Of a DNA stretch of 45,766 bases, positions 1-45,766 are shown in pieces. The number at the start of each line of letters is the position of its first letter. Position 1 is the first letter of the stretch. Made by a program: the position numbers and the translations under genes. The notes below the pieces were generated by a model. The model did no database searches. It worked only from the letters and a program-made list of their open reading frames with translations, and was not told where the DNA came from. Source of the stretch: a virus. The DNA lies in IMG/VR virus record IMGVR_UViG_3300031746_000045, positions 1 through 45,766 of that record; one strand, given 5' to 3'.

Positions 1-2
1 AC

Positions 3-524
3 TTTAAATCAATAGGTATATGGAATTTTACGGGAGTCAACAAGACTATACCTAATAAAGAATGGTCAAGGCCCTTTTTAAAGGGGCTAATTTCGGGATT
101 AATTGAAACTGATGGTACAATTTACCTATCAAAAAGTAAGGCTCAGAGTTCAATAACCTTTAATAATATATCTAAAAAATTAATAACGCAACTAAAATTT
201 TATTTATTAAAATTTGGTATACATTGTACTATACACGAAGATAAAAGAAATAAAAAAATTTGTTATATACTAAGAATATCAAAAATTGAAGATGTTATAA
301 AATTTTATTACAACATAAAATTATATACAAAACAAAAAAAATTAAAAAAAGTAATAGAAAAAATAAAAAATAAAAAAGGAAAACATAAAAGTAATTTTTA
401 TCCTAAAACTATGCGTTTTGTTAAAATTAAGAGCATAAAAAAATTAAAAAATAAAGAAAAAGTGTACTGTGTTCGACTTAAAAATCCAAATCTTTGGATA
501 GCCAACAATATTGTTACTCTAAAC
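3..524 (+). mobile_element. Intein C-terminal part with LAGLIDADG homing endonuclease
   Basis: A LAGLIDADG helix (GLISGLIETDG, positions 84-116) is followed by a basic, Lys/Asn/Ile-rich endonuclease segment. Splicing block F is VYCVRL (about 462-480) and block G is NNIVTLN, with the scissile Asn at 522-524 and Ser as the +1 residue at 525-527. The usual penultimate His is Leu. Block F position 4 is Cys and block G position 5 is Thr. These are two of the three residues (Trp, Cys, Thr) that mark class 3 inteins; the Trp and the N-terminal junction lie upstream of the window. The intein sits between the ATPase core and the coupling motif of the terminase, a conserved and therefore hard-to-lose site. 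I infer that it splices; this cannot be shown from the C-terminal half alone. Confidence 0.88.
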
Positions 525-1412
525 TCCCTTTTTCCAATGGGTGGGGGAGTTCCGCACGGAGCAAAAATAATTCAAACGGGTGTTCCTGGACTACTGGGTT
601 CCCATTTCCATAAGGCCTATAAAAATAAGTTTGACTCACAAACTAATCCCTTGGGGTACGTTCACCATGTTTATCCTTACCAAGATTGCCCACGCTTGGC
701 AATGGATTACGTATTACGTCTTAAAAATGAAGACCCAGACTCCTTTGAACGTAACTATGAACTTAAGTGGGAGCGTAGTAACTATGGTTATTTTACTACC
801 TACGAAGAGTATGAGGCTTGTGAAGAGGATTATGATGTTCATGAAATGTATAAGAAAGCTATTGAAAATAACTGGCCTATGTATTGGGGCATTGATTTTG
901 CTAAATTAAGGGATTCTACTGTTTTAACTACTATTGCTCAAAACCCAATAAATGAACATTATTATTTAGTTGGGGATATAATAGAATTTCAAGGAACTGA
1001 ATACATTGACCAAATTGGTTATATTAAAAATATCTATGTTCCTGGGCATATTAAACACACCTGCGCAGATAAATCAGGTGTTGGGGAAATGCCTATTGAA
1101 GTTTTAAATGACGGGGGTATTCTTACAACCGGTATAAACTTTAGTTTACAATCAAAAGATAAAATATATAAAAATTTAAGATACCAGATACAAAATAAAT
1201 TAATACATTGGCCTAAAAAGTTACCAAATAAAGAATATAGAAAATTTAAACAAGAATTTTTGGAGTTAGAAATTGAACATAAAGTTACGGGTTTGATTAG
1301 CGTACACCATAATCTCGACGACAATTTGGCGAGGGATGATTATGCGGATAGCCTTTGTTTAGCTATATGGGCCGCCGCTGAATATGTTGAACCTAATATA
1401 AGTTTTATTTAA
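3..1412 (+). CDS. terL: Terminase large subunit, C-terminal part, interrupted by an intein (5' end outside window)
   Basis: The frame is open from the first base of the window, so the start lies upstream. Codons 3-524 encode the end of an intein; the extein resumes at Ser (codon 525-527). The extein part (295 residues) begins just before the ATPase coupling region (QTGVPG) and contains the RNase H-like nuclease domain. Its three acidic motifs are visible: YWGIDFAKLRDST, the ADKSGVGE segment, and ARDDYADSLCLAIW near the C-terminus. This enzyme cuts concatemeric DNA and pumps it into the prohead through the portal. The Walker A and B motifs must lie upstream of the intein, outside the window. 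It is transcribed on the opposite strand to the portal and capsid genes, about 39 kb away, which is unusual. The small subunit is not in the window. Family assignment is secure from the nuclease motifs. Confidence 0.93.
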   Translation, partial: FKSIGIWNFTGVNKTIPNKEWSRPFLKGLISGLIETDGTIYLSKSKAQSSITFNNISKKLITQLKFYLLKFGIHCTIHEDKRNKKICYILRISKIEDVIKFYYNIKLYTKQKKLKKVIEKIKNKKGKHKSNFYPKTMRFVKIKSIKKLKNKEKVYCVRLKNPNLWIANNIVTLNSLFPMGGGVPHGAKIIQTGVPGLLGSHFHKAYKNKFDSQTNPLGYVHHVYPYQDCPRLAMDYVLRLKNEDPDSFERNYELKWERSNYGYFTTYEEYEACEEDYDVHEMYKKAIENNWPMYWGIDFAKLRDSTVLTTIAQNPINEHYYLVGDIIEFQGTEYIDQIGYIKNIYVPGHIKHTCADKSGVGEMPIEVLNDGGILTTGINFSLQSKDKIYKNLRYQIQNKLIHWPKKLPNKEYRKFKQEFLELEIEHKVTGLISVHHNLDDNLARDDYADSLCLAIWAAAEYVEPNISFI

Positions 1413-1425
1413 GGAGGATTATAAA

Positions 1426-1608
1426 ATGAAATGGCAAAAATGCCCAATATGCGAAGGTCATGGTATTGTTCCACCAGGTTTTTATTTATACCCAGAAGGC
1501 CAATCGTTTTATAGTACAACCTGTTCTCCAGAACAATGTCATACTTGCTTAGGCTCTGGTAAAATATTAGAGGCTCCTGATTGGACTGCTGGTAAAAAGG
1601 AAGAATAA
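1426..1608 (+). CDS. Small zinc-finger protein, DnaJ-like CxxCxGxG repeats
   Basis: 60 residues. Two zinc-binding half sites of the DnaJ cysteine-rich type are visible: CPICEGHG near residue 7 and CHTCLGSG near residue 39. They probably bind one zinc ion together. A strong ribosome binding site (AAGGAGG) lies 8 bases before the ATG, 13 bases after the terminase stop. The stop overlaps the next start (TAATG). Proteins of this size in phages are usually uncharacterised. A role in protein or nucleic-acid binding is only inferred from the fold type. Confidence 0.8.
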   Translation: MKWQKCPICEGHGIVPPGFYLYPEGQSFYSTTCSPEQCHTCLGSGKILEAPDWTAGKKEE

Positions 1609-1805
1609 TGAAAGTTCCTTGCATAATTTGTTTAAATAAAGTAGAAGTTATTGACCCAAAAATTATTGCAACAGTTTGCGATACTTGCCTAACTGATAAA
1701 AATATAGAGGAGGTTGGTAAAAATTTTACTTTAATTAAGTTAAAAGAAGTATTAAAAAAGGCAAAAGAAAAGACGGATATAACAGAGTTCGGAGAAGTCA
1801 TTTGA
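1608..1805 (+). CDS. Small zinc-ribbon-like protein
   Basis: 65 residues with CIIC near the N-terminus and CDTC around residue 23, consistent with a single four-cysteine zinc site, followed by a lysine-rich helical tail. It overlaps the upstream gene by one base (TAATG), so its translation is probably coupled. No specific family recognised. The position in a run of small genes behind the terminase suggests an accessory role, but the function is unknown. Confidence 0.75.
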   Translation: MKVPCIICLNKVEVIDPKIIATVCDTCLTDKNIEEVGKNFTLIKLKEVLKKAKEKTDITEFGEVI

Positions 1806-1819
1806 AAGGAGAATGTATT

Positions 1820-2041
1820 ATGCTCAAAATAAGTGAACTGGCTGTAAAATTAGATATAGCACAATTTGAAAAGGCTGCAAAACTATTAAGCGAGATGTAT
1901 AAAAAGATACAAGAATATAACAAAGAGGTAGAAAAATCAAATAAACTATTAAGGAACCAAGAGGAATTAAGAAAAAAACTAAGTATTTATGTTAAAGATG
2001 GAAAAACAATCGGCCTTGTAAAGGATGATAGTAATGGATAA
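1820..2041 (+). CDS. Hypothetical small helical protein
   Basis: 73 residues, highly charged (Lys/Glu), predicted almost entirely helical with coiled-coil potential around residues 20-55. A TTG codon 18 bases further upstream is possible, but the ATG at 1820 has AAGGAG 8 bases before it and is the better start. Its 3' end overlaps the next gene by 8 bases. No family recognised. Confidence 0.72.
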   Translation: MLKISELAVKLDIAQFEKAAKLLSEMYKKIQEYNKEVEKSNKLLRNQEELRKKLSIYVKDGKTIGLVKDDSNG

Positions 2042-2396
2042 TTCTAAAGAAGCAGAATTAATAAGAAAGTTCCTTAATGATTTTAAAAAAGTGTTAGAAG
2101 ATAGGACTGGTATTCCTTTCAATCCTCGTCATTTAGCTATCATTACCCAACCAGATATGAAAGATTCTAATCTATTAGAGTGGATTGCTTATCATAAATG
2201 GTTTGATGAAGTTCAATACGGCATAAGTACATCAAAAAGTAATAATCTTATTCAAGTTTTTTTGGAAATGCCGTTACATATACTTATCGAAGCGGAAGAA
2301 TTAGAGAAACCGTTGTTATCACCGGCAGATGAAAAAAAATTAATAAAAGCATTAAAACTTATAAGCGAGTTAAAAATAGAAGGACAATGTAATTAA
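2034..2396 (+). CDS. Hypothetical protein
   Basis: 120 residues from the ATG at 2034; an alternative in-frame ATG lies at 2025. The AAAGG at 2020-2024 is better spaced for 2034. The protein is mixed helix and strand with an acidic, helical C-terminus and no recognisable motif. It overlaps the previous gene by 8 bases and is followed by a small frame whose translation probably depends on it. Function unknown. Confidence 0.75.
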   Translation: MDNSKEAELIRKFLNDFKKVLEDRTGIPFNPRHLAIITQPDMKDSNLLEWIAYHKWFDEVQYGISTSKSNNLIQVFLEMPLHILIEAEELEKPLLSPADEKKLIKALKLISELKIEGQCN

Positions 2397-2562
2397 AAAT
2401 AATAAATATATTGTAGTGTGTGCGGAGGATAATCTTCTGTATTTTTGGCATAGTAATGTTATTTACAAGGGGGAATCTGCCTTAAGAATACCGGCTATCT
2501 TAGAATTGAAAAAAATATATCCAACTGCCAAAGTATACAAATTGACGGAGATAAATATATGA
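2392..2562 (+). CDS. Small hypothetical protein, probable non-ATG start
   Basis: An open frame of 56 codons fills the gap between two genes. It has no ATG. The candidate starts are ATT at 2392 (AGAAGGA 7 bases upstream, overlapping the previous stop) and GTG at 2416. Composition looks coding: aromatic and charged residues are spread normally (for example LLYFWHSNVIYKGESALRIP), and its stop overlaps the next ATG (ATATGA). Without it there would be a 160-base hole in an otherwise gapless operon. The start is uncertain. Confidence 0.5.
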   Translation: MKNNKYIVVCAEDNLLYFWHSNVIYKGESALRIPAILELKKIYPTAKVYKLTEINI

Positions 2563-2711
2563 AAAAAATAACTTTTAAGAATACTTACGAATGTTCACAT
2601 TGTAAACGCAAAATAACTGGTATTGTAGATAAATGCCCCATTTGCAAAAACAAACTAATTAAAATAGAAGAACAACCAATATTAACTATCCTTAAAAGGA
2701 TTAAGAAATGA
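2559..2711 (+). CDS. Small zinc-ribbon protein
   Basis: 50 residues, with CSHC at residues 12-15 and CPIC at 26-29. This spacing is typical of a rubredoxin-like or zinc-ribbon knuckle pair. It overlaps the preceding frame by 4 bases and the deformylase start by 4 bases (ATGA), so it is translationally coupled with peptide deformylase. No specific family assigned; a role in binding RNA, DNA or protein is inference. Confidence 0.75.
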   Translation: MKKITFKNTYECSHCKRKITGIVDKCPICKNKLIKIEEQPILTILKRIKK

Positions 2712-3133
2712 TTATTACAGACCAAAGCGTACTTAAACAATCAAGTGTAGAAATTGAATACTCTAATAAGGAATTAATTACATTAATAATAGAGTTACTA
2801 GAACAAAATCTTAAAAACTCAAAAATACCAGGTGTGGGACTTAGTGCTATACAAATAGGCATACCCTTACAAGTAGCAATAGTAAGAACGGCTAATTTAA
2901 AACTTAATTTATATAATACAAAAATAATTAATATGCGAAACCCTTTTATATTTAAAAATGAGGGTTGTTTATCAATACCTAATATATTTAAAGATACGAA
3001 AAGGTTTAACTTAATAGAAATAGAAAATGGAGATGGGCAAATATTCAAATTAGCTGGCTATGAAGCTGTTGTAGTACAACACGAACTTAATCATTTTAAA
3101 GGCGAATTATTCCTTAACTACTCAATTAATTAG
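2708..3133 (+). CDS. def: Peptide deformylase
   Basis: 141 residues. All three diagnostic motifs of peptide deformylase are present: GVGLSAIQ (residues 42-49), EGCLS (85-89) with the metal-binding Cys, and QHELNH (124-129) with the HExxH metal site. The enzyme removes the formyl group from the initiator methionine of nascent proteins, in the cytoplasm at the ribosome exit. It is shorter than typical bacterial enzymes (around 165-190 residues), mainly at the C-terminus, as is common for phage versions. Phage deformylases are known mainly from marine phages, where they are thought to help mature host or phage proteins during infection. It lies in an operon with a ClpP-like protease, which hints at a shared role in protein processing. 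Confidence 0.93.
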   Translation: MIITDQSVLKQSSVEIEYSNKELITLIIELLEQNLKNSKIPGVGLSAIQIGIPLQVAIVRTANLKLNLYNTKIINMRNPFIFKNEGCLSIPNIFKDTKRFNLIEIENGDGQIFKLAGYEAVVVQHELNHFKGELFLNYSIN

Positions 3134-3163
3134 TTAAGTATCTAAAGAATGGGAGGTACTATT

Positions 3164-3304
3164 ATGGAAGACAAAAAAATATCAACAGAAGAATTTGAAA
3201 AACAAAGAGAAGGTGCTATAAAACAAATAGTCAATTTATTAAATAAATACGATTTAACAGTAGTAATTGAACATAGTATAAAAATATTACCAAAAAGGGA
3301 GTAA
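3164..3304 (+). CDS. Small hypothetical protein
   Basis: 46 residues, charged and probably helical, with a good ribosome binding site (GGGAGG at 3151-3156). It ends 5 bases before the ClpP-like gene. No motif recognised. It is supported by its start signal, spacing and position in the operon. Confidence 0.6.
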   Translation: MEDKKISTEEFEKQREGAIKQIVNLLNKYDLTVVIEHSIKILPKRE

Positions 3305-3309
3305 AAATT

Positions 3310-3912
3310 ATGACAAAAAGGATTAATGATTTATTCCTTGCGGGTATGGTTCTTTTTCATGAAACAAATCTTTATATACCAACAAGAACAATATATTTTG
3401 GTGGGGTTGGCGTAGATAGCAACACTGACAATGACGAGGTAAATTGTAGAACCGTTGGTCAATTAATTAAAAATTTGCATATATTAGAAACAAGAGAAAT
3501 AGGACCAATATCTCTGTTATTAAATACCCCTGGTGGTAGTTGGGAAGATGGGATAGCGGTTTATGATTTAATAAATAATCTAAAATCAGAGGTTACTATT
3601 ATTGGAATGGGAAAAATATGGTCAATGGGTAGCATAATTTTTCAAGCGGGTACAAAACGTATTTTAATGCCAAACTCCACAATTATGATTCATGATGGAC
3701 ATGATGGATACGTGGGAGATGCTAAATCTTTTGAAAATTGGGCAATGGATTCAAAAAGAGTTAGAAATATTATGTATACTATTTATTATGACCGCATGAA
3801 AAAAAGAAATCCAAAGATTACTTTAAAAGATATTGAAAATATGTGCGCCCATGATAAGATTCTCGATGCAAAAGAATCAGTTGAAATTGGGCTTGCAGAT
3901 TTAATAATGTAA
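3310..3912 (+). CDS. ClpP-like serine protease
   Basis: 200 residues, the size of ClpP. The family pattern is visible: NTPGGSWEDGIAVYDLI (substrate-binding strand and glycine-rich turn, residues 72-88), catalytic Ser105 in WSMGS, catalytic His128 in MIHDG, and a C-terminal DAKESVEIGLADLI segment with the likely acidic member (Asp182 or Asp186). ClpP-like enzymes form barrel-shaped oligomers. In phages they often act as head maturation proteases, but here a separate HK97-type prohead protease exists 30 kb away, so another role (host or phage protein turnover, possibly with the host unfoldase) is likely. No ClpX-like partner is next to it. Confidence 0.88.
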   Translation: MTKRINDLFLAGMVLFHETNLYIPTRTIYFGGVGVDSNTDNDEVNCRTVGQLIKNLHILETREIGPISLLLNTPGGSWEDGIAVYDLINNLKSEVTIIGMGKIWSMGSIIFQAGTKRILMPNSTIMIHDGHDGYVGDAKSFENWAMDSKRVRNIMYTIYYDRMKKRNPKITLKDIENMCAHDKILDAKESVEIGLADLIM

Positions 3913-3942
3913 AACTAATTTATAATATTAAAAGGAGATAAC

Positions 3943-4104
3943 ATGTCAAAAGGAACCATTATAAAATATTCAAGTATTATTGTAGGTGCTTTGGTAGCTA
4001 TTTCGTTTGTTTCTAAACACCCAATTCCAGTAATATTATTGGGTATTTGTGCTTGTGCCTACTTTGTAGGTGTGGCTATTGAGAAGGGCAAGATTAATTT
4101 ATAA
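3943..4104 (+). CDS. Small membrane protein
   Basis: 53 residues with two hydrophobic segments, about residues 10-24 and 28-45, and short hydrophilic ends. It starts at ATG 3943 behind AAAGGAG (3931-3937). No family recognised. A holin-like role is possible for a two-segment membrane protein of this size, but no endolysin is adjacent and nothing in the sequence proves it. Confidence 0.65.
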   Translation: MSKGTIIKYSSIIVGALVAISFVSKHPIPVILLGICACAYFVGVAIEKGKINL

Positions 4105-4194
4105 GGCATGTGGGGTCATTTGGCGCTAAATCGTTCAAAATAGCCCCTATAAACCCTTCAAAGAGTGGCAATTTTAAAGGGGAGGTGAAAGATA

Positions 4195-4902
4195 ATGACT
4201 GAAAATACAGAAAATAACCAAAATTTAGACCAAATTAAGTCCTTAGATGCTGAAATTAAAGCGCTTAGGGAAAAAAGAGAACTCTTAGCCAATACTATTA
4301 AAAAAGAGGAACCTGTAAGTATCACAAAGCTACGCACTGGCCTGTTAAGTTTAGCCAATCCTGTTTTATGGTTAAAAGACCTAGCTGGCCTTTTGAACAT
4401 TAGAAAACTCATAATTTATGCTCTAATTATAGGGGGTATTTATGGGTATGGCTATATCAAAGGCGTAAAAGGAAAACCAGTTCATTTTGATATTCAACAT
4501 AAGGAAGCTTATATTAAATTAAATGGAACAACCTTACACGTTAAACCAGATGGCACAGCCGAAATTTTGGATACTAAAACAGGAAAAAAGATTAAAGATA
4601 TTAATGTTAAAGACGTAAAAGATTTAAATAAATTATTAAAACCTATAGGATTTGATATTCATCCTATTTTTACTGCTGGAGGAAGTTTAGGTACTTCCAA
4701 AGTTAATGGCGTTGAGGTTGGAATTGGTGCATCTATTTATAAACTATGGAAAGTACATATTGATACGTGGCTAACACAGGCAGGTGTTTATATTGGGGGT
4801 GACTACGAAATAACACAAAATTTCGGAATTATTACGGGTATTGGTCAAGGCTATAAAGCTAACGACCAAAGGATATTTTTGGGCGGGGTTTGGAGGTTTT
4901 AA
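4195..4902 (+). CDS. Membrane-anchored protein with coiled coil and C-terminal beta-rich domain
   Basis: 235 residues. An N-terminal charged coiled coil (about 8-40) is followed by an amphipathic stretch and one transmembrane segment (about 72-90, IYALIIGGIYGYGYI), then a soluble beta-rich domain of about 140 residues. The C-terminal third has alternating Gly/aromatic strands ending in Trp-Arg-Phe, a pattern reminiscent of small outer-membrane-type or lipid-bound beta barrels. The ribosome binding site is GGGGAGG. Family and function are not recognised. Topology suggests a protein held in the host envelope. Confidence 0.72.
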   Translation: MTENTENNQNLDQIKSLDAEIKALREKRELLANTIKKEEPVSITKLRTGLLSLANPVLWLKDLAGLLNIRKLIIYALIIGGIYGYGYIKGVKGKPVHFDIQHKEAYIKLNGTTLHVKPDGTAEILDTKTGKKIKDINVKDVKDLNKLLKPIGFDIHPIFTAGGSLGTSKVNGVEVGIGASIYKLWKVHIDTWLTQAGVYIGGDYEITQNFGIITGIGQGYKANDQRIFLGGVWRF

Positions 4903-4984
4903 TAAAATATTTAACTAAGAAAAGATTGCACAAATTATATAATATTAAAAAATAAACTTTTCATAGAAAAGGAGGTTGACCAAA

Positions 4985-5302
4985 ATGGAAAAAGTAACAA
5001 CTTATGACCCAAAAAAAGAAAAGTTGATTCTTGCTGGTCATATTGAAGGGGATACCTTTATTAAACAAGTAAACCCTCGGCATTTCTTTCATAAGTTACA
5101 AGCTTACGGCATCCAGGAAGAAGTTATACAAATTTTAATTGAGAAAAAAATAAAAAAGATACAAATAATTAGCCATACTTTGACTTATGATAGTGACATA
5201 AAGGATTGGGTAAATGGCCATGTATTGATAAGGGATTATGGTAATGGTTTACAAAGATTTCTTCCTGTACATTATATGAAAAAAATACAAAGAAGCACTT
5301 AA
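4985..5302 (+). CDS. Hypothetical protein
   Basis: 105 residues from the ATG at 4985, placed 9 bases after AAAGGAGG (4968-4975); an upstream TTG at 4976 abuts the ribosome binding site and is less likely. Mixed alpha/beta, basic. No motif recognised. It lies 13 bases before the trypsin-like protease gene. Confidence 0.72.
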   Translation: MEKVTTYDPKKEKLILAGHIEGDTFIKQVNPRHFFHKLQAYGIQEEVIQILIEKKIKKIQIISHTLTYDSDIKDWVNGHVLIRDYGNGLQRFLPVHYMKKIQRST

Positions 5303-5315
5303 ACGAGGGAGTAAT

Positions 5316-6266
5316 ATGACAAAATTCGGAGAATGGATAGAAAAAAATGGAATTAAAATCCTTGTAACTATGATAATTGTTTGTGCTTTCTTTTTACAAA
5401 TGGTATATATATCTGGAATTAAAAATGATATATCTATTTTACAAAAAAGAATAACAACTGAATTTACTACTACAAATGCAACACAAGATATGAAATTTGA
5501 ATTATCTCTTCAAATTTATTCTACAATTTTAGAAACTCTTGAAAATATACTAGATTTAAATCAATTTATTATTGACCAAAATAGGGCAAGAGAACAAAAG
5601 GTTATTGAAGATAAAAAGACTGAAGAAACAAAGAAAATTAAACCTACTTATGAAGAATTAAAAGCTCATACTGTTTATATTATTGGTTGTTCTGAAAAAG
5701 ATAGTGAAAAAAATAATTTAACTTATCCACTTGCTACTGATAAATCATGCTGGAGTGGTACGGGTGTTATTATTAAGATTACAGACACCGAGACTTTTAT
5801 TCTTACCAATAACCACGTTGCTGGTAAAAATGTAAAATCTGTTAAATTATATGTTGAGAATAAAACTATACCAGCGGAAGTTGTAAAATATCATAATTAT
5901 GTTGATTTAGCTGTTATTAAAATTACAGACAAATTAAAAGATAAAGTTGCAATACCTGGAGTTGCTTCTGTAAATATCCAAGACCCTGTTTATGTTGTTG
6001 GGAATCCCTTAGGCGTAAAAAATGTCTATTCTGAAGGTGTTATGGGTGGTTATGAAGGAATATCAATGTTAATTCAAGTACCTTGCATATATGGTTCAAG
6101 CGGAAGTGGGGTTTGGGATAAAGATGGAAATTTAGTAGGTTTAGTTTACGCTCTTGAAATCTATCCTGGATTTTTAGGAATACCTACGGCAAGAATAACG
6201 CATTCCCTTGTTGTTGATGGCATTTCTATTAAAACATTTTTGGAAGATTTAAGATTGGGGAAATAA
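5316..6266 (+). CDS. Membrane-anchored trypsin-like (HtrA-type) serine protease
   Basis: 316 residues. An N-terminal transmembrane segment (about 13-35) is followed by a helical linker (36-110) and a chymotrypsin-fold protease domain. The triad is visible: His167 in LTNNHV, Asp197 in YVDLAVIK, Ser262 in the GSSGSGVWD nucleophile loop. The oxyanion/S1 strand VVGNPLG is also typical of the S1C (Deg/HtrA) group. There is no PDZ domain, so the protein stops where Deg proteases normally continue. With one N-terminal anchor and no cleavable signal visible, the catalytic domain probably faces outward or into the periplasm, assuming export. Such proteases are uncommon in tailed phages. Envelope remodelling, superinfection exclusion or defence evasion are possible roles, all inferred. 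Confidence 0.87.
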   Translation: MTKFGEWIEKNGIKILVTMIIVCAFFLQMVYISGIKNDISILQKRITTEFTTTNATQDMKFELSLQIYSTILETLENILDLNQFIIDQNRAREQKVIEDKKTEETKKIKPTYEELKAHTVYIIGCSEKDSEKNNLTYPLATDKSCWSGTGVIIKITDTETFILTNNHVAGKNVKSVKLYVENKTIPAEVVKYHNYVDLAVIKITDKLKDKVAIPGVASVNIQDPVYVVGNPLGVKNVYSEGVMGGYEGISMLIQVPCIYGSSGSGVWDKDGNLVGLVYALEIYPGFLGIPTARITHSLVVDGISIKTFLEDLRLGK

Positions 6267-6267
6267 T

Positions 6268-6375
6268 ATGAAAAAATTTTCTAAATCTTATGCAGATGAA
6301 CTTTTTATTGTAGTTTCCATAATCATATTTTTGATAGGCTGTTATTGTATTTACTGGGTAAACATTCATGGATAA
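6268..6375 (+). CDS. Very small single-pass membrane protein
   Basis: 35 residues with one hydrophobic helix (about 12-31, FIVVSIIIFLIGCYCIYW). It starts one base after the protease stop and its end overlaps the next ATG by 8 bases. The tight packing supports a real gene, probably a small partner of the membrane protease or simply a phage miniprotein. Function unknown. Confidence 0.6.
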   Translation: MKKFSKSYADELFIVVSIIIFLIGCYCIYWVNIHG

Positions 6376-7162
6376 ATCCTTAATAGAGACAATTAAAGAG
6401 CCCTTACCTGAAAAAACTAGTTATGCTAGGCAAGAGTGGAAATTTTGGCCATCGGAGGCAAGCTGCTTGAAGTCAGATGGAACTCTTACAGGGAAATGTC
6501 TACGACAGTTATTTTATCAATGGAATAAAGTTCCAGAATCAAATCCTTTACCAGATAGGGTTAAGTTACTTGGCAAAATAGGAAATTTTGTTGAATATGA
6601 AACCAGAAAAGAGTTAGTTGCAAAAAAGCTATACTCTATGGAAACTAATAAAAAAGAAAAACGTAAATTTAAAGTTAATATAGTAGATGATATTATTTTG
6701 TCTGGAGAAGTTGACATAATTGTAGATAACAAACAAGAACATTGCGGAATAGAAGTAAAAAACTACAGTAACAGCACTTACCAATTACTTAATAAGCCAA
6801 AGGACATGCACCTTTTACAAACATTCTTATATGTTGTTTATTATAAACCCCAACAACCATTCTTTTTAATAAAGTATTGTCCCTCTATGGTATCTAAGTA
6901 TGCAACTAAAGATGTTTATCATAGGATAGATTGGATAGAAATAGATAAGGAGATTTATCCAGTTATTAATGGTGGGATTTGTAAAGATATTAAAATAAGC
7001 AGCATAATAAAAAGATACAAAGAAGCCAAATATTACATAAAAAATAAAGAACTTCCTATAAGAGACTACATAAGAAGTTCAACACAATGCAAACAATGTC
7101 AATTTAGAGATTATTGTAAAACGGATAAAGAAGGCAGCAAAATAATAGAAAATTATAATTAA
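6368..7162 (+). CDS. Cas4/RecB-like PD-(D/E)XK nuclease with probable iron-sulfur cluster
   Basis: 264 residues. The nuclease core is visible as GEVD (Asp115), GIEVKNY (Glu129, Lys131) and the HLLQ glutamine (Gln151), the arrangement seen in RecB/Cas4 nucleases. One cysteine before the core (Cys44 in GKCLRQLFY) and three after it (Cys241, Cys244, Cys250 in CKQCQFRDYC) match the four-cysteine 4Fe-4S site of Cas4 and AddB. It probably resects or cuts DNA ends during replication or recombination. No CRISPR array or other cas gene is present. It is the last plus-strand gene before the convergent virion block. Confidence 0.87.
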   Translation: MDKSLIETIKEPLPEKTSYARQEWKFWPSEASCLKSDGTLTGKCLRQLFYQWNKVPESNPLPDRVKLLGKIGNFVEYETRKELVAKKLYSMETNKKEKRKFKVNIVDDIILSGEVDIIVDNKQEHCGIEVKNYSNSTYQLLNKPKDMHLLQTFLYVVYYKPQQPFFLIKYCPSMVSKYATKDVYHRIDWIEIDKEIYPVINGGICKDIKISSIIKRYKEAKYYIKNKELPIRDYIRSSTQCKQCQFRDYCKTDKEGSKIIENYN

Positions 7163-7168
7163 ATAACA

Positions 7169-8542
7169 CTAAATACTTGGTATAGCATTTAAACGCTCCT
7201 CGTTACTCGCAATACAATTACGATTACCAACACTAATAACCTCTGACCCAGACCCATCGGCATAATCTAAACTATTAAAAGAATCTATAAGTCCCCCCGA
7301 TTTATTTCGTACCGTTAATTTTCCAATTGCTGGAGAATGTTTTTCTCCAATCGTATATAAGTAACCCCCTTGTATAGCAGAACCCCCTAACAAAGGGTAG
7401 GTAAAGAATCCTTGGGCAGTATCATCCTGTTCAACTAATACACTTGGGGATAGGCTAGCTATACTTATTTTAATAATTGCTGATTTTAATAAAGTAATTA
7501 CTGTCAAAGATGGTGGAATTGTATATTTTAATTCTTCTTGGTAAAAACAATATATATAGGAACTATCAATAGTTAATGCTGATATATTTGCATTTTTACT
7601 TTGAACTACCCCACCAGGGGTAGTTATTAAATTTAAATAAAATTCATTTTCATTATTTAAAATCATAGTTGCACCTTTATTTATCTTTGTAATAATGGCG
7701 TTATAATATGCCGGTGAGCCTGTCCATTTTTGGCCACCAACAAAAATAAAATTTTCATTATTAGTTATGGAAGAGTCGTAATAATAAGAACCTAAATCAA
7801 AAATACCTGTCGCAATTAAATTAGATGTAATTATATTTCTATATCTAATTACTTTTCTATTACCCCCAATGAGGTCCACACCCGTCACATATTGATAACT
7901 ATCCTCAGTTCCTTGTTTACCAGCACAAATATCAGTACTACGGCAATGCCTAACAACATCAGAAAAATCAGTTGAATGAAAAGAGGCACCAGTGTCCTTA
8001 TTTATTTTAGTAATAAGAATTTGACTTGTCTGATAGAATAAATCACTAATAAATAAAATATCACTCCAAAATACCTCTGCTGGATAGACCCAACCAAAAG
8101 GAACAATATTATTTATTTTCATAGTAGAATCTTTATATTCGCTAACAATAGCCCAACCTGTAGTTACTGGTATTATTAAATTAAACTTTAATTGAATTTC
8201 TAATAAATTCAAAACCATCCTCAAATCATTTAATATAGGATAATGACAAACCGACTTTCCATATTTCTTAGTTATAGTAACATAGGGTCTCCCTAATAAA
8301 GCAGAATCCTCAACGCCAGTAGGATAACCAAAATCTATTGCTAACTGATTAGTTACTGTCTTTAATTCTTCAATAGCACTTAATATAAACTTTTTACCTA
8401 TATTTTGGTTAATAAAAGATAACTGAGATTGGGCTATTTCTACTCTTCTTACATTGGCTGCAACTTGAAGTTCTGTCATATAAATACTTTTAGTCTTAGC
8501 AGTATCGTTTAAAGGGTCTGGGGGAGTCCATGTAAAAATCAT
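7169..8542 (-). CDS. Putative tail fibre / receptor-contact protein
   Basis: 457 residues. The first 115 or so are helical (a likely adaptor that attaches to the tail). The rest is beta-rich with recurring blade-like segments, such as FIFVGGQKW, YIYCFYQEE and YLYTIGEKH, resembling a beta-propeller. As the last gene of the virion block, downstream of the hub, it fits a fibre or receptor-binding protein. No specific family recognised. Its stop lies 6 bases from the convergent nuclease stop, and I see no strong terminator between them. Confidence 0.65.
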   Translation of the reverse strand: MIFTWTPPDPLNDTAKTKSIYMTELQVAANVRRVEIAQSQLSFINQNIGKKFILSAIEELKTVTNQLAIDFGYPTGVEDSALLGRPYVTITKKYGKSVCHYPILNDLRMVLNLLEIQLKFNLIIPVTTGWAIVSEYKDSTMKINNIVPFGWVYPAEVFWSDILFISDLFYQTSQILITKINKDTGASFHSTDFSDVVRHCRSTDICAGKQGTEDSYQYVTGVDLIGGNRKVIRYRNIITSNLIATGIFDLGSYYYDSSITNNENFIFVGGQKWTGSPAYYNAIITKINKGATMILNNENEFYLNLITTPGGVVQSKNANISALTIDSSYIYCFYQEELKYTIPPSLTVITLLKSAIIKISIASLSPSVLVEQDDTAQGFFTYPLLGGSAIQGGYLYTIGEKHSPAIGKLTVRNKSGGLIDSFNSLDYADGSGSEVISVGNRNCIASNEERLNAIPSI

Positions 8543-8544
8543 AG

Positions 8545-8796
8545 TTATTTCTTTTTTATATTAAAGTTTTTAATTAGTTCAAAAAATTCTTTATCAACAT
8601 ACCTATTTTCTAATAACTCAAACACTCTTTTATTCATTTCTTCTAAATGTTTATTTGCCCTATATAATTCTATTTCTATCTTATCGTCCTTTGGGATATT
8701 AGCTAAAACTATTTTAAAAGCTTGCCCAAACATTTGATAAGCCTTATTTAAATTTTTTATTTGTTTAATCTCTTCTTTTGTAGGTTTATATAACAT
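8545..8796 (-). CDS. Small helical hypothetical protein
   Basis: 83 residues, predicted all helical, rich in Lys/Glu/Leu with coiled-coil potential. It sits 2 bases from the downstream fibre gene and 4 from the upstream one, so it is co-translated. It may be a fibre chaperone or minor tail component. This is an inference from position only. Confidence 0.65.
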   Translation of the reverse strand: MLYKPTKEEIKQIKNLNKAYQMFGQAFKIVLANIPKDDKIEIELYRANKHLEEMNKRVFELLENRYVDKEFFELIKNFNIKKK

Positions 8797-8800
8797 ATAA

Positions 8801-9100
8801 TTACTCGATTAGATTAGCACCCAGTTTAGCAAAACAATCCCCACCCTGCTGGTCATTAGTATGATTATGCTTAGTTAATTTAGTTCCAGTCTTAGTCATA
8901 TATGTCAAAATGTAGGGCTTTAACCATTCACTAATTTGGTCACTGGACCAATCTAACATATTAGATTCCGCATTAATACCATCTACCATTTTTTGTTGAG
9001 ATGCTACTAAATTTTCTAAAGTAGTCACCTTATCCTCTAAGGACCTTACTTTCTTTATTAATGTTTCTATAGTTTGTCTTTCTTCTCTAGTAAGAGCCAT
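8801..9100 (-). CDS. Short coiled-coil fibre-like protein
   Basis: 99 residues. An N-terminal coiled coil (about 5-45) is followed by a C-terminal segment with HNH(T) and QQGG motifs, which are commonly found at tips or connecting points of trimeric phage fibres. It lies immediately downstream of the 1587-residue hub protein with a good ribosome binding site (GGAGG). Probably a minor tail or fibre-linking protein. Confidence 0.65.
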   Translation of the reverse strand: MALTREERQTIETLIKKVRSLEDKVTTLENLVASQQKMVDGINAESNMLDWSSDQISEWLKPYILTYMTKTGTKLTKHNHTNDQQGGDCFAKLGANLIE

Positions 9101-9111
9101 TATTATCCTCC

Positions 9112-12100
9112 TTACTTTAAATATTCAGAAGTTATTTCGAGAGTTGTTGTATTAGCATCAAAATCATATTTTATACCTACAACTTTAGCGTTCAAAGAAC
9201 CCCAACTACCCTGGTCTGTATTAATAAGATTTACTGTCTTATCCAAATCCCAAGTTAAATCTATAGTATCTAATGTAATCGAGCCATTTACTTTTATGTC
9301 TTTGTATTTCTGCAATAAATCTTGAGCATACTGAGTCATTCTAGATGTGTCATCTATGGCGTCTTCAGGGTCTTCACTATATCTAAAAATAGTGTTTACA
9401 ACCCTCAAAGTCTTACTAATATTACTAGCAGTTCCTGGAACGGTTACTTCAACTTTCAATGGAACAGTTTCTATAAGTACGTCTGCTGTAAGACTCGCAC
9501 ATCTTTTTTCGGGAGAGTTTCTCCAAGTATAATTTGGAACACCCATATAAATATTAACAGCCGGTGTAACTACTAGTCCATCAGAATTAACACTTTCACC
9601 TGTGGGCCAATAATTATACAAGGCTCTTGAAAATCTAACTGTATTTTCTGGTCCTAAACTTCCTTGTACTTCGGTATCCGCTATCATAATTTGCGGTCCA
9701 AAGCCTGGAAGTTGTGAATCCATTGCTCCTGGTGATTCTGTTCCTTCGGTTGCTTCTGTTGGGGTTCCTTCAGATTTAGTTCCAGAACTGCTAGGTTGAG
9801 TAGTATATTTTACTTCCCTAGACATCCTAATAATATTATTCTCGCTGCAAATTTCTGTTTCAAGAAAATTTATAAGAAAATTACTTATACTAGTCCCGTA
9901 ACAAACTGGCATAAGAATAAAACGCTTTAATCTAGCATAACTTATGAAAGTTTCTATTATTTTAACAACAGTCCATTTTGAGTCTAACTCAAAAACTTTA
10001 TATAACAAATCATCAGCCCTATCACCTTCATCTACTATATCTTCTCCACTTTTAGTTATGCCTATACATTTTCCTCTTAAAGTTACTCTTTCCTGCTTTT
10101 TTGCGCCTTCAATTATACATTTATTATATCTATTAGTTACATCAAATTGCAAATTAGCAGCCATAACATTATATTGAGGAGATATCGCATTTACTGTAGT
10201 TCCATAAATACCAAACTTAGCTTCTCCAGAATTAACCGCTGTTAAATCAATAGATACTAAACTACCATTAGGCTTCATATACCATCCATACTTAGTTTTA
10301 GCATAAATACTATCTAAAACATTAGAAACAGTTTGACCTATATACTCATCTGATATATTAGCTCCTGTAGGATAACTATCTATTTTTTTAACAATGGTAG
10401 GAAACTTTGAAACAATCGTATCAATAGCAGTAATCAAATCAACATCATTAAATGTTATTTGTGCCGTTTCTCCATAATCTTCATGAATAATATAAGCATA
10501 CTCTTCAGCTAAATCTTGCCTTGAACACGAACAACTATAATCAACCCCTTCAGCACCTATATCAATTGTTCTTTCAATCTGTAATATTCTTCCTGTAAAT
10601 AAGGTAATGTTGCCAGAACCTTGCACCACACAAACTGTAGCCCCCTCTGAAAATGGTAGATTAGCATCAAAAGCAACTGGTTGAAAAAATCTACAAACTC
10701 TCGCACTACTAAAATCCCAAGAAATCTCTTTTACATGAATTTCCTTTAATCTTTGTTTTAATATAGTATTACCACAAATAACTGCTATATCATCTGTAAA
10801 TGTTTGAGTTCCATATACAAATATAAATAATTTTGTTTCTCCCCAATAACCCGTAGTAACATCGTATGCCCTTATCTTTAAAATAGTAATACCAGAAGCA
10901 TAAATTCCAGGAGTATAATTATTTACAACTAAAAAAGAATCTCCTATATCAGGCTCTGTCCCGTCTTCTGTATAATAATATCTAATAGGTCCTGGTTCTG
11001 GTGAGGCTACGCCCCATTCAAAATATGGGGTATTATCAGCCGTTTGATATAACCCACTAGCTAGTTCAATAATTTTTGTTGCATTTGTGTAACCCCTAAC
11101 TTCTCCAATTGTTGGACTATCGTCTGCTACCCAAACATTGAAGGTAGCAATATTACTAATTAGGCCATTAGTGCAAATTCCTTTTATTTTTAAAGTATGC
11201 TGCCCTAACACTAAAGGCTCTGTTAAATACTTATCTAATTCAACATAAAGTTGTCTAGAATCTGTTAATGTCGTATCCTCAGATTTTGTTACTCCAGCAG
11301 GAACTAAAATAGTAGCTAGTTTTATTGCATCTTCTGGAATAACTGGTTCCAAAGGTATTGGTGCGGGAATTCCTTCTGCTACATTTAAACTTTCACTTGT
11401 TCCACTAACATATATTATATCTATACGGTCGTTGGTCAAATCTCCATTACTAAGTGTTACTTCTTGAATTGTATATGCTTTTAAATCAGCTTTAAAATAA
11501 TAATAACCTACAGAAGCCTCAAAAATCATATTAGAGGCTGGGGCTTTTTTTGATACTACCATACCATTACGAACCATATCAGGAGTTAATATATTTCCAA
11601 CATCCGAAGGAATTCCATCCAAAGAATAACTAAATCCAGAATATGGTATATTAAAAATGGGAATCTGCCATCTAAAAAATGGAGTTTTATCAGTCTGGTA
11701 AGTAGCATCTGGAATAGGCGTAAGAGCACCACTATCAGTATATGCTTCTATAGTTACTGATGTTGGTGTAGTATCATTTAAGACGGCCTCAATAACATCT
11801 GTTCCATCAGATAAAACATTCTGAATATCTGTAAATCTTACATAAACTTGTTTTGCCCCATTTCCAGAAACCAACATCCAAACTTTAGTACTAGAATAAT
11901 TTTCTAAAGTTGACCAAGTTCCCCCTACTTCATTTTTAAATTGCATTCTTAAAGCACCGTAGACCTTCAAATTAATAGTAACATTCTGGCTTGCTAAATA
12001 TTGGCCATCTTCAAAATATAGTTCTTCAACTACACATTGATTTTTACTAATTCTCTGACTTACTCTAATATCGGTACTTATATCAATAAACCCTCTTAAA

Positions 12101-13875
12101 ACAGTTCTAATATCTGTTTCTAAATCTATTATAATAGTTTTTCTAACCCGTATATCAGTATTAATGTCTTTTAAAACGTCTTCTGCAACCCTAATATCGG
12201 TATTTATGTCCTCTAATAACTCTTTTATTACTCTAATATCTAAATCTATATCTTTAAAATGTTCTTCTAATTTAACTCTAATATCAATTGCTAAGTCAAT
12301 AAAAGATTGCTCTTTTGTTCTTATGTCTGTATCAATATCTTTTATTTCTTCAGGATACCTTGCCCTAATATCAGTAGCAATATCAGAAAGTTCTTCAATT
12401 TTAGTTCTTATATCAACATCTAAATCTTCTATAACTTCAATAAGATTTTCTTCTATGCCGACCGTAGTAACTGTATTATCATCTGAAGAAATTCTTGAAG
12501 TTCTATAATTACTACTTCTGGGTGTACCAATAGAAAATCTAATTTCATCAAGACCCCCATTAAAAGCATCGTATAACGTAACACTTCCACCAAAACTCCA
12601 ACCTTCATTTCTCCCAATTAACGCTGCCGCATTTGTATATGTAGAGCCAATTTGAACATTATCTTTATAAACTTTCCAATCATTACCAGTCCTAATAAAT
12701 TCTAAATCATACCATATACCTGTAGAAAAACCTGGACTAACGCTAAAATCAATAGAACCACCATAATCTCTAAAACGTATATTACCGCCTTCATATGCGA
12801 TATGAAAATAACTAGAGCCGCTAGTATATCTTTGTAGAAGTCCAAAATTTCCAGAAAGAGAATCAAATTTAATTTTAAAACTAAGAACAAACTCAGAACT
12901 TCCAATTTCTAAATCGGCATCATCCGGTATTAATATATTATTTGCTGTAACTAAATTTTGATTATACGCAATTTTATCCCAAACTCTCGTTGGTGCGGTG
13001 TTACCTTTAGCATCATTGGCGTAACTTGTAGAATCTTTAAATTCGCCCAATGTACCATTACCAACTTCTCCAAGATGATATACTGCCTTATATCCCGAAT
13101 CCCATGCGTTATTTTTATCGGAACCATCAGAAGCGCCGGTTAGACAATAATATATATATATTTCTGTATTAACACTATTTGAAACTGTTGGTACTTTTAC
13201 CCAATAATATCCATAATCGGGCGTGGTCGCTTCATACATTTCTAATTCGTTTATGTGAACGTAGACATGGCTAGCCGTTGTAAAATTAATTCTATAATAT
13301 CTATAAGCAGTTGAATTAGAAAAGGAATAATTTCTTAAACTATTATCAGGCCATGTTTGTCCAGACCGTGTATCTAATATATCCCAATTACTATCATCAT
13401 TCGAGCCTTGAAAAGTCCAAGCATAAGGTAAACCATCTGAGTAAGTCATACGGGGCGCTAAACCATATCTTTGAACAACCCTTGTTACACCCAGCCCTAA
13501 ATCATATTTCAACCATTGTGGAAGAGCCGCGCTTGTTGAAGAAGTCCAAAAATGGCCCTCCCCAATTATGCCATCAAAAGCCCTGGCAGCTACTTCTACA
13601 CCATTTGTAGAACTAGCGCTGGGGGTACCACCAGCACAAACATTAGAACCATATGTTGTAATTTGACCATGAAATTCCCTATCAAATTTAAGTAAGGTTG
13701 AACCATCGGAAGAAGTAAACCTAACATCTAACCCACCGGCAGTTAAAATTTTGCTAAAATCGAAATTGGCCGCTGTTAGTTTAACTAATAAAGGAAAATC
13801 AGTTAAAGTAGATGGGAATTTAGTATAATCTAACGTAATCTTTCGTCTATATGTATAACCGCTCAGCCAACTCAT
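9112..13875 (-). CDS. Giant tail hub / receptor-binding protein with nested DUF2341, F5/8 type C, LamG, repeat and hub domains
   Basis: 1587 residues. Domains in order: the first half of a DUF2341 domain (1-68, ending at KFDREF); an F5/8 type C (discoidin) domain (about 69-216, with GSNDDSNW and YRYYRINFT); the second half of DUF2341 (about 219-300, YYWVKVPTVSNSV and YIYYCLTG); a LamG-like jelly roll (about 300-460); nine 14-15-residue repeats each ending in DIR (482-606); Ig/chitobiase-like modules with two related TPxFxW motifs (about 640-1080); and a C-terminal tail-hub region (about 1085-1587, gp27/tail-endopeptidase-like). It probably closes the tail tip and displays sugar-binding domains toward the host surface. 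It follows the tape-measure section of the operon, as expected for a hub. Confidence 0.82.
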   Translation of the reverse strand: MSWLSGYTYRRKITLDYTKFPSTLTDFPLLVKLTAANFDFSKILTAGGLDVRFTSSDGSTLLKFDREFHGQITTYGSNVCAGGTPSASSTNGVEVAARAFDGIIGEGHFWTSSTSAALPQWLKYDLGLGVTRVVQRYGLAPRMTYSDGLPYAWTFQGSNDDSNWDILDTRSGQTWPDNSLRNYSFSNSTAYRYYRINFTTASHVYVHINELEMYEATTPDYGYYWVKVPTVSNSVNTEIYIYYCLTGASDGSDKNNAWDSGYKAVYHLGEVGNGTLGEFKDSTSYANDAKGNTAPTRVWDKIAYNQNLVTANNILIPDDADLEIGSSEFVLSFKIKFDSLSGNFGLLQRYTSGSSYFHIAYEGGNIRFRDYGGSIDFSVSPGFSTGIWYDLEFIRTGNDWKVYKDNVQIGSTYTNAAALIGRNEGWSFGGSVTLYDAFNGGLDEIRFSIGTPRSSNYRTSRISSDDNTVTTVGIEENLIEVIEDLDVDIRTKIEELSDIATDIRARYPEEIKDIDTDIRTKEQSFIDLAIDIRVKLEEHFKDIDLDIRVIKELLEDINTDIRVAEDVLKDINTDIRVRKTIIIDLETDIRTVLRGFIDISTDIRVSQRISKNQCVVEELYFEDGQYLASQNVTINLKVYGALRMQFKNEVGGTWSTLENYSSTKVWMLVSGNGAKQVYVRFTDIQNVLSDGTDVIEAVLNDTTPTSVTIEAYTDSGALTPIPDATYQTDKTPFFRWQIPIFNIPYSGFSYSLDGIPSDVGNILTPDMVRNGMVVSKKAPASNMIFEASVGYYYFKADLKAYTIQEVTLSNGDLTNDRIDIIYVSGTSESLNVAEGIPAPIPLEPVIPEDAIKLATILVPAGVTKSEDTTLTDSRQLYVELDKYLTEPLVLGQHTLKIKGICTNGLISNIATFNVWVADDSPTIGEVRGYTNATKIIELASGLYQTADNTPYFEWGVASPEPGPIRYYYTEDGTEPDIGDSFLVVNNYTPGIYASGITILKIRAYDVTTGYWGETKLFIFVYGTQTFTDDIAVICGNTILKQRLKEIHVKEISWDFSSARVCRFFQPVAFDANLPFSEGATVCVVQGSGNITLFTGRILQIERTIDIGAEGVDYSCSCSRQDLAEEYAYIIHEDYGETAQITFNDVDLITAIDTIVSKFPTIVKKIDSYPTGANISDEYIGQTVSNVLDSIYAKTKYGWYMKPNGSLVSIDLTAVNSGEAKFGIYGTTVNAISPQYNVMAANLQFDVTNRYNKCIIEGAKKQERVTLRGKCIGITKSGEDIVDEGDRADDLLYKVFELDSKWTVVKIIETFISYARLKRFILMPVCYGTSISNFLINFLETEICSENNIIRMSREVKYTTQPSSSGTKSEGTPTEATEGTESPGAMDSQLPGFGPQIMIADTEVQGSLGPENTVRFSRALYNYWPTGESVNSDGLVVTPAVNIYMGVPNYTWRNSPEKRCASLTADVLIETVPLKVEVTVPGTASNISKTLRVVNTIFRYSEDPEDAIDDTSRMTQYAQDLLQKYKDIKVNGSITLDTIDLTWDLDKTVNLINTDQGSWGSLNAKVVGIKYDFDANTTTLEITSEYLK

Positions 13876-14429
13876 TATTTAATTCCTTTTTTCCACAATA
13901 AATTATTAGTAGGTCTTCCCAAATGTTCTTGCCCTAAAGGTAAAACCCTTTTAGTTATATCTCCAATTTTATATTTATCCTCGCCATCCTTACCTACCAA
14001 AGATAATCTATAAGAAGTCACCATTCCATTCTTTAATCCCATAATATAAATATATTTATCACCAGTAGGCACAATTAAATACTCCAAATCTTGTATATTT
14101 CCAACCCAATCACATTTAGTACATCTTGCAATAAATTCTTGTTTAATTTCATCATTTGTATATTTAGTAATCCTTTTAGATATTTTTCCTTTACTATTAC
14201 ATTTTGGGCAGTTCCCCACAGGTCTTGCAAATGTCGTTTCAGCCTCAACAAAGCATAGATAAGACTCAAAACCTTCTAAGATAATCCACTCTCCGTCGGA
14301 TAAAAAATATTCCAGACGGGCTATAGGCCTATCTGGAATTTCTAACCAACGACTAGAATGTATGTTTGGACCCCCAAGAAAATCTGGAGTCCCGTATGAA
14401 AATATAATCTTGTATAAATAATTAGGCAT
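13875..14429 (-). CDS. Tail-associated zinc-ribbon protein
   Basis: 184 residues. A CPKC and a CTKC pair (about residues 74-77 and 102-105) form a zinc ribbon set within an otherwise beta-rich protein. It overlaps the hub start by one base and lies just after the tail genes, so it probably belongs to the tail tip or assists hub assembly. No precise family recognised. Confidence 0.65.
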   Translation of the reverse strand: MPNYLYKIIFSYGTPDFLGGPNIHSSRWLEIPDRPIARLEYFLSDGEWIILEGFESYLCFVEAETTFARPVGNCPKCNSKGKISKRITKYTNDEIKQEFIARCTKCDWVGNIQDLEYLIVPTGDKYIYIMGLKNGMVTSYRLSLVGKDGEDKYKIGDITKRVLPLGQEHLGRPTNNLLWKKGIK

Positions 14430-14466
14430 GATATATTATCACCTTTATATTTTAAAAACTTTTTTA

Positions 14467-15105
14467 TTAAACGTATGAAAAGCGTACACTCAAAACAGGC
14501 GATTCGATGAATGGCGTCAAATAAGACGATGGTACGTCCCAATGAATATTCACATAAACATCCGTAGCTCCACCCAGTGCACCGCCACCCCCGTTGAGTA
14601 AAATCAAATTAGGAGCTGCCCCGCCCGCAATAGGAGTTCCAGCCCAACCTGGTCCAGGAGCACCTCCAGTAGTCAAAACAGCCTTCAACATACTATCTGC
14701 TGGTGTTCCTAAACCTAAGCAATTTAAATTAGCTGTAACATGGCCGTCATCATCCCAAGCTTCTAATGTAGGTTCACTTGCTGTCGCTGCATCAAAAGCC
14801 AAGCAAATAACATATCTATGGGCTCCTGAATTTGCCATTAACATTTCTCTTAACTCAGCCCCAATATTTGATACATCCAATAAAAATGTGTGAGCAATTT
14901 CTACTGGTATAGCTTGGATTATTGTTGCAGCCTCATTAAGCTCGCCAGAGCTAGGTGTAGGCTGCCCATCAGCAACAGCAGCAGAACCGGCAGAAAAAAT
15001 TAGCTTGTCATTTGCTAGGTCCATTTGGACATAATTTGCTGGATGTGTACTTTTAGGATTATCCACAGCCGATTTATTACAAAATACAACACAATTTACC
15101 ACCAT
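14467..15105 (-). CDS. Putative structural (tail) protein, Ala/Gly-rich
   Basis: 212 residues, rich in Ala and Gly and unusually GC-rich for this genome (runs of GCC/GGC codons around 14570-14700). It has a strong ribosome binding site (AAGGAGG) about 10 bases before the ATG. The C-terminal strand pattern (YVNIHWDVP, VLSVRFSYV) suggests a beta-sandwich. Position between two tail genes and the strong start signal suggest an abundant virion protein. Family unknown; the different base composition suggests recent acquisition or selection for a particular amino-acid make-up. Confidence 0.65.
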   Translation of the reverse strand: MVVNCVVFCNKSAVDNPKSTHPANYVQMDLANDKLIFSAGSAAVADGQPTPSSGELNEAATIIQAIPVEIAHTFLLDVSNIGAELREMLMANSGAHRYVICLAFDAATASEPTLEAWDDDGHVTANLNCLGLGTPADSMLKAVLTTGGAPGPGWAGTPIAGGAAPNLILLNGGGGALGGATDVYVNIHWDVPSSYLTPFIESPVLSVRFSYV

Positions 15106-15131
15106 AACTTTTTACCTCCTTACTTTTTAAA

Positions 15132-15482
15132 TTAGTCCCCACTTCGGTAGAAAACTATTGTAAACCTGGACCATCTGTAATAATCTGACCCAGGTGAAAT
15201 AGACTTTAAAATACAATTTGAATAAGTATTATGATTTACTACTAAATCTGCTAACCCAGACCCAAAAGCAGCCGCAAGACTATTTATGTATGTTTCCAAT
15301 TCTTGCCTACTTGTTTTTTTAACCCAACCTTGCACAGTAATAGTTTTAAGACCGCCACCACGTCTACGTAATATAGACCCATCCGCCCTTGGAATCTTAT
15401 GTATTTCTATTTCTTGCTCTGTATCTACCTGCATAAAGCAGTAGTCTCCGATAACCACTCCAGAAAAAGAAGCATTAGACAT
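15132..15482 (-). CDS. Tail protein (distal tail/baseplate-like)
   Basis: 116 residues, beta-rich. Its pattern (GWVKKTSRQELETYINSL followed by a short N-rich strand and a final strand RFTIVFYRSG) resembles small distal-tail or baseplate proteins that follow the tape measure. Its start lies 8 bases inside the end of the upstream HNH endonuclease gene. Without that insertion it would directly follow the tape measure gene, the usual place of a distal-tail protein. Assignment is by order and fold pattern. Confidence 0.6.
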   Translation of the reverse strand: MSNASFSGVVIGDYCFMQVDTEQEIEIHKIPRADGSILRRRGGGLKTITVQGWVKKTSRQELETYINSLAAAFGSGLADLVVNHNTYSNCILKSISPGSDYYRWSRFTIVFYRSGD

Positions 15483-16197
15483 ATAGTTTCACCAATCCTT
15501 GTAATATTATTTCCCAGTAATTTCTATTACCGTTTGTGTGTTGATGACAATTCTGGCATAAACTTATAAGATTATCTTCTTTACAATTTTCTTTATCATA
15601 ATCAATATGGTGAACATCTAAGTTTCTATTAAATGTACTTTCTGGAAGTTTACACATCATACAAATATAATAGTCTCTGTTCCTTATATAGGACCTTAGT
15701 TCGTAATTAAACTTTGTAGGGTATGGTTTTAAAGAAAGTCCATTTTTCCAATTTGAAGCTAGAATTCCACACTTACCTATTTTTGCTAGAGCCATCTTTT
15801 CAATAGTTTCTTTACTATATACACCAACTTTATTTTTATTCCAAGGAACTATTTCACCTCTAGAATATCTATCCTTTAAAAGTTTTGTACGTGCTTCTAC
15901 AATACTTTTTGATACTTTTTTACCTTTCAAAGGACTTTTATGAGTTTTCCAATAGTTTTTCATAAAAATTCCATGCTTTATTAATGTTTCTATTCCTTTT
16001 TTAGTCTTATTACAATTTAAGACTTCTTCCCTAATTTTTTCTTTATTAGCAATACTATTATGTCCCTGTCTATACTTTGGTATGCCGAGTCTAAAATGAG
16101 TTCTATTTATCTGTATAAATTTTCCACATCCGCAAATACATTTGTGCCTATCCGTATTAGTAGCAACCCAAGGGGTAATATCACAACTTTTGCTCAT
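15475..16197 (-). CDS. HNH homing endonuclease
   Basis: 240 residues. An N-terminal zinc knuckle (CICGCGKF) is followed by a NUMOD3-like segment (WNKNKVGVYSKETIEKMA) and a C-terminal HNH domain: a CMMC knuckle, then DVHHIDYDKENCKEDNLISL with the catalytic His and Asn, then CQNCH. The enzyme would cut an intron- or gene-less allele and be copied by repair. It starts with a one-base overlap of the tape-measure stop (TAATG) and ends 8 bases inside the next tail gene, so it is inserted seamlessly within the tail operon. Confidence 0.9.
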   Translation of the reverse strand: MSKSCDITPWVATNTDRHKCICGCGKFIQINRTHFRLGIPKYRQGHNSIANKEKIREEVLNCNKTKKGIETLIKHGIFMKNYWKTHKSPLKGKKVSKSIVEARTKLLKDRYSRGEIVPWNKNKVGVYSKETIEKMALAKIGKCGILASNWKNGLSLKPYPTKFNYELRSYIRNRDYYICMMCKLPESTFNRNLDVHHIDYDKENCKEDNLISLCQNCHQHTNGNRNYWEIILQGLVKLYV

Positions 16198-18443
16198 TAT
16201 TCTAACCCCGCTCCAATTCTTGCTTTATTTTTCCTGTCTGCTTCTGGTTTTATAGTTTGCCTATTTAAAGCTGCCAAATTTCCCTCTTGGTCCATGACAA
16301 TTTTTTCTAACTCAGTTAAACGACCTTGTAAACCCATCAATAAAGATGTTCTTATTGATGGACCTAGTGCACCCTCGATTCTGCCTGATTGGTCAATCAT
16401 TTTTTTTATGGCTTCGATTTCTTCATTAACTTTTATAGTTTCTAAATCTATTTTACGTCCTCCAACCTCTATAAAACCACTTCCTACGGGTTCTTTAGCC
16501 CCCTTACCTTTTGGTACTCCTTCTTTATTATTTTTACCAAGCCAATCAATCTCTGCTAAAGCCGCTATCTTTATTTTTATTTCTTCTAAAGTAGCCAGCC
16601 AATCTTTCCTAAAATTTTCATTTAATAACAATAAAGGGGCATGTACAGCCAAAAGACCCATGCCAAGCAATTTAATAGAGGGGCCTAAAGCTTGTACTAA
16701 AATAAACAAAGCAGCAAAAGCACCCTGAACAACTGACAATTCAGCAATAAAACTTCCCAAAGTCCAAGATGCCACAGCAATACCTATAACAGCAACAATT
16801 GGCCAAATAAATAATAAAATAGATTTTAAAGCACCTAGAGCGACTGCTCCCAACGTAATCTTTAAACCTAAAGATGCCCATAAAGCATTTAAAGCAACCA
16901 TTAAAAATACAATATTTAATAATCCTCCAAACAACTGTAAAATTAAAATAGAAATAATAACTAAAGGCCTTGCCGCATTTCTAAAACCTTCAGGAAGAGC
17001 CATCCAAGCAGACGATATACCTTGTATGATTCCTATTACCATCTTGCCAAGGCCTATAAAAACATTAAAAGTATCTTTTACTATTGCTCCGATTTCCCCT
17101 TTTTTAAAAGACTCAATAAAACCTTCTATGCCTTTTTTAATGCTGCTAAAAAATTGTAAAACATCCTTTGCCGTTAATTTAGACAACCATTCTTTAAAAT
17201 TTGCCGCCAATTCTTTTATTAATCCGGTAATAGGTTTTAGAGCATCCTGCACACCTTTAATAATGGTACTAAATATCCCCATCCTATTACCAATATTTAC
17301 AATATCAACCACAAAATTCCTAACAAAAAATATTGCTTCAGCCAATGGCTTTTTAAATTTTTCTGAAAAAGCTAAACCTAAATCAACAACAGATGCTATT
17401 AAATCTCGTACACGCCCTTTTACGGTAGTTCTAAATGCTTGGGCCATATTCTCAGCAGCCCCTTGCGAATTCTCTAAATCATTTGTAAGTTTTCTAAGAG
17501 CCTCTGCCCCCCTACCTAGTAATGCCACCATACCAGGACCACCACGTTGACCAAATACTTCCATAGCTTGAGATGCAGTCATTCCAGCCGTTTTTAAATC
17601 CTGTAAAATTGATGCAAACGGTCTTAATTTTCCAGAAGAAGTAACAGAGGTAACTCCTAATTCTTTTAATATTTTTTCAGCCTTGGCTGTTGGGGCCATA
17701 AGTTCAGAAAAAGCTCGACGAAGAGTAGTCCCCGCCATGCTCCCGCGAATTCCTGAATCTGACAAAAGACCAATGGCGGCTACGGTCTCTTCAATAGATA
17801 CTCCAAAACCTGCGGCTACTGGGGCCACATATTTAAAAGCCTCCCCCAAATCACTAATATCCGTACTAGCTTTTGATGCACCCAAAGACATAATATCAGT
17901 TACTCTTCTAGCATCACTTGTTTCTAAATTAAATCCACGTAATGCAGATATTACTATTTCAGAGGATTGTGCTAACTCTAAATTATCTGCGATTGCCATA
18001 TTCATAACTGGACCGATAGAATCTATAACTTCCTTGGTATTAAAACCAGCTCTTGCTAAAATCTGCATACCTTCAGCAGCATCAATAGCAGAAAATAAGG
18101 ATTCCCTACCCAATTCTAGAGCTTTATTAGTCATTTCAGAAAGAGAACTTGCAGTAGCATTCCCTCCTTCTTTCATAATAGTAAATGCCCTCATCATTTC
18201 ATCTTCAAACTCTGACCCAGCACCCGCAGCCAAAATAAAACTACCAACTAAAGCACCAAGTCCAATTTGCAAACCTTTTATTGCCACATCTGTTATCTGG
18301 CTAAACGCTGACGAAATACCCCCAGTCAAACCCTCGCTCAATAATGCAAAGTCTCTAATTAACGAAGAAGCTTGTGCTAAGTTTGCACGAAGTTTTGAAG
18401 TTGTGGCTGAAATTTCAACCGTTATCTCCCCTATTTTTACCAC
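16197..18443 (-). CDS. Tail tape measure protein
   Basis: 748 residues. The N-terminal third carries the TP901/phage-tail-minor pattern (a long Ala/Gly helical domain with GFGVSIEETVAAIGLLSDSGIR and AGTTLRRAFSEL). The middle has a hydrophobic region with several potential membrane-spanning stretches (about 500-620), as in other tape measures that enter the host membrane. The C-terminus is helical. It sets tail length during assembly and probably helps DNA enter the cell. At about 0.15 nm per residue, a tail near 110 nm would be expected. Confidence 0.92.
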   Translation of the reverse strand: MVKIGEITVEISATTSKLRANLAQASSLIRDFALLSEGLTGGISSAFSQITDVAIKGLQIGLGALVGSFILAAGAGSEFEDEMMRAFTIMKEGGNATASSLSEMTNKALELGRESLFSAIDAAEGMQILARAGFNTKEVIDSIGPVMNMAIADNLELAQSSEIVISALRGFNLETSDARRVTDIMSLGASKASTDISDLGEAFKYVAPVAAGFGVSIEETVAAIGLLSDSGIRGSMAGTTLRRAFSELMAPTAKAEKILKELGVTSVTSSGKLRPFASILQDLKTAGMTASQAMEVFGQRGGPGMVALLGRGAEALRKLTNDLENSQGAAENMAQAFRTTVKGRVRDLIASVVDLGLAFSEKFKKPLAEAIFFVRNFVVDIVNIGNRMGIFSTIIKGVQDALKPITGLIKELAANFKEWLSKLTAKDVLQFFSSIKKGIEGFIESFKKGEIGAIVKDTFNVFIGLGKMVIGIIQGISSAWMALPEGFRNAARPLVIISILILQLFGGLLNIVFLMVALNALWASLGLKITLGAVALGALKSILLFIWPIVAVIGIAVASWTLGSFIAELSVVQGAFAALFILVQALGPSIKLLGMGLLAVHAPLLLLNENFRKDWLATLEEIKIKIAALAEIDWLGKNNKEGVPKGKGAKEPVGSGFIEVGGRKIDLETIKVNEEIEAIKKMIDQSGRIEGALGPSIRTSLLMGLQGRLTELEKIVMDQEGNLAALNRQTIKPEADRKNKARIGAGLE

Positions 18444-18452
18444 GCAGTACTC

Positions 18453-18701
18453 CTATATTATAATTTCTTTTCTTCCATCTTCTCTAACAGTTTCTTTACC
18501 GCCTAAAGCTTTTAAATCAGCTATATCGTCTGAGTTTTCTTCACTACTACTTTGTTTATCATATCTAGCTCGTATGGTCTGTAGTAATGTTGTTATTTGC
18601 CCCAAATCTAGGGACTTAATATACTCTATAGTCCACCCATACTCCTTAGCCAAAATATCAATAATAGTAGCCCAATCTATATCATAGGCATTATCTAACA
18701 T
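18453..18701 (-). CDS. Tail assembly chaperone-like protein (distal member)
   Basis: 82 residues, lying between the 101-residue protein and the tape measure, where lambda-type phages encode the second tail assembly chaperone. The N-terminus (MLDNAYDIDWATIIDILAKEYG) resembles the helical GpT-like part. It starts 4 bases after the previous stop. In many phages these two frames are joined by a ribosomal frameshift; here a separate start is present and the upstream extension of this frame meets a stop within six codons, so simple re-initiation is more likely. Confidence 0.65.
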   Translation of the reverse strand: MLDNAYDIDWATIIDILAKEYGWTIEYIKSLDLGQITTLLQTIRARYDKQSSSEENSDDIADLKALGGKETVREDGRKEIII

Positions 18702-18705
18702 TATA

Positions 18706-19011
18706 TTAATCTGTTACTTTAGTTTTTTGTCCAACAATAACTTTAATAATATCTTGAAGGTCTGACAAATCTACTAATTTACCTACCTCGGATTCTTCTA
18801 TCGTATTTGAACCCTTTAAAGCAATATAGGCCAGGTGTTTAATATCCTTTAATAATTCTACATTAACATCTGCTTGCTTATTCTCTAACTTAACTACTAA
18901 GGGCCATATTTCTATTAAATCATCAATAGGCAATGGTAAAACAGTATACTCATTGTTATCTCTCAAAGTAATAGATATGCCTTTCCTTTTAATAACATTT
19001 TCATTAGCCAT
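18706..19011 (-). CDS. Tail assembly chaperone-like protein (proximal member)
   Basis: 101 residues from the ATG at 19011, which has AAGGAGA about 7 bases upstream. A longer frame reaching 19080 would overlap the tail-tube gene by 28 bases and lacks such a signal. The sequence is mostly helical with an acidic centre and begins with a strand pair (RKGISITLRDNNEYTVLPLP) typical of GpG-type chaperones. Order (tube, chaperone pair, tape measure) supports the call. Confidence 0.65.
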   Translation of the reverse strand: MANENVIKRKGISITLRDNNEYTVLPLPIDDLIEIWPLVVKLENKQADVNVELLKDIKHLAYIALKGSNTIEESEVGKLVDLSDLQDIIKVIVGQKTKVTD

Positions 19012-19052
19012 TTGTATCTCCTTGTTATTTCTATTAATAATCTGCACTGTTA

Positions 19053-19418
19053 TTAAATTTCCGTATCTTTCTTTCTCCACTCTAACTTTGTAGCAACAAA
19101 GGCATTCTGAGCAGAGGTTACTTCAGCCGAGATTAAAACCATATTAGTTAAAGAAACGACTAGCCCACCAGAATTAGCACCTGCCTCTAGCTCTAAGGTT
19201 TCTGCAACACCAAAAACCGGCTCTGTTGCGTCATAATCTGCCGATTCTGCACTAACTGATAAAGACTGGTCCCCAGGAACGATGTCTAAAGGATATCTAT
19301 AATCCCCACCACGAAACTCTTGAGGATTGCCATCATATCTGACTGTAATACCTGTACAGACTCCTATATATACGGAGCCTCGTTTAATTTTTCCAACAGA
19401 AAATTTTCTAGTACCCAT
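19053..19418 (-). CDS. Probable tail tube protein
   Basis: 121 residues, beta-rich, with a strong ribosome binding site (GGAGG) before the ATG. The strand pattern (KRGSVYIGVCTGITVRYDG, then SLSVSAESADYDA and LVVSLTNMVLISAE) and position between the tail terminator and the chaperone pair fit the major tail protein, which polymerises as hexameric rings around the tape measure. It is short for a tube protein, so it could be one of two tube-like proteins together with its 87-residue neighbour. Confidence 0.55.
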   Translation of the reverse strand: MGTRKFSVGKIKRGSVYIGVCTGITVRYDGNPQEFRGGDYRYPLDIVPGDQSLSVSAESADYDATEPVFGVAETLELEAGANSGGLVVSLTNMVLISAEVTSAQNAFVATKLEWRKKDTEI

Positions 19419-19448
19419 TTTTATTTCCTCCTTTTTTATTTATTTAAC

Positions 19449-19712
19449 TTATACACCAACAACTAAAACAATTACATGTTTAGTTACACAAAGAACATCT
19501 GTTATAGTAATAACATTCGTTAATACTGTAGCAGTATATACTGCTGCGTCTGACAAATCAATAACTTTTACAACATTAGCAGTTGTTAAAGCAGCTACGG
19601 TAATAGTATCGTCTTTACTAATTGAAGTAACTTCCAAAGTCAAATGCTTTTTTAAATTAGTAACAGTTTGTCCCTGCCCCTGGTCTTTTACTACATAAGT
19701 CTTGTCTGACAT
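19449..19712 (-). CDS. Small beta-rich virion protein
   Basis: 87 residues, rich in Thr and Val, almost entirely predicted as beta strands (TVTNLKKHLTLEVTSIS, TITVAALTTANVVKVID). It has a strong ribosome binding site (GAAGGAGG). It sits between the tail terminator and the probable tube gene and may be a tube-associated or decoration protein. No family recognised. Confidence 0.55.
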   Translation of the reverse strand: MSDKTYVVKDQGQGQTVTNLKKHLTLEVTSISKDDTITVAALTTANVVKVIDLSDAAVYTATVLTNVITITDVLCVTKHVIVLVVGV

Positions 19713-19737
19713 TTTTATTCCTCCTTCTTAAATAATT

Positions 19738-20151
19738 TTAACAATCTCCACCATACCCTTCCATAACAACATCAAAAGTCATTACTAAATGAAAAACTTT
19801 TGTATCATCTTCCCATACCGGTATACTATTTGCTTTCCATAATTGATAAACTTTTGGGTCATTTGTTAAATAAGATTTTTTATCTATATTTAATAATATT
19901 TGTTTAGCAATTAATCCTGCCGTAGTCCTACATCCTGAACCCTTTGTCCATACATTTATTCTTAAATCTGGAAAATAATCATTAGTTAAAGAATCTGTAG
20001 GCCCGTCAGAAGCCTCTATAGTAACTTGGGGATAATCTGATTCTATATTTCCAACGAATTTTCCTTCCATATAAATTCTACTGCCGACATAAGTTGTAAT
20101 AGTCGAATCTGCCAATAAATTATCTCTAATTAATTTAATTAAGTCTAACAT
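19738..20151 (-). CDS. Tail terminator / completion protein
   Basis: 137 residues with the alpha-beta pattern of the GpU/DUF3168 group: an N-terminal helix (MLDLIKLIRDNLLADSTI), a strand around YPQVTIEAS, a central RINVWTKG strand, and a C-terminal strand FHLVMTFDVVMEG. Such proteins cap the growing tail and join it to the head. It follows the gp10-like protein by one base, which is the usual order in siphoviruses. Confidence 0.72.
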   Translation of the reverse strand: MLDLIKLIRDNLLADSTITTYVGSRIYMEGKFVGNIESDYPQVTIEASDGPTDSLTNDYFPDLRINVWTKGSGCRTTAGLIAKQILLNIDKKSYLTNDPKVYQLWKANSIPVWEDDTKVFHLVMTFDVVMEGYGGDC

Positions 20152-20152
20152 A

Positions 20153-20590
20153 TTATTCTGCCAAAGTGTGTGTTAATATTCCTTCTTTGCCACCGCCATA
20201 ATATTTTCCAACCGCAGATTTCTCTATAGCCGTATCCATAGCGCTCTTAAATTTTTCTAACATTAGCATTTTATTTTTATTTATAGCAGGAACTAAAAAT
20301 GGATGACCTTCTGGTTTACCGCTCCAACCAAGCTCATTAAAGATGCTATATTTGGCACTACTTCTAACTTGCCCAATTATAACAACGCCTCTAGCTTTAC
20401 TAATAATTCTACCAGTAATATGTTCTCTTAAAAAACCTGTATCAACTGGAGCAAAATATTTAGCATCTGTCATAACAGAATCAACAACCTCAACCATCTT
20501 TTGGCCTAATTCACTATAGGCTATGTCGTTGAATTTCTGTATTTTATTTATTACTTCTTCTGCCCCTACTACTTTTGCACTAACTTCCAT
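20153..20590 (-). CDS. HK97 gp10-like head-tail joining protein
   Basis: 145 residues. The family signature is visible: an N-terminal helix, APVDTGFLREHI (residues about 50-61), a middle IFNELGWSGKPEGHPFLVPA segment and a C-terminal helix. These proteins act at the neck between head and tail. It is preceded by the stopper-like gene (gap 9 bases) and followed by the tail terminator (gap 1), the standard neck order. Confidence 0.85.
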   Translation of the reverse strand: MEVSAKVVGAEEVINKIQKFNDIAYSELGQKMVEVVDSVMTDAKYFAPVDTGFLREHITGRIISKARGVVIIGQVRSSAKYSIFNELGWSGKPEGHPFLVPAINKNKMLMLEKFKSAMDTAIEKSAVGKYYGGGKEGILTHTLAE

Positions 20591-20599
20591 AATTAATCC

Positions 20600-21043
20600 T
20601 TAAAGCTGGTCCAAACGAGTTAAACGTAATTCCTTATGATGTAGTTTACTACGTTCAAATAAATCTTCCACCAATAAAACCAAATACTTCCTAGTTCCCA
20701 ACTCAATTATATCATTTTCTATTACATTCTCACCTGGACAAACAAAACCACGATAATCAGAAGTAATAAGACCACCTTGCGCTTCTACCTTGAAACCTGT
20801 CGCCGACCTGTTTCTATCTGGGTCAATTCTTATTTTCAATGCGGAGTTAATTATTGGAGCAGTTGGAGAAAACATTATAACCTCTCCCCATTCGTTGACC
20901 TTTTTTACTGCTTCTTCACTTGAATAACTTCGTTTTTGCACAGCCGTCTGATTCAACAAAGCCTCAAAATTAGCATCACAAGGGTCTCTTACAATTGCTT
21001 GTATATTAAATTGTGTGTATATTTTTTTATTTGTATCTACCAT
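20600..21043 (-). CDS. Probable head closure (stopper) protein
   Basis: 147 residues, beta-rich in its second half, with the motif order DYRGFVCPGENVIENDIIEL then KYLVLLVEDLF and a His-rich end (HHKELRLTRL). This resembles head-closure proteins that plug the connector after packaging. Position directly before the gp10-like and terminator genes agrees. Assignment rests on pattern and order. Confidence 0.6.
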   Translation of the reverse strand: MVDTNKKIYTQFNIQAIVRDPCDANFEALLNQTAVQKRSYSSEEAVKKVNEWGEVIMFSPTAPIINSALKIRIDPDRNRSATGFKVEAQGGLITSDYRGFVCPGENVIENDIIELGTRKYLVLLVEDLFERSKLHHKELRLTRLDQL

Positions 21044-21387
21044 TATAATACCTTAATTACTTTATTTATTATATTTATAGTTGGTTTTTCTTTGCCTTCT
21101 ATTAAACATAATTCCAACCAATTATTGTCTCCTAAACTCTTAAAAATCTTCCTAGCAAGCATTCTAGTTTGTTCTGTATTTGTGTCCAGTATGAAATCAT
21201 CAGTCTGCCAAAATAGGCTTTTAGAGCCTTTTCTAGCAGATAATGTATAAAGTTTCTTGTCTTCTCTTTGAAGTTGGATGGATGTTATATCTTCTGACCA
21301 GTTTTTCCTAAAGGAAACTTCATTAGAATCCCAATCAGAAGTTGTAGTTTGCCCATCTTTTTTGTGTAATAGCCAACGGGTTCCCAT
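21043..21387 (-). CDS. Hypothetical neck-region protein
   Basis: 114 residues, basic, with strands flanking a central helix. No family recognised. It is the first gene after the promoter-like element at 21538 and the hairpin terminator at 21399, and overlaps the stopper-like gene by one base. There is no clear Shine-Dalgarno sequence between the terminator U-tract and the ATG. Probably a neck or tail component. Confidence 0.65.
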   Translation of the reverse strand: MGTRWLLHKKDGQTTTSDWDSNEVSFRKNWSEDITSIQLQREDKKLYTLSARKGSKSLFWQTDDFILDTNTEQTRMLARKIFKSLGDNNWLELCLIEGKEKPTINIINKVIKVL

Positions 21388-21392
21388 AAATG

Positions 21393-21422
21393 AAAAATCC
21401 TCATAGGCCCAAGCTTATGAGG
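21393..21422 (-). terminator. Intrinsic terminator or attenuator in the leader of the neck/tail block
   Basis: On the minus strand, CCTCATA and TATGAGG (21416-21422 and 21399-21405) form a 7-base-pair stem that can extend by two more pairs past one mismatch, closing a TTGG loop. It is followed by ATTTTTC. It lies about 110 bases downstream of the promoter-like element at 21538 and only 5 bases before the ATG at 21387. It could end transcripts from upstream virion genes, or attenuate the leader. Confidence 0.68.
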
Positions 21423-21537
21423 TTAATTTAGACTACTTGACTCATTCACTTGTGGCCTAATTTTATATAACCCAAATATCTTCAATGACTTGTGATTATT
21501 TTGGCCCAATATGTATATAATTACTACCCTACATATA

Positions 21538-21569
21538 TATTATACGATAAAAAAGAACAATTGGGACAA
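21538..21569 (-). promoter_or_regulatory. Late promoter-like element, copy 1
   Basis: The minus strand reads TTGTCCCAA, 13 bases, TCGTATAATA. The same two blocks with the same 13-base gap occur at 29488 and 40757. TATAAT is a perfect -10 box; TTGTCC would be an off-consensus -35 with a 19-base spacer. AT-rich sequence (ATTTTAAAAT) upstream could be an UP element. It lies in the 199-base gap ahead of the neck and tail genes. Confidence 0.75.
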
Positions 21570-21586
21570 TATATTTTAAAATAGTT

Positions 21587-22096
21587 TTAAGAAGTATACG
21601 AAAATTTCATTAAAAAATCTATAAGTCTAACCCCTGGAACACTTTCAGTAGAAGGAATAGCTATCTTTTGCTTTATATGAGCTTCCCCACCAACTCCAAT
21701 ATCATCAGGATTAGAGCCTCCAGCACTTGAATCATTTAAAGCTGCTGCATTTGCTAAACTATCCATTTGAGAGGTTCTTAGGTTATATTCATATATGCCA
21801 TCATGATTTACATCTATTAAAAATCCTTTAGATGCGCTTGCATCTCCCCATGCTTTTAATTCATCAAAATCCAATAAAGCAGTCTGACCACCATCATAAG
21901 TTCCAGTAAATTGCTGACAATAAAACTTGCAATCCGTTATTTCATTTAGCCCATTATGCCTTATATAAATATCTTCTGGGTATGTTTCTTTTCCATTTGC
22001 TACATTGCCATGATTAATCCCAGAATTAGTCCCCTTCAAAACATCGGCTATATCTTGGCCACTGGAAACTCTACTAAAGGTTACAGTAACTACCAT
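21587..22096 (-). CDS. Hypothetical virion protein with possible calcium-binding loop
   Basis: 169 residues, beta-rich. It contains DVNHDGIYEY (about residues 94-103), which matches an EF-hand/dockerin-like calcium loop (DxNxDG). It overlaps the connector gene by one base and is the last gene before promoter copy 1. Possibly a decoration or neck protein; the family is not recognised. Confidence 0.65.
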   Translation of the reverse strand: MVVTVTFSRVSSGQDIADVLKGTNSGINHGNVANGKETYPEDIYIRHNGLNEITDCKFYCQQFTGTYDGGQTALLDFDELKAWGDASASKGFLIDVNHDGIYEYNLRTSQMDSLANAAALNDSSAGGSNPDDIGVGGEAHIKQKIAIPSTESVPGVRLIDFLMKFSYTS

Positions 22097-23049
22097 TACA
22101 CAACCCTCATTTTTCTTGTTCTATAGATTCTTAAAATATTCTTGGCACTAAAAACATCTTCTTCTAACCTATCTGCAACACTCTTTGCTTCATAAACATC
22201 GTCTTTTATAGAACTTTGACTTCCTTCTTTATATCTGTATTCACCTATTTGTTCTTCTGTAATATTTCCAAATTTTATTTCTCCAGAATTTACTAAACTA
22301 GTAAAGGCTATTTGAGAAGCTACGACAGTCGCAGCCCACTCAATTTCATCAGGAACAGATGCTCTACCATATTTATATGTTACTTCTATCTTCTGCCTTC
22401 CATAAATAAATGCCCCAACATTATAAATATTCCCAACAAAATCATCAGCAAGTTTTATGATTCCTTCACCCTCATAAATTAAATAATCATCAACATCCAT
22501 TACTTCGCCATCATTCTTAATTTCTGTTACGGACACGACTGGAAAATTATCCAAAAATAATACACTTTGCCCAGATTTATTTATATCATATTTTTCAGTT
22601 ACTGTTTTTTCTCTAAAAATACAATTACAATACAAATCAATATAATAAGTTGCCCACTCAATCCAATCGTCTTCTATTTTATCAGTATCCACGCCAAGAT
22701 ATTTAGCTACCTTTGTTTTAGATGTATATAATGTTCCAGGAGTCCCTGTGCTACTATCAATTATTCTAAGTTGTTCGTTAGCTTCAGCGTATTGGCCATC
22801 CAAAATTGCCTGATATTCAATAGTATACTCAGTTAAATCAGCGTCGGCAGGGACATTCCATTTATAATAATACATTGTCTCTACCCCAAAAGACATGGCA
22901 GCCTCATTAACATCTGTAATAACAACATTGCTACTATTGATATGCCTAATAGTAATTTTTGCATCTGTAACAGTAGTTGCTTCTTTGCCTTCTAAGGTCA
23001 AAAAATTTGCATATAATGTATGTTCTTGGTTTCTTTCATAGGATTCCAT
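22096..23049 (-). CDS. Head-tail connector (adaptor) with extra N-terminal beta domain
   Basis: 317 residues. Residues about 1-95 form a beta-sandwich-like domain that is paralogous to the whole product of the upstream gene (shared pattern ITIRHIN-S-V-ITDVNEA-M and YYYKW-VP-DA). Residues about 108-317 look like a gp6/gp15-type adaptor: a helical start (TKVAKYLGVDTDKIEDDWIE), FPVVSVTEIKNDG strands, and a C-terminal helical part rich in charged residues. It would join the portal to the stopper ring. The N-terminal domain would project outward. Confidence 0.72.
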   Translation of the reverse strand: MESYERNQEHTLYANFLTLEGKEATTVTDAKITIRHINSSNVVITDVNEAAMSFGVETMYYYKWNVPADADLTEYTIEYQAILDGQYAEANEQLRIIDSSTGTPGTLYTSKTKVAKYLGVDTDKIEDDWIEWATYYIDLYCNCIFREKTVTEKYDINKSGQSVLFLDNFPVVSVTEIKNDGEVMDVDDYLIYEGEGIIKLADDFVGNIYNVGAFIYGRQKIEVTYKYGRASVPDEIEWAATVVASQIAFTSLVNSGEIKFGNITEEQIGEYRYKEGSQSSIKDDVYEAKSVADRLEEDVFSAKNILRIYRTRKMRVV

Positions 23050-23059
23050 AATTCATCTC

Positions 23060-23362
23060 CTAACCCACGATTTGTATAAGTTCATTTTCTTCTTGGTATT
23101 CTCCATCACAAACAGCCTGAAACTCTACTGAATGGTTACCTATAAAAGCATCAGAAGGAACAACCCATTTATAATAATATGTGCTCTCCGCTACTAAAAA
23201 CATAGTAGCTTCATTAACATCAGTAATAAGAACATCACTATTATTAATATGTCTTATAGTTATACGTGGATTAATAACAGTAGAAGGTTCTTTATCTTCT
23301 ATTGTTAAAAAGGTATGATACAATACCACAGTATCACTACGTTCATAACATTGACAATTCAT
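23060..23362 (-). CDS. Small beta-domain protein, paralogue of the connector N-terminus
   Basis: 100 residues. Nearly the whole protein aligns with residues 1-95 of the next gene: ITIRHINNSDVLITDVNEATM and YYYKWVVPSDA have close counterparts there. It ends 10 bases before that gene, so this is a tandem duplication of a domain, once alone and once fused to the adaptor. The domain resembles BppU-type or Ig-like virion domains. Probably a decoration or neck-whisker protein. Confidence 0.7.
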   Translation of the reverse strand: MNCQCYERSDTVVLYHTFLTIEDKEPSTVINPRITIRHINNSDVLITDVNEATMFLVAESTYYYKWVVPSDAFIGNHSVEFQAVCDGEYQEENELIQIVG

Positions 23363-23388
23363 AATATATTTCCTTTTTTAAAATATTA

Positions 23389-24141
23389 CTAATTAGATAC
23401 TCCAGCAATTTTTTTAATTTGATAATAAGCTGAAGACGGCGGAGTAAAATTACTTGTCCAACGAGCAACGCCCTTTGAAATCCGAAATTCATCGAGATAA
23501 CCATTAAAACTCCCACCAGACCCAAATTGATTACCAATATAGAAAGAATCTGTATAATTATATAGAGTAGCTGAATTTGTATAATCGGCTCCGCTTTGAG
23601 AACCATCAATAAATATTTTCCAAATATTCCCTGTTCTAACTAATGCCACATGATACCAAGTATTAATTGTTGGTGTCCAATACCAAAGATTATCCATGTC
23701 AGTTACGTTATTTTCCAAATGTAATCGAAAACCCCCCCCACTTGGAAAATTATGTCGCCAATCAAACAACATATAATATTTGCCATCCCAAGGATTCTGG
23801 GCTTGTGAAAATATTGTATGGTATTGTGATACGGATGAAAAATTTATACAAAAATCCACCGTAAAATCCGTTGCACCAAAACAAAAGTCATCGGAATCTG
23901 GAATAGATAAACAAGTACCACTCGCACCATCAAAATATGCCGAATAAGTTCCAAACTTCTTTATTGTATCTGAAAAAGTAACACCATTATTTGTTACTGT
24001 TTTTGGAGTTGTTTCTGAATCTGTAACATTATTATCAAGATGAAGAAGTAATTTTGTATAAGAATCCAGCAAAAAACCTAACTGATTAATTTTACTAATA
24101 CTAGCATTAACCACCCCGCACACCTTCTTAATATTTCCCAT
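23389..24141 (-). CDS. LamG-domain virion protein
   Basis: 250 residues. Residues about 25-235 form a LamG/concanavalin-like jelly roll: LLHLDNNVTDS, the DFTVDFCINF strand, TWYHVALVRTGNIWKIFIDG, and the closing GYLDEFRISKGVARWTSNF. These domains bind sugars or proteins. The position among connector and fibre genes suggests a protein displayed on the virion surface. It starts behind the collagen-like gene with a gap of 11 bases. Confidence 0.83.
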   Translation of the reverse strand: MGNIKKVCGVVNASISKINQLGFLLDSYTKLLLHLDNNVTDSETTPKTVTNNGVTFSDTIKKFGTYSAYFDGASGTCLSIPDSDDFCFGATDFTVDFCINFSSVSQYHTIFSQAQNPWDGKYYMLFDWRHNFPSGGGFRLHLENNVTDMDNLWYWTPTINTWYHVALVRTGNIWKIFIDGSQSGADYTNSATLYNYTDSFYIGNQFGSGGSFNGYLDEFRISKGVARWTSNFTPPSSAYYQIKKIAGVSN

Positions 24142-24152
24142 CTATAAATCCC

Positions 24153-25442
<1,290 letters not shown>

Positions 25443-25473
25443 ATTCTATTCTCCTTGCTCCTTTAATTTATTA

Positions 25474-25496
25474 TACATAACAGAGCTAGTTATGTA
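25474..25496 (-). terminator. Inverted repeat between fibre genes, weak terminator candidate
   Basis: TACATAAC and GTTATGTA form an 8-base-pair stem with a 7-base loop, 7 bases after the stop of the 279-residue fibre gene. The 3' side is ATAATAAATT rather than a U-run, so it is a weak terminator at best, or an RNA processing or stability element. Confidence 0.35.
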
Positions 25497-25502
25497 ATAT
25501 TT

Positions 25503-26342
25503 TTATACCTTTGGCATAACTGCATTATTCTCGTCTAATTCTAGTAAAGTATCATTTAAAGACTCTGTACTTGGAGTTAAATCATCGTCGCTATTTAATT
25601 CTAATAAACCTAATTGACCAAAATAATCATCTAAAGGTTTTAAATCTCCACCAGTATCCCTAACTAACAAACTAAATACTGTTCCAGGCACATTTCTAAA
25701 AACAAATATAAATCCAGACGTAGTAGATACAGCAATCAACATAGGTTTAGATATTGTTCCAGAAGCTGTAGGCTCCGTAGCAGTCAGCGCCCCAGCGGTA
25801 TCAGAACTTAAAAAATAAGTTAATCCAGCAGTCAAACCAGATAAACCACCAACCCATCCAATACACCTAATTGTAAACGTGTCAGCACTTTCTACATTAC
25901 TAACTAAACCTAATACATTACTTGAATTAGTTCCATTATTTGCTTGGGCTTTTACATAAATTGAGCCATTAAATCTAACAACATTACCTACTACAAATCC
26001 ATGACTAACCTGGTCTATTTCCTTATCAACAGACTGAGAAGATTCAGACGAAGCAACCGCAAAAATTGCCCAAACTGTTGTATAAACATAAAAAGTATTC
26101 TCATCATTAACATAAGCCATCATAGCTTCAAAAGGAGCATCAAAATACCAATGTGAAGGTGCAGATGGATTTACTTGCTTGGCAGTAGCAATGTAATTAT
26201 CATATCCAGTAAAATCGCCTGTGCCTACAGTAATAAGATAACGATAACCCTTAGCCTCTGAACCTACTGGTTGAGTAACCTTACTTTCTACGGGCTGTTG
26301 CCAGGAAAAATTTTCGGCTACGGGAGCTCTATACAGATTCAT
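25503..26342 (-). CDS. Fibre-type protein with DUF2793-like N-terminal domain
   Basis: 279 residues. The first 105 residues ([41 protein letters not shown]) match the N-terminal domain of the collagen-like protein encoded at 27617-28219 and resemble DUF2793 fibre domains. The rest is beta-rich with a HGFVVGNVVRFNG repeat-like strand. Its start lies 14 bases inside the end of the EDxHD endonuclease gene, and only a weak ribosome binding site precedes it. Confidence 0.72.
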   Translation of the reverse strand: MNLYRAPVAENFSWQQPVESKVTQPVGSEAKGYRYLITVGTGDFTGYDNYIATAKQVNPSAPSHWYFDAPFEAMMAYVNDENTFYVYTTVWAIFAVASSESSQSVDKEIDQVSHGFVVGNVVRFNGSIYVKAQANNGTNSSNVLGLVSNVESADTFTIRCIGWVGGLSGLTAGLTYFLSSDTAGALTATEPTASGTISKPMLIAVSTTSGFIFVFRNVPGTVFSLLVRDTGGDLKPLDDYFGQLGLLELNSDDDLTPSTESLNDTLLELDENNAVMPKV

Positions 26343-27462
26343 ATTTCATTTGTCCAATTTTAGTATTAAATTTAATTAATTTATCTGTTAATTTATTTAT
26401 ATCTTTCAATTCATTTTCCCAAACTATCAATGTTTTGTATCCATATTTTTTATATGCTTTCAATCTACGTTCGTCTCTTTCTTTCATTCCAGTTTTATTG
26501 TGCCAATAATCCCCATACAACTCTATTATTTTCTTTTGTCCATTTGTATTTATAAAGTCTGGACAAAATCCATCTATTATTAATTTTCCATCTCCAACAA
26601 ATTTATACTCTTTTAATAATAATTCTCGAAGTAACTCGTTAAGTAATTTTTCTGGTTTATTTGGTTTAACTTGTCTGCCTAACATAGAAGCAGTAATAAC
26701 CCTATCTTTAAATTCTTTATCGTTCCATTTTAACTTACTGGAACATGAACAACACCGTCTATTCCCAACATTCCAATTAGTATAACATATTTCTTTACCG
26801 CAATCCACACAATAATGTTTAACTATTTTTCTGCCGTCTATGTAACAAGGATTAGCTATTCCAAATCTATGCCTACCATACATGGGATTTTTATTGCCTT
26901 CAAATTTTCCTTTTAATGCTTCAGATATAGTTCTTCTAGGAATATTATATATTTTTAAATACCTATGAATAGTACCACCATCACAACATAAATCTTCTGC
27001 TATTCTACTAATAGGCATCTTTTTATTTATATATTTATCTACTAAAAGTTTTTTAGAAATTTTATGTTTAAAACGGGTATTAACTTCTCTAGGAAACTTG
27101 CCCTTCAATGACTCCTTCATAGTCCTAGTAGGTATTCCATATTTTTTAATATTTCTTAATATGGTGTCTACATCACATCCTAATAGTTTTCCTACCTGCC
27201 TAAGTGACAACGCATTTTCGATATACTCTTTAATTAAAAATTTTTTAGTAATACGATATTTAAAGGCTGGATTACCTTTACCAGAAAATATTTTTCTATG
27301 CAACTCGTATCTATCACGTTTCTCAATTTTATATCTTTTCAAGTATCTACTAAGAGTTGTTTTACCTAATCCCAACTCAAAAGCAACTTGCTTAATAGAT
27401 TTATTCTCAATTACATATTTTTGTATTACTAATTCCCTATCTGGATTTAATTTCTTTGACAT
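26329..27462 (-). CDS. EDxHD (Vsr-like) homing endonuclease with helix-turn-helix array
   Basis: 377 residues. Three helix-turn-helix repeats (about 8-45, 70-107, 128-165) are followed by an NPMYG-RFG-NP-Y-DGR linker, a four-cysteine zinc knuckle (CVDC ... CCSC), and a Vsr-fold nuclease (about 270-370) with PDFI, KKIIELYGDYWH and TLIVWENEL. This is the I-Bth0305I-type catalytic pattern. The C-terminal domain is nearly identical in sequence pattern to the endonuclease at 28278. It has its own sigma70-type promoter (27520-27549) behind the upstream gene's terminator and ends inside the next fibre gene. Confidence 0.88.
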   Translation of the reverse strand: MSKKLNPDRELVIQKYVIENKSIKQVAFELGLGKTTLSRYLKRYKIEKRDRYELHRKIFSGKGNPAFKYRITKKFLIKEYIENALSLRQVGKLLGCDVDTILRNIKKYGIPTRTMKESLKGKFPREVNTRFKHKISKKLLVDKYINKKMPISRIAEDLCCDGGTIHRYLKIYNIPRRTISEALKGKFEGNKNPMYGRHRFGIANPCYIDGRKIVKHYCVDCGKEICYTNWNVGNRRCCSCSSKLKWNDKEFKDRVITASMLGRQVKPNKPEKLLNELLRELLLKEYKFVGDGKLIIDGFCPDFINTNGQKKIIELYGDYWHNKTGMKERDERRLKAYKKYGYKTLIVWENELKDINKLTDKLIKFNTKIGQMKYESV

Positions 27463-27519
27463 TTATTTTCCTTTATTAGCTATTAAAATAACTTAAAACT
27501 CCTAAATACCTCTACTATA

Positions 27520-27549
27520 AGTATAACATATTAAATGCCACTTTGTCAA
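27520..27549 (-). promoter_or_regulatory. Sigma70-type promoter for the endonuclease gene
   Basis: On the minus strand TTGACA (27544-27549, perfect -35), an 18-base spacer and TATACT (27520-27525) precede the endonuclease ATG by about 58 bases. It lies just after the terminator of the upstream fibre gene, so the endonuclease can be expressed independently of late transcription. Confidence 0.62.
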
Positions 27550-27567
27550 GGGCTAAACCAAAATATT

Positions 27568-27608
27568 TTAGAAAAGCTGAGAAGGGAGCCTTAACTCCCC
27601 TCTCAGTT
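27568..27608 (-). terminator. Intrinsic terminator of the collagen-like gene
   Basis: The arms CTGAGAAGGGAG (27577-27588) and CTCCCCTCTCAG (27595-27606) pair at 11 of 12 positions around a 6-base loop. On the minus strand the stem is followed by CTTTTCTAAAATATTTT. It lies 10 bases after the stop of the gene at 27617, and is the strongest terminator in the window. Confidence 0.82.
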
Positions 27609-27616
27609 AATTTTCG

Positions 27617-28219
27617 TTAGACTGCTGTAGCTTCAATGAAAAGTACCCTCAAGTCAGCCGAGTACGTGGCTCCAGGCCCTGTCGGACCAGTTGGACCAGT
27701 TGGACCATTAAGACCAGTTGCTCCAGTTGGACCAGTTGGACCATTAAGACCAGTTGCTCCAGTTGGACCAGTTGGACCATTAAGACCAGTTGCTCCAGTT
27801 GGACCAGTTGGACCTTCGTTACCTGTAGCTCCAGTTGGACCAGTTGGACCATTAAGACCTGTATCTCCAGTTGGACCAGTTGGACCATTAAGACCAGTTG
27901 CTCCAGTTGGACCAGTTGGACCAACTACGCTCCAAATTGCCCAAGCTGCGCCTTCATACTTGTAATGCTCATCTTCATCTTTAATGTAGGTTATCATTCC
28001 TTCTAAAGGAGCATCAAAGTAAAAATCTGTTGATAAAGTTGGATTTAATATTTTTGCTGTTGCTATTTTTTTATCTTCGCCAGTAAAAATACCTCTACCA
28101 ACCCCAGAAATTAAATATCTATACCCCTTAGCCTCCGAACCTGCTGGAATATTGGCTTTAGTATCGCAAGCTTGCTGCCACTCAAAAGAACCAGCTTCTA
28201 CCACTCTATAAGTTGCCAT
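27617..28219 (-). CDS. Collagen-like fibre protein with DUF2793-like head
   Basis: 200 residues. The N-terminal 100 residues ([44 protein letters not shown]) are paralogous to those of the 279-residue protein downstream. A collagen-like block of Gly-Pro-Thr/Gly-Leu-Asn triplets follows (about 99-183), then a 17-residue end. The ribosome binding site (GAAAGGAG) is good. It probably forms a flexible triple-helical stalk on the virion. It is flanked on both sides by related EDxHD endonuclease genes. Confidence 0.82.
27680..27931. repeat. 36-base tandem repeats encoding collagen-like triplets
   Basis: The coding sequence repeats with a 36-base unit (12 residues: [12 protein letters not shown]), seven units with small changes. 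The units are nearly identical at the DNA level, which suggests recent expansion by slippage or recombination. The open plus-strand frame over the same stretch is only its complement. Confidence 0.8.
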
Positions 28220-28264
28220 TTTTGTTATTCTCCTTTCTTATTTATTTCACTAAAATATTCATTT

Positions 28265-28280
28265 TAGTAAGCGCTTACTA
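28265..28280. repeat. Perfect 16-base palindrome plus hairpin after an endonuclease gene
   Basis: TAGTAAGCGCTTACTA is a perfect palindrome that includes the stop codon of the endonuclease at 28278. A second inverted repeat, CTAAAAT-4 bases-ATTTTAG, lies directly beside it (28252-28269). There is no U-run, so it is not a standard terminator. It may be a processing site, a protein-binding site, or part of the endonuclease insertion site. Confidence 0.6.
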
Positions 28281-29030
28281 CACGTTTTTAATATTATTGT
28301 ATTCAATTAATCTTTTCTTAAGATTATCTATACTCTTTAATTCATGTTCCCAAACTATTAACGTCCTATAACCATATTTTTTGTAAGCTTTTATCCTTCT
28401 TTTATCTCTTTCTTTCATTCCAGTTTTATTGTGCCAATAATCCCCATACAACTCTATTATTTTCTTCTGTCCATTACAATTTATAAAATCTGGGAAAAAT
28501 CCGTCTATACAAATCTTTCCATTACCAACAAATTTATAACTTTTACCAAATAAATCCATTAATATATTAGATAAAGACTTCTCTGCTTTATTTTGAGGAA
28601 CTCTTAATGCTTTTAATGTATTAGTTATAACTCTTTCTTTATTCTTTGGATTTTTATACCATTCTTTAACTTTTCTTATTTGCTCATAATTCTTCTTCCC
28701 AAACATGCTACCATATTTTCCTTTCCTGCCATGTAAAGGTATACCATAATCCTTAAGGTATCTCATAATAGTACCTTCACTAACACCATAACTAATTGCT
28801 AATTTATCAATTGGTTCTGCGTCTAAGTATCTTTTCTCTAATTCTTCTTTTTTAATTAAATTTATAAATCTAGGAGTGCACTTTGGCCTTGCTTTTATAC
28901 CAAAATCTTTTAAATTAGTACAAATAACAGATACAGCACAACCATACTCTTCAGCAAGTTGCCATTGATGCTTTCCTTCATCTATATATTTTCGTCTTAA
29001 TTCTTCTTTATTAAATTTTATTTTTAACAT
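28278..29030 (-). CDS. EDxHD (Vsr-like) homing endonuclease, shorter paralogue
   Basis: 250 residues. Two helix-turn-helix repeats (about 5-42 and 60-97) are joined to a Vsr-fold nuclease (about 145-245) with PDFI, KKIIELYGDYWH, a KERDKRRIKAYKKYGY helix and TLIVWEHEL. The last 80 residues closely match the endonuclease at 26329. It lacks the third helix-turn-helix and the zinc knuckle. It starts 3 bases after the stop of the 63-residue gene and sits between two virion genes. Confidence 0.87.
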   Translation of the reverse strand: MLKIKFNKEELRRKYIDEGKHQWQLAEEYGCAVSVICTNLKDFGIKARPKCTPRFINLIKKEELEKRYLDAEPIDKLAISYGVSEGTIMRYLKDYGIPLHGRKGKYGSMFGKKNYEQIRKVKEWYKNPKNKERVITNTLKALRVPQNKAEKSLSNILMDLFGKSYKFVGNGKICIDGFFPDFINCNGQKKIIELYGDYWHNKTGMKERDKRRIKAYKKYGYRTLIVWEHELKSIDNLKKRLIEYNNIKNV

Positions 29031-29033
29031 TTA

Positions 29034-29225
29034 TTAACTTTCAAATAAAAATAGTCTGAGGTCTGAATCGTGGGTCATTAAAGGCTCATACGCCACTGAC
29101 CCGTCTGCCTGAACTTTTAAAACATAGCCCTTTGGATAAGAAGTCCCAGAAAGCCTAGTCTCATCTATGGTTTTTTCTTTTATATCTTTGCCGCCGTGAA
29201 TTTGGTTGTAACGCTCTGCACACAT
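29034..29225 (-). CDS. Small virion-associated hypothetical protein
   Basis: 63 residues. The C-terminal half (GYVLKVQADGSVAYEPL then THDSDLRLFLFES) matches the style of short beta-structured fibre or collar proteins, and its ending resembles that of the neighbouring 200-residue fibre ([10 protein letters not shown]). A ribosome binding site (AAGGAAG) is present. Function unknown; likely a small structural or linker protein. Confidence 0.62.
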   Translation of the reverse strand: MCAERYNQIHGGKDIKEKTIDETRLSGTSYPKGYVLKVQADGSVAYEPLMTHDSDLRLFLFES

Positions 29226-29236
29226 AGGAGACTTCC

Positions 29237-29449
29237 TTATTTTTCTTCTTTTTTAGGAGAATCTAAAAACTTACAAATTACGTAATCTACATCTGTAGGC
29301 TTTACCTTTTTAGTATTCTCATAAGCTACAAACAGTTCTCCACGTATGGATAGCTTCAAACCTGCTTTTTTATTTTTAAATTCTCTTTTCCAGCCAACTC
29401 CAACTTTTTCTATTTGTGGCCTTTCTTCTCTCTTTTTAGCTTCATCCAT
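29237..29449 (-). CDS. Small hypothetical protein
   Basis: 70 residues, charged N- and C-termini around a beta-hairpin-like middle (KKAGLKLSIRGELFVAYEN). It has a strong AGGAGG ribosome binding site and is the first gene after promoter copy 2 (transcript leader about 30 bases). No family recognised. Confidence 0.7.
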   Translation of the reverse strand: MDEAKKREERPQIEKVGVGWKREFKNKKAGLKLSIRGELFVAYENTKKVKPTDVDYVICKFLDSPKKEEK

Positions 29450-29487
29450 CTTTCAACCTCCTGGTTTTGTGGGTTATCTTCTACTTA

Positions 29488-29519
29488 TATTATACGACGG
29501 AAAATGACTTTTGGGACAA
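29488..29519 (-). promoter_or_regulatory. Late promoter-like element, copy 2
   Basis: The minus strand reads TTGTCCCAA, 13 bases, TCGTATAATA, identical in both blocks and gap to the elements at 21538 and 40757. It lies directly after the stop of the 86-residue gene, ahead of the fibre and connector genes. Confidence 0.75.
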
Positions 29520-29520
29520 G

Positions 29521-29781
29521 TTATTTTTTAATAATCCAAACTTCTAGATGTTCTCCTAAATCTGGCACATAATTAAACTTTATTTGTGTGTCACTGAGTT
29601 CTATATAATCTTTAAGGGCTCCTACTATTCTTTCTAAGCCATTAAGAAAAACTAAAATTTTACCAGATACATAAGCTGCTGGAACTGTAAAGGTATCTGT
29701 GATACCGTTTATTTGGCTTGTGAGTTCATATTGATTCCAATATGTTGGGTCTGAAAGACGGCCCCCTTTAACATCTACCAC
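29521..29781 (-). CDS. Small fibre-type beta protein
   Basis: 86 residues. The pattern TSQINGITDTFTVPAAYVSG then ILVFLNGLERIVG and IKFNYVPDLGEHLEVWII is typical of short repeats in phage fibres that form a beta-sandwich. It lies 14 bases after the 752-residue beta-helix protein and may cap or attach it. Confidence 0.7.
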   Translation of the reverse strand: MVDVKGGRLSDPTYWNQYELTSQINGITDTFTVPAAYVSGKILVFLNGLERIVGALKDYIELSDTQIKFNYVPDLGEHLEVWIIKK

Positions 29782-29795
29782 AAAATTTCTCCTTA

Positions 29796-32054
29796 TTACG
29801 GAATTATTAAAGTTATTGACATTTGATAAATTGGTTCAGTATTTATATTTTTAATTTTATGCTGCGTAGTTGATATTCTTGTAACTGAAACCTTACTATC
29901 ACCTAATCTTCTTGTGTATCCTGGAGAACAATGAATCTGGATTGTATCTAATTCTGGTGTATAATCTTCAACAGTACTTTTTAAAGATGCAACTATATCT
30001 AATGTGCCAGCCACAAATAATAAATCCCAATCATCTTTAATTAAAGCTATTAATTCAACAGCAGTATTTCCTTGTGTATCTATATTAGCTAAGGCAACTG
30101 TATCCCAAGTAGCCCCATTCCATTTTTTCCAAGTTACTCTGTTATCTAAGCTAACTAAAAATTTAATTTGAGTACCTGCTGGCTCAGTTGTAATTGGGTC
30201 TATCTGTACAATATTTTGCCAAGAACTTGTATTAATCTGATTAGTATTTGTTCTAACATACCATCCTTTTGTAATATCATAGTATCCAACATTTTCTCTT
30301 CCAGACCCACTATTATATCTGAAATCAACTTCTGATTGATTTAATATTTTATCTTTGTAAATTACTACTTCATCTATGTCACCAGTAAATAACCAACCAC
30401 CATTTCTTGAACCAATACAAAATTGTCTTTCAGTTAGTATAGATAAAACAGTAGTTCCAGAAGTTGCTCCATCATTTAAAACACTATCTACATAGATATG
30501 AAGTCCTGTGGGTGTATTAGAACCATCATAAGTACAAATTATCTGATGCCAATTACCATCGTTTATGGTTGTGGTTGTGGATAACCTTTGAATTTGGCGA
30601 GTTAAACCCCCACCTCTTAAAAGAAAATTAACTTGACCATTATTAAGGGCAACTTGCCAACCTGTATATCCTTCTGTACTAAGATTAGACATTTTACAAA
30701 CTACCATATGTTGTCCACCAGCATAAGTAGTTCTAACCCAAAACTCAACTGAAAATAATGTAGAATATTCAAAAGCTGCAATTTCACCACAACCAATATA
30801 TTGTGCTAGAGCTGGATTAAAATTTTTAGCTTTATTTAGTTTACCGTCTATAATTGTTGGTAATCCATAACCTGTTCCATTTCTATTATTTCCTGAACAA
30901 TCTGCAACAAGTGTTCCACTTAGTTCATTTAAATGATAATGAGCATACGGAGATAGTACTTGAGTATTTTCTAAAACTAATAACCCATCTCTAAAATCCG
31001 TCTTAGTATCATCTTCTTCATAATAGTTTGGCCTATCTACTTCATCAAAATCAAGAGTTTCATCAACTTCAGAAGCTAATCCATATATTTCTGTGACTAC
31101 TTGATGTGGTAATGTTGGAGCAGAGTGATTAACTACCATTTCTTCATTTGGCAATAATTTATCTTGTGTATATGTTTCTATTTTTAATACCCCTCCTGGA
31201 GAACTTTTCAATGCTTCTAAAGCATCCTTAACAGTTACCCCAGTAACTGAAGAATCATTATTTACATTGCTTGCTTTTGTAGTTCTATTTAATGTTGCTC
31301 CTGGATTTACTGTTACATTTGAACCACCTTCTGTATCTGCATCTATATTTAAAGTCGCACCTACATTTAAAATAAAGTTTGAACTTCCTGCTCTATTTCC
31401 ATAAGCTGAAGCAATAACTGTTCCATTTAATGTAACTTGGAAAGGTGTATTTATATCTGCATTATTGATGTTAAATTCTTTATTTTCTGCAACAAATGTA
31501 GAATAATAACCACCACCCATTAAATAAGCATATACATTTGTTAGATTGCAATTAGCATAAAATAATCCACCCCAAACTTGTAAATATTCATCATCTGTAG
31601 GAACTGTTGGATTTATATTCCAGTCAGAGCCAGTAATATTACAGTCTATTGCATTGATGGCAATATGAGATGCTGAACAAATTAGACCACCACTAATTCT
31701 AAGCCCAACAAAGGTTATTTGTTCTGGAGTAGGAGAGCCTGGATTGGTTACTGTAATTAAACCAGATATTCTGGCTCCTTGAACTCCACAACTTCTAAAA
31801 GTTACATAAACTTTATTTATAGTTATTGGGTCAGAATAATAAGGACCTGGAGAAATCTCTATAAGATACTTGTTAGTTGCTGAGGAAGAAACAACAGCAT
31901 CAATAGCTGCTTGGATGGTTTTGAAAGGTTTTGTTACACTACCATTTTCTAAGTATGTATCTGTTCTTTTATTGTCTACATGTAAGGTATTTGTTACAGG
32001 TGTTGCGAGGTATTCATCTCTGTTTTTTCCATGAAACTTATGACTTCCGCACAT
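29796..32054 (-). CDS. Beta-helix plus LamG virion surface protein (spike-like)
   Basis: 752 residues. After a short N-terminal anchor, GSVTKPFKTIQAAIDAV (about 38-54) opens a right-handed beta-helix of the pectate-lyase type (to about 290). A linker precedes a LamG jelly roll (about 370-575, with FSVEFWVRTTY, GNWHQIICTYDG and GDIDEVVIYKD), and a beta-rich C-terminal domain ends the protein. It could bind or degrade surface sugars. No catalytic residues can be assigned safely. The position near the capsid gene suggests a capsid decoration or spike. Confidence 0.8.
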   Translation of the reverse strand: MCGSHKFHGKNRDEYLATPVTNTLHVDNKRTDTYLENGSVTKPFKTIQAAIDAVVSSSATNKYLIEISPGPYYSDPITINKVYVTFRSCGVQGARISGLITVTNPGSPTPEQITFVGLRISGGLICSASHIAINAIDCNITGSDWNINPTVPTDDEYLQVWGGLFYANCNLTNVYAYLMGGGYYSTFVAENKEFNINNADINTPFQVTLNGTVIASAYGNRAGSSNFILNVGATLNIDADTEGGSNVTVNPGATLNRTTKASNVNNDSSVTGVTVKDALEALKSSPGGVLKIETYTQDKLLPNEEMVVNHSAPTLPHQVVTEIYGLASEVDETLDFDEVDRPNYYEEDDTKTDFRDGLLVLENTQVLSPYAHYHLNELSGTLVADCSGNNRNGTGYGLPTIIDGKLNKAKNFNPALAQYIGCGEIAAFEYSTLFSVEFWVRTTYAGGQHMVVCKMSNLSTEGYTGWQVALNNGQVNFLLRGGGLTRQIQRLSTTTTINDGNWHQIICTYDGSNTPTGLHIYVDSVLNDGATSGTTVLSILTERQFCIGSRNGGWLFTGDIDEVVIYKDKILNQSEVDFRYNSGSGRENVGYYDITKGWYVRTNTNQINTSSWQNIVQIDPITTEPAGTQIKFLVSLDNRVTWKKWNGATWDTVALANIDTQGNTAVELIALIKDDWDLLFVAGTLDIVASLKSTVEDYTPELDTIQIHCSPGYTRRLGDSKVSVTRISTTQHKIKNINTEPIYQMSITLIIP

Positions 32055-32124
32055 ATTCTTTCTCCTTTATTATGCAATAAATTATTTATGCACCGTAGAC
32101 ACTCTACGATTCACAATAAAGTTA

Positions 32125-32625
32125 TTATTCAACCGAAAGTAATTCATAGAGGCAATTATCAGCAGATGCTTTAATTTTCAAATTAGCAATTGCACAGTCA
32201 ATATCTAAAATATATCCAGGTTGTACTGTTCTCCAATTTGTCCCTGAATCAAAGGAAACTAATAGATTCTTAACGGTATCCATGTTTTCAATTTGAACAT
32301 GCTTAGTTGTTCCTGCAAAAGTAACAGTGGCAGAAGCAATATTCGCAGTACCATTATAATGTTTTGGTGTTCCAGTACTAATAATAGTAACAACACCCTC
32401 TACATAAACTGTGCCGTCTGCCTTTGTTTTGAGATATGTTGTATGGTCCTTAGTGTTATCTGTGGAACCGACTTGAATATTATTAATTTCCAAGGTGAGT
32501 GAATCTACTGACAATTCTGTATCGACGACTAAACGGAAGCTGCCGTCGGACTGCTTTGTACATGCGAGTGGTTTAAAATCACCAGGTAATCCTGCCTCAT
32601 ATAAACATCCATATAATTGTGCCAT
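32125..32625 (-). CDS. Small beta-rich virion protein, probable decoration protein
   Basis: 166 residues, almost all beta strands, Thr/Val-rich, with a C-terminal domain (VQIENMDTVKNLLVSFDSG through GYILDIDCAIANLKIKAS) typical of small jelly-roll virion proteins. A strong ribosome binding site (AGGAG) lies next to a small stem (CTAAAG-5 bases-CTTTAG, 32637-32653). Probably a head decoration protein, from composition and position. Confidence 0.65.
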   Translation of the reverse strand: MAQLYGCLYEAGLPGDFKPLACTKQSDGSFRLVVDTELSVDSLTLEINNIQVGSTDNTKDHTTYLKTKADGTVYVEGVVTIISTGTPKHYNGTANIASATVTFAGTTKHVQIENMDTVKNLLVSFDSGTNWRTVQPGYILDIDCAIANLKIKASADNCLYELLSVE

Positions 32626-32748
32626 TTTATTTTCTCCTAAAGTTTTTCTTTAGTCTTTCCGCAGATTATTTATTCACATTGTGAGTTTTGTGTCGAGAAT
32701 TTATTTCTCATTTTTTATAGCTCCGACTAATAGAGCTTGACTTTTATT

Positions 32749-32991
32749 TTAAATTTCTATTTTCCCACGTAGGTAACTAACATCCTCTGCTAATTTTATA
32801 ACCTTATTTTTAATACAAACTTGCTCATCTGATAAATCATCAACTTTCTTATTGATGTGAAAAAGGTCGTTAGAGACGAGCTTATCGTGGAGTAGTTTAT
32901 TAAAAATACAAGCACACACAATACCTATACCATTAAGCAGAGATAGAATAAAAGTCCAAAATTTCCAATCTGTAAACGCATTATAATCCAT
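32749..32991 (-). CDS. Small membrane protein with coiled coil
   Basis: 80 residues with one hydrophobic helix (about 10-33, FWTFILSLLNGIGIVCACIF) and a C-terminal coiled coil (45-80). It may have a holin-like or membrane-tethering role, since no other lysis gene is visible. The arrangement is the reverse of XhlA-type proteins (coiled coil first). It lies downstream of the capsid gene. Function unproven. Confidence 0.62.
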   Translation of the reverse strand: MDYNAFTDWKFWTFILSLLNGIGIVCACIFNKLLHDKLVSNDLFHINKKVDDLSDEQVCIKNKVIKLAEDVSYLRGKIEI

Positions 32992-33017
32992 ATCAATATC
33001 CTAAGTTGCATCCATTA

Positions 33018-33060
33018 TTTTTTAAAGCCCTTCAGTAGGGCCGACCTTAGCCAGCCCTAC
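33018..33060 (-). terminator. GC-rich alternative hairpins behind the capsid gene
   Basis: Two mutually exclusive stems can form on the minus strand: GTAGGGC with GCCCTAC (33054-33060 and 33035-33041, 12-base loop), or GCCC with GGGC (33038-33041 and 33027-33030) followed by TTTAAAAAA. The GC-rich patch stands out in an AT-rich spacer about 40 bases after the capsid stop. It could reduce read-through from the most highly expressed gene. Confidence 0.42.
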
Positions 33061-33097
33061 CTTAGGCATATTTTTAACATGCTAAACTTATCTAAGA

Positions 33098-34075
33098 TTA
33101 AAGACCATTCGGTAAGGCAGTGACTTCACAAAGTCCTTCAACATGCTGGACTGTGAAACCAATACGCTCAGAAATGGCAATTTCTACAGAATCTGTAGAA
33201 ACAACTTTATCTTGGTCAAATTTAACCTGCCGTCTGTCGCCTATAATAGGATAACCTTTATTAACTAAAATAGCAACACCTTTATTGGCATTTACAGGAA
33301 CATACAATTTGGCTTCATCCGTATTATCCAAAGGAATATACGCATTTTCCACGATTGTAATACCCATAATTTTGCCGACTTCACCAGAAAGAATAGTAGC
33401 ATTTACACCATATTTATCAATGGTCAATACTTGTTCAATCTGACGAAGTGCAGAAGCTGTATAAGGATTAACCATAAGAACCAAGCTTTTTACGTCTCGG
33501 CCATTAACCCCCAACTTCCTGCGAGCAGCTTCAATAGTGGCTATTAAACTAACACCATAGGCCACTGTTTGTGCAGCGTCTTTAGCTAACTTGAGCAATC
33601 CATCAAAAGCGTTACGTCTATCAGAAGCAGCAGCAAACACAACATACTTTCCAACCACCATAGCTTCCTCTTCGGCCTTGGCTATTGCCTCGGCAAAAGA
33701 ATTTTTAATTATCGGCATCATAGCTATTTTAGCGTCTTCATCAGATTCGTTAGAAACCTGAATATAACCCATTAACTTTTTAGCCTCTAATTTAACAGAA
33801 CCAGCAGCTGCAAAAGTAGGTTTGCTTTCTGTAGGTGCAACGGCTTCGGTAGACATGTAATAAACACTAGCATCACCAGTTACTTTAGGAATATATATCG
33901 TCGAAGCAGTCATTGTAATAGCTGTAAAAAGTTGTCTACACCAATTCTTTTCACGAACTAAATTAATGAACTCCGTAGCGTATTCCTTTGGGATAAAATC
34001 TCCCTCTTCATTGGAAACTAAGGCTTTTTCCACGTTAATACCGATTGCTTTCTTAATCGCATCGTCTAAACTCAT
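33098..34075 (-). CDS. Major capsid protein, HK97 fold
   Basis: 325 residues. The pattern fits HK97-type capsid proteins: an N-terminal arm, the FTAITMTASTIYIPKVTGDASVY strand region (E-loop side), KKLMGYIQVSNESDEDA, the spine helix AEAIAKAEEEAMVVG, and the C-terminal strands GYPIIGDRRQVKFDQ and ISERIGFTVQ. The ribosome binding site is strong (AAAGGAG). It follows the protease-scaffold gene as usual. No long N-terminal delta domain is present, consistent with a separate or fused scaffold upstream. Confidence 0.9.
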   Translation of the reverse strand: MSLDDAIKKAIGINVEKALVSNEEGDFIPKEYATEFINLVREKNWCRQLFTAITMTASTIYIPKVTGDASVYYMSTEAVAPTESKPTFAAAGSVKLEAKKLMGYIQVSNESDEDAKIAMMPIIKNSFAEAIAKAEEEAMVVGKYVVFAAASDRRNAFDGLLKLAKDAAQTVAYGVSLIATIEAARRKLGVNGRDVKSLVLMVNPYTASALRQIEQVLTIDKYGVNATILSGEVGKIMGITIVENAYIPLDNTDEAKLYVPVNANKGVAILVNKGYPIIGDRRQVKFDQDKVVSTDSVEIAISERIGFTVQHVEGLCEVTALPNGL

Positions 34076-34134
34076 ATTATTATTTCTCCTTTCTCAAAAA
34101 TTTGACTCCTAATAAATAGGTAGATTAACTTTTT

Positions 34135-35148
34135 TTATTTACCAAAAATTAGTTTACCCCATCCTAAACTTTTCTTTCTTTCATCTTCTTTAGGATTGGT
34201 TTCAGTTTCCTCTTCCTCATAAGGAGCAGGAACAACTATTGCTAAACTCTTTCTAGTAGGAACTTCCTCTACCTTTTCTAGAGTTTTTTCAACTTTTTCC
34301 TCTTCCTTAATTTCTTCTTTTTTCTCAACAATAGTTTCTTCTACAGTCTTTTCTGTAGTAGCTTCTTGAGATTTTTCTTCTTTTTTAGGTTCAACAACTT
34401 CTTTTTTATCTAAAGAAGACAATTTCTCAATTATAAGAGCTAAAGCATCGAGAATCTTTTCATCTGTAGATTTTTCAGACTTGTTTTCTTCCAATAAATC
34501 CCTATACTTTTCTAATTCAGCAGCAGCTTGACTTCTTAAATCAGCTTCTGAAATAGAATCAGTAACAGGTTTAATCTGATTACATCTTGCCAAAGCATTC
34601 CTATAATGCGGTAAATCAACTTCACCTTTCTCATTCTTAAACGGTAAATGACGACAATTCTTATCTTCAGTCTTGCTCTCTAAATAAGCAGGTTCAATAA
34701 CCGCAAAAGAAGAATTAGGTAAAGTATTAATATACTCAGTTGTCCACTCTGCTTTTTCTGCATCCTCAACTACTAAACCAGGATTTGGATTTTCCTCAGA
34801 AGGAGTTTCGTCAACCTTGGCTTTTTCAACAGTTTCCTTTGGTGCTTCTTCAGAAACCTTTGTAGCTTCGATAACTTCTTCTTTTTTAATTTCTTCTTTA
34901 GGGGCTTCTAAAGCAACTTCAGCAGGTTTGGTTTCAACTACATCTTCCTTGACTACTTCAACAGTCTTTTCAACACTAGCTTCTAAAGGAGTTTCTGCTT
35001 TCGGAGCTTCGACAACATCTTCTTTTTCAACTACTTCAGGTGCAGCTTGTTCTTTAGGTTCCTCGACCTGTATAGGCTCTTGAGTTGCTTCTTTAGAAGC
35101 GTTGGGAGCCTCAGATTTTAAAACCTCTTGTTTGTCCAATTTGGCCAT
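34135..35148 (-). CDS. Possible nested scaffold protein from an internal start
   Basis: The ATG of residue 181 of the protease-scaffold gene (35148-35146) is preceded by a near-perfect Shine-Dalgarno sequence AAGGAGG (35160-35166) with an 11-base gap. This falls exactly at the boundary between protease and acidic region. Translation from it would give a 337-residue scaffold alone, as with lambda Nu3 inside gene C. The spacing is a little long, and the purine-rich codons could also arise from the Lys-Glu-Glu sequence, so this is an inference. Confidence 0.5.
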   Translation of the reverse strand: MAKLDKQEVLKSEAPNASKEATQEPIQVEEPKEQAAPEVVEKEDVVEAPKAETPLEASVEKTVEVVKEDVVETKPAEVALEAPKEEIKKEEVIEATKVSEEAPKETVEKAKVDETPSEENPNPGLVVEDAEKAEWTTEYINTLPNSSFAVIEPAYLESKTEDKNCRHLPFKNEKGEVDLPHYRNALARCNQIKPVTDSISEADLRSQAAAELEKYRDLLEENKSEKSTDEKILDALALIIEKLSSLDKKEVVEPKKEEKSQEATTEKTVEETIVEKKEEIKEEEKVEKTLEKVEEVPTRKSLAIVVPAPYEEEETETNPKEDERKKSLGWGKLIFGK

Positions 35149-35688
35149 TTTTTGACTTTCCTCCTTTTGTTTTATTTGTTCTGCGATTGCAGAGTTAAAA
35201 GATTTACAAACTGAAAATTTTGCATTTTGATTACAGGGGATACCGACGATAGAACATTCCAAGATTAAAATCTCGTCGATAACATGATAAGATTTTCCAT
35301 CCTCTCCACGCTCGTCGTGTCCATCGACAACAATTCCACCAATTGAAAAACTATTTAGAACGCCCTCCTGACATAAAATCCAAATATCATTTACATAAGA
35401 GGCGTTAGATAATTGAACAGTTATAAAAAGGCCTTTATCATCTAAAACACAGTCTATAACACGACCAGCAGCAGTCAAAACTGAATGATTGTGGTCAAGA
35501 AAAACTGTAGGGCTTTTAAGTAAATCGTTCTTAGCTTTTTCAAGTGCCTTACGAGAAATAATTTCTCGTTCCAAATCAAGGTCAGACGTGCTGGCGTATC
35601 CCCTTAATAGTCTCCTTCCGTCCTGAGTAGATTTTTCAAACGTAGAAGAATATACTTTAAATGTTAGGTCTTTAAATAATTCGTTCAT
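34135..35688 (-). CDS. HK97-type prohead protease fused to an acidic scaffold-like region
   Basis: 517 residues. Residues about 1-165 are the U35 protease: LRGYASTSDLDLEREI, the His motif FLDHNHS (His66 or His68), the Ser motif LNSFSIGG (Ser113 or Ser115) and ILECSIVGIPCNQNA. Residues about 181-515 are extremely rich in Glu, Lys, Val and Ala, with low-complexity repeats around a folded segment (about 316-410). This resembles scaffold regions that guide capsid assembly and are later cleaved. The start overlaps the upstream HNH gene by 17 bases; its ribosome binding site (GGGAG) lies inside that gene. Confidence 0.87.
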   Translation of the reverse strand: MNELFKDLTFKVYSSTFEKSTQDGRRLLRGYASTSDLDLEREIISRKALEKAKNDLLKSPTVFLDHNHSVLTAAGRVIDCVLDDKGLFITVQLSNASYVNDIWILCQEGVLNSFSIGGIVVDGHDERGEDGKSYHVIDEILILECSIVGIPCNQNAKFSVCKSFNSAIAEQIKQKEESQKMAKLDKQEVLKSEAPNASKEATQEPIQVEEPKEQAAPEVVEKEDVVEAPKAETPLEASVEKTVEVVKEDVVETKPAEVALEAPKEEIKKEEVIEATKVSEEAPKETVEKAKVDETPSEENPNPGLVVEDAEKAEWTTEYINTLPNSSFAVIEPAYLESKTEDKNCRHLPFKNEKGEVDLPHYRNALARCNQIKPVTDSISEADLRSQAAAELEKYRDLLEENKSEKSTDEKILDALALIIEKLSSLDKKEVVEPKKEEKSQEATTEKTVEETIVEKKEEIKEEEKVEKTLEKVEEVPTRKSLAIVVPAPYEEEETETNPKEDERKKSLGWGKLIFGK

Positions 35689-36712
35689 TTTTAATCTCCC
35701 GATTTTTATTTTGAATAATTGTATTTATTGTATCTTTTTTTAACGAGTCATGACATTTATTACAAAGTGTTTTTCCGTTTGAGACTTTCCAAAAATCTTC
35801 ATAATCTAGGGACAATCTTAACAAAATTTCTTTTTCTTCCAATGGCGAAAACCTATTAAATTTATTCAAAAACTCTAATAAAATAATTGCGAATGGCTTA
35901 ATATGATGAGCGTGTAAATTTCCCCCACTATTATCTCCACATTCCTGACAAGTATAATTATCTCTCTCGAAAACCTGTTTTCTCCATTCGTTGTATTCTG
36001 ATAAATCTCTAATAAGTGAATTTAAAGAAGACCTGCCATCCATATAATTTGGATTGTCTTTCCCAAACCTACGTATACCATACATTGGATTATTTTTACC
36101 AGAGTTTCTTGCACTTTGAAAAGTCTTATTGCATTCTTTACAATGCTTAGATTTAGAACCTTTTAAAATAATACCACAAATTTGGCATTTAGGAGGACCA
36201 CCTTTCCACAATGCACTATTTATTCCTTTGTAGTTTCCTAACATTAACGATTCTTTACTAGTTCTTCTATTTATACCAAACTTTTTTAAATTTTTAAGAA
36301 TAGTATTTTTTGAGCAACCATAAAATTTAGCTATAGCTATAGAAGACTTTTTATCAACAATATATAATTTTTCTAACTCTTCTTTCTTTATTTTAATTAT
36401 AGTTGTTTCTTCAGAATGACTTTTTCTTGGTATTTTAAAAAGTTCCAAACGGCTAACTATTGTACTACTAGCACAACCTAACATTTTAGAAATTTTATCA
36501 ATAGTAAAATCGTTTTCTATATATAATTTAATAAGACGTTTTTTACCTATCCTTAAACTTAAAAATCTAGTACCATCTCTTAAATCATATTTTCTAAGTA
36601 GTTTAGATATTAATTTTCTATTACAATTATAAAGATTACCTATTTCTTGCATAGTCTTCTTTTCAACATAATATAATCTATACAAAACTTCTTTTTCTAT
36701 TTTATTTAACAT
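35672..36712 (-). CDS. HNH homing endonuclease with helix-turn-helix array
   Basis: 346 residues. Three helix-turn-helix repeats (about 5-45, 57-95, 110-148) precede a zinc knuckle (CQIC ... CKEC), the NPMYG-RFG-NPNYMDGR linker, and a C-terminal HNH domain (CQEC, LHAHHIKPF, CNKCH). The helix-turn-helix array and linker are the same modules found in the EDxHD endonuclease at 26329, but with a different nuclease. It begins with a TAATG overlap of the ATPase stop and ends 17 bases inside the prohead protease gene. Confidence 0.9.
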   Translation of the reverse strand: MLNKIEKEVLYRLYYVEKKTMQEIGNLYNCNRKLISKLLRKYDLRDGTRFLSLRIGKKRLIKLYIENDFTIDKISKMLGCASSTIVSRLELFKIPRKSHSEETTIIKIKKEELEKLYIVDKKSSIAIAKFYGCSKNTILKNLKKFGINRRTSKESLMLGNYKGINSALWKGGPPKCQICGIILKGSKSKHCKECNKTFQSARNSGKNNPMYGIRRFGKDNPNYMDGRSSLNSLIRDLSEYNEWRKQVFERDNYTCQECGDNSGGNLHAHHIKPFAIILLEFLNKFNRFSPLEEKEILLRLSLDYEDFWKVSNGKTLCNKCHDSLKKDTINTIIQNKNREIKNERII

Positions 36713-37980
36713 TATTTTTTTTTCAACTCACAAATTAAATTTTTCATATCTACATCTCTTATTTTATTATCAACAGTATCCATTGTTCCAAAAACTTTAA
36801 TAAGTGCCTTAGCTATGTCATCTTCTAAGATAACATCTCTGCCATTATCCGCAGATAGCAGCAACGCATAAATTAACAATTCCTTAAGATGGGCTCCAGT
36901 TAATTTTTCAGTTTTATCTGCTAATTCTTTTAAAATACATTCTTTATTTTCTATTTGTAAAGGTTCGGCAATTTTACTTAAAATTCTATAGCGTAAATCC
37001 TTATCTGGCAATTGGAATATTAAAACATCGTCAAACCTTGATGGTCTAGAAATTAAACTTTTAGGTAAGGCCGAAGGACTGTTTGTTACTAATATAGTTA
37101 CTATACCATCAACATTTTTCATTCCGTCCATTGTCGTCTTAAGACTGTCGATACAACCTGCACTTTTTAAAAAGTCATCCACGTCTTCAAGATAGAGTAT
37201 CGCTGGGGAGCATTCGCAAGCCATTCTAAATAAATACTTTATATCAGAAGCAGAATGAACAGCAGAAGATTCAACCCAAATAAACGTACAGTTAGCTTTT
37301 CTCATTAATATTTTACCTACTAAAGTTTTACCTGTCCCAGGAGACCCCGCAAAAATCATACCTCTTTTAAAGGGCAATTTTGATTTTTCATATAGTTCTT
37401 TCTTACTAAAGAAATCTAATGCTCCAACTTTTATTTTTTGCTTCTGGTCATCTGGCAACTGCACATCATCAAAATCCAACTCAGGTATAGGCAAAAATTG
37501 CCCCGCTGCGTCAATTTTTTCACCTTTATAAAAATTATTATCTGCCATGTATTTGTCAACTTTTTCCATAAATCCCAATGCAATGTCTGAATCTTTTTCA
37601 TTATAACTCATATATAAATCTACAGTGCCCCACCCTGGGCACACATAAGCTGCGAGTGCTTTTTTATCTTTTATTAAAAATCTCATGCCAGTAACAAGTA
37701 GTTCTTCTCTTTTTCCTCTGCCAACTTCCAAATATGAATAACTTGGACTTACAACTTGGCCATATGACAAATCAAAAATAGCTCTCACATCATAATCTTT
37801 TACTACTTCATTTACGGCCTTGAAAAATAGGGCTGATTTATATCCTGGATAACTCTTTCCCAATGAACGAATTTTATGAGGCTTGGAACATAAAAAATTT
37901 GCAACTATGCCACTATCTTTTGGAATGTAGGCTTCGACTAATTTTTCTTCTTCCGTCTTTTTCTGTATCATTTTATACAT
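36712..37980 (-). CDS. AAA+ ATPase in the head assembly region
   Basis: 422 residues. An N-terminal domain (about 1-170) is followed by an AAA+ module: Walker A GSPGTGKT (212-219), Walker B ILYLEDVDD (261-269), sensor 1 TN (299-300), arginine-finger segment SRPSRFD (311-317) and a C-terminal helical lid. It resembles the FtsH/Cdc48/Bcs1 branch rather than a packaging motor. It overlaps the genes on both sides by one base, between a portal-linked zinc protein and the protease, so it is expressed with head genes. A role as an unfoldase or chaperone of head assembly is inferred; such an ATPase is not a standard part of head modules. Confidence 0.87.
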   Translation of the reverse strand: MYKMIQKKTEEEKLVEAYIPKDSGIVANFLCSKPHKIRSLGKSYPGYKSALFFKAVNEVVKDYDVRAIFDLSYGQVVSPSYSYLEVGRGKREELLVTGMRFLIKDKKALAAYVCPGWGTVDLYMSYNEKDSDIALGFMEKVDKYMADNNFYKGEKIDAAGQFLPIPELDFDDVQLPDDQKQKIKVGALDFFSKKELYEKSKLPFKRGMIFAGSPGTGKTLVGKILMRKANCTFIWVESSAVHSASDIKYLFRMACECSPAILYLEDVDDFLKSAGCIDSLKTTMDGMKNVDGIVTILVTNSPSALPKSLISRPSRFDDVLIFQLPDKDLRYRILSKIAEPLQIENKECILKELADKTEKLTGAHLKELLIYALLLSADNGRDVILEDDIAKALIKVFGTMDTVDNKIRDVDMKNLICELKKK

Positions 37981-39131
37981 TATTCTTTCTCCTCAAAAAT
38001 TACTAATGCCCCGCAATGTGGACATAATACTGTTGATTTATCGTCTAACAATTGTTTAAAATAATCGAAGGATTGCTCGCAATTTTTACACCATACCCAT
38101 TTAGGTTCTTGTTTTCCTGTATCTTTATCTTCTGGGATATATCCGCTATCTATGTATTTATCTTGGCCTTTTTCTGAATATGTTTTTCCTTCTTGGTCTA
38201 CGCTCGCTTTGCAATTTGGGCATTTAACATAGCCCATACCTGCTTCCTTCTCGGCTAAATAGTCAAAATATTTTCCACAACTGCCACATTTAACATAATC
38301 CATATTTTTCAAAGTGTCTTTGTGGTCTTCTACCCATTTTTTTGCACGTTCAACTGTCCATTTGTCTTTTTCAAAAAGTACTGATTGTATTTTAGTTGGG
38401 CCAGTTGGGTTTTTCTTTAAACGACCAATAATTCCCTTGATGCCTTCAGACTCAGATATTGTTATAGTTCTAAATGAACCTTCAACAATTGTTTTGGGAT
38501 TTCTTATTCTTATTCTTATATATGAAGCAGTAATATCGGGTTCTGGCTTTAAAACCATCCCATCACCATCATAAACTTTACCAAGTAATTTATTTAAATA
38601 TACTTCATATAATGATAAAAAAGATTCTACGACACTTTTATATTTTTCAGAGAATTCCAATTTTTTTAAATAATCTAACTTATCTTCATAGTCCTTATAA
38701 TAATTAACAGCTACAATACTTATTTCTTCTTTTTTCATATTTATTTTCTCATCTTTTTTATCTAAAAATTTTATATCCTCAATAATACCAAAATTTAAAT
38801 TAGTATTATTATATTTAATTGGATTTTTAAATATTTTATTTATACGAAAACTATAAGCATAAAAAACATTACTATCTGGCCATAATTTAAGTATATCATC
38901 TTCGCTAATTAAATGTCTTTTATTATGACTAGCCAATAATGAACAGTCAAGTTTCAACGGTCCATTTAAAATTATAGAACCATACACTTGATTACCACAT
39001 AAATACAGTTCTTTACCAACATAGTTAAGAAAATTCTCTGTACTTATAATTTCTTTAATAAGCCGCTTTCTTATAAGTTGGGCGTATTTATCTTCTATAA
39101 CTATACCTGGATTTTTTATTTTTTCAGTCAT
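37980..39131 (-). CDS. Head-module protein with zinc ribbons (XkdF-like segment)
   Basis: 383 residues. The middle part (about 198-270) contains SYIRIRIRNP, SFRTITISESEGIKGIIGRL and DKWTVERAKKWVEDH, a segment often found in phage head proteins near the portal (XkdF-like and protease-associated). Two zinc ribbons follow: CGSC/CPNC (about 283-308) and CKNC/CPHC (about 349-374). The N-terminal 190 residues are not recognised. No clear ribosome binding site precedes the ATG; translation may depend on ribosomes reaching it from upstream. Function unknown, possibly a portal- or protease-binding assembly factor. Confidence 0.75.
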   Translation of the reverse strand: MTEKIKNPGIVIEDKYAQLIRKRLIKEIISTENFLNYVGKELYLCGNQVYGSIILNGPLKLDCSLLASHNKRHLISEDDILKLWPDSNVFYAYSFRINKIFKNPIKYNNTNLNFGIIEDIKFLDKKDEKINMKKEEISIVAVNYYKDYEDKLDYLKKLEFSEKYKSVVESFLSLYEVYLNKLLGKVYDGDGMVLKPEPDITASYIRIRIRNPKTIVEGSFRTITISESEGIKGIIGRLKKNPTGPTKIQSVLFEKDKWTVERAKKWVEDHKDTLKNMDYVKCGSCGKYFDYLAEKEAGMGYVKCPNCKASVDQEGKTYSEKGQDKYIDSGYIPEDKDTGKQEPKWVWCKNCEQSFDYFKQLLDDKSTVLCPHCGALVIFEEKE

Positions 39132-39231
39132 ATTTTAAATTTGGGCTTACAGCAAAAATATTCAACAAACCCCATAACTTTTCTGTGTTTTGAGCTGTGA
39201 TATATCTTTCATAGCTGTAAGCAAAATATCC

Positions 39232-40464
39232 TTAAGTATTGCTTTTTTTATTTTTAGGACCTAATCCCTTTTTTCTACGCACTTCATCAACAGTAAGAAC
39301 ACCTGAATCTATTTCAAGTTTATCAATTTCTGCTTGTTCTTTAGCGTCACGTAAATCCACTTCTACGAATTCAAATAATACCCTATCACCAATTTTATTA
39401 AAAGTAGAAATAATACAACTATTTATTTTCTTAGCTAACATTCTTTGTAAAGGAATAATCTTTTCTGATTTAAAAGATTTGTCAGCTTCCATCGAACTTG
39501 CTCTATTGACATCTTCAAAAACACCAAGCTTCATTGGGGGAATTCCATAGACGCTGCAAATTTCGTCACGACTAAATTTTCTTTGATTTAAAAACTCCAT
39601 ATCATTAGGCTTTGTTCCTATTGGAGTTATTTTTGCACCGCCCTCAGTAACAATTGTTTTATGGGCGTTTTCTGTTCCTTGTATTTCATGGGCAAAATAT
39701 TCTCTAATTCTTTTTAACTGAGGCAATGTGCAATTTCCGAGGTCAACGTGCAATCGAGGAACAGCATGATTCTTGAAAAAATTCCTGTTGTAATCTTGGG
39801 CATACAAATCAGTTTCTATAACAATCTCCAAACTTTCTATAGGACTGAGCCCATAAACTTCGTTGCCTGGATTTGGCAACCTAAAGTGGGCTATTTCATT
39901 AGCCTTAAAAGTAACTGCTTGAGAACTTCCTGATAAAACTCCCATAGGCTTCTGAACATAGCCTTTAATAGTTCCATGCTCATCTACTAAAACTCTAATA
40001 GATGGTGCATATATATTATAAAGAGCTACAGGATTTCCCTGAGTATCTCTAACTATTTCAACATAAGCATCTCCATAAAGATGGAGGTCTACTACTATTT
40101 CAGCTAAAATTTCTTCTAAAGTGTCATCTGCATTAGGACGAGCCAATAAAGAAATAATAGGTGCAAATTCTTTACTACGAGGGTCTACTAATTCTAAAGT
40201 TTCTTTGCCAATTAATCTATAACCATTCGATGTAGCTGTTCTTTGTATAACATCGGTACATGCTCTCACCCACGATTCACGTCTATAGACTGCTTCTAAA
40301 TGCCTATAACTAATCTTTGGTGTTCTACCCTCTTTTTCCTGCCTCGCATCCCAATCCTGCAAATATGAACGAGAACTGGGCTGTAACTCTCTTTCAATTT
40401 CTCGTTTTAGAGCAGCCTTTAAGAGTTCTCGCCTTTTAGCTATACCAAATAAATCAATTTCCAT
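39232..40464 (-). CDS. Portal protein, HK97 family
   Basis: 410 residues. Typical portal segments are visible: SWVRACTDVIQRTA, a central DLHLYGDAYVEIVRD, IAHFRLPNPGNEVYGLSPIESL, NHAVPRLHVDLGN, and FSRDEICSVYGIPPMKLGV near the C-terminus. Twelve copies form the ring through which DNA enters and leaves the head. It starts 3 bases after the stop of a 49-residue gene and has a weak ribosome binding site, so coupling is likely. After its TAA the same frame stays open for 35 more codons and ends overlapping the next ATG. Confidence 0.95.
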   Translation of the reverse strand: MEIDLFGIAKRRELLKAALKREIERELQPSSRSYLQDWDARQEKEGRTPKISYRHLEAVYRRESWVRACTDVIQRTATSNGYRLIGKETLELVDPRSKEFAPIISLLARPNADDTLEEILAEIVVDLHLYGDAYVEIVRDTQGNPVALYNIYAPSIRVLVDEHGTIKGYVQKPMGVLSGSSQAVTFKANEIAHFRLPNPGNEVYGLSPIESLEIVIETDLYAQDYNRNFFKNHAVPRLHVDLGNCTLPQLKRIREYFAHEIQGTENAHKTIVTEGGAKITPIGTKPNDMEFLNQRKFSRDEICSVYGIPPMKLGVFEDVNRASSMEADKSFKSEKIIPLQRMLAKKINSCIISTFNKIGDRVLFEFVEVDLRDAKEQAEIDKLEIDSGVLTVDEVRRKKGLGPKNKKSNT

Positions 40465-40467
40465 ATA

Positions 40468-40617
40468 TTAGTCTACCTTTTTGCTGTTTGTATTTTCGGG
40501 TTCATTTAACATGTCTTTAACAAGTTTCCTATAATAACGAATAAGCTTTCTATCCTCCTTATCTAAATCCAAGGTTCGATAGAAATTTGATTTGCCATCC
40601 CGAATTTTAGTAGCCAT
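40468..40617 (-). CDS. Small basic leader protein before the portal gene
   Basis: 49 residues, very basic (12 Lys/Arg in the first 37), probably helical. It is the first gene after promoter copy 3 and ends 3 bases before the portal ATG, so portal translation is probably coupled to it. The ribosome binding site is weak (AGG 6 bases before the ATG). Function unknown; a DNA- or RNA-binding peptide is possible. Confidence 0.65.
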   Translation of the reverse strand: MATKIRDGKSNFYRTLDLDKEDRKLIRYYRKLVKDMLNEPENTNSKKVD

Positions 40618-40682
40618 TAACCTATATTTACCTATTTTTATTAAAACTAGCTAATAAAGAATAGATTCTAAAAATTAATAAT

Positions 40683-40717
40683 AAAAAATCCCTATAACAA
40701 GTATATTTAATTACGGG
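40683..40717 (-). terminator. Weak terminator-like hairpin in the portal leader
   Basis: On the minus strand CCC (with TAA) and GGG (with TTA) can pair across a 13-base AT-rich loop, followed by ATTTTTTAT. The stem is short and bulged. It lies about 40-70 bases downstream of promoter copy 3, a position comparable to the much stronger hairpin behind copy 1. Weak on its own. Confidence 0.3.
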
Positions 40718-40756
40718 TATTATAAGTGTTTCGCTTTCGCTCAACCCTTCTAATAC

Positions 40757-40788
40757 TATTATACGACAAAAAACGCAAGTTGGGACAA
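40757..40788 (-). promoter_or_regulatory. Late promoter-like element, copy 3
   Basis: TTGTCCCAA, 13 bases, TCGTATAATA on the minus strand, as at 21538 and 29488. Upstream lies ATTTTAAAATAG, also present upstream of copy 1. It is the outermost promoter of the virion block, about 140 bases before the first gene, and borders the repeat-rich control region; the first 39-base inverted-repeat element begins 23 bases beyond its -35 side. Confidence 0.78.
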
Positions 40789-40811
40789 ACTATTTTAAAA
40801 TAGTTTTGATA

Positions 40812-40850
40812 TAGTTTGTAAATTGTTTAATTTTATAGCTTTATAAACTA
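40812..40850. repeat. 39-base inverted-repeat element, copy 1
   Basis: TAGTTTGTAA, 19 bases, TTATAAACTA. Five such elements occur in the control region, all with exactly 19 bases between arms. This one lies next to promoter copy 3, at the left border of the region. Confidence 0.85.
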
Positions 40851-40861
40851 AAAATTTTATA

Positions 40862-40880
40862 ATGTTCAATAATTGAACAT
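40862..40880. repeat. Perfect palindrome, operator-like
   Basis: ATGTTCAAT and ATTGAACAT are perfect inverted arms around a single A. Such a 19-base dyad is typical of a dimeric helix-turn-helix repressor site. It occurs once, between the first 39-base element and the iterons. Confidence 0.65.
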
Positions 40881-40921
40881 ACTTTGTCAAGATTTGTCTA
40901 ATTTGGCAACTTTTACCAGCG

Positions 40922-41088
40922 TGACAAATTGTCAGAAATTATGACAAATTGTCATAAAAAATGATAAATTGTCACGTGTTTACAAATTGTCACGGCATGA
41001 CAAATTGTCATTTCAAAAAATAGGTTGTTTAATTTCAATATGTTATGAAGCAACTTTACAAATTGTCATAAAATATGACAAATTGTCA
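40922..41088. repeat. Seven palindromic iterons (TGACAAATTGTCA)
   Basis: Copies start at 40922, 40942, 40962, 40980, 40998, 41056 and 41076. Four are the perfect 13-base palindrome; one reads TGATAAATTGTCA and two read TTACAAATTGTCA. Spacing is 18 or 20 bases (about two helical turns) except for one larger gap of 58. TTGGCAAC flanks the cluster on both sides (40904 and 41092). This arrangement is what a cooperative DNA-binding protein needs: a replication initiator, partition protein or repressor. Confidence 0.88.
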
Positions 41089-41268
41089 CGCTTGGCAACC
41101 TAAGAAATAGGCCAGGTTCCACGATGGTTATTGGTGGGGTATTAGCTGCCTTAGTCTTTAAAAGCAATAATGAACCACAATTTAGTTATACATAAGCTCC
41201 AATACATAATAGTTACAAGATATGTAATAACTAGGTCTTTGCGGAGATTGTAGCCCATATTCTACGCA

Positions 41269-41307
41269 TAGTTTATAACTTAGTATATACTATATACTTA
41301 CAAACTA
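41269..41307. repeat. 39-base inverted-repeat element, copy 2
   Basis: TAGTTTATAA, 19 bases, TTACAAACTA. Same geometry as the other four copies. The inner sequence is different except for being AT-rich. Confidence 0.85.
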
Positions 41308-41320
41308 TGAAATATAGAAC

Positions 41321-41352
41321 TTGTCACAAATACTATATACTTTTTGTGACAA
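41321..41352. repeat. Ten-base-pair inverted repeat related to iteron arms
   Basis: TTGTCACAAA and TTTGTGACAA are perfect inverted arms with a 12-base AT-rich loop. The arms contain TTGTCA/TGACAA, the half sites of the iterons, in the opposite order. A short sequence TCTACTGATT follows and recurs at 41568. Confidence 0.6.
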
Positions 41353-41604
41353 TCTACTGATTTTTCCTGGTAAAATTGGATACACTTTAGTGGCTAGAAG
41401 CAATTTCTTAAATAATAGAGCACCTTACCCCTACTTCTATTATAATAATCCAATACAGACCATCCTAGGCTCTAAATAAGGGCATTGTAGAACCATTCCC
41501 CTAAGTAATCAAATATGATAACTAAAGGAAACGAGGATAACCCACATAGCTTATATTATAGGGTAAGTCTACTGATTATTTTGCCAGAATTTGAAATACA
41601 CTTT
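41353..41604. repeat. Two degenerate 36-base direct repeats
   Basis: TCTACTGATT and ATACACTTT occur together at 41353/41380 and at 41568/41596, with the second motif 27 or 28 bases after the first and partly similar sequence between. Related TTACTGAAT motifs occur near 41758 and 42110. They look like remnants of a larger unit that was duplicated with the 39-base elements. Confidence 0.5.
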
Positions 41605-41627
41605 TAGGTCCTTACTGTTTTCCTACA

Positions 41628-41666
41628 TAGTTTGTAAGCCATTCTTATTACATATGTTATAAACTA
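41628..41666. repeat. 39-base inverted-repeat element, copy 3
   Basis: TAGTTTGTAA, 19 bases, TTATAAACTA. It lies 32 bases before the DnaA box at 41699. Confidence 0.85.
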
Positions 41667-41698
41667 TAAAGAATCTTACAAAATTTTTTAGGCTTACC

Positions 41699-41707
41699 TT
41701 ATCCACA
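41699..41707 (+). promoter_or_regulatory. Perfect DnaA box
   Basis: TTATCCACA matches the bacterial DnaA consensus exactly. It is the only perfect copy I found in the control region. Together with iterons and AT-rich stretches it supports an origin of replication that uses host DnaA, but a single 9-base match could be chance. Confidence 0.5.
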
Positions 41708-41946
41708 AGCTGGTTTAATATTTAGCTCCAAATGACGCTAAAAACCAAACGCCATAAATTACTGAATAACCTGCCATAATAGAAAAATTAGAAGAATCAC
41801 TAAAATATCACCGTAAAGAAGCCTAGAACCCAGTCAATATAGGAAAGAAGCAATCCTTGTATGTATCTATACAATTGCTTGTATGAAACGTGCCAGTAAA
41901 GGAAAGGAAAGGAACTTACGCTAACCATTTTGTCTGGGTGGGCTAT

Positions 41947-42051
41947 ATGGTAGACCATTTCGTTGGTCTCAACGATATGGTTATGTGGGTTGTGGTTGCT
42001 GGGTTTTTTGTTGGTTGGGGGGTTTTGGGCTTACCTAGCCAGCTTATATAG
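41947..42051 (+). CDS. Possible 34-residue membrane peptide in GT-rich DNA
   Basis: An ATG-started frame of 34 codons encodes a hydrophobic peptide (VVVAGFFVGWGVLGL in the middle). The strand is very rich in G and T here (about 41985-42035), so hydrophobic Val/Gly/Trp codons may be a by-product of composition. No convincing ribosome binding site. It is the only frame with any appeal between 40618 and 42714. Confidence 0.25.
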   Translation: MVDHFVGLNDMVMWVVVAGFFVGWGVLGLPSQLI

Positions 42052-42053
42052 CA

Positions 42054-42092
42054 TAGTTTGTAACCTATTGTGCCAGTTGGGCTTATGAACTA
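42054..42092. repeat. 39-base inverted-repeat element, copy 4
   Basis: TAGTTTGTAA, 19 bases, TTATGAACTA (one change from the consensus arm). Same spacing as the other copies. Confidence 0.8.
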
Positions 42093-42180
42093 TGGGAAAT
42101 TAGGGTAAATTTACTGAATCGAGCATGTCAAAGCCACCACCCCCAAAATAAGGAAGCCCTTCCCTGGACAAAGGAAGCGT

Positions 42181-42308
42181 TATCTCGCATAACCAATTGA
42201 TATATAACAGGTTACAACATAAGACAAGCGGTCAAGGTAACGCTACCAGGTAGCGGTTTCACCTTGCCATGTATAGGGTTGTATCATTATTAAGGTATAT
42301 GCGAGATA
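42181..42308. other. 128-base nested hairpin, candidate structured RNA or cruciform
   Basis: Four inverted repeats are nested around one centre: TATCTCGCATA/TATGCGAGATA (42181-42191, 42298-42308, perfect 11), TACAAC/GTTGTA (42213, 42278), CAAGGT/ACCTTG (42233, 42261), and CGCTACC/GGTAGCG (42241-42255, perfect 7 around one A). The inner part is unusually GC-rich. It does not look like a tRNA, and no U-run follows. It could be a structured RNA, a single-strand origin or a recombination/packaging site. Confidence 0.65.
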
Positions 42309-42352
42309 GTGGTTTCCTATTTTTCTATTATATAGGTATTAATATATGTATA

Positions 42353-42516
42353 TGCAAACGTGACCAGTAGGCATCCAGTGCAAGCATGACCAGTAGGCAT
42401 CCAGTGCAAACGTGACCAGTAGGCATCCAGTGCAAACGTGACCAGTAGGCATCCAGTGCAAACGTGACCAGTAGGCATCCAGTGCAAACGTGACCAGTAG
42501 GCACCAAGTGCCCTAT
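42353..42516. repeat. 26-base tandem array A, six copies
   Basis: Units start at 42361, 42387, 42413, 42439, 42465 and 42491, each beginning TGACCAGTAGGC and continuing ATCCAGTGCAAACG. Copy 2 opens into a variant junction (GCAAGCATG) and copy 6 ends in GGCACCAAGTGCC, a small hairpin. The array has no unique spacers, so it is not CRISPR. It lies between the nested hairpin and the early promoter. Confidence 0.92.
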
Positions 42517-42536
42517 ATGGAAGGTATTATATAGGG
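42511..42536. repeat. Inverted repeat after array A
   Basis: CCCTATAT and ATATAGGG are perfect 8-base arms with a 10-base loop. It directly follows the hairpin formed by the last array unit. No T-run follows, so terminator function is doubtful. Confidence 0.5.
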
Positions 42537-42595
42537 AAGGATTATATATGGATGTTTTGGATACGTTTATTTTTATCAGTTATAAAATATTTGCA

Positions 42596-42636
42596 AATAG
42601 TTTATAAACTATTGAAGTGTAACAAGTTATAAACTA
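42596..42636. repeat. 39-base inverted-repeat element, copy 5, with overlapping perfect palindrome
   Basis: TAGTTTATAA (42598), 19 bases, TTATAAACTA (42627). The left arm is also part of an 18-base perfect palindrome AATAGTTTATAAACTATT (42596-42613), which gives three arms in 41 bases. It lies 20 bases upstream of the -35 box of the early promoter, a good place for an activator or repressor. Confidence 0.87.
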
Positions 42637-42656
42637 TAAAAATATTCGGTCTGCCA

Positions 42657-42685
42657 TTGACAAGCTGGATTATATGTTTTATAGT
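42657..42685 (+). promoter_or_regulatory. Sigma70-type early promoter
   Basis: TTGACA (42657-42662, perfect), a 17-base spacer and TATAGT (42680-42685, five of six). The -10 overlaps a further TAGTTTAA half site, so a protein binding these arms would compete with RNA polymerase. The first gene starts about 30 bases downstream of the box. Confidence 0.78.
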
Positions 42686-42714
42686 TTAATTGACAGTTAA
42701 GGAAGGATAAGACA

Positions 42715-42855
42715 ATGGAAAATATACTGCAAGACGTACAAAGAACGCGACAAGAAAAAGCCATTCTATTATATAAGGCGTACTACAAAAAAGAGTACGA
42801 CCTTGTATTGTATTGGCATTATGCGATTACCAGCGAGGAGTTGAGAGAAGTTTAA
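42715..42855 (+). CDS. First early gene, small helical protein
   Basis: 46 residues, charged and aromatic (AYYKKEYDLVLYWHYAI), probably two helices. A good ribosome binding site (AAGGAAGGA) lies about 9 bases before the ATG, directly downstream of the sigma70-type promoter. As the promoter-proximal early gene it may act on the host or regulate the adjacent repeats; no family recognised. Confidence 0.7.
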   Translation: MENILQDVQRTRQEKAILLYKAYYKKEYDLVLYWHYAITSEELREV

Positions 42856-42885
42856 TATTATTATTCCCAAAGGGATGATGATAAT

Positions 42886-43242
42886 ATGAGTTATACCTTA
42901 TTTAATATAGTTAAGCATAAAACAGATATAAGAGGATATTGGCTGGATGATACAGGCAAGATTTACAAAGATAATATATCCCTGTTATATCTAGACAATG
43001 ATAATATAGAGGATGCTAAATTTGACCTATTTAATAAGGGCGAATTGAGTATATTTTATAAAGATAATTTATGCGCTATAATTGAGGATGCGCAAGGCAA
43101 GAGGACACATCTATATAATCAAAAACTGTTAAGGTTTAAGAAAATATCCGCTGGACTATTTAAGACTATGCTAAAAGATTATAAAGGCTTTACAGTATAT
43201 AAGCATAAAGGATATTATTTAATAGAGGTATGGCAAGCATAA
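42886..43242 (+). CDS. Small early protein, unknown
   Basis: 118 residues, rich in Lys, Asp and Tyr, mixed beta and alpha (RGYWLDDTGKIYKDN opening, YKGFTVYKHKGYYLIEVW end). The start has AAAGGG about 14 bases upstream, so initiation may be weak. Function unknown. Confidence 0.7.
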   Translation: MSYTLFNIVKHKTDIRGYWLDDTGKIYKDNISLLYLDNDNIEDAKFDLFNKGELSIFYKDNLCAIIEDAQGKRTHLYNQKLLRFKKISAGLFKTMLKDYKGFTVYKHKGYYLIEVWQA

Positions 43243-43254
43243 GGATATAATCCC

Positions 43255-43422
43255 ATGAATAAGTATAGAGTAAAATTATATTGCAAAGGTAAACTATATA
43301 ATTTTACGATAACAGATGTATGTTATGCGGATAATGTTTTTCAGGCCAAAGATATTATAATCAATAAATATAAAGCCTATCATAACATAGTTAAGGATAA
43401 AACATTAATCTATAAGGTATAA
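43255..43422 (+). CDS. Small early protein, unknown
   Basis: 55 residues. It starts in the context TATAATCCC-ATGAATAA, which is repeated almost exactly at the next gene (43427), and both proteins begin with a similar Met-Asn-Lys/Glu-Tyr-Arg sequence. This suggests the two gene starts were duplicated. Predicted beta-alpha; no family recognised. Confidence 0.62.
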   Translation: MNKYRVKLYCKGKLYNFTITDVCYADNVFQAKDIIINKYKAYHNIVKDKTLIYKV

Positions 43423-43426
43423 TCCC

Positions 43427-43771
43427 ATGAATGAATACAGAATAAGCTATAATCCCTATACTAACGAATACATAAGCGGTCAAGCTTCCCATGCTATACA
43501 ACTATATAATAAGGGAAGGCAAGCGGCCTATGATGATTTTATAAGAGGTATTATATTAGATGATGTATTGTATTTAAGGGTGTATTATCCCTATGAGGAT
43601 ATTGGCACCTTGACAAACGTTAAACTATATCAGGCAAGCTTTGCATTATTAAAGGATAATACTAACAATATATTGAAGGTGATAAAAGACAAGGAAAACA
43701 TCACTATAAAAGATATAAGGTATAATGTAGACAATGACCTATTAAGGGGTTTAAAACTAGCTAACATATAA
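43427..43771 (+). CDS. Small early protein, unknown
   Basis: 114 residues, mixed alpha/beta, starting 4 bases after the previous stop in the same TATAATCCC-ATG context. The N-terminus (NEYRISYNPYTNEYISG) resembles the start of the preceding protein. No motif recognised. Confidence 0.7.
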   Translation: MNEYRISYNPYTNEYISGQASHAIQLYNKGRQAAYDDFIRGIILDDVLYLRVYYPYEDIGTLTNVKLYQASFALLKDNTNNILKVIKDKENITIKDIRYNVDNDLLRGLKLANI

Positions 43772-43783
43772 GAGAGGTGCATT

Positions 43784-44029
43784 ATGAATAATATTATAGT
43801 CAATGATATACTTGACAAGCGCAAAGGCCACTATTGCCATGCGTTAGAGGTTAATGATGTTTATGAATTGCAAGCTTGTATTGAGGCCTTATATGATGAG
43901 CTTATACGAGATTATACAGTTGAGGCTATACTTGTTTTCTTTGATACTATTGAACTGTATTGTTTAAATGATATTAATGAAGAGGAAGTACATAGTTTTA
44001 ATATTAAGGATTATATATTATCATTATAG
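43784..44029 (+). CDS. Small acidic early protein
   Basis: 81 residues, acidic (about 18 Asp/Glu), alpha/beta. Small acidic early proteins often inhibit host enzymes or mimic DNA, but nothing specific can be assigned. The ribosome binding site is AGAGGTG. The stop codon lies inside the first unit of tandem array B. Confidence 0.7.
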   Translation: MNNIIVNDILDKRKGHYCHALEVNDVYELQACIEALYDELIRDYTVEAILVFFDTIELYCLNDINEEEVHSFNIKDYILSL

Positions 44030-44129
44030 GCCAAGCTGGTCATGCTAGGCCATAGGCCAAGCTGGTCATACTAGGCCATAGGCCAAGCTGGTCATACTAG
44101 GCCATAGGCCAAGCTGGTCATGCTAGGCC
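44026..44129. repeat. 26-base tandem array B, four copies
   Basis: Units start at 44026, 44052, 44078 and 44104: ATAGGCCAAGCTGG followed by TCATACTAGGCC (copies 1 and 4 have TCATGCTAGGCC). Each can form a hairpin of GGCC/GGCC plus AGC/GCT. The array is GC-rich in AT-rich DNA, begins at the stop codon of the 81-residue gene, and is 18/26 identical to the reverse complement of array C. Confidence 0.92.
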
Positions 44130-44167
44130 TACTTAATACTTAAGAAAAACAATACTTAATACTTAAG
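44130..44167. repeat. Fifteen-base direct repeat before a small gene
   Basis: TACTTAATACTTAAG occurs at 44130-44144 and 44153-44167, the second copy running into the ribosome binding site of the next gene. Similar TACTTTAAA sequences precede later genes (near 44490 and 44830). Confidence 0.6.
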
Positions 44168-44179
44168 GGAGGTGAAAAC

Positions 44180-44281
44180 ATGACAAATAAAATAAAGAGG
44201 TGTAAACTTTGGGCGCAATTTTCTAAAGGCCAAAGGATAACTAGGATAATCAGGGGATATTTTAGAATCTTAATAGGATAA
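44180..44281 (+). CDS. Very small basic protein
   Basis: 33 residues with 10 Lys/Arg, probably an amphipathic helix. The ribosome binding site GGGAGGTG is excellent (44168-44175), which is the main support. A nucleic-acid- or membrane-binding peptide is possible; unproven. Confidence 0.55.
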   Translation: MTNKIKRCKLWAQFSKGQRITRIIRGYFRILIG

Positions 44282-44317
44282 TATTAATAACATCTTAAAT
44301 AATCGGGAGGTGATGCC

Positions 44318-44479
44318 ATGCAATACTTAAATCACGCTATATCTTTATATCAGGATAATGAAAGGGTTAAATCTTTAAAGATTGATTATGCTTTATCAGA
44401 AGATAAACAAGAAAAACTAGCAATAAAATTATCCCTCTTAAATCTTGGCCATAGGATAAAACAAGAAAATCAAGAGTAA
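44318..44479 (+). CDS. Small helical protein, unknown
   Basis: 53 residues, charged, probably helical. It begins at ATG 44318 behind GGGAGGTGAT. It lies in the same small-gene cluster with short spacers. No family recognised. Confidence 0.62.
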   Translation: MQYLNHAISLYQDNERVKSLKIDYALSEDKQEKLAIKLSLLNLGHRIKQENQE

Positions 44480-44512
44480 CTTAATAACAATACTTTAAAT
44501 GGAGGTGTTAAA

Positions 44513-44830
44513 ATGTATTCATTAGAAACTATGAAATCAATACAGGATGAGCATACCGTTAAGGCCAAAAAACAAAAATTAACGCCATATATCGCCCAAT
44601 GTGATGAGGATGAGGGCGTTTTTAAAATGCCTTTTATGGGATATTATTTGCCTAAAGGCTTTGAGGTAACAGGCAATCTATACTTTGTAGACAATTCAGG
44701 CTTTGGGCGTGAATCAGAGCCCGCCTTAACAGCGAATCAGTTTTTAACAAAGGTTAAAAAAGGCTTTGCCTATGGTATCTATGAGGCTGGACAATCCCAA
44801 GTATACATCCAAGAGTATAGAGTTTTATAA
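44513..44830 (+). CDS. Small early protein, unknown
   Basis: 105 residues. Predicted beta-rich with a central PFMGYYLPKGFEVTGNLYFVDNSGFG segment, part of which (PKGFEV) recalls small phage proteins with an SH3-like barrel. The ribosome binding site GGAGGTG is strong. Function unknown. Confidence 0.72.
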   Translation: MYSLETMKSIQDEHTVKAKKQKLTPYIAQCDEDEGVFKMPFMGYYLPKGFEVTGNLYFVDNSGFGRESEPALTANQFLTKVKKGFAYGIYEAGQSQVYIQEYRVL

Positions 44831-44852
44831 TACTTTAAAAGGATATACTCCA

Positions 44853-44948
44853 ATGAAATATATAATCATCTTTACAATAGGCATATTGTTATTTTATGGT
44901 ACAATGTTATTTAAGGCCGTGCAGGTTATTTATAGCATAAGACTATAA
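44853..44948 (+). CDS. Single-pass membrane miniprotein
   Basis: 31 residues, almost entirely one hydrophobic helix (IIIFTIGILLFYGTMLF). A longer frame reaches back to 44766 through the preceding gene, but the ATG at 44853 has AAAAGGA upstream and gives a clean membrane peptide. A lysis or exclusion role is possible but not shown. Confidence 0.55.
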   Translation: MKYIIIFTIGILLFYGTMLFKAVQVIYSIRL

Positions 44949-44990
44949 TATAGAGAAGGCCTAAACTTAAATAAAGGAAAGGATAAAAAC

Positions 44991-45182
44991 ATGGTAACAT
45001 ATACAGAAGTATATTCAAATAAACAAGGTATAAAAGATATATCTGCTAGCAGGTACTTTTATCTTTCAGAATGTATAGCTTGTAAAACTGAAAGAAAACT
45101 AAACAAAAATAAGTATAGTTTTATGAGAAAATACCAAAAACAAAACTATGATTATATAGTATATAATCCCAATAAGCTTTAA
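44991..45182 (+). CDS. Small basic early protein
   Basis: 63 residues, basic, with a CIAC pair and many Tyr/Lys. The ribosome binding site (AAAGGAAAGGA) is good. The single CxxC could bind metal only as a dimer. No family recognised. Confidence 0.6.
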   Translation: MVTYTEVYSNKQGIKDISASRYFYLSECIACKTERKLNKNKYSFMRKYQKQNYDYIVYNPNKL

Positions 45183-45209
45183 AAAACATAAACAAAGAGA
45201 GGTTATACC

Positions 45210-45419
45210 ATGCTAGTAGATAAAATTATCGCTTTTGAATCAGGGGAATTAGATAATGAGGGAATCCTTGAATTATTTGCGGAATTGATAAAAACTGGAC
45301 AAGCTTGGAGTTTACAAGGGTGTTATGGTAGAACAGCGCAAGGCCTCATTGATAAAGGCCTTATTGATAGGCAAGGCGTTATTAATTGGGATGTGTATCA
45401 AGAGTTATCTTGTCAATAA
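45210..45419 (+). CDS. Conserved phage miniprotein (LQGxYGR type)
   Basis: 69 residues. The pattern FESGELDNEGILELFAELI followed by TGQAWSLQGCYGRTAQGLI is one I recognise from small hypothetical proteins in many unrelated phages. It is probably a helical early protein. The function of the family is not known to me. Its spread suggests exchange of such genes between phages of different hosts. Confidence 0.8.
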   Translation: MLVDKIIAFESGELDNEGILELFAELIKTGQAWSLQGCYGRTAQGLIDKGLIDRQGVINWDVYQELSCQ

Positions 45420-45448
45420 AAAACAAAAACAACAAAAGATAAAACACT

Positions 45449-45607
45449 ATGCAAACATACAAGATTATACGTTTCTTTTATCCAAGTACAGGCCTAGAAA
45501 ATAGGGTAATATTAGAGGGCGTAACACTAGAACAGGCACAAGAACACTGTCAAGATGACGCTACCAAAGAAGAAGGCGTATACTTTGACGGGTATACAGC
45601 CGAATAG
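45449..45607 (+). CDS. Conserved phage miniprotein (TLEQAQEHC type)
   Basis: 52 residues. The layout YKIIRFFYPS, then ILEGVTLEQAQEHCQDD and a C-terminal FDGYTAE, matches a small protein widespread in actinobacterial and other phages (usually ending in WFDGY). It lies next to the LQGxYGR gene. No clear ribosome binding site before the ATG. Function of the family unknown. Confidence 0.75.
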   Translation: MQTYKIIRFFYPSTGLENRVILEGVTLEQAQEHCQDDATKEEGVYFDGYTAE

Positions 45608-45613
45608 GCTTTA

Positions 45614-45766
45614 CTTGTCCGGCTTGCCCTGTAGGCTAGCTTGTCCGGCTTGCCCTGTAGGCTAGCTTGTCCGGCTTGCCCTGTAGGCTAGCTTGTCCGG
45701 CTTGCCCTGTAGGCTAGCTTGTCCGGCTTGCCCTGTAGGCTAGCTTGTCCGGCTTGCCCTGTAGGC
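45614..45766. repeat. 26-base tandem array C, at least six copies, runs out of the window
   Basis: Units start at 45614, 45640, 45666, 45692, 45718 and 45744: CTTGTCCGGCTTGC followed by CCTGTAGGCTAG. The five full copies are identical and the sixth is cut by the window end. It begins 7 bases after the last stop codon. Its reverse complement aligns with array B at 18 of 26 positions. Confidence 0.93.

Follow-up and report, generated by a model that had tools for sequence, protein, structure and literature searches.

Three arrays of related 26-bp quasi-palindromic units in the noncoding DNA of a phage

Results

Three tandem arrays with a 26-base period

The window analysed here is a whole IMG/VR record (IMGVR_UViG_3300031746_000045; 45,766 bases), the right end of which falls inside the last of three tandem repeat arrays. 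An initial annotation had described these arrays, here A, B and C, as sharing a 26-base period, and Tandem Repeats Finder (TRF) recovered all three with exactly that period. The copies were also used to build a covariance model, R1. The arrays and their nearest features are listed below.

42353..42511, + strand: array A, 6.1 copies of TGCAAACGTGACCAGTAGGCATCCAG, period 26, 95% matches (TRF; R1 covariance model hits)
42657..42685, + strand: promoter-like TTGACA-17-TATAGT about 150 bp downstream of A, before the small-gene cluster (consensus match only)
43784..44029, + strand: 81-aa ORF directly upstream of array B, homologue DAL_7 of Psychrobacter phage D'Alembert (31% identity)
44026..44129, + strand: array B, 4.0 copies of ATAGGCCAAGCTGGTCATRCTAGGCC, period 26, 97% matches (TRF)
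45449..45607, + strand: 52-aa ORF directly upstream of array C, homologue gp66 of Rhodococcus phage Tonitrus
45603..45629 (approximate), - strand: diverged left-edge copy of array C, R1 model hit of 19.9 bits
45614-45766, - strand: array C as a whole, 5.9 copies, period 26, 100% matches, reaching the contig end (TRF)
45630..45766, - strand: perfect copies of array C, given-strand unit GGGCAAGCCGGACAAGCTAGCCTACA, also written CTTGTCCGGCTTGCCCTGTAGGCTAG (TRF; R1 model)

Because the contig stops inside a perfect repeat, the copy number of C is a lower bound (at least 5.9 perfect copies plus the edge copy). Copy 2 of array A reads TGCAAGCATGACC... and its final copy ...GGCACCAAG; in array B the outer copies (1 and 4) have G at the variable base R, and the inner two (2 and 3) have A. 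As had been noted, the arrays are GC-rich islands in AT-rich DNA (54% GC in A, 56% in B and 61% in C, against about 33% genome-wide). The proposal that copies are homogenised within arrays also holds: the interiors are uniform, and diverged copies are found at the edges of A and C. A CRISPR array, already dismissed in the initial annotation, is ruled out by the absence of unique spacers between the abutting copies. The starts of successive arrays are 1673 and 1578 bp apart, near-equal distances that amount to two intervals only. When the window was scanned with R1, the matches better than E=0.1 were array copies only, and a lag scan with periods of 15-60, run across the whole window, gave no further strong array outside coding repeats, the sole other strong tandem signal being period 18/27/36 repeats within tail/fibre genes. 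Collagen-like coding repeats (period 9/36) lie in the tail/fibre genes at 24554-25228 and 27684-27923.

Position of the arrays relative to genes

Both B and C begin at the TAG of an upstream ORF, in agreement with the initial annotation; ORF 43784-44029 takes its stop codon from the first TAG of B, and the TAG stop of ORF 45449-45607 is overlapped by the diverged edge copy of C. The C-terminus of DAL_7 falls within about one residue of the end of the first ORF, and Tonitrus gp66 terminates at the same residue as the second. The two ORFs therefore have natural C-termini and the arrays are extragenic; truncation of the upstream genes by the arrays is ruled out by these shared end points. Recoding of TAG as Q, which would make the arrays coding, was also rejected, as TAG ORFs are mostly little extended and 26 is not divisible by 3. 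Separately, stop usage in the window is skewed, 0 of 53 non-overlapping ORFs ending in TGA (44 TAA, 9 TAG); TGA stops do occur in a sister contig and in a relative.

The noncoding region around array A measures 2.2 kb and separates leftward structural genes from rightward small genes. It is near the cumulative GC-skew minimum and is a possible origin; parts of it are about 80% identical in the relative L004. Four to five elements of 42-51 bases with the form ATAGTTTRTAAC-N18-20-GTTATAAACTAT are spread across it (40804-42640). About six TGACAAATTGTCA-type palindromes, partly 18-20 bp apart, are found upstream of the portal gene (40917-41088) and also in L004; by its sequence this looks like a binding cluster for a regulator or for replication.

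No terminator-like site was found near the arrays, no tRNA or Rfam family in the window, and no toxin family among the ORFs neighbouring the arrays (Pfam, PADLOC). With neither terminator-like site nor toxin gene nearby, the arrays do not seem to belong to a type III toxin-antitoxin locus. A related idea is that the arrays produce RNA decoys of host defence, in the manner of phage TE, which expands pseudo-ToxI repeats and so neutralises ToxN (PMC5449768). Phages are known to expand short tandem repeats that mimic antitoxins (PMC5449768; PMC5086642), and the arrays resemble these in being short, expandable tandem repeats in the noncoding DNA of a phage. The decoy explanation is nevertheless very improbable; the ToxI-family repeats given in these papers are 34-36 nt long against the 26 nt and simple dyad seen here, type III antitoxins form pseudoknots and have a terminator and then the gene for the toxin behind them (PMC5086642), and three diverged forms of a single decoy would not be expected.

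Relatedness of the three units

The units were aligned with free rotation, on either strand, and scored against shuffles. Reverse-complemented C matched B at 18 of 26 positions, the same count as reported initially (mono-shuffle p=0.0002), or at 19 of 26 using the G-variant copies of B. It had been stated beforehand that a B-C similarity no better than that of shuffled units would count against their relationship; 0 of 3000 shuffles reached the observed score. The similarity of A to C is weaker (16 of 26, p=0.013). The motif CTGGTCA, previously noted as common to A and B, is indeed present in both, but this pair alone is not significant against shuffles (p=0.26-0.27). For the three units jointly, no shuffle out of 1500 reached the three-way score. 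The best common register (A+, B+, C-) is TGCAAACGTGACCAGTAGGCATCCAG / GCCAAGCTGGTCATGCTAGGCCATAG / GGCAAGCCGGACAAGCTAGCCTACAG, in which the three arrays agree in 8 of 26 columns. Judged by these alignments, the A, B and C units are descended from a single ancestral unit, to which A is joined less strongly than B and C are to each other. The description of the arrays as inverted relatives stands in that C is best read inverted to A and B, but this follows in part from the quasi-palindromic nature of the units; by eye, a gapped plus-strand alignment of B and C is nearly equal to the inverted one. Reading C as inverted is therefore the better-scoring choice, not a certain one.

A shared imperfect dyad

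In the common register all three units contain a 21-base imperfect dyad with the layout 3-1-3-7-3-1-3; the arms are TGC-A-AAC-N7-GTA-G-GCA in A, GCC-A-AGC-N7-GCT-A-GGC in B and GGC-A-AGC-N7-GCT-A-GCC in C. The 26-bp unit thus consists of two 7-bp arms with one mismatch, a 7-bp centre and a 5-bp linker. Of the dyad pairs, 17/18 are Watson-Crick, a level equalled by 0 of 4000 shuffled trios even with a free choice of centre and the best six offsets, and pair counting gave 91.8% of cells paired against 16-33% with the partner slid. Changes on both sides are seen in three of the seven dyad pairs. The layout had already been noticed when it was tested, on three independent array families, and its significance relies on the G-variant copies of B; for the A-variant copies p=0.07 in the any-centre test. 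On this sequence evidence A, B and C are one family of quasi-palindromic 26-bp units, a conclusion that is only suggestive if the A-variant of B is used. Choosing an RNA strand from variants within arrays was tried and abandoned, because A and B contradict each other on which strand keeps the pairs.

A dyad of this kind could be a site for a dimeric DNA-binding protein, for instance a repressor, a replication initiator or a factor of the centromere type. Each unit would then be a single operator that has CNARC as its half-site and arms separated by 7 bp. All six arms have C at positions 3 and 7 and a purine at position 6, and five of the six have A at position 5. Array A, moreover, shares its noncoding region between divergent gene blocks with TGACAAATTGTCA and ATAGTTTATAAC repeats, and its position near the skew minimum recalls the iterons and centromere arrays known from plasmids and phages, which are likewise short direct tandem repeats in noncoding DNA. 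Another period-26 array, of TGTCGTCGNTCGACGACA-type palindromes, lies in noncoding DNA of a different record (L038 7805-7901) and from its sequence is probably an operator cluster. Against this, a period of 26 is about 2.5 helical turns and would place adjacent sites on opposite faces of the helix. With no more than 8 of 26 columns constant, unit sequence differs between arrays, and the outer pairs vary yet stay complementary. Two of the arrays are positioned behind genes. Furthermore, no ParB_N domain was found in the records examined, which cover part of the phage genome, and no initiator or ParB is linked to the arrays. Binding sites of this type are accordingly possible but unlikely.

Predicted RNA folding

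In a scan of predicted folding energy on the + strand, 104-nt windows over C and B took ranks 1-5 of 1757, their energies lying between -40 and -45 kcal/mol where the mean was -13; the predicted folding of array A is weak. Tiled units did not, however, fold better than tiled shuffled units (p about 0.18 for B, 0.12-0.22 for C and about 0.8 for A). The predicted stability of B and C is therefore largely a matter of GC content, and the case for structure rests on the shared, compensated dyad.

Relatives and database searches

The relative L004 shares about 80% DNA identity in common parts and is collinear to about 41.7 kb. It has no array A at the corresponding site, and the genes flanking B are also missing. 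Because a relative at this identity has none, the arrays look recent in this lineage. Neither a 64.8-kb contig from the same sample nor a 35.8-kb contig of the same phage (99.7-100% identical in the overlap) contained a period-26 array or a convincing match to R1; the coverage of the 35.8-kb contig excludes the array region, so that it is uninformative on A, B and C themselves.

Exact unit patterns had no match in the rest of IMG/VR. A combined B/C pattern gave none there and three single chance-level hits in a genome collection of 84,980 species. A tandem-core pattern gave 22 hits in IMG/VR, of which 20 were non-repeats and the others a two-copy repeat (L048) and an unrelated pair of arrays (L036). 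Searches for similar DNA among phage records returned nothing or chance-level matches only. No other record with these arrays was found by these searches, and literature searches for phage repeats of 26 bp, or for extragenic palindromes of phages, yielded no matching account. The L036 arrays lie in an unrelated GC-rich viral contig at 448-531 and 5156-5242, the latter between divergent genes, and their units convincingly resemble neither each other nor A, B or C. Several period-26 arrays are therefore not unique to this phage.

These results bear on a third explanation, that the arrays are functionless neutral minisatellites, GC-rich and palindrome-prone units grown by replication slippage or unequal recombination. 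Like VNTR minisatellites the arrays are lineage-specific, with homogeneous interiors and diverged edges; their folding is no better than that of shuffled units, a related phage has a UvsX-like recombinase, and the two mutually unrelated arrays of L036 indicate that such arrays can arise separately. Chance growth would not, on the other hand, be expected to give diverged arrays of a single family at three noncoding sites, all with a common dyad layout and two-sided compensations, nor two arrays that begin exactly at natural stop codons. Neutral origin is therefore rather doubtful, and slightly less probable than protein-binding sites.

Discussion

Repeated noncoding DNA is usually scarce in phage genomes. 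The explanation that is tentatively preferred here, at somewhat less than an even chance, is that the arrays act at the RNA level, as tandem REP-like hairpins at the 3' ends of upstream messages; this model is placed slightly ahead of protein-binding DNA sites and of neutral minisatellites. One family of 26-bp quasi-palindromic units would have been copied, by a mechanism that we infer, to at least three extragenic sites of the phage. Each site would then have been expanded and homogenised locally into a tandem array by slippage or unequal recombination, a step suggested by interiors that are uniform and edges that have diverged; the related phage has a gene for a UvsX-like recombinase. Arrays B and C start at the stops of co-directional small genes. 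Their transcripts, if made, would give some of the most stable folds in this AT-rich genome, and could protect the 3' ends of the upstream messages or define them. Array A would be situated in a leader or inter-operon region.

REPs are extragenic palindromes of 20-40 bp that carry a GTAG or CGTC tag and are located mainly downstream of coding regions (PMC3733652); they are tied to TnpAREP/RAYT transposases (PMC8266576). The 21-base dyad in a 26-bp unit falls within this size range, and the arrays share with REPs and BIMEs short imperfect palindromes with a stem mismatch, clustered and mainly behind genes. The REP tag is unpaired and stands at one end of the palindrome; the phage unit contains (G/A)TAGGC on the + strand, with GTAG in A and C and ATAG in B, the GTAG of A being inside the right dyad arm. 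The phage arrays differ in being direct head-to-tail tandems without spacers, and in a phage. Moreover, three array sites were found, all in the window, with no chromosomal family, and the RAYT/Y1 transposase PF01797 was absent from the window, the sister contig and two relative contigs (with a positive control), a search to be read knowing that part of the phage genome is unseen and that the transposase might be host-encoded. For lack of both dispersal and transposase, the units are not classed as REPs. A broader version of the hairpin model, in which a REP-like extragenic palindrome family lives and spreads in the phage, its insertions expanding and evolving in concert under selection on the hairpin or dyad and not on the letters, is more speculative and would be unlikely on present evidence.

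An extragenic palindromic array family with concerted evolution and a conserved layout in one phage would be a small, tractable system in which to ask whether repeats act via RNA, via DNA-binding proteins or not at all, as for bacterial REPs, and would also bear on how repeats might spread without a transposase of their own.

At the opposite end of the record, the window opens (1-1412) within an intein of the terminase large subunit, which includes a LAGLIDADG-like endonuclease region; in the sister contig (L021 8501-11002) the 833-aa ORF is complete and in frame.
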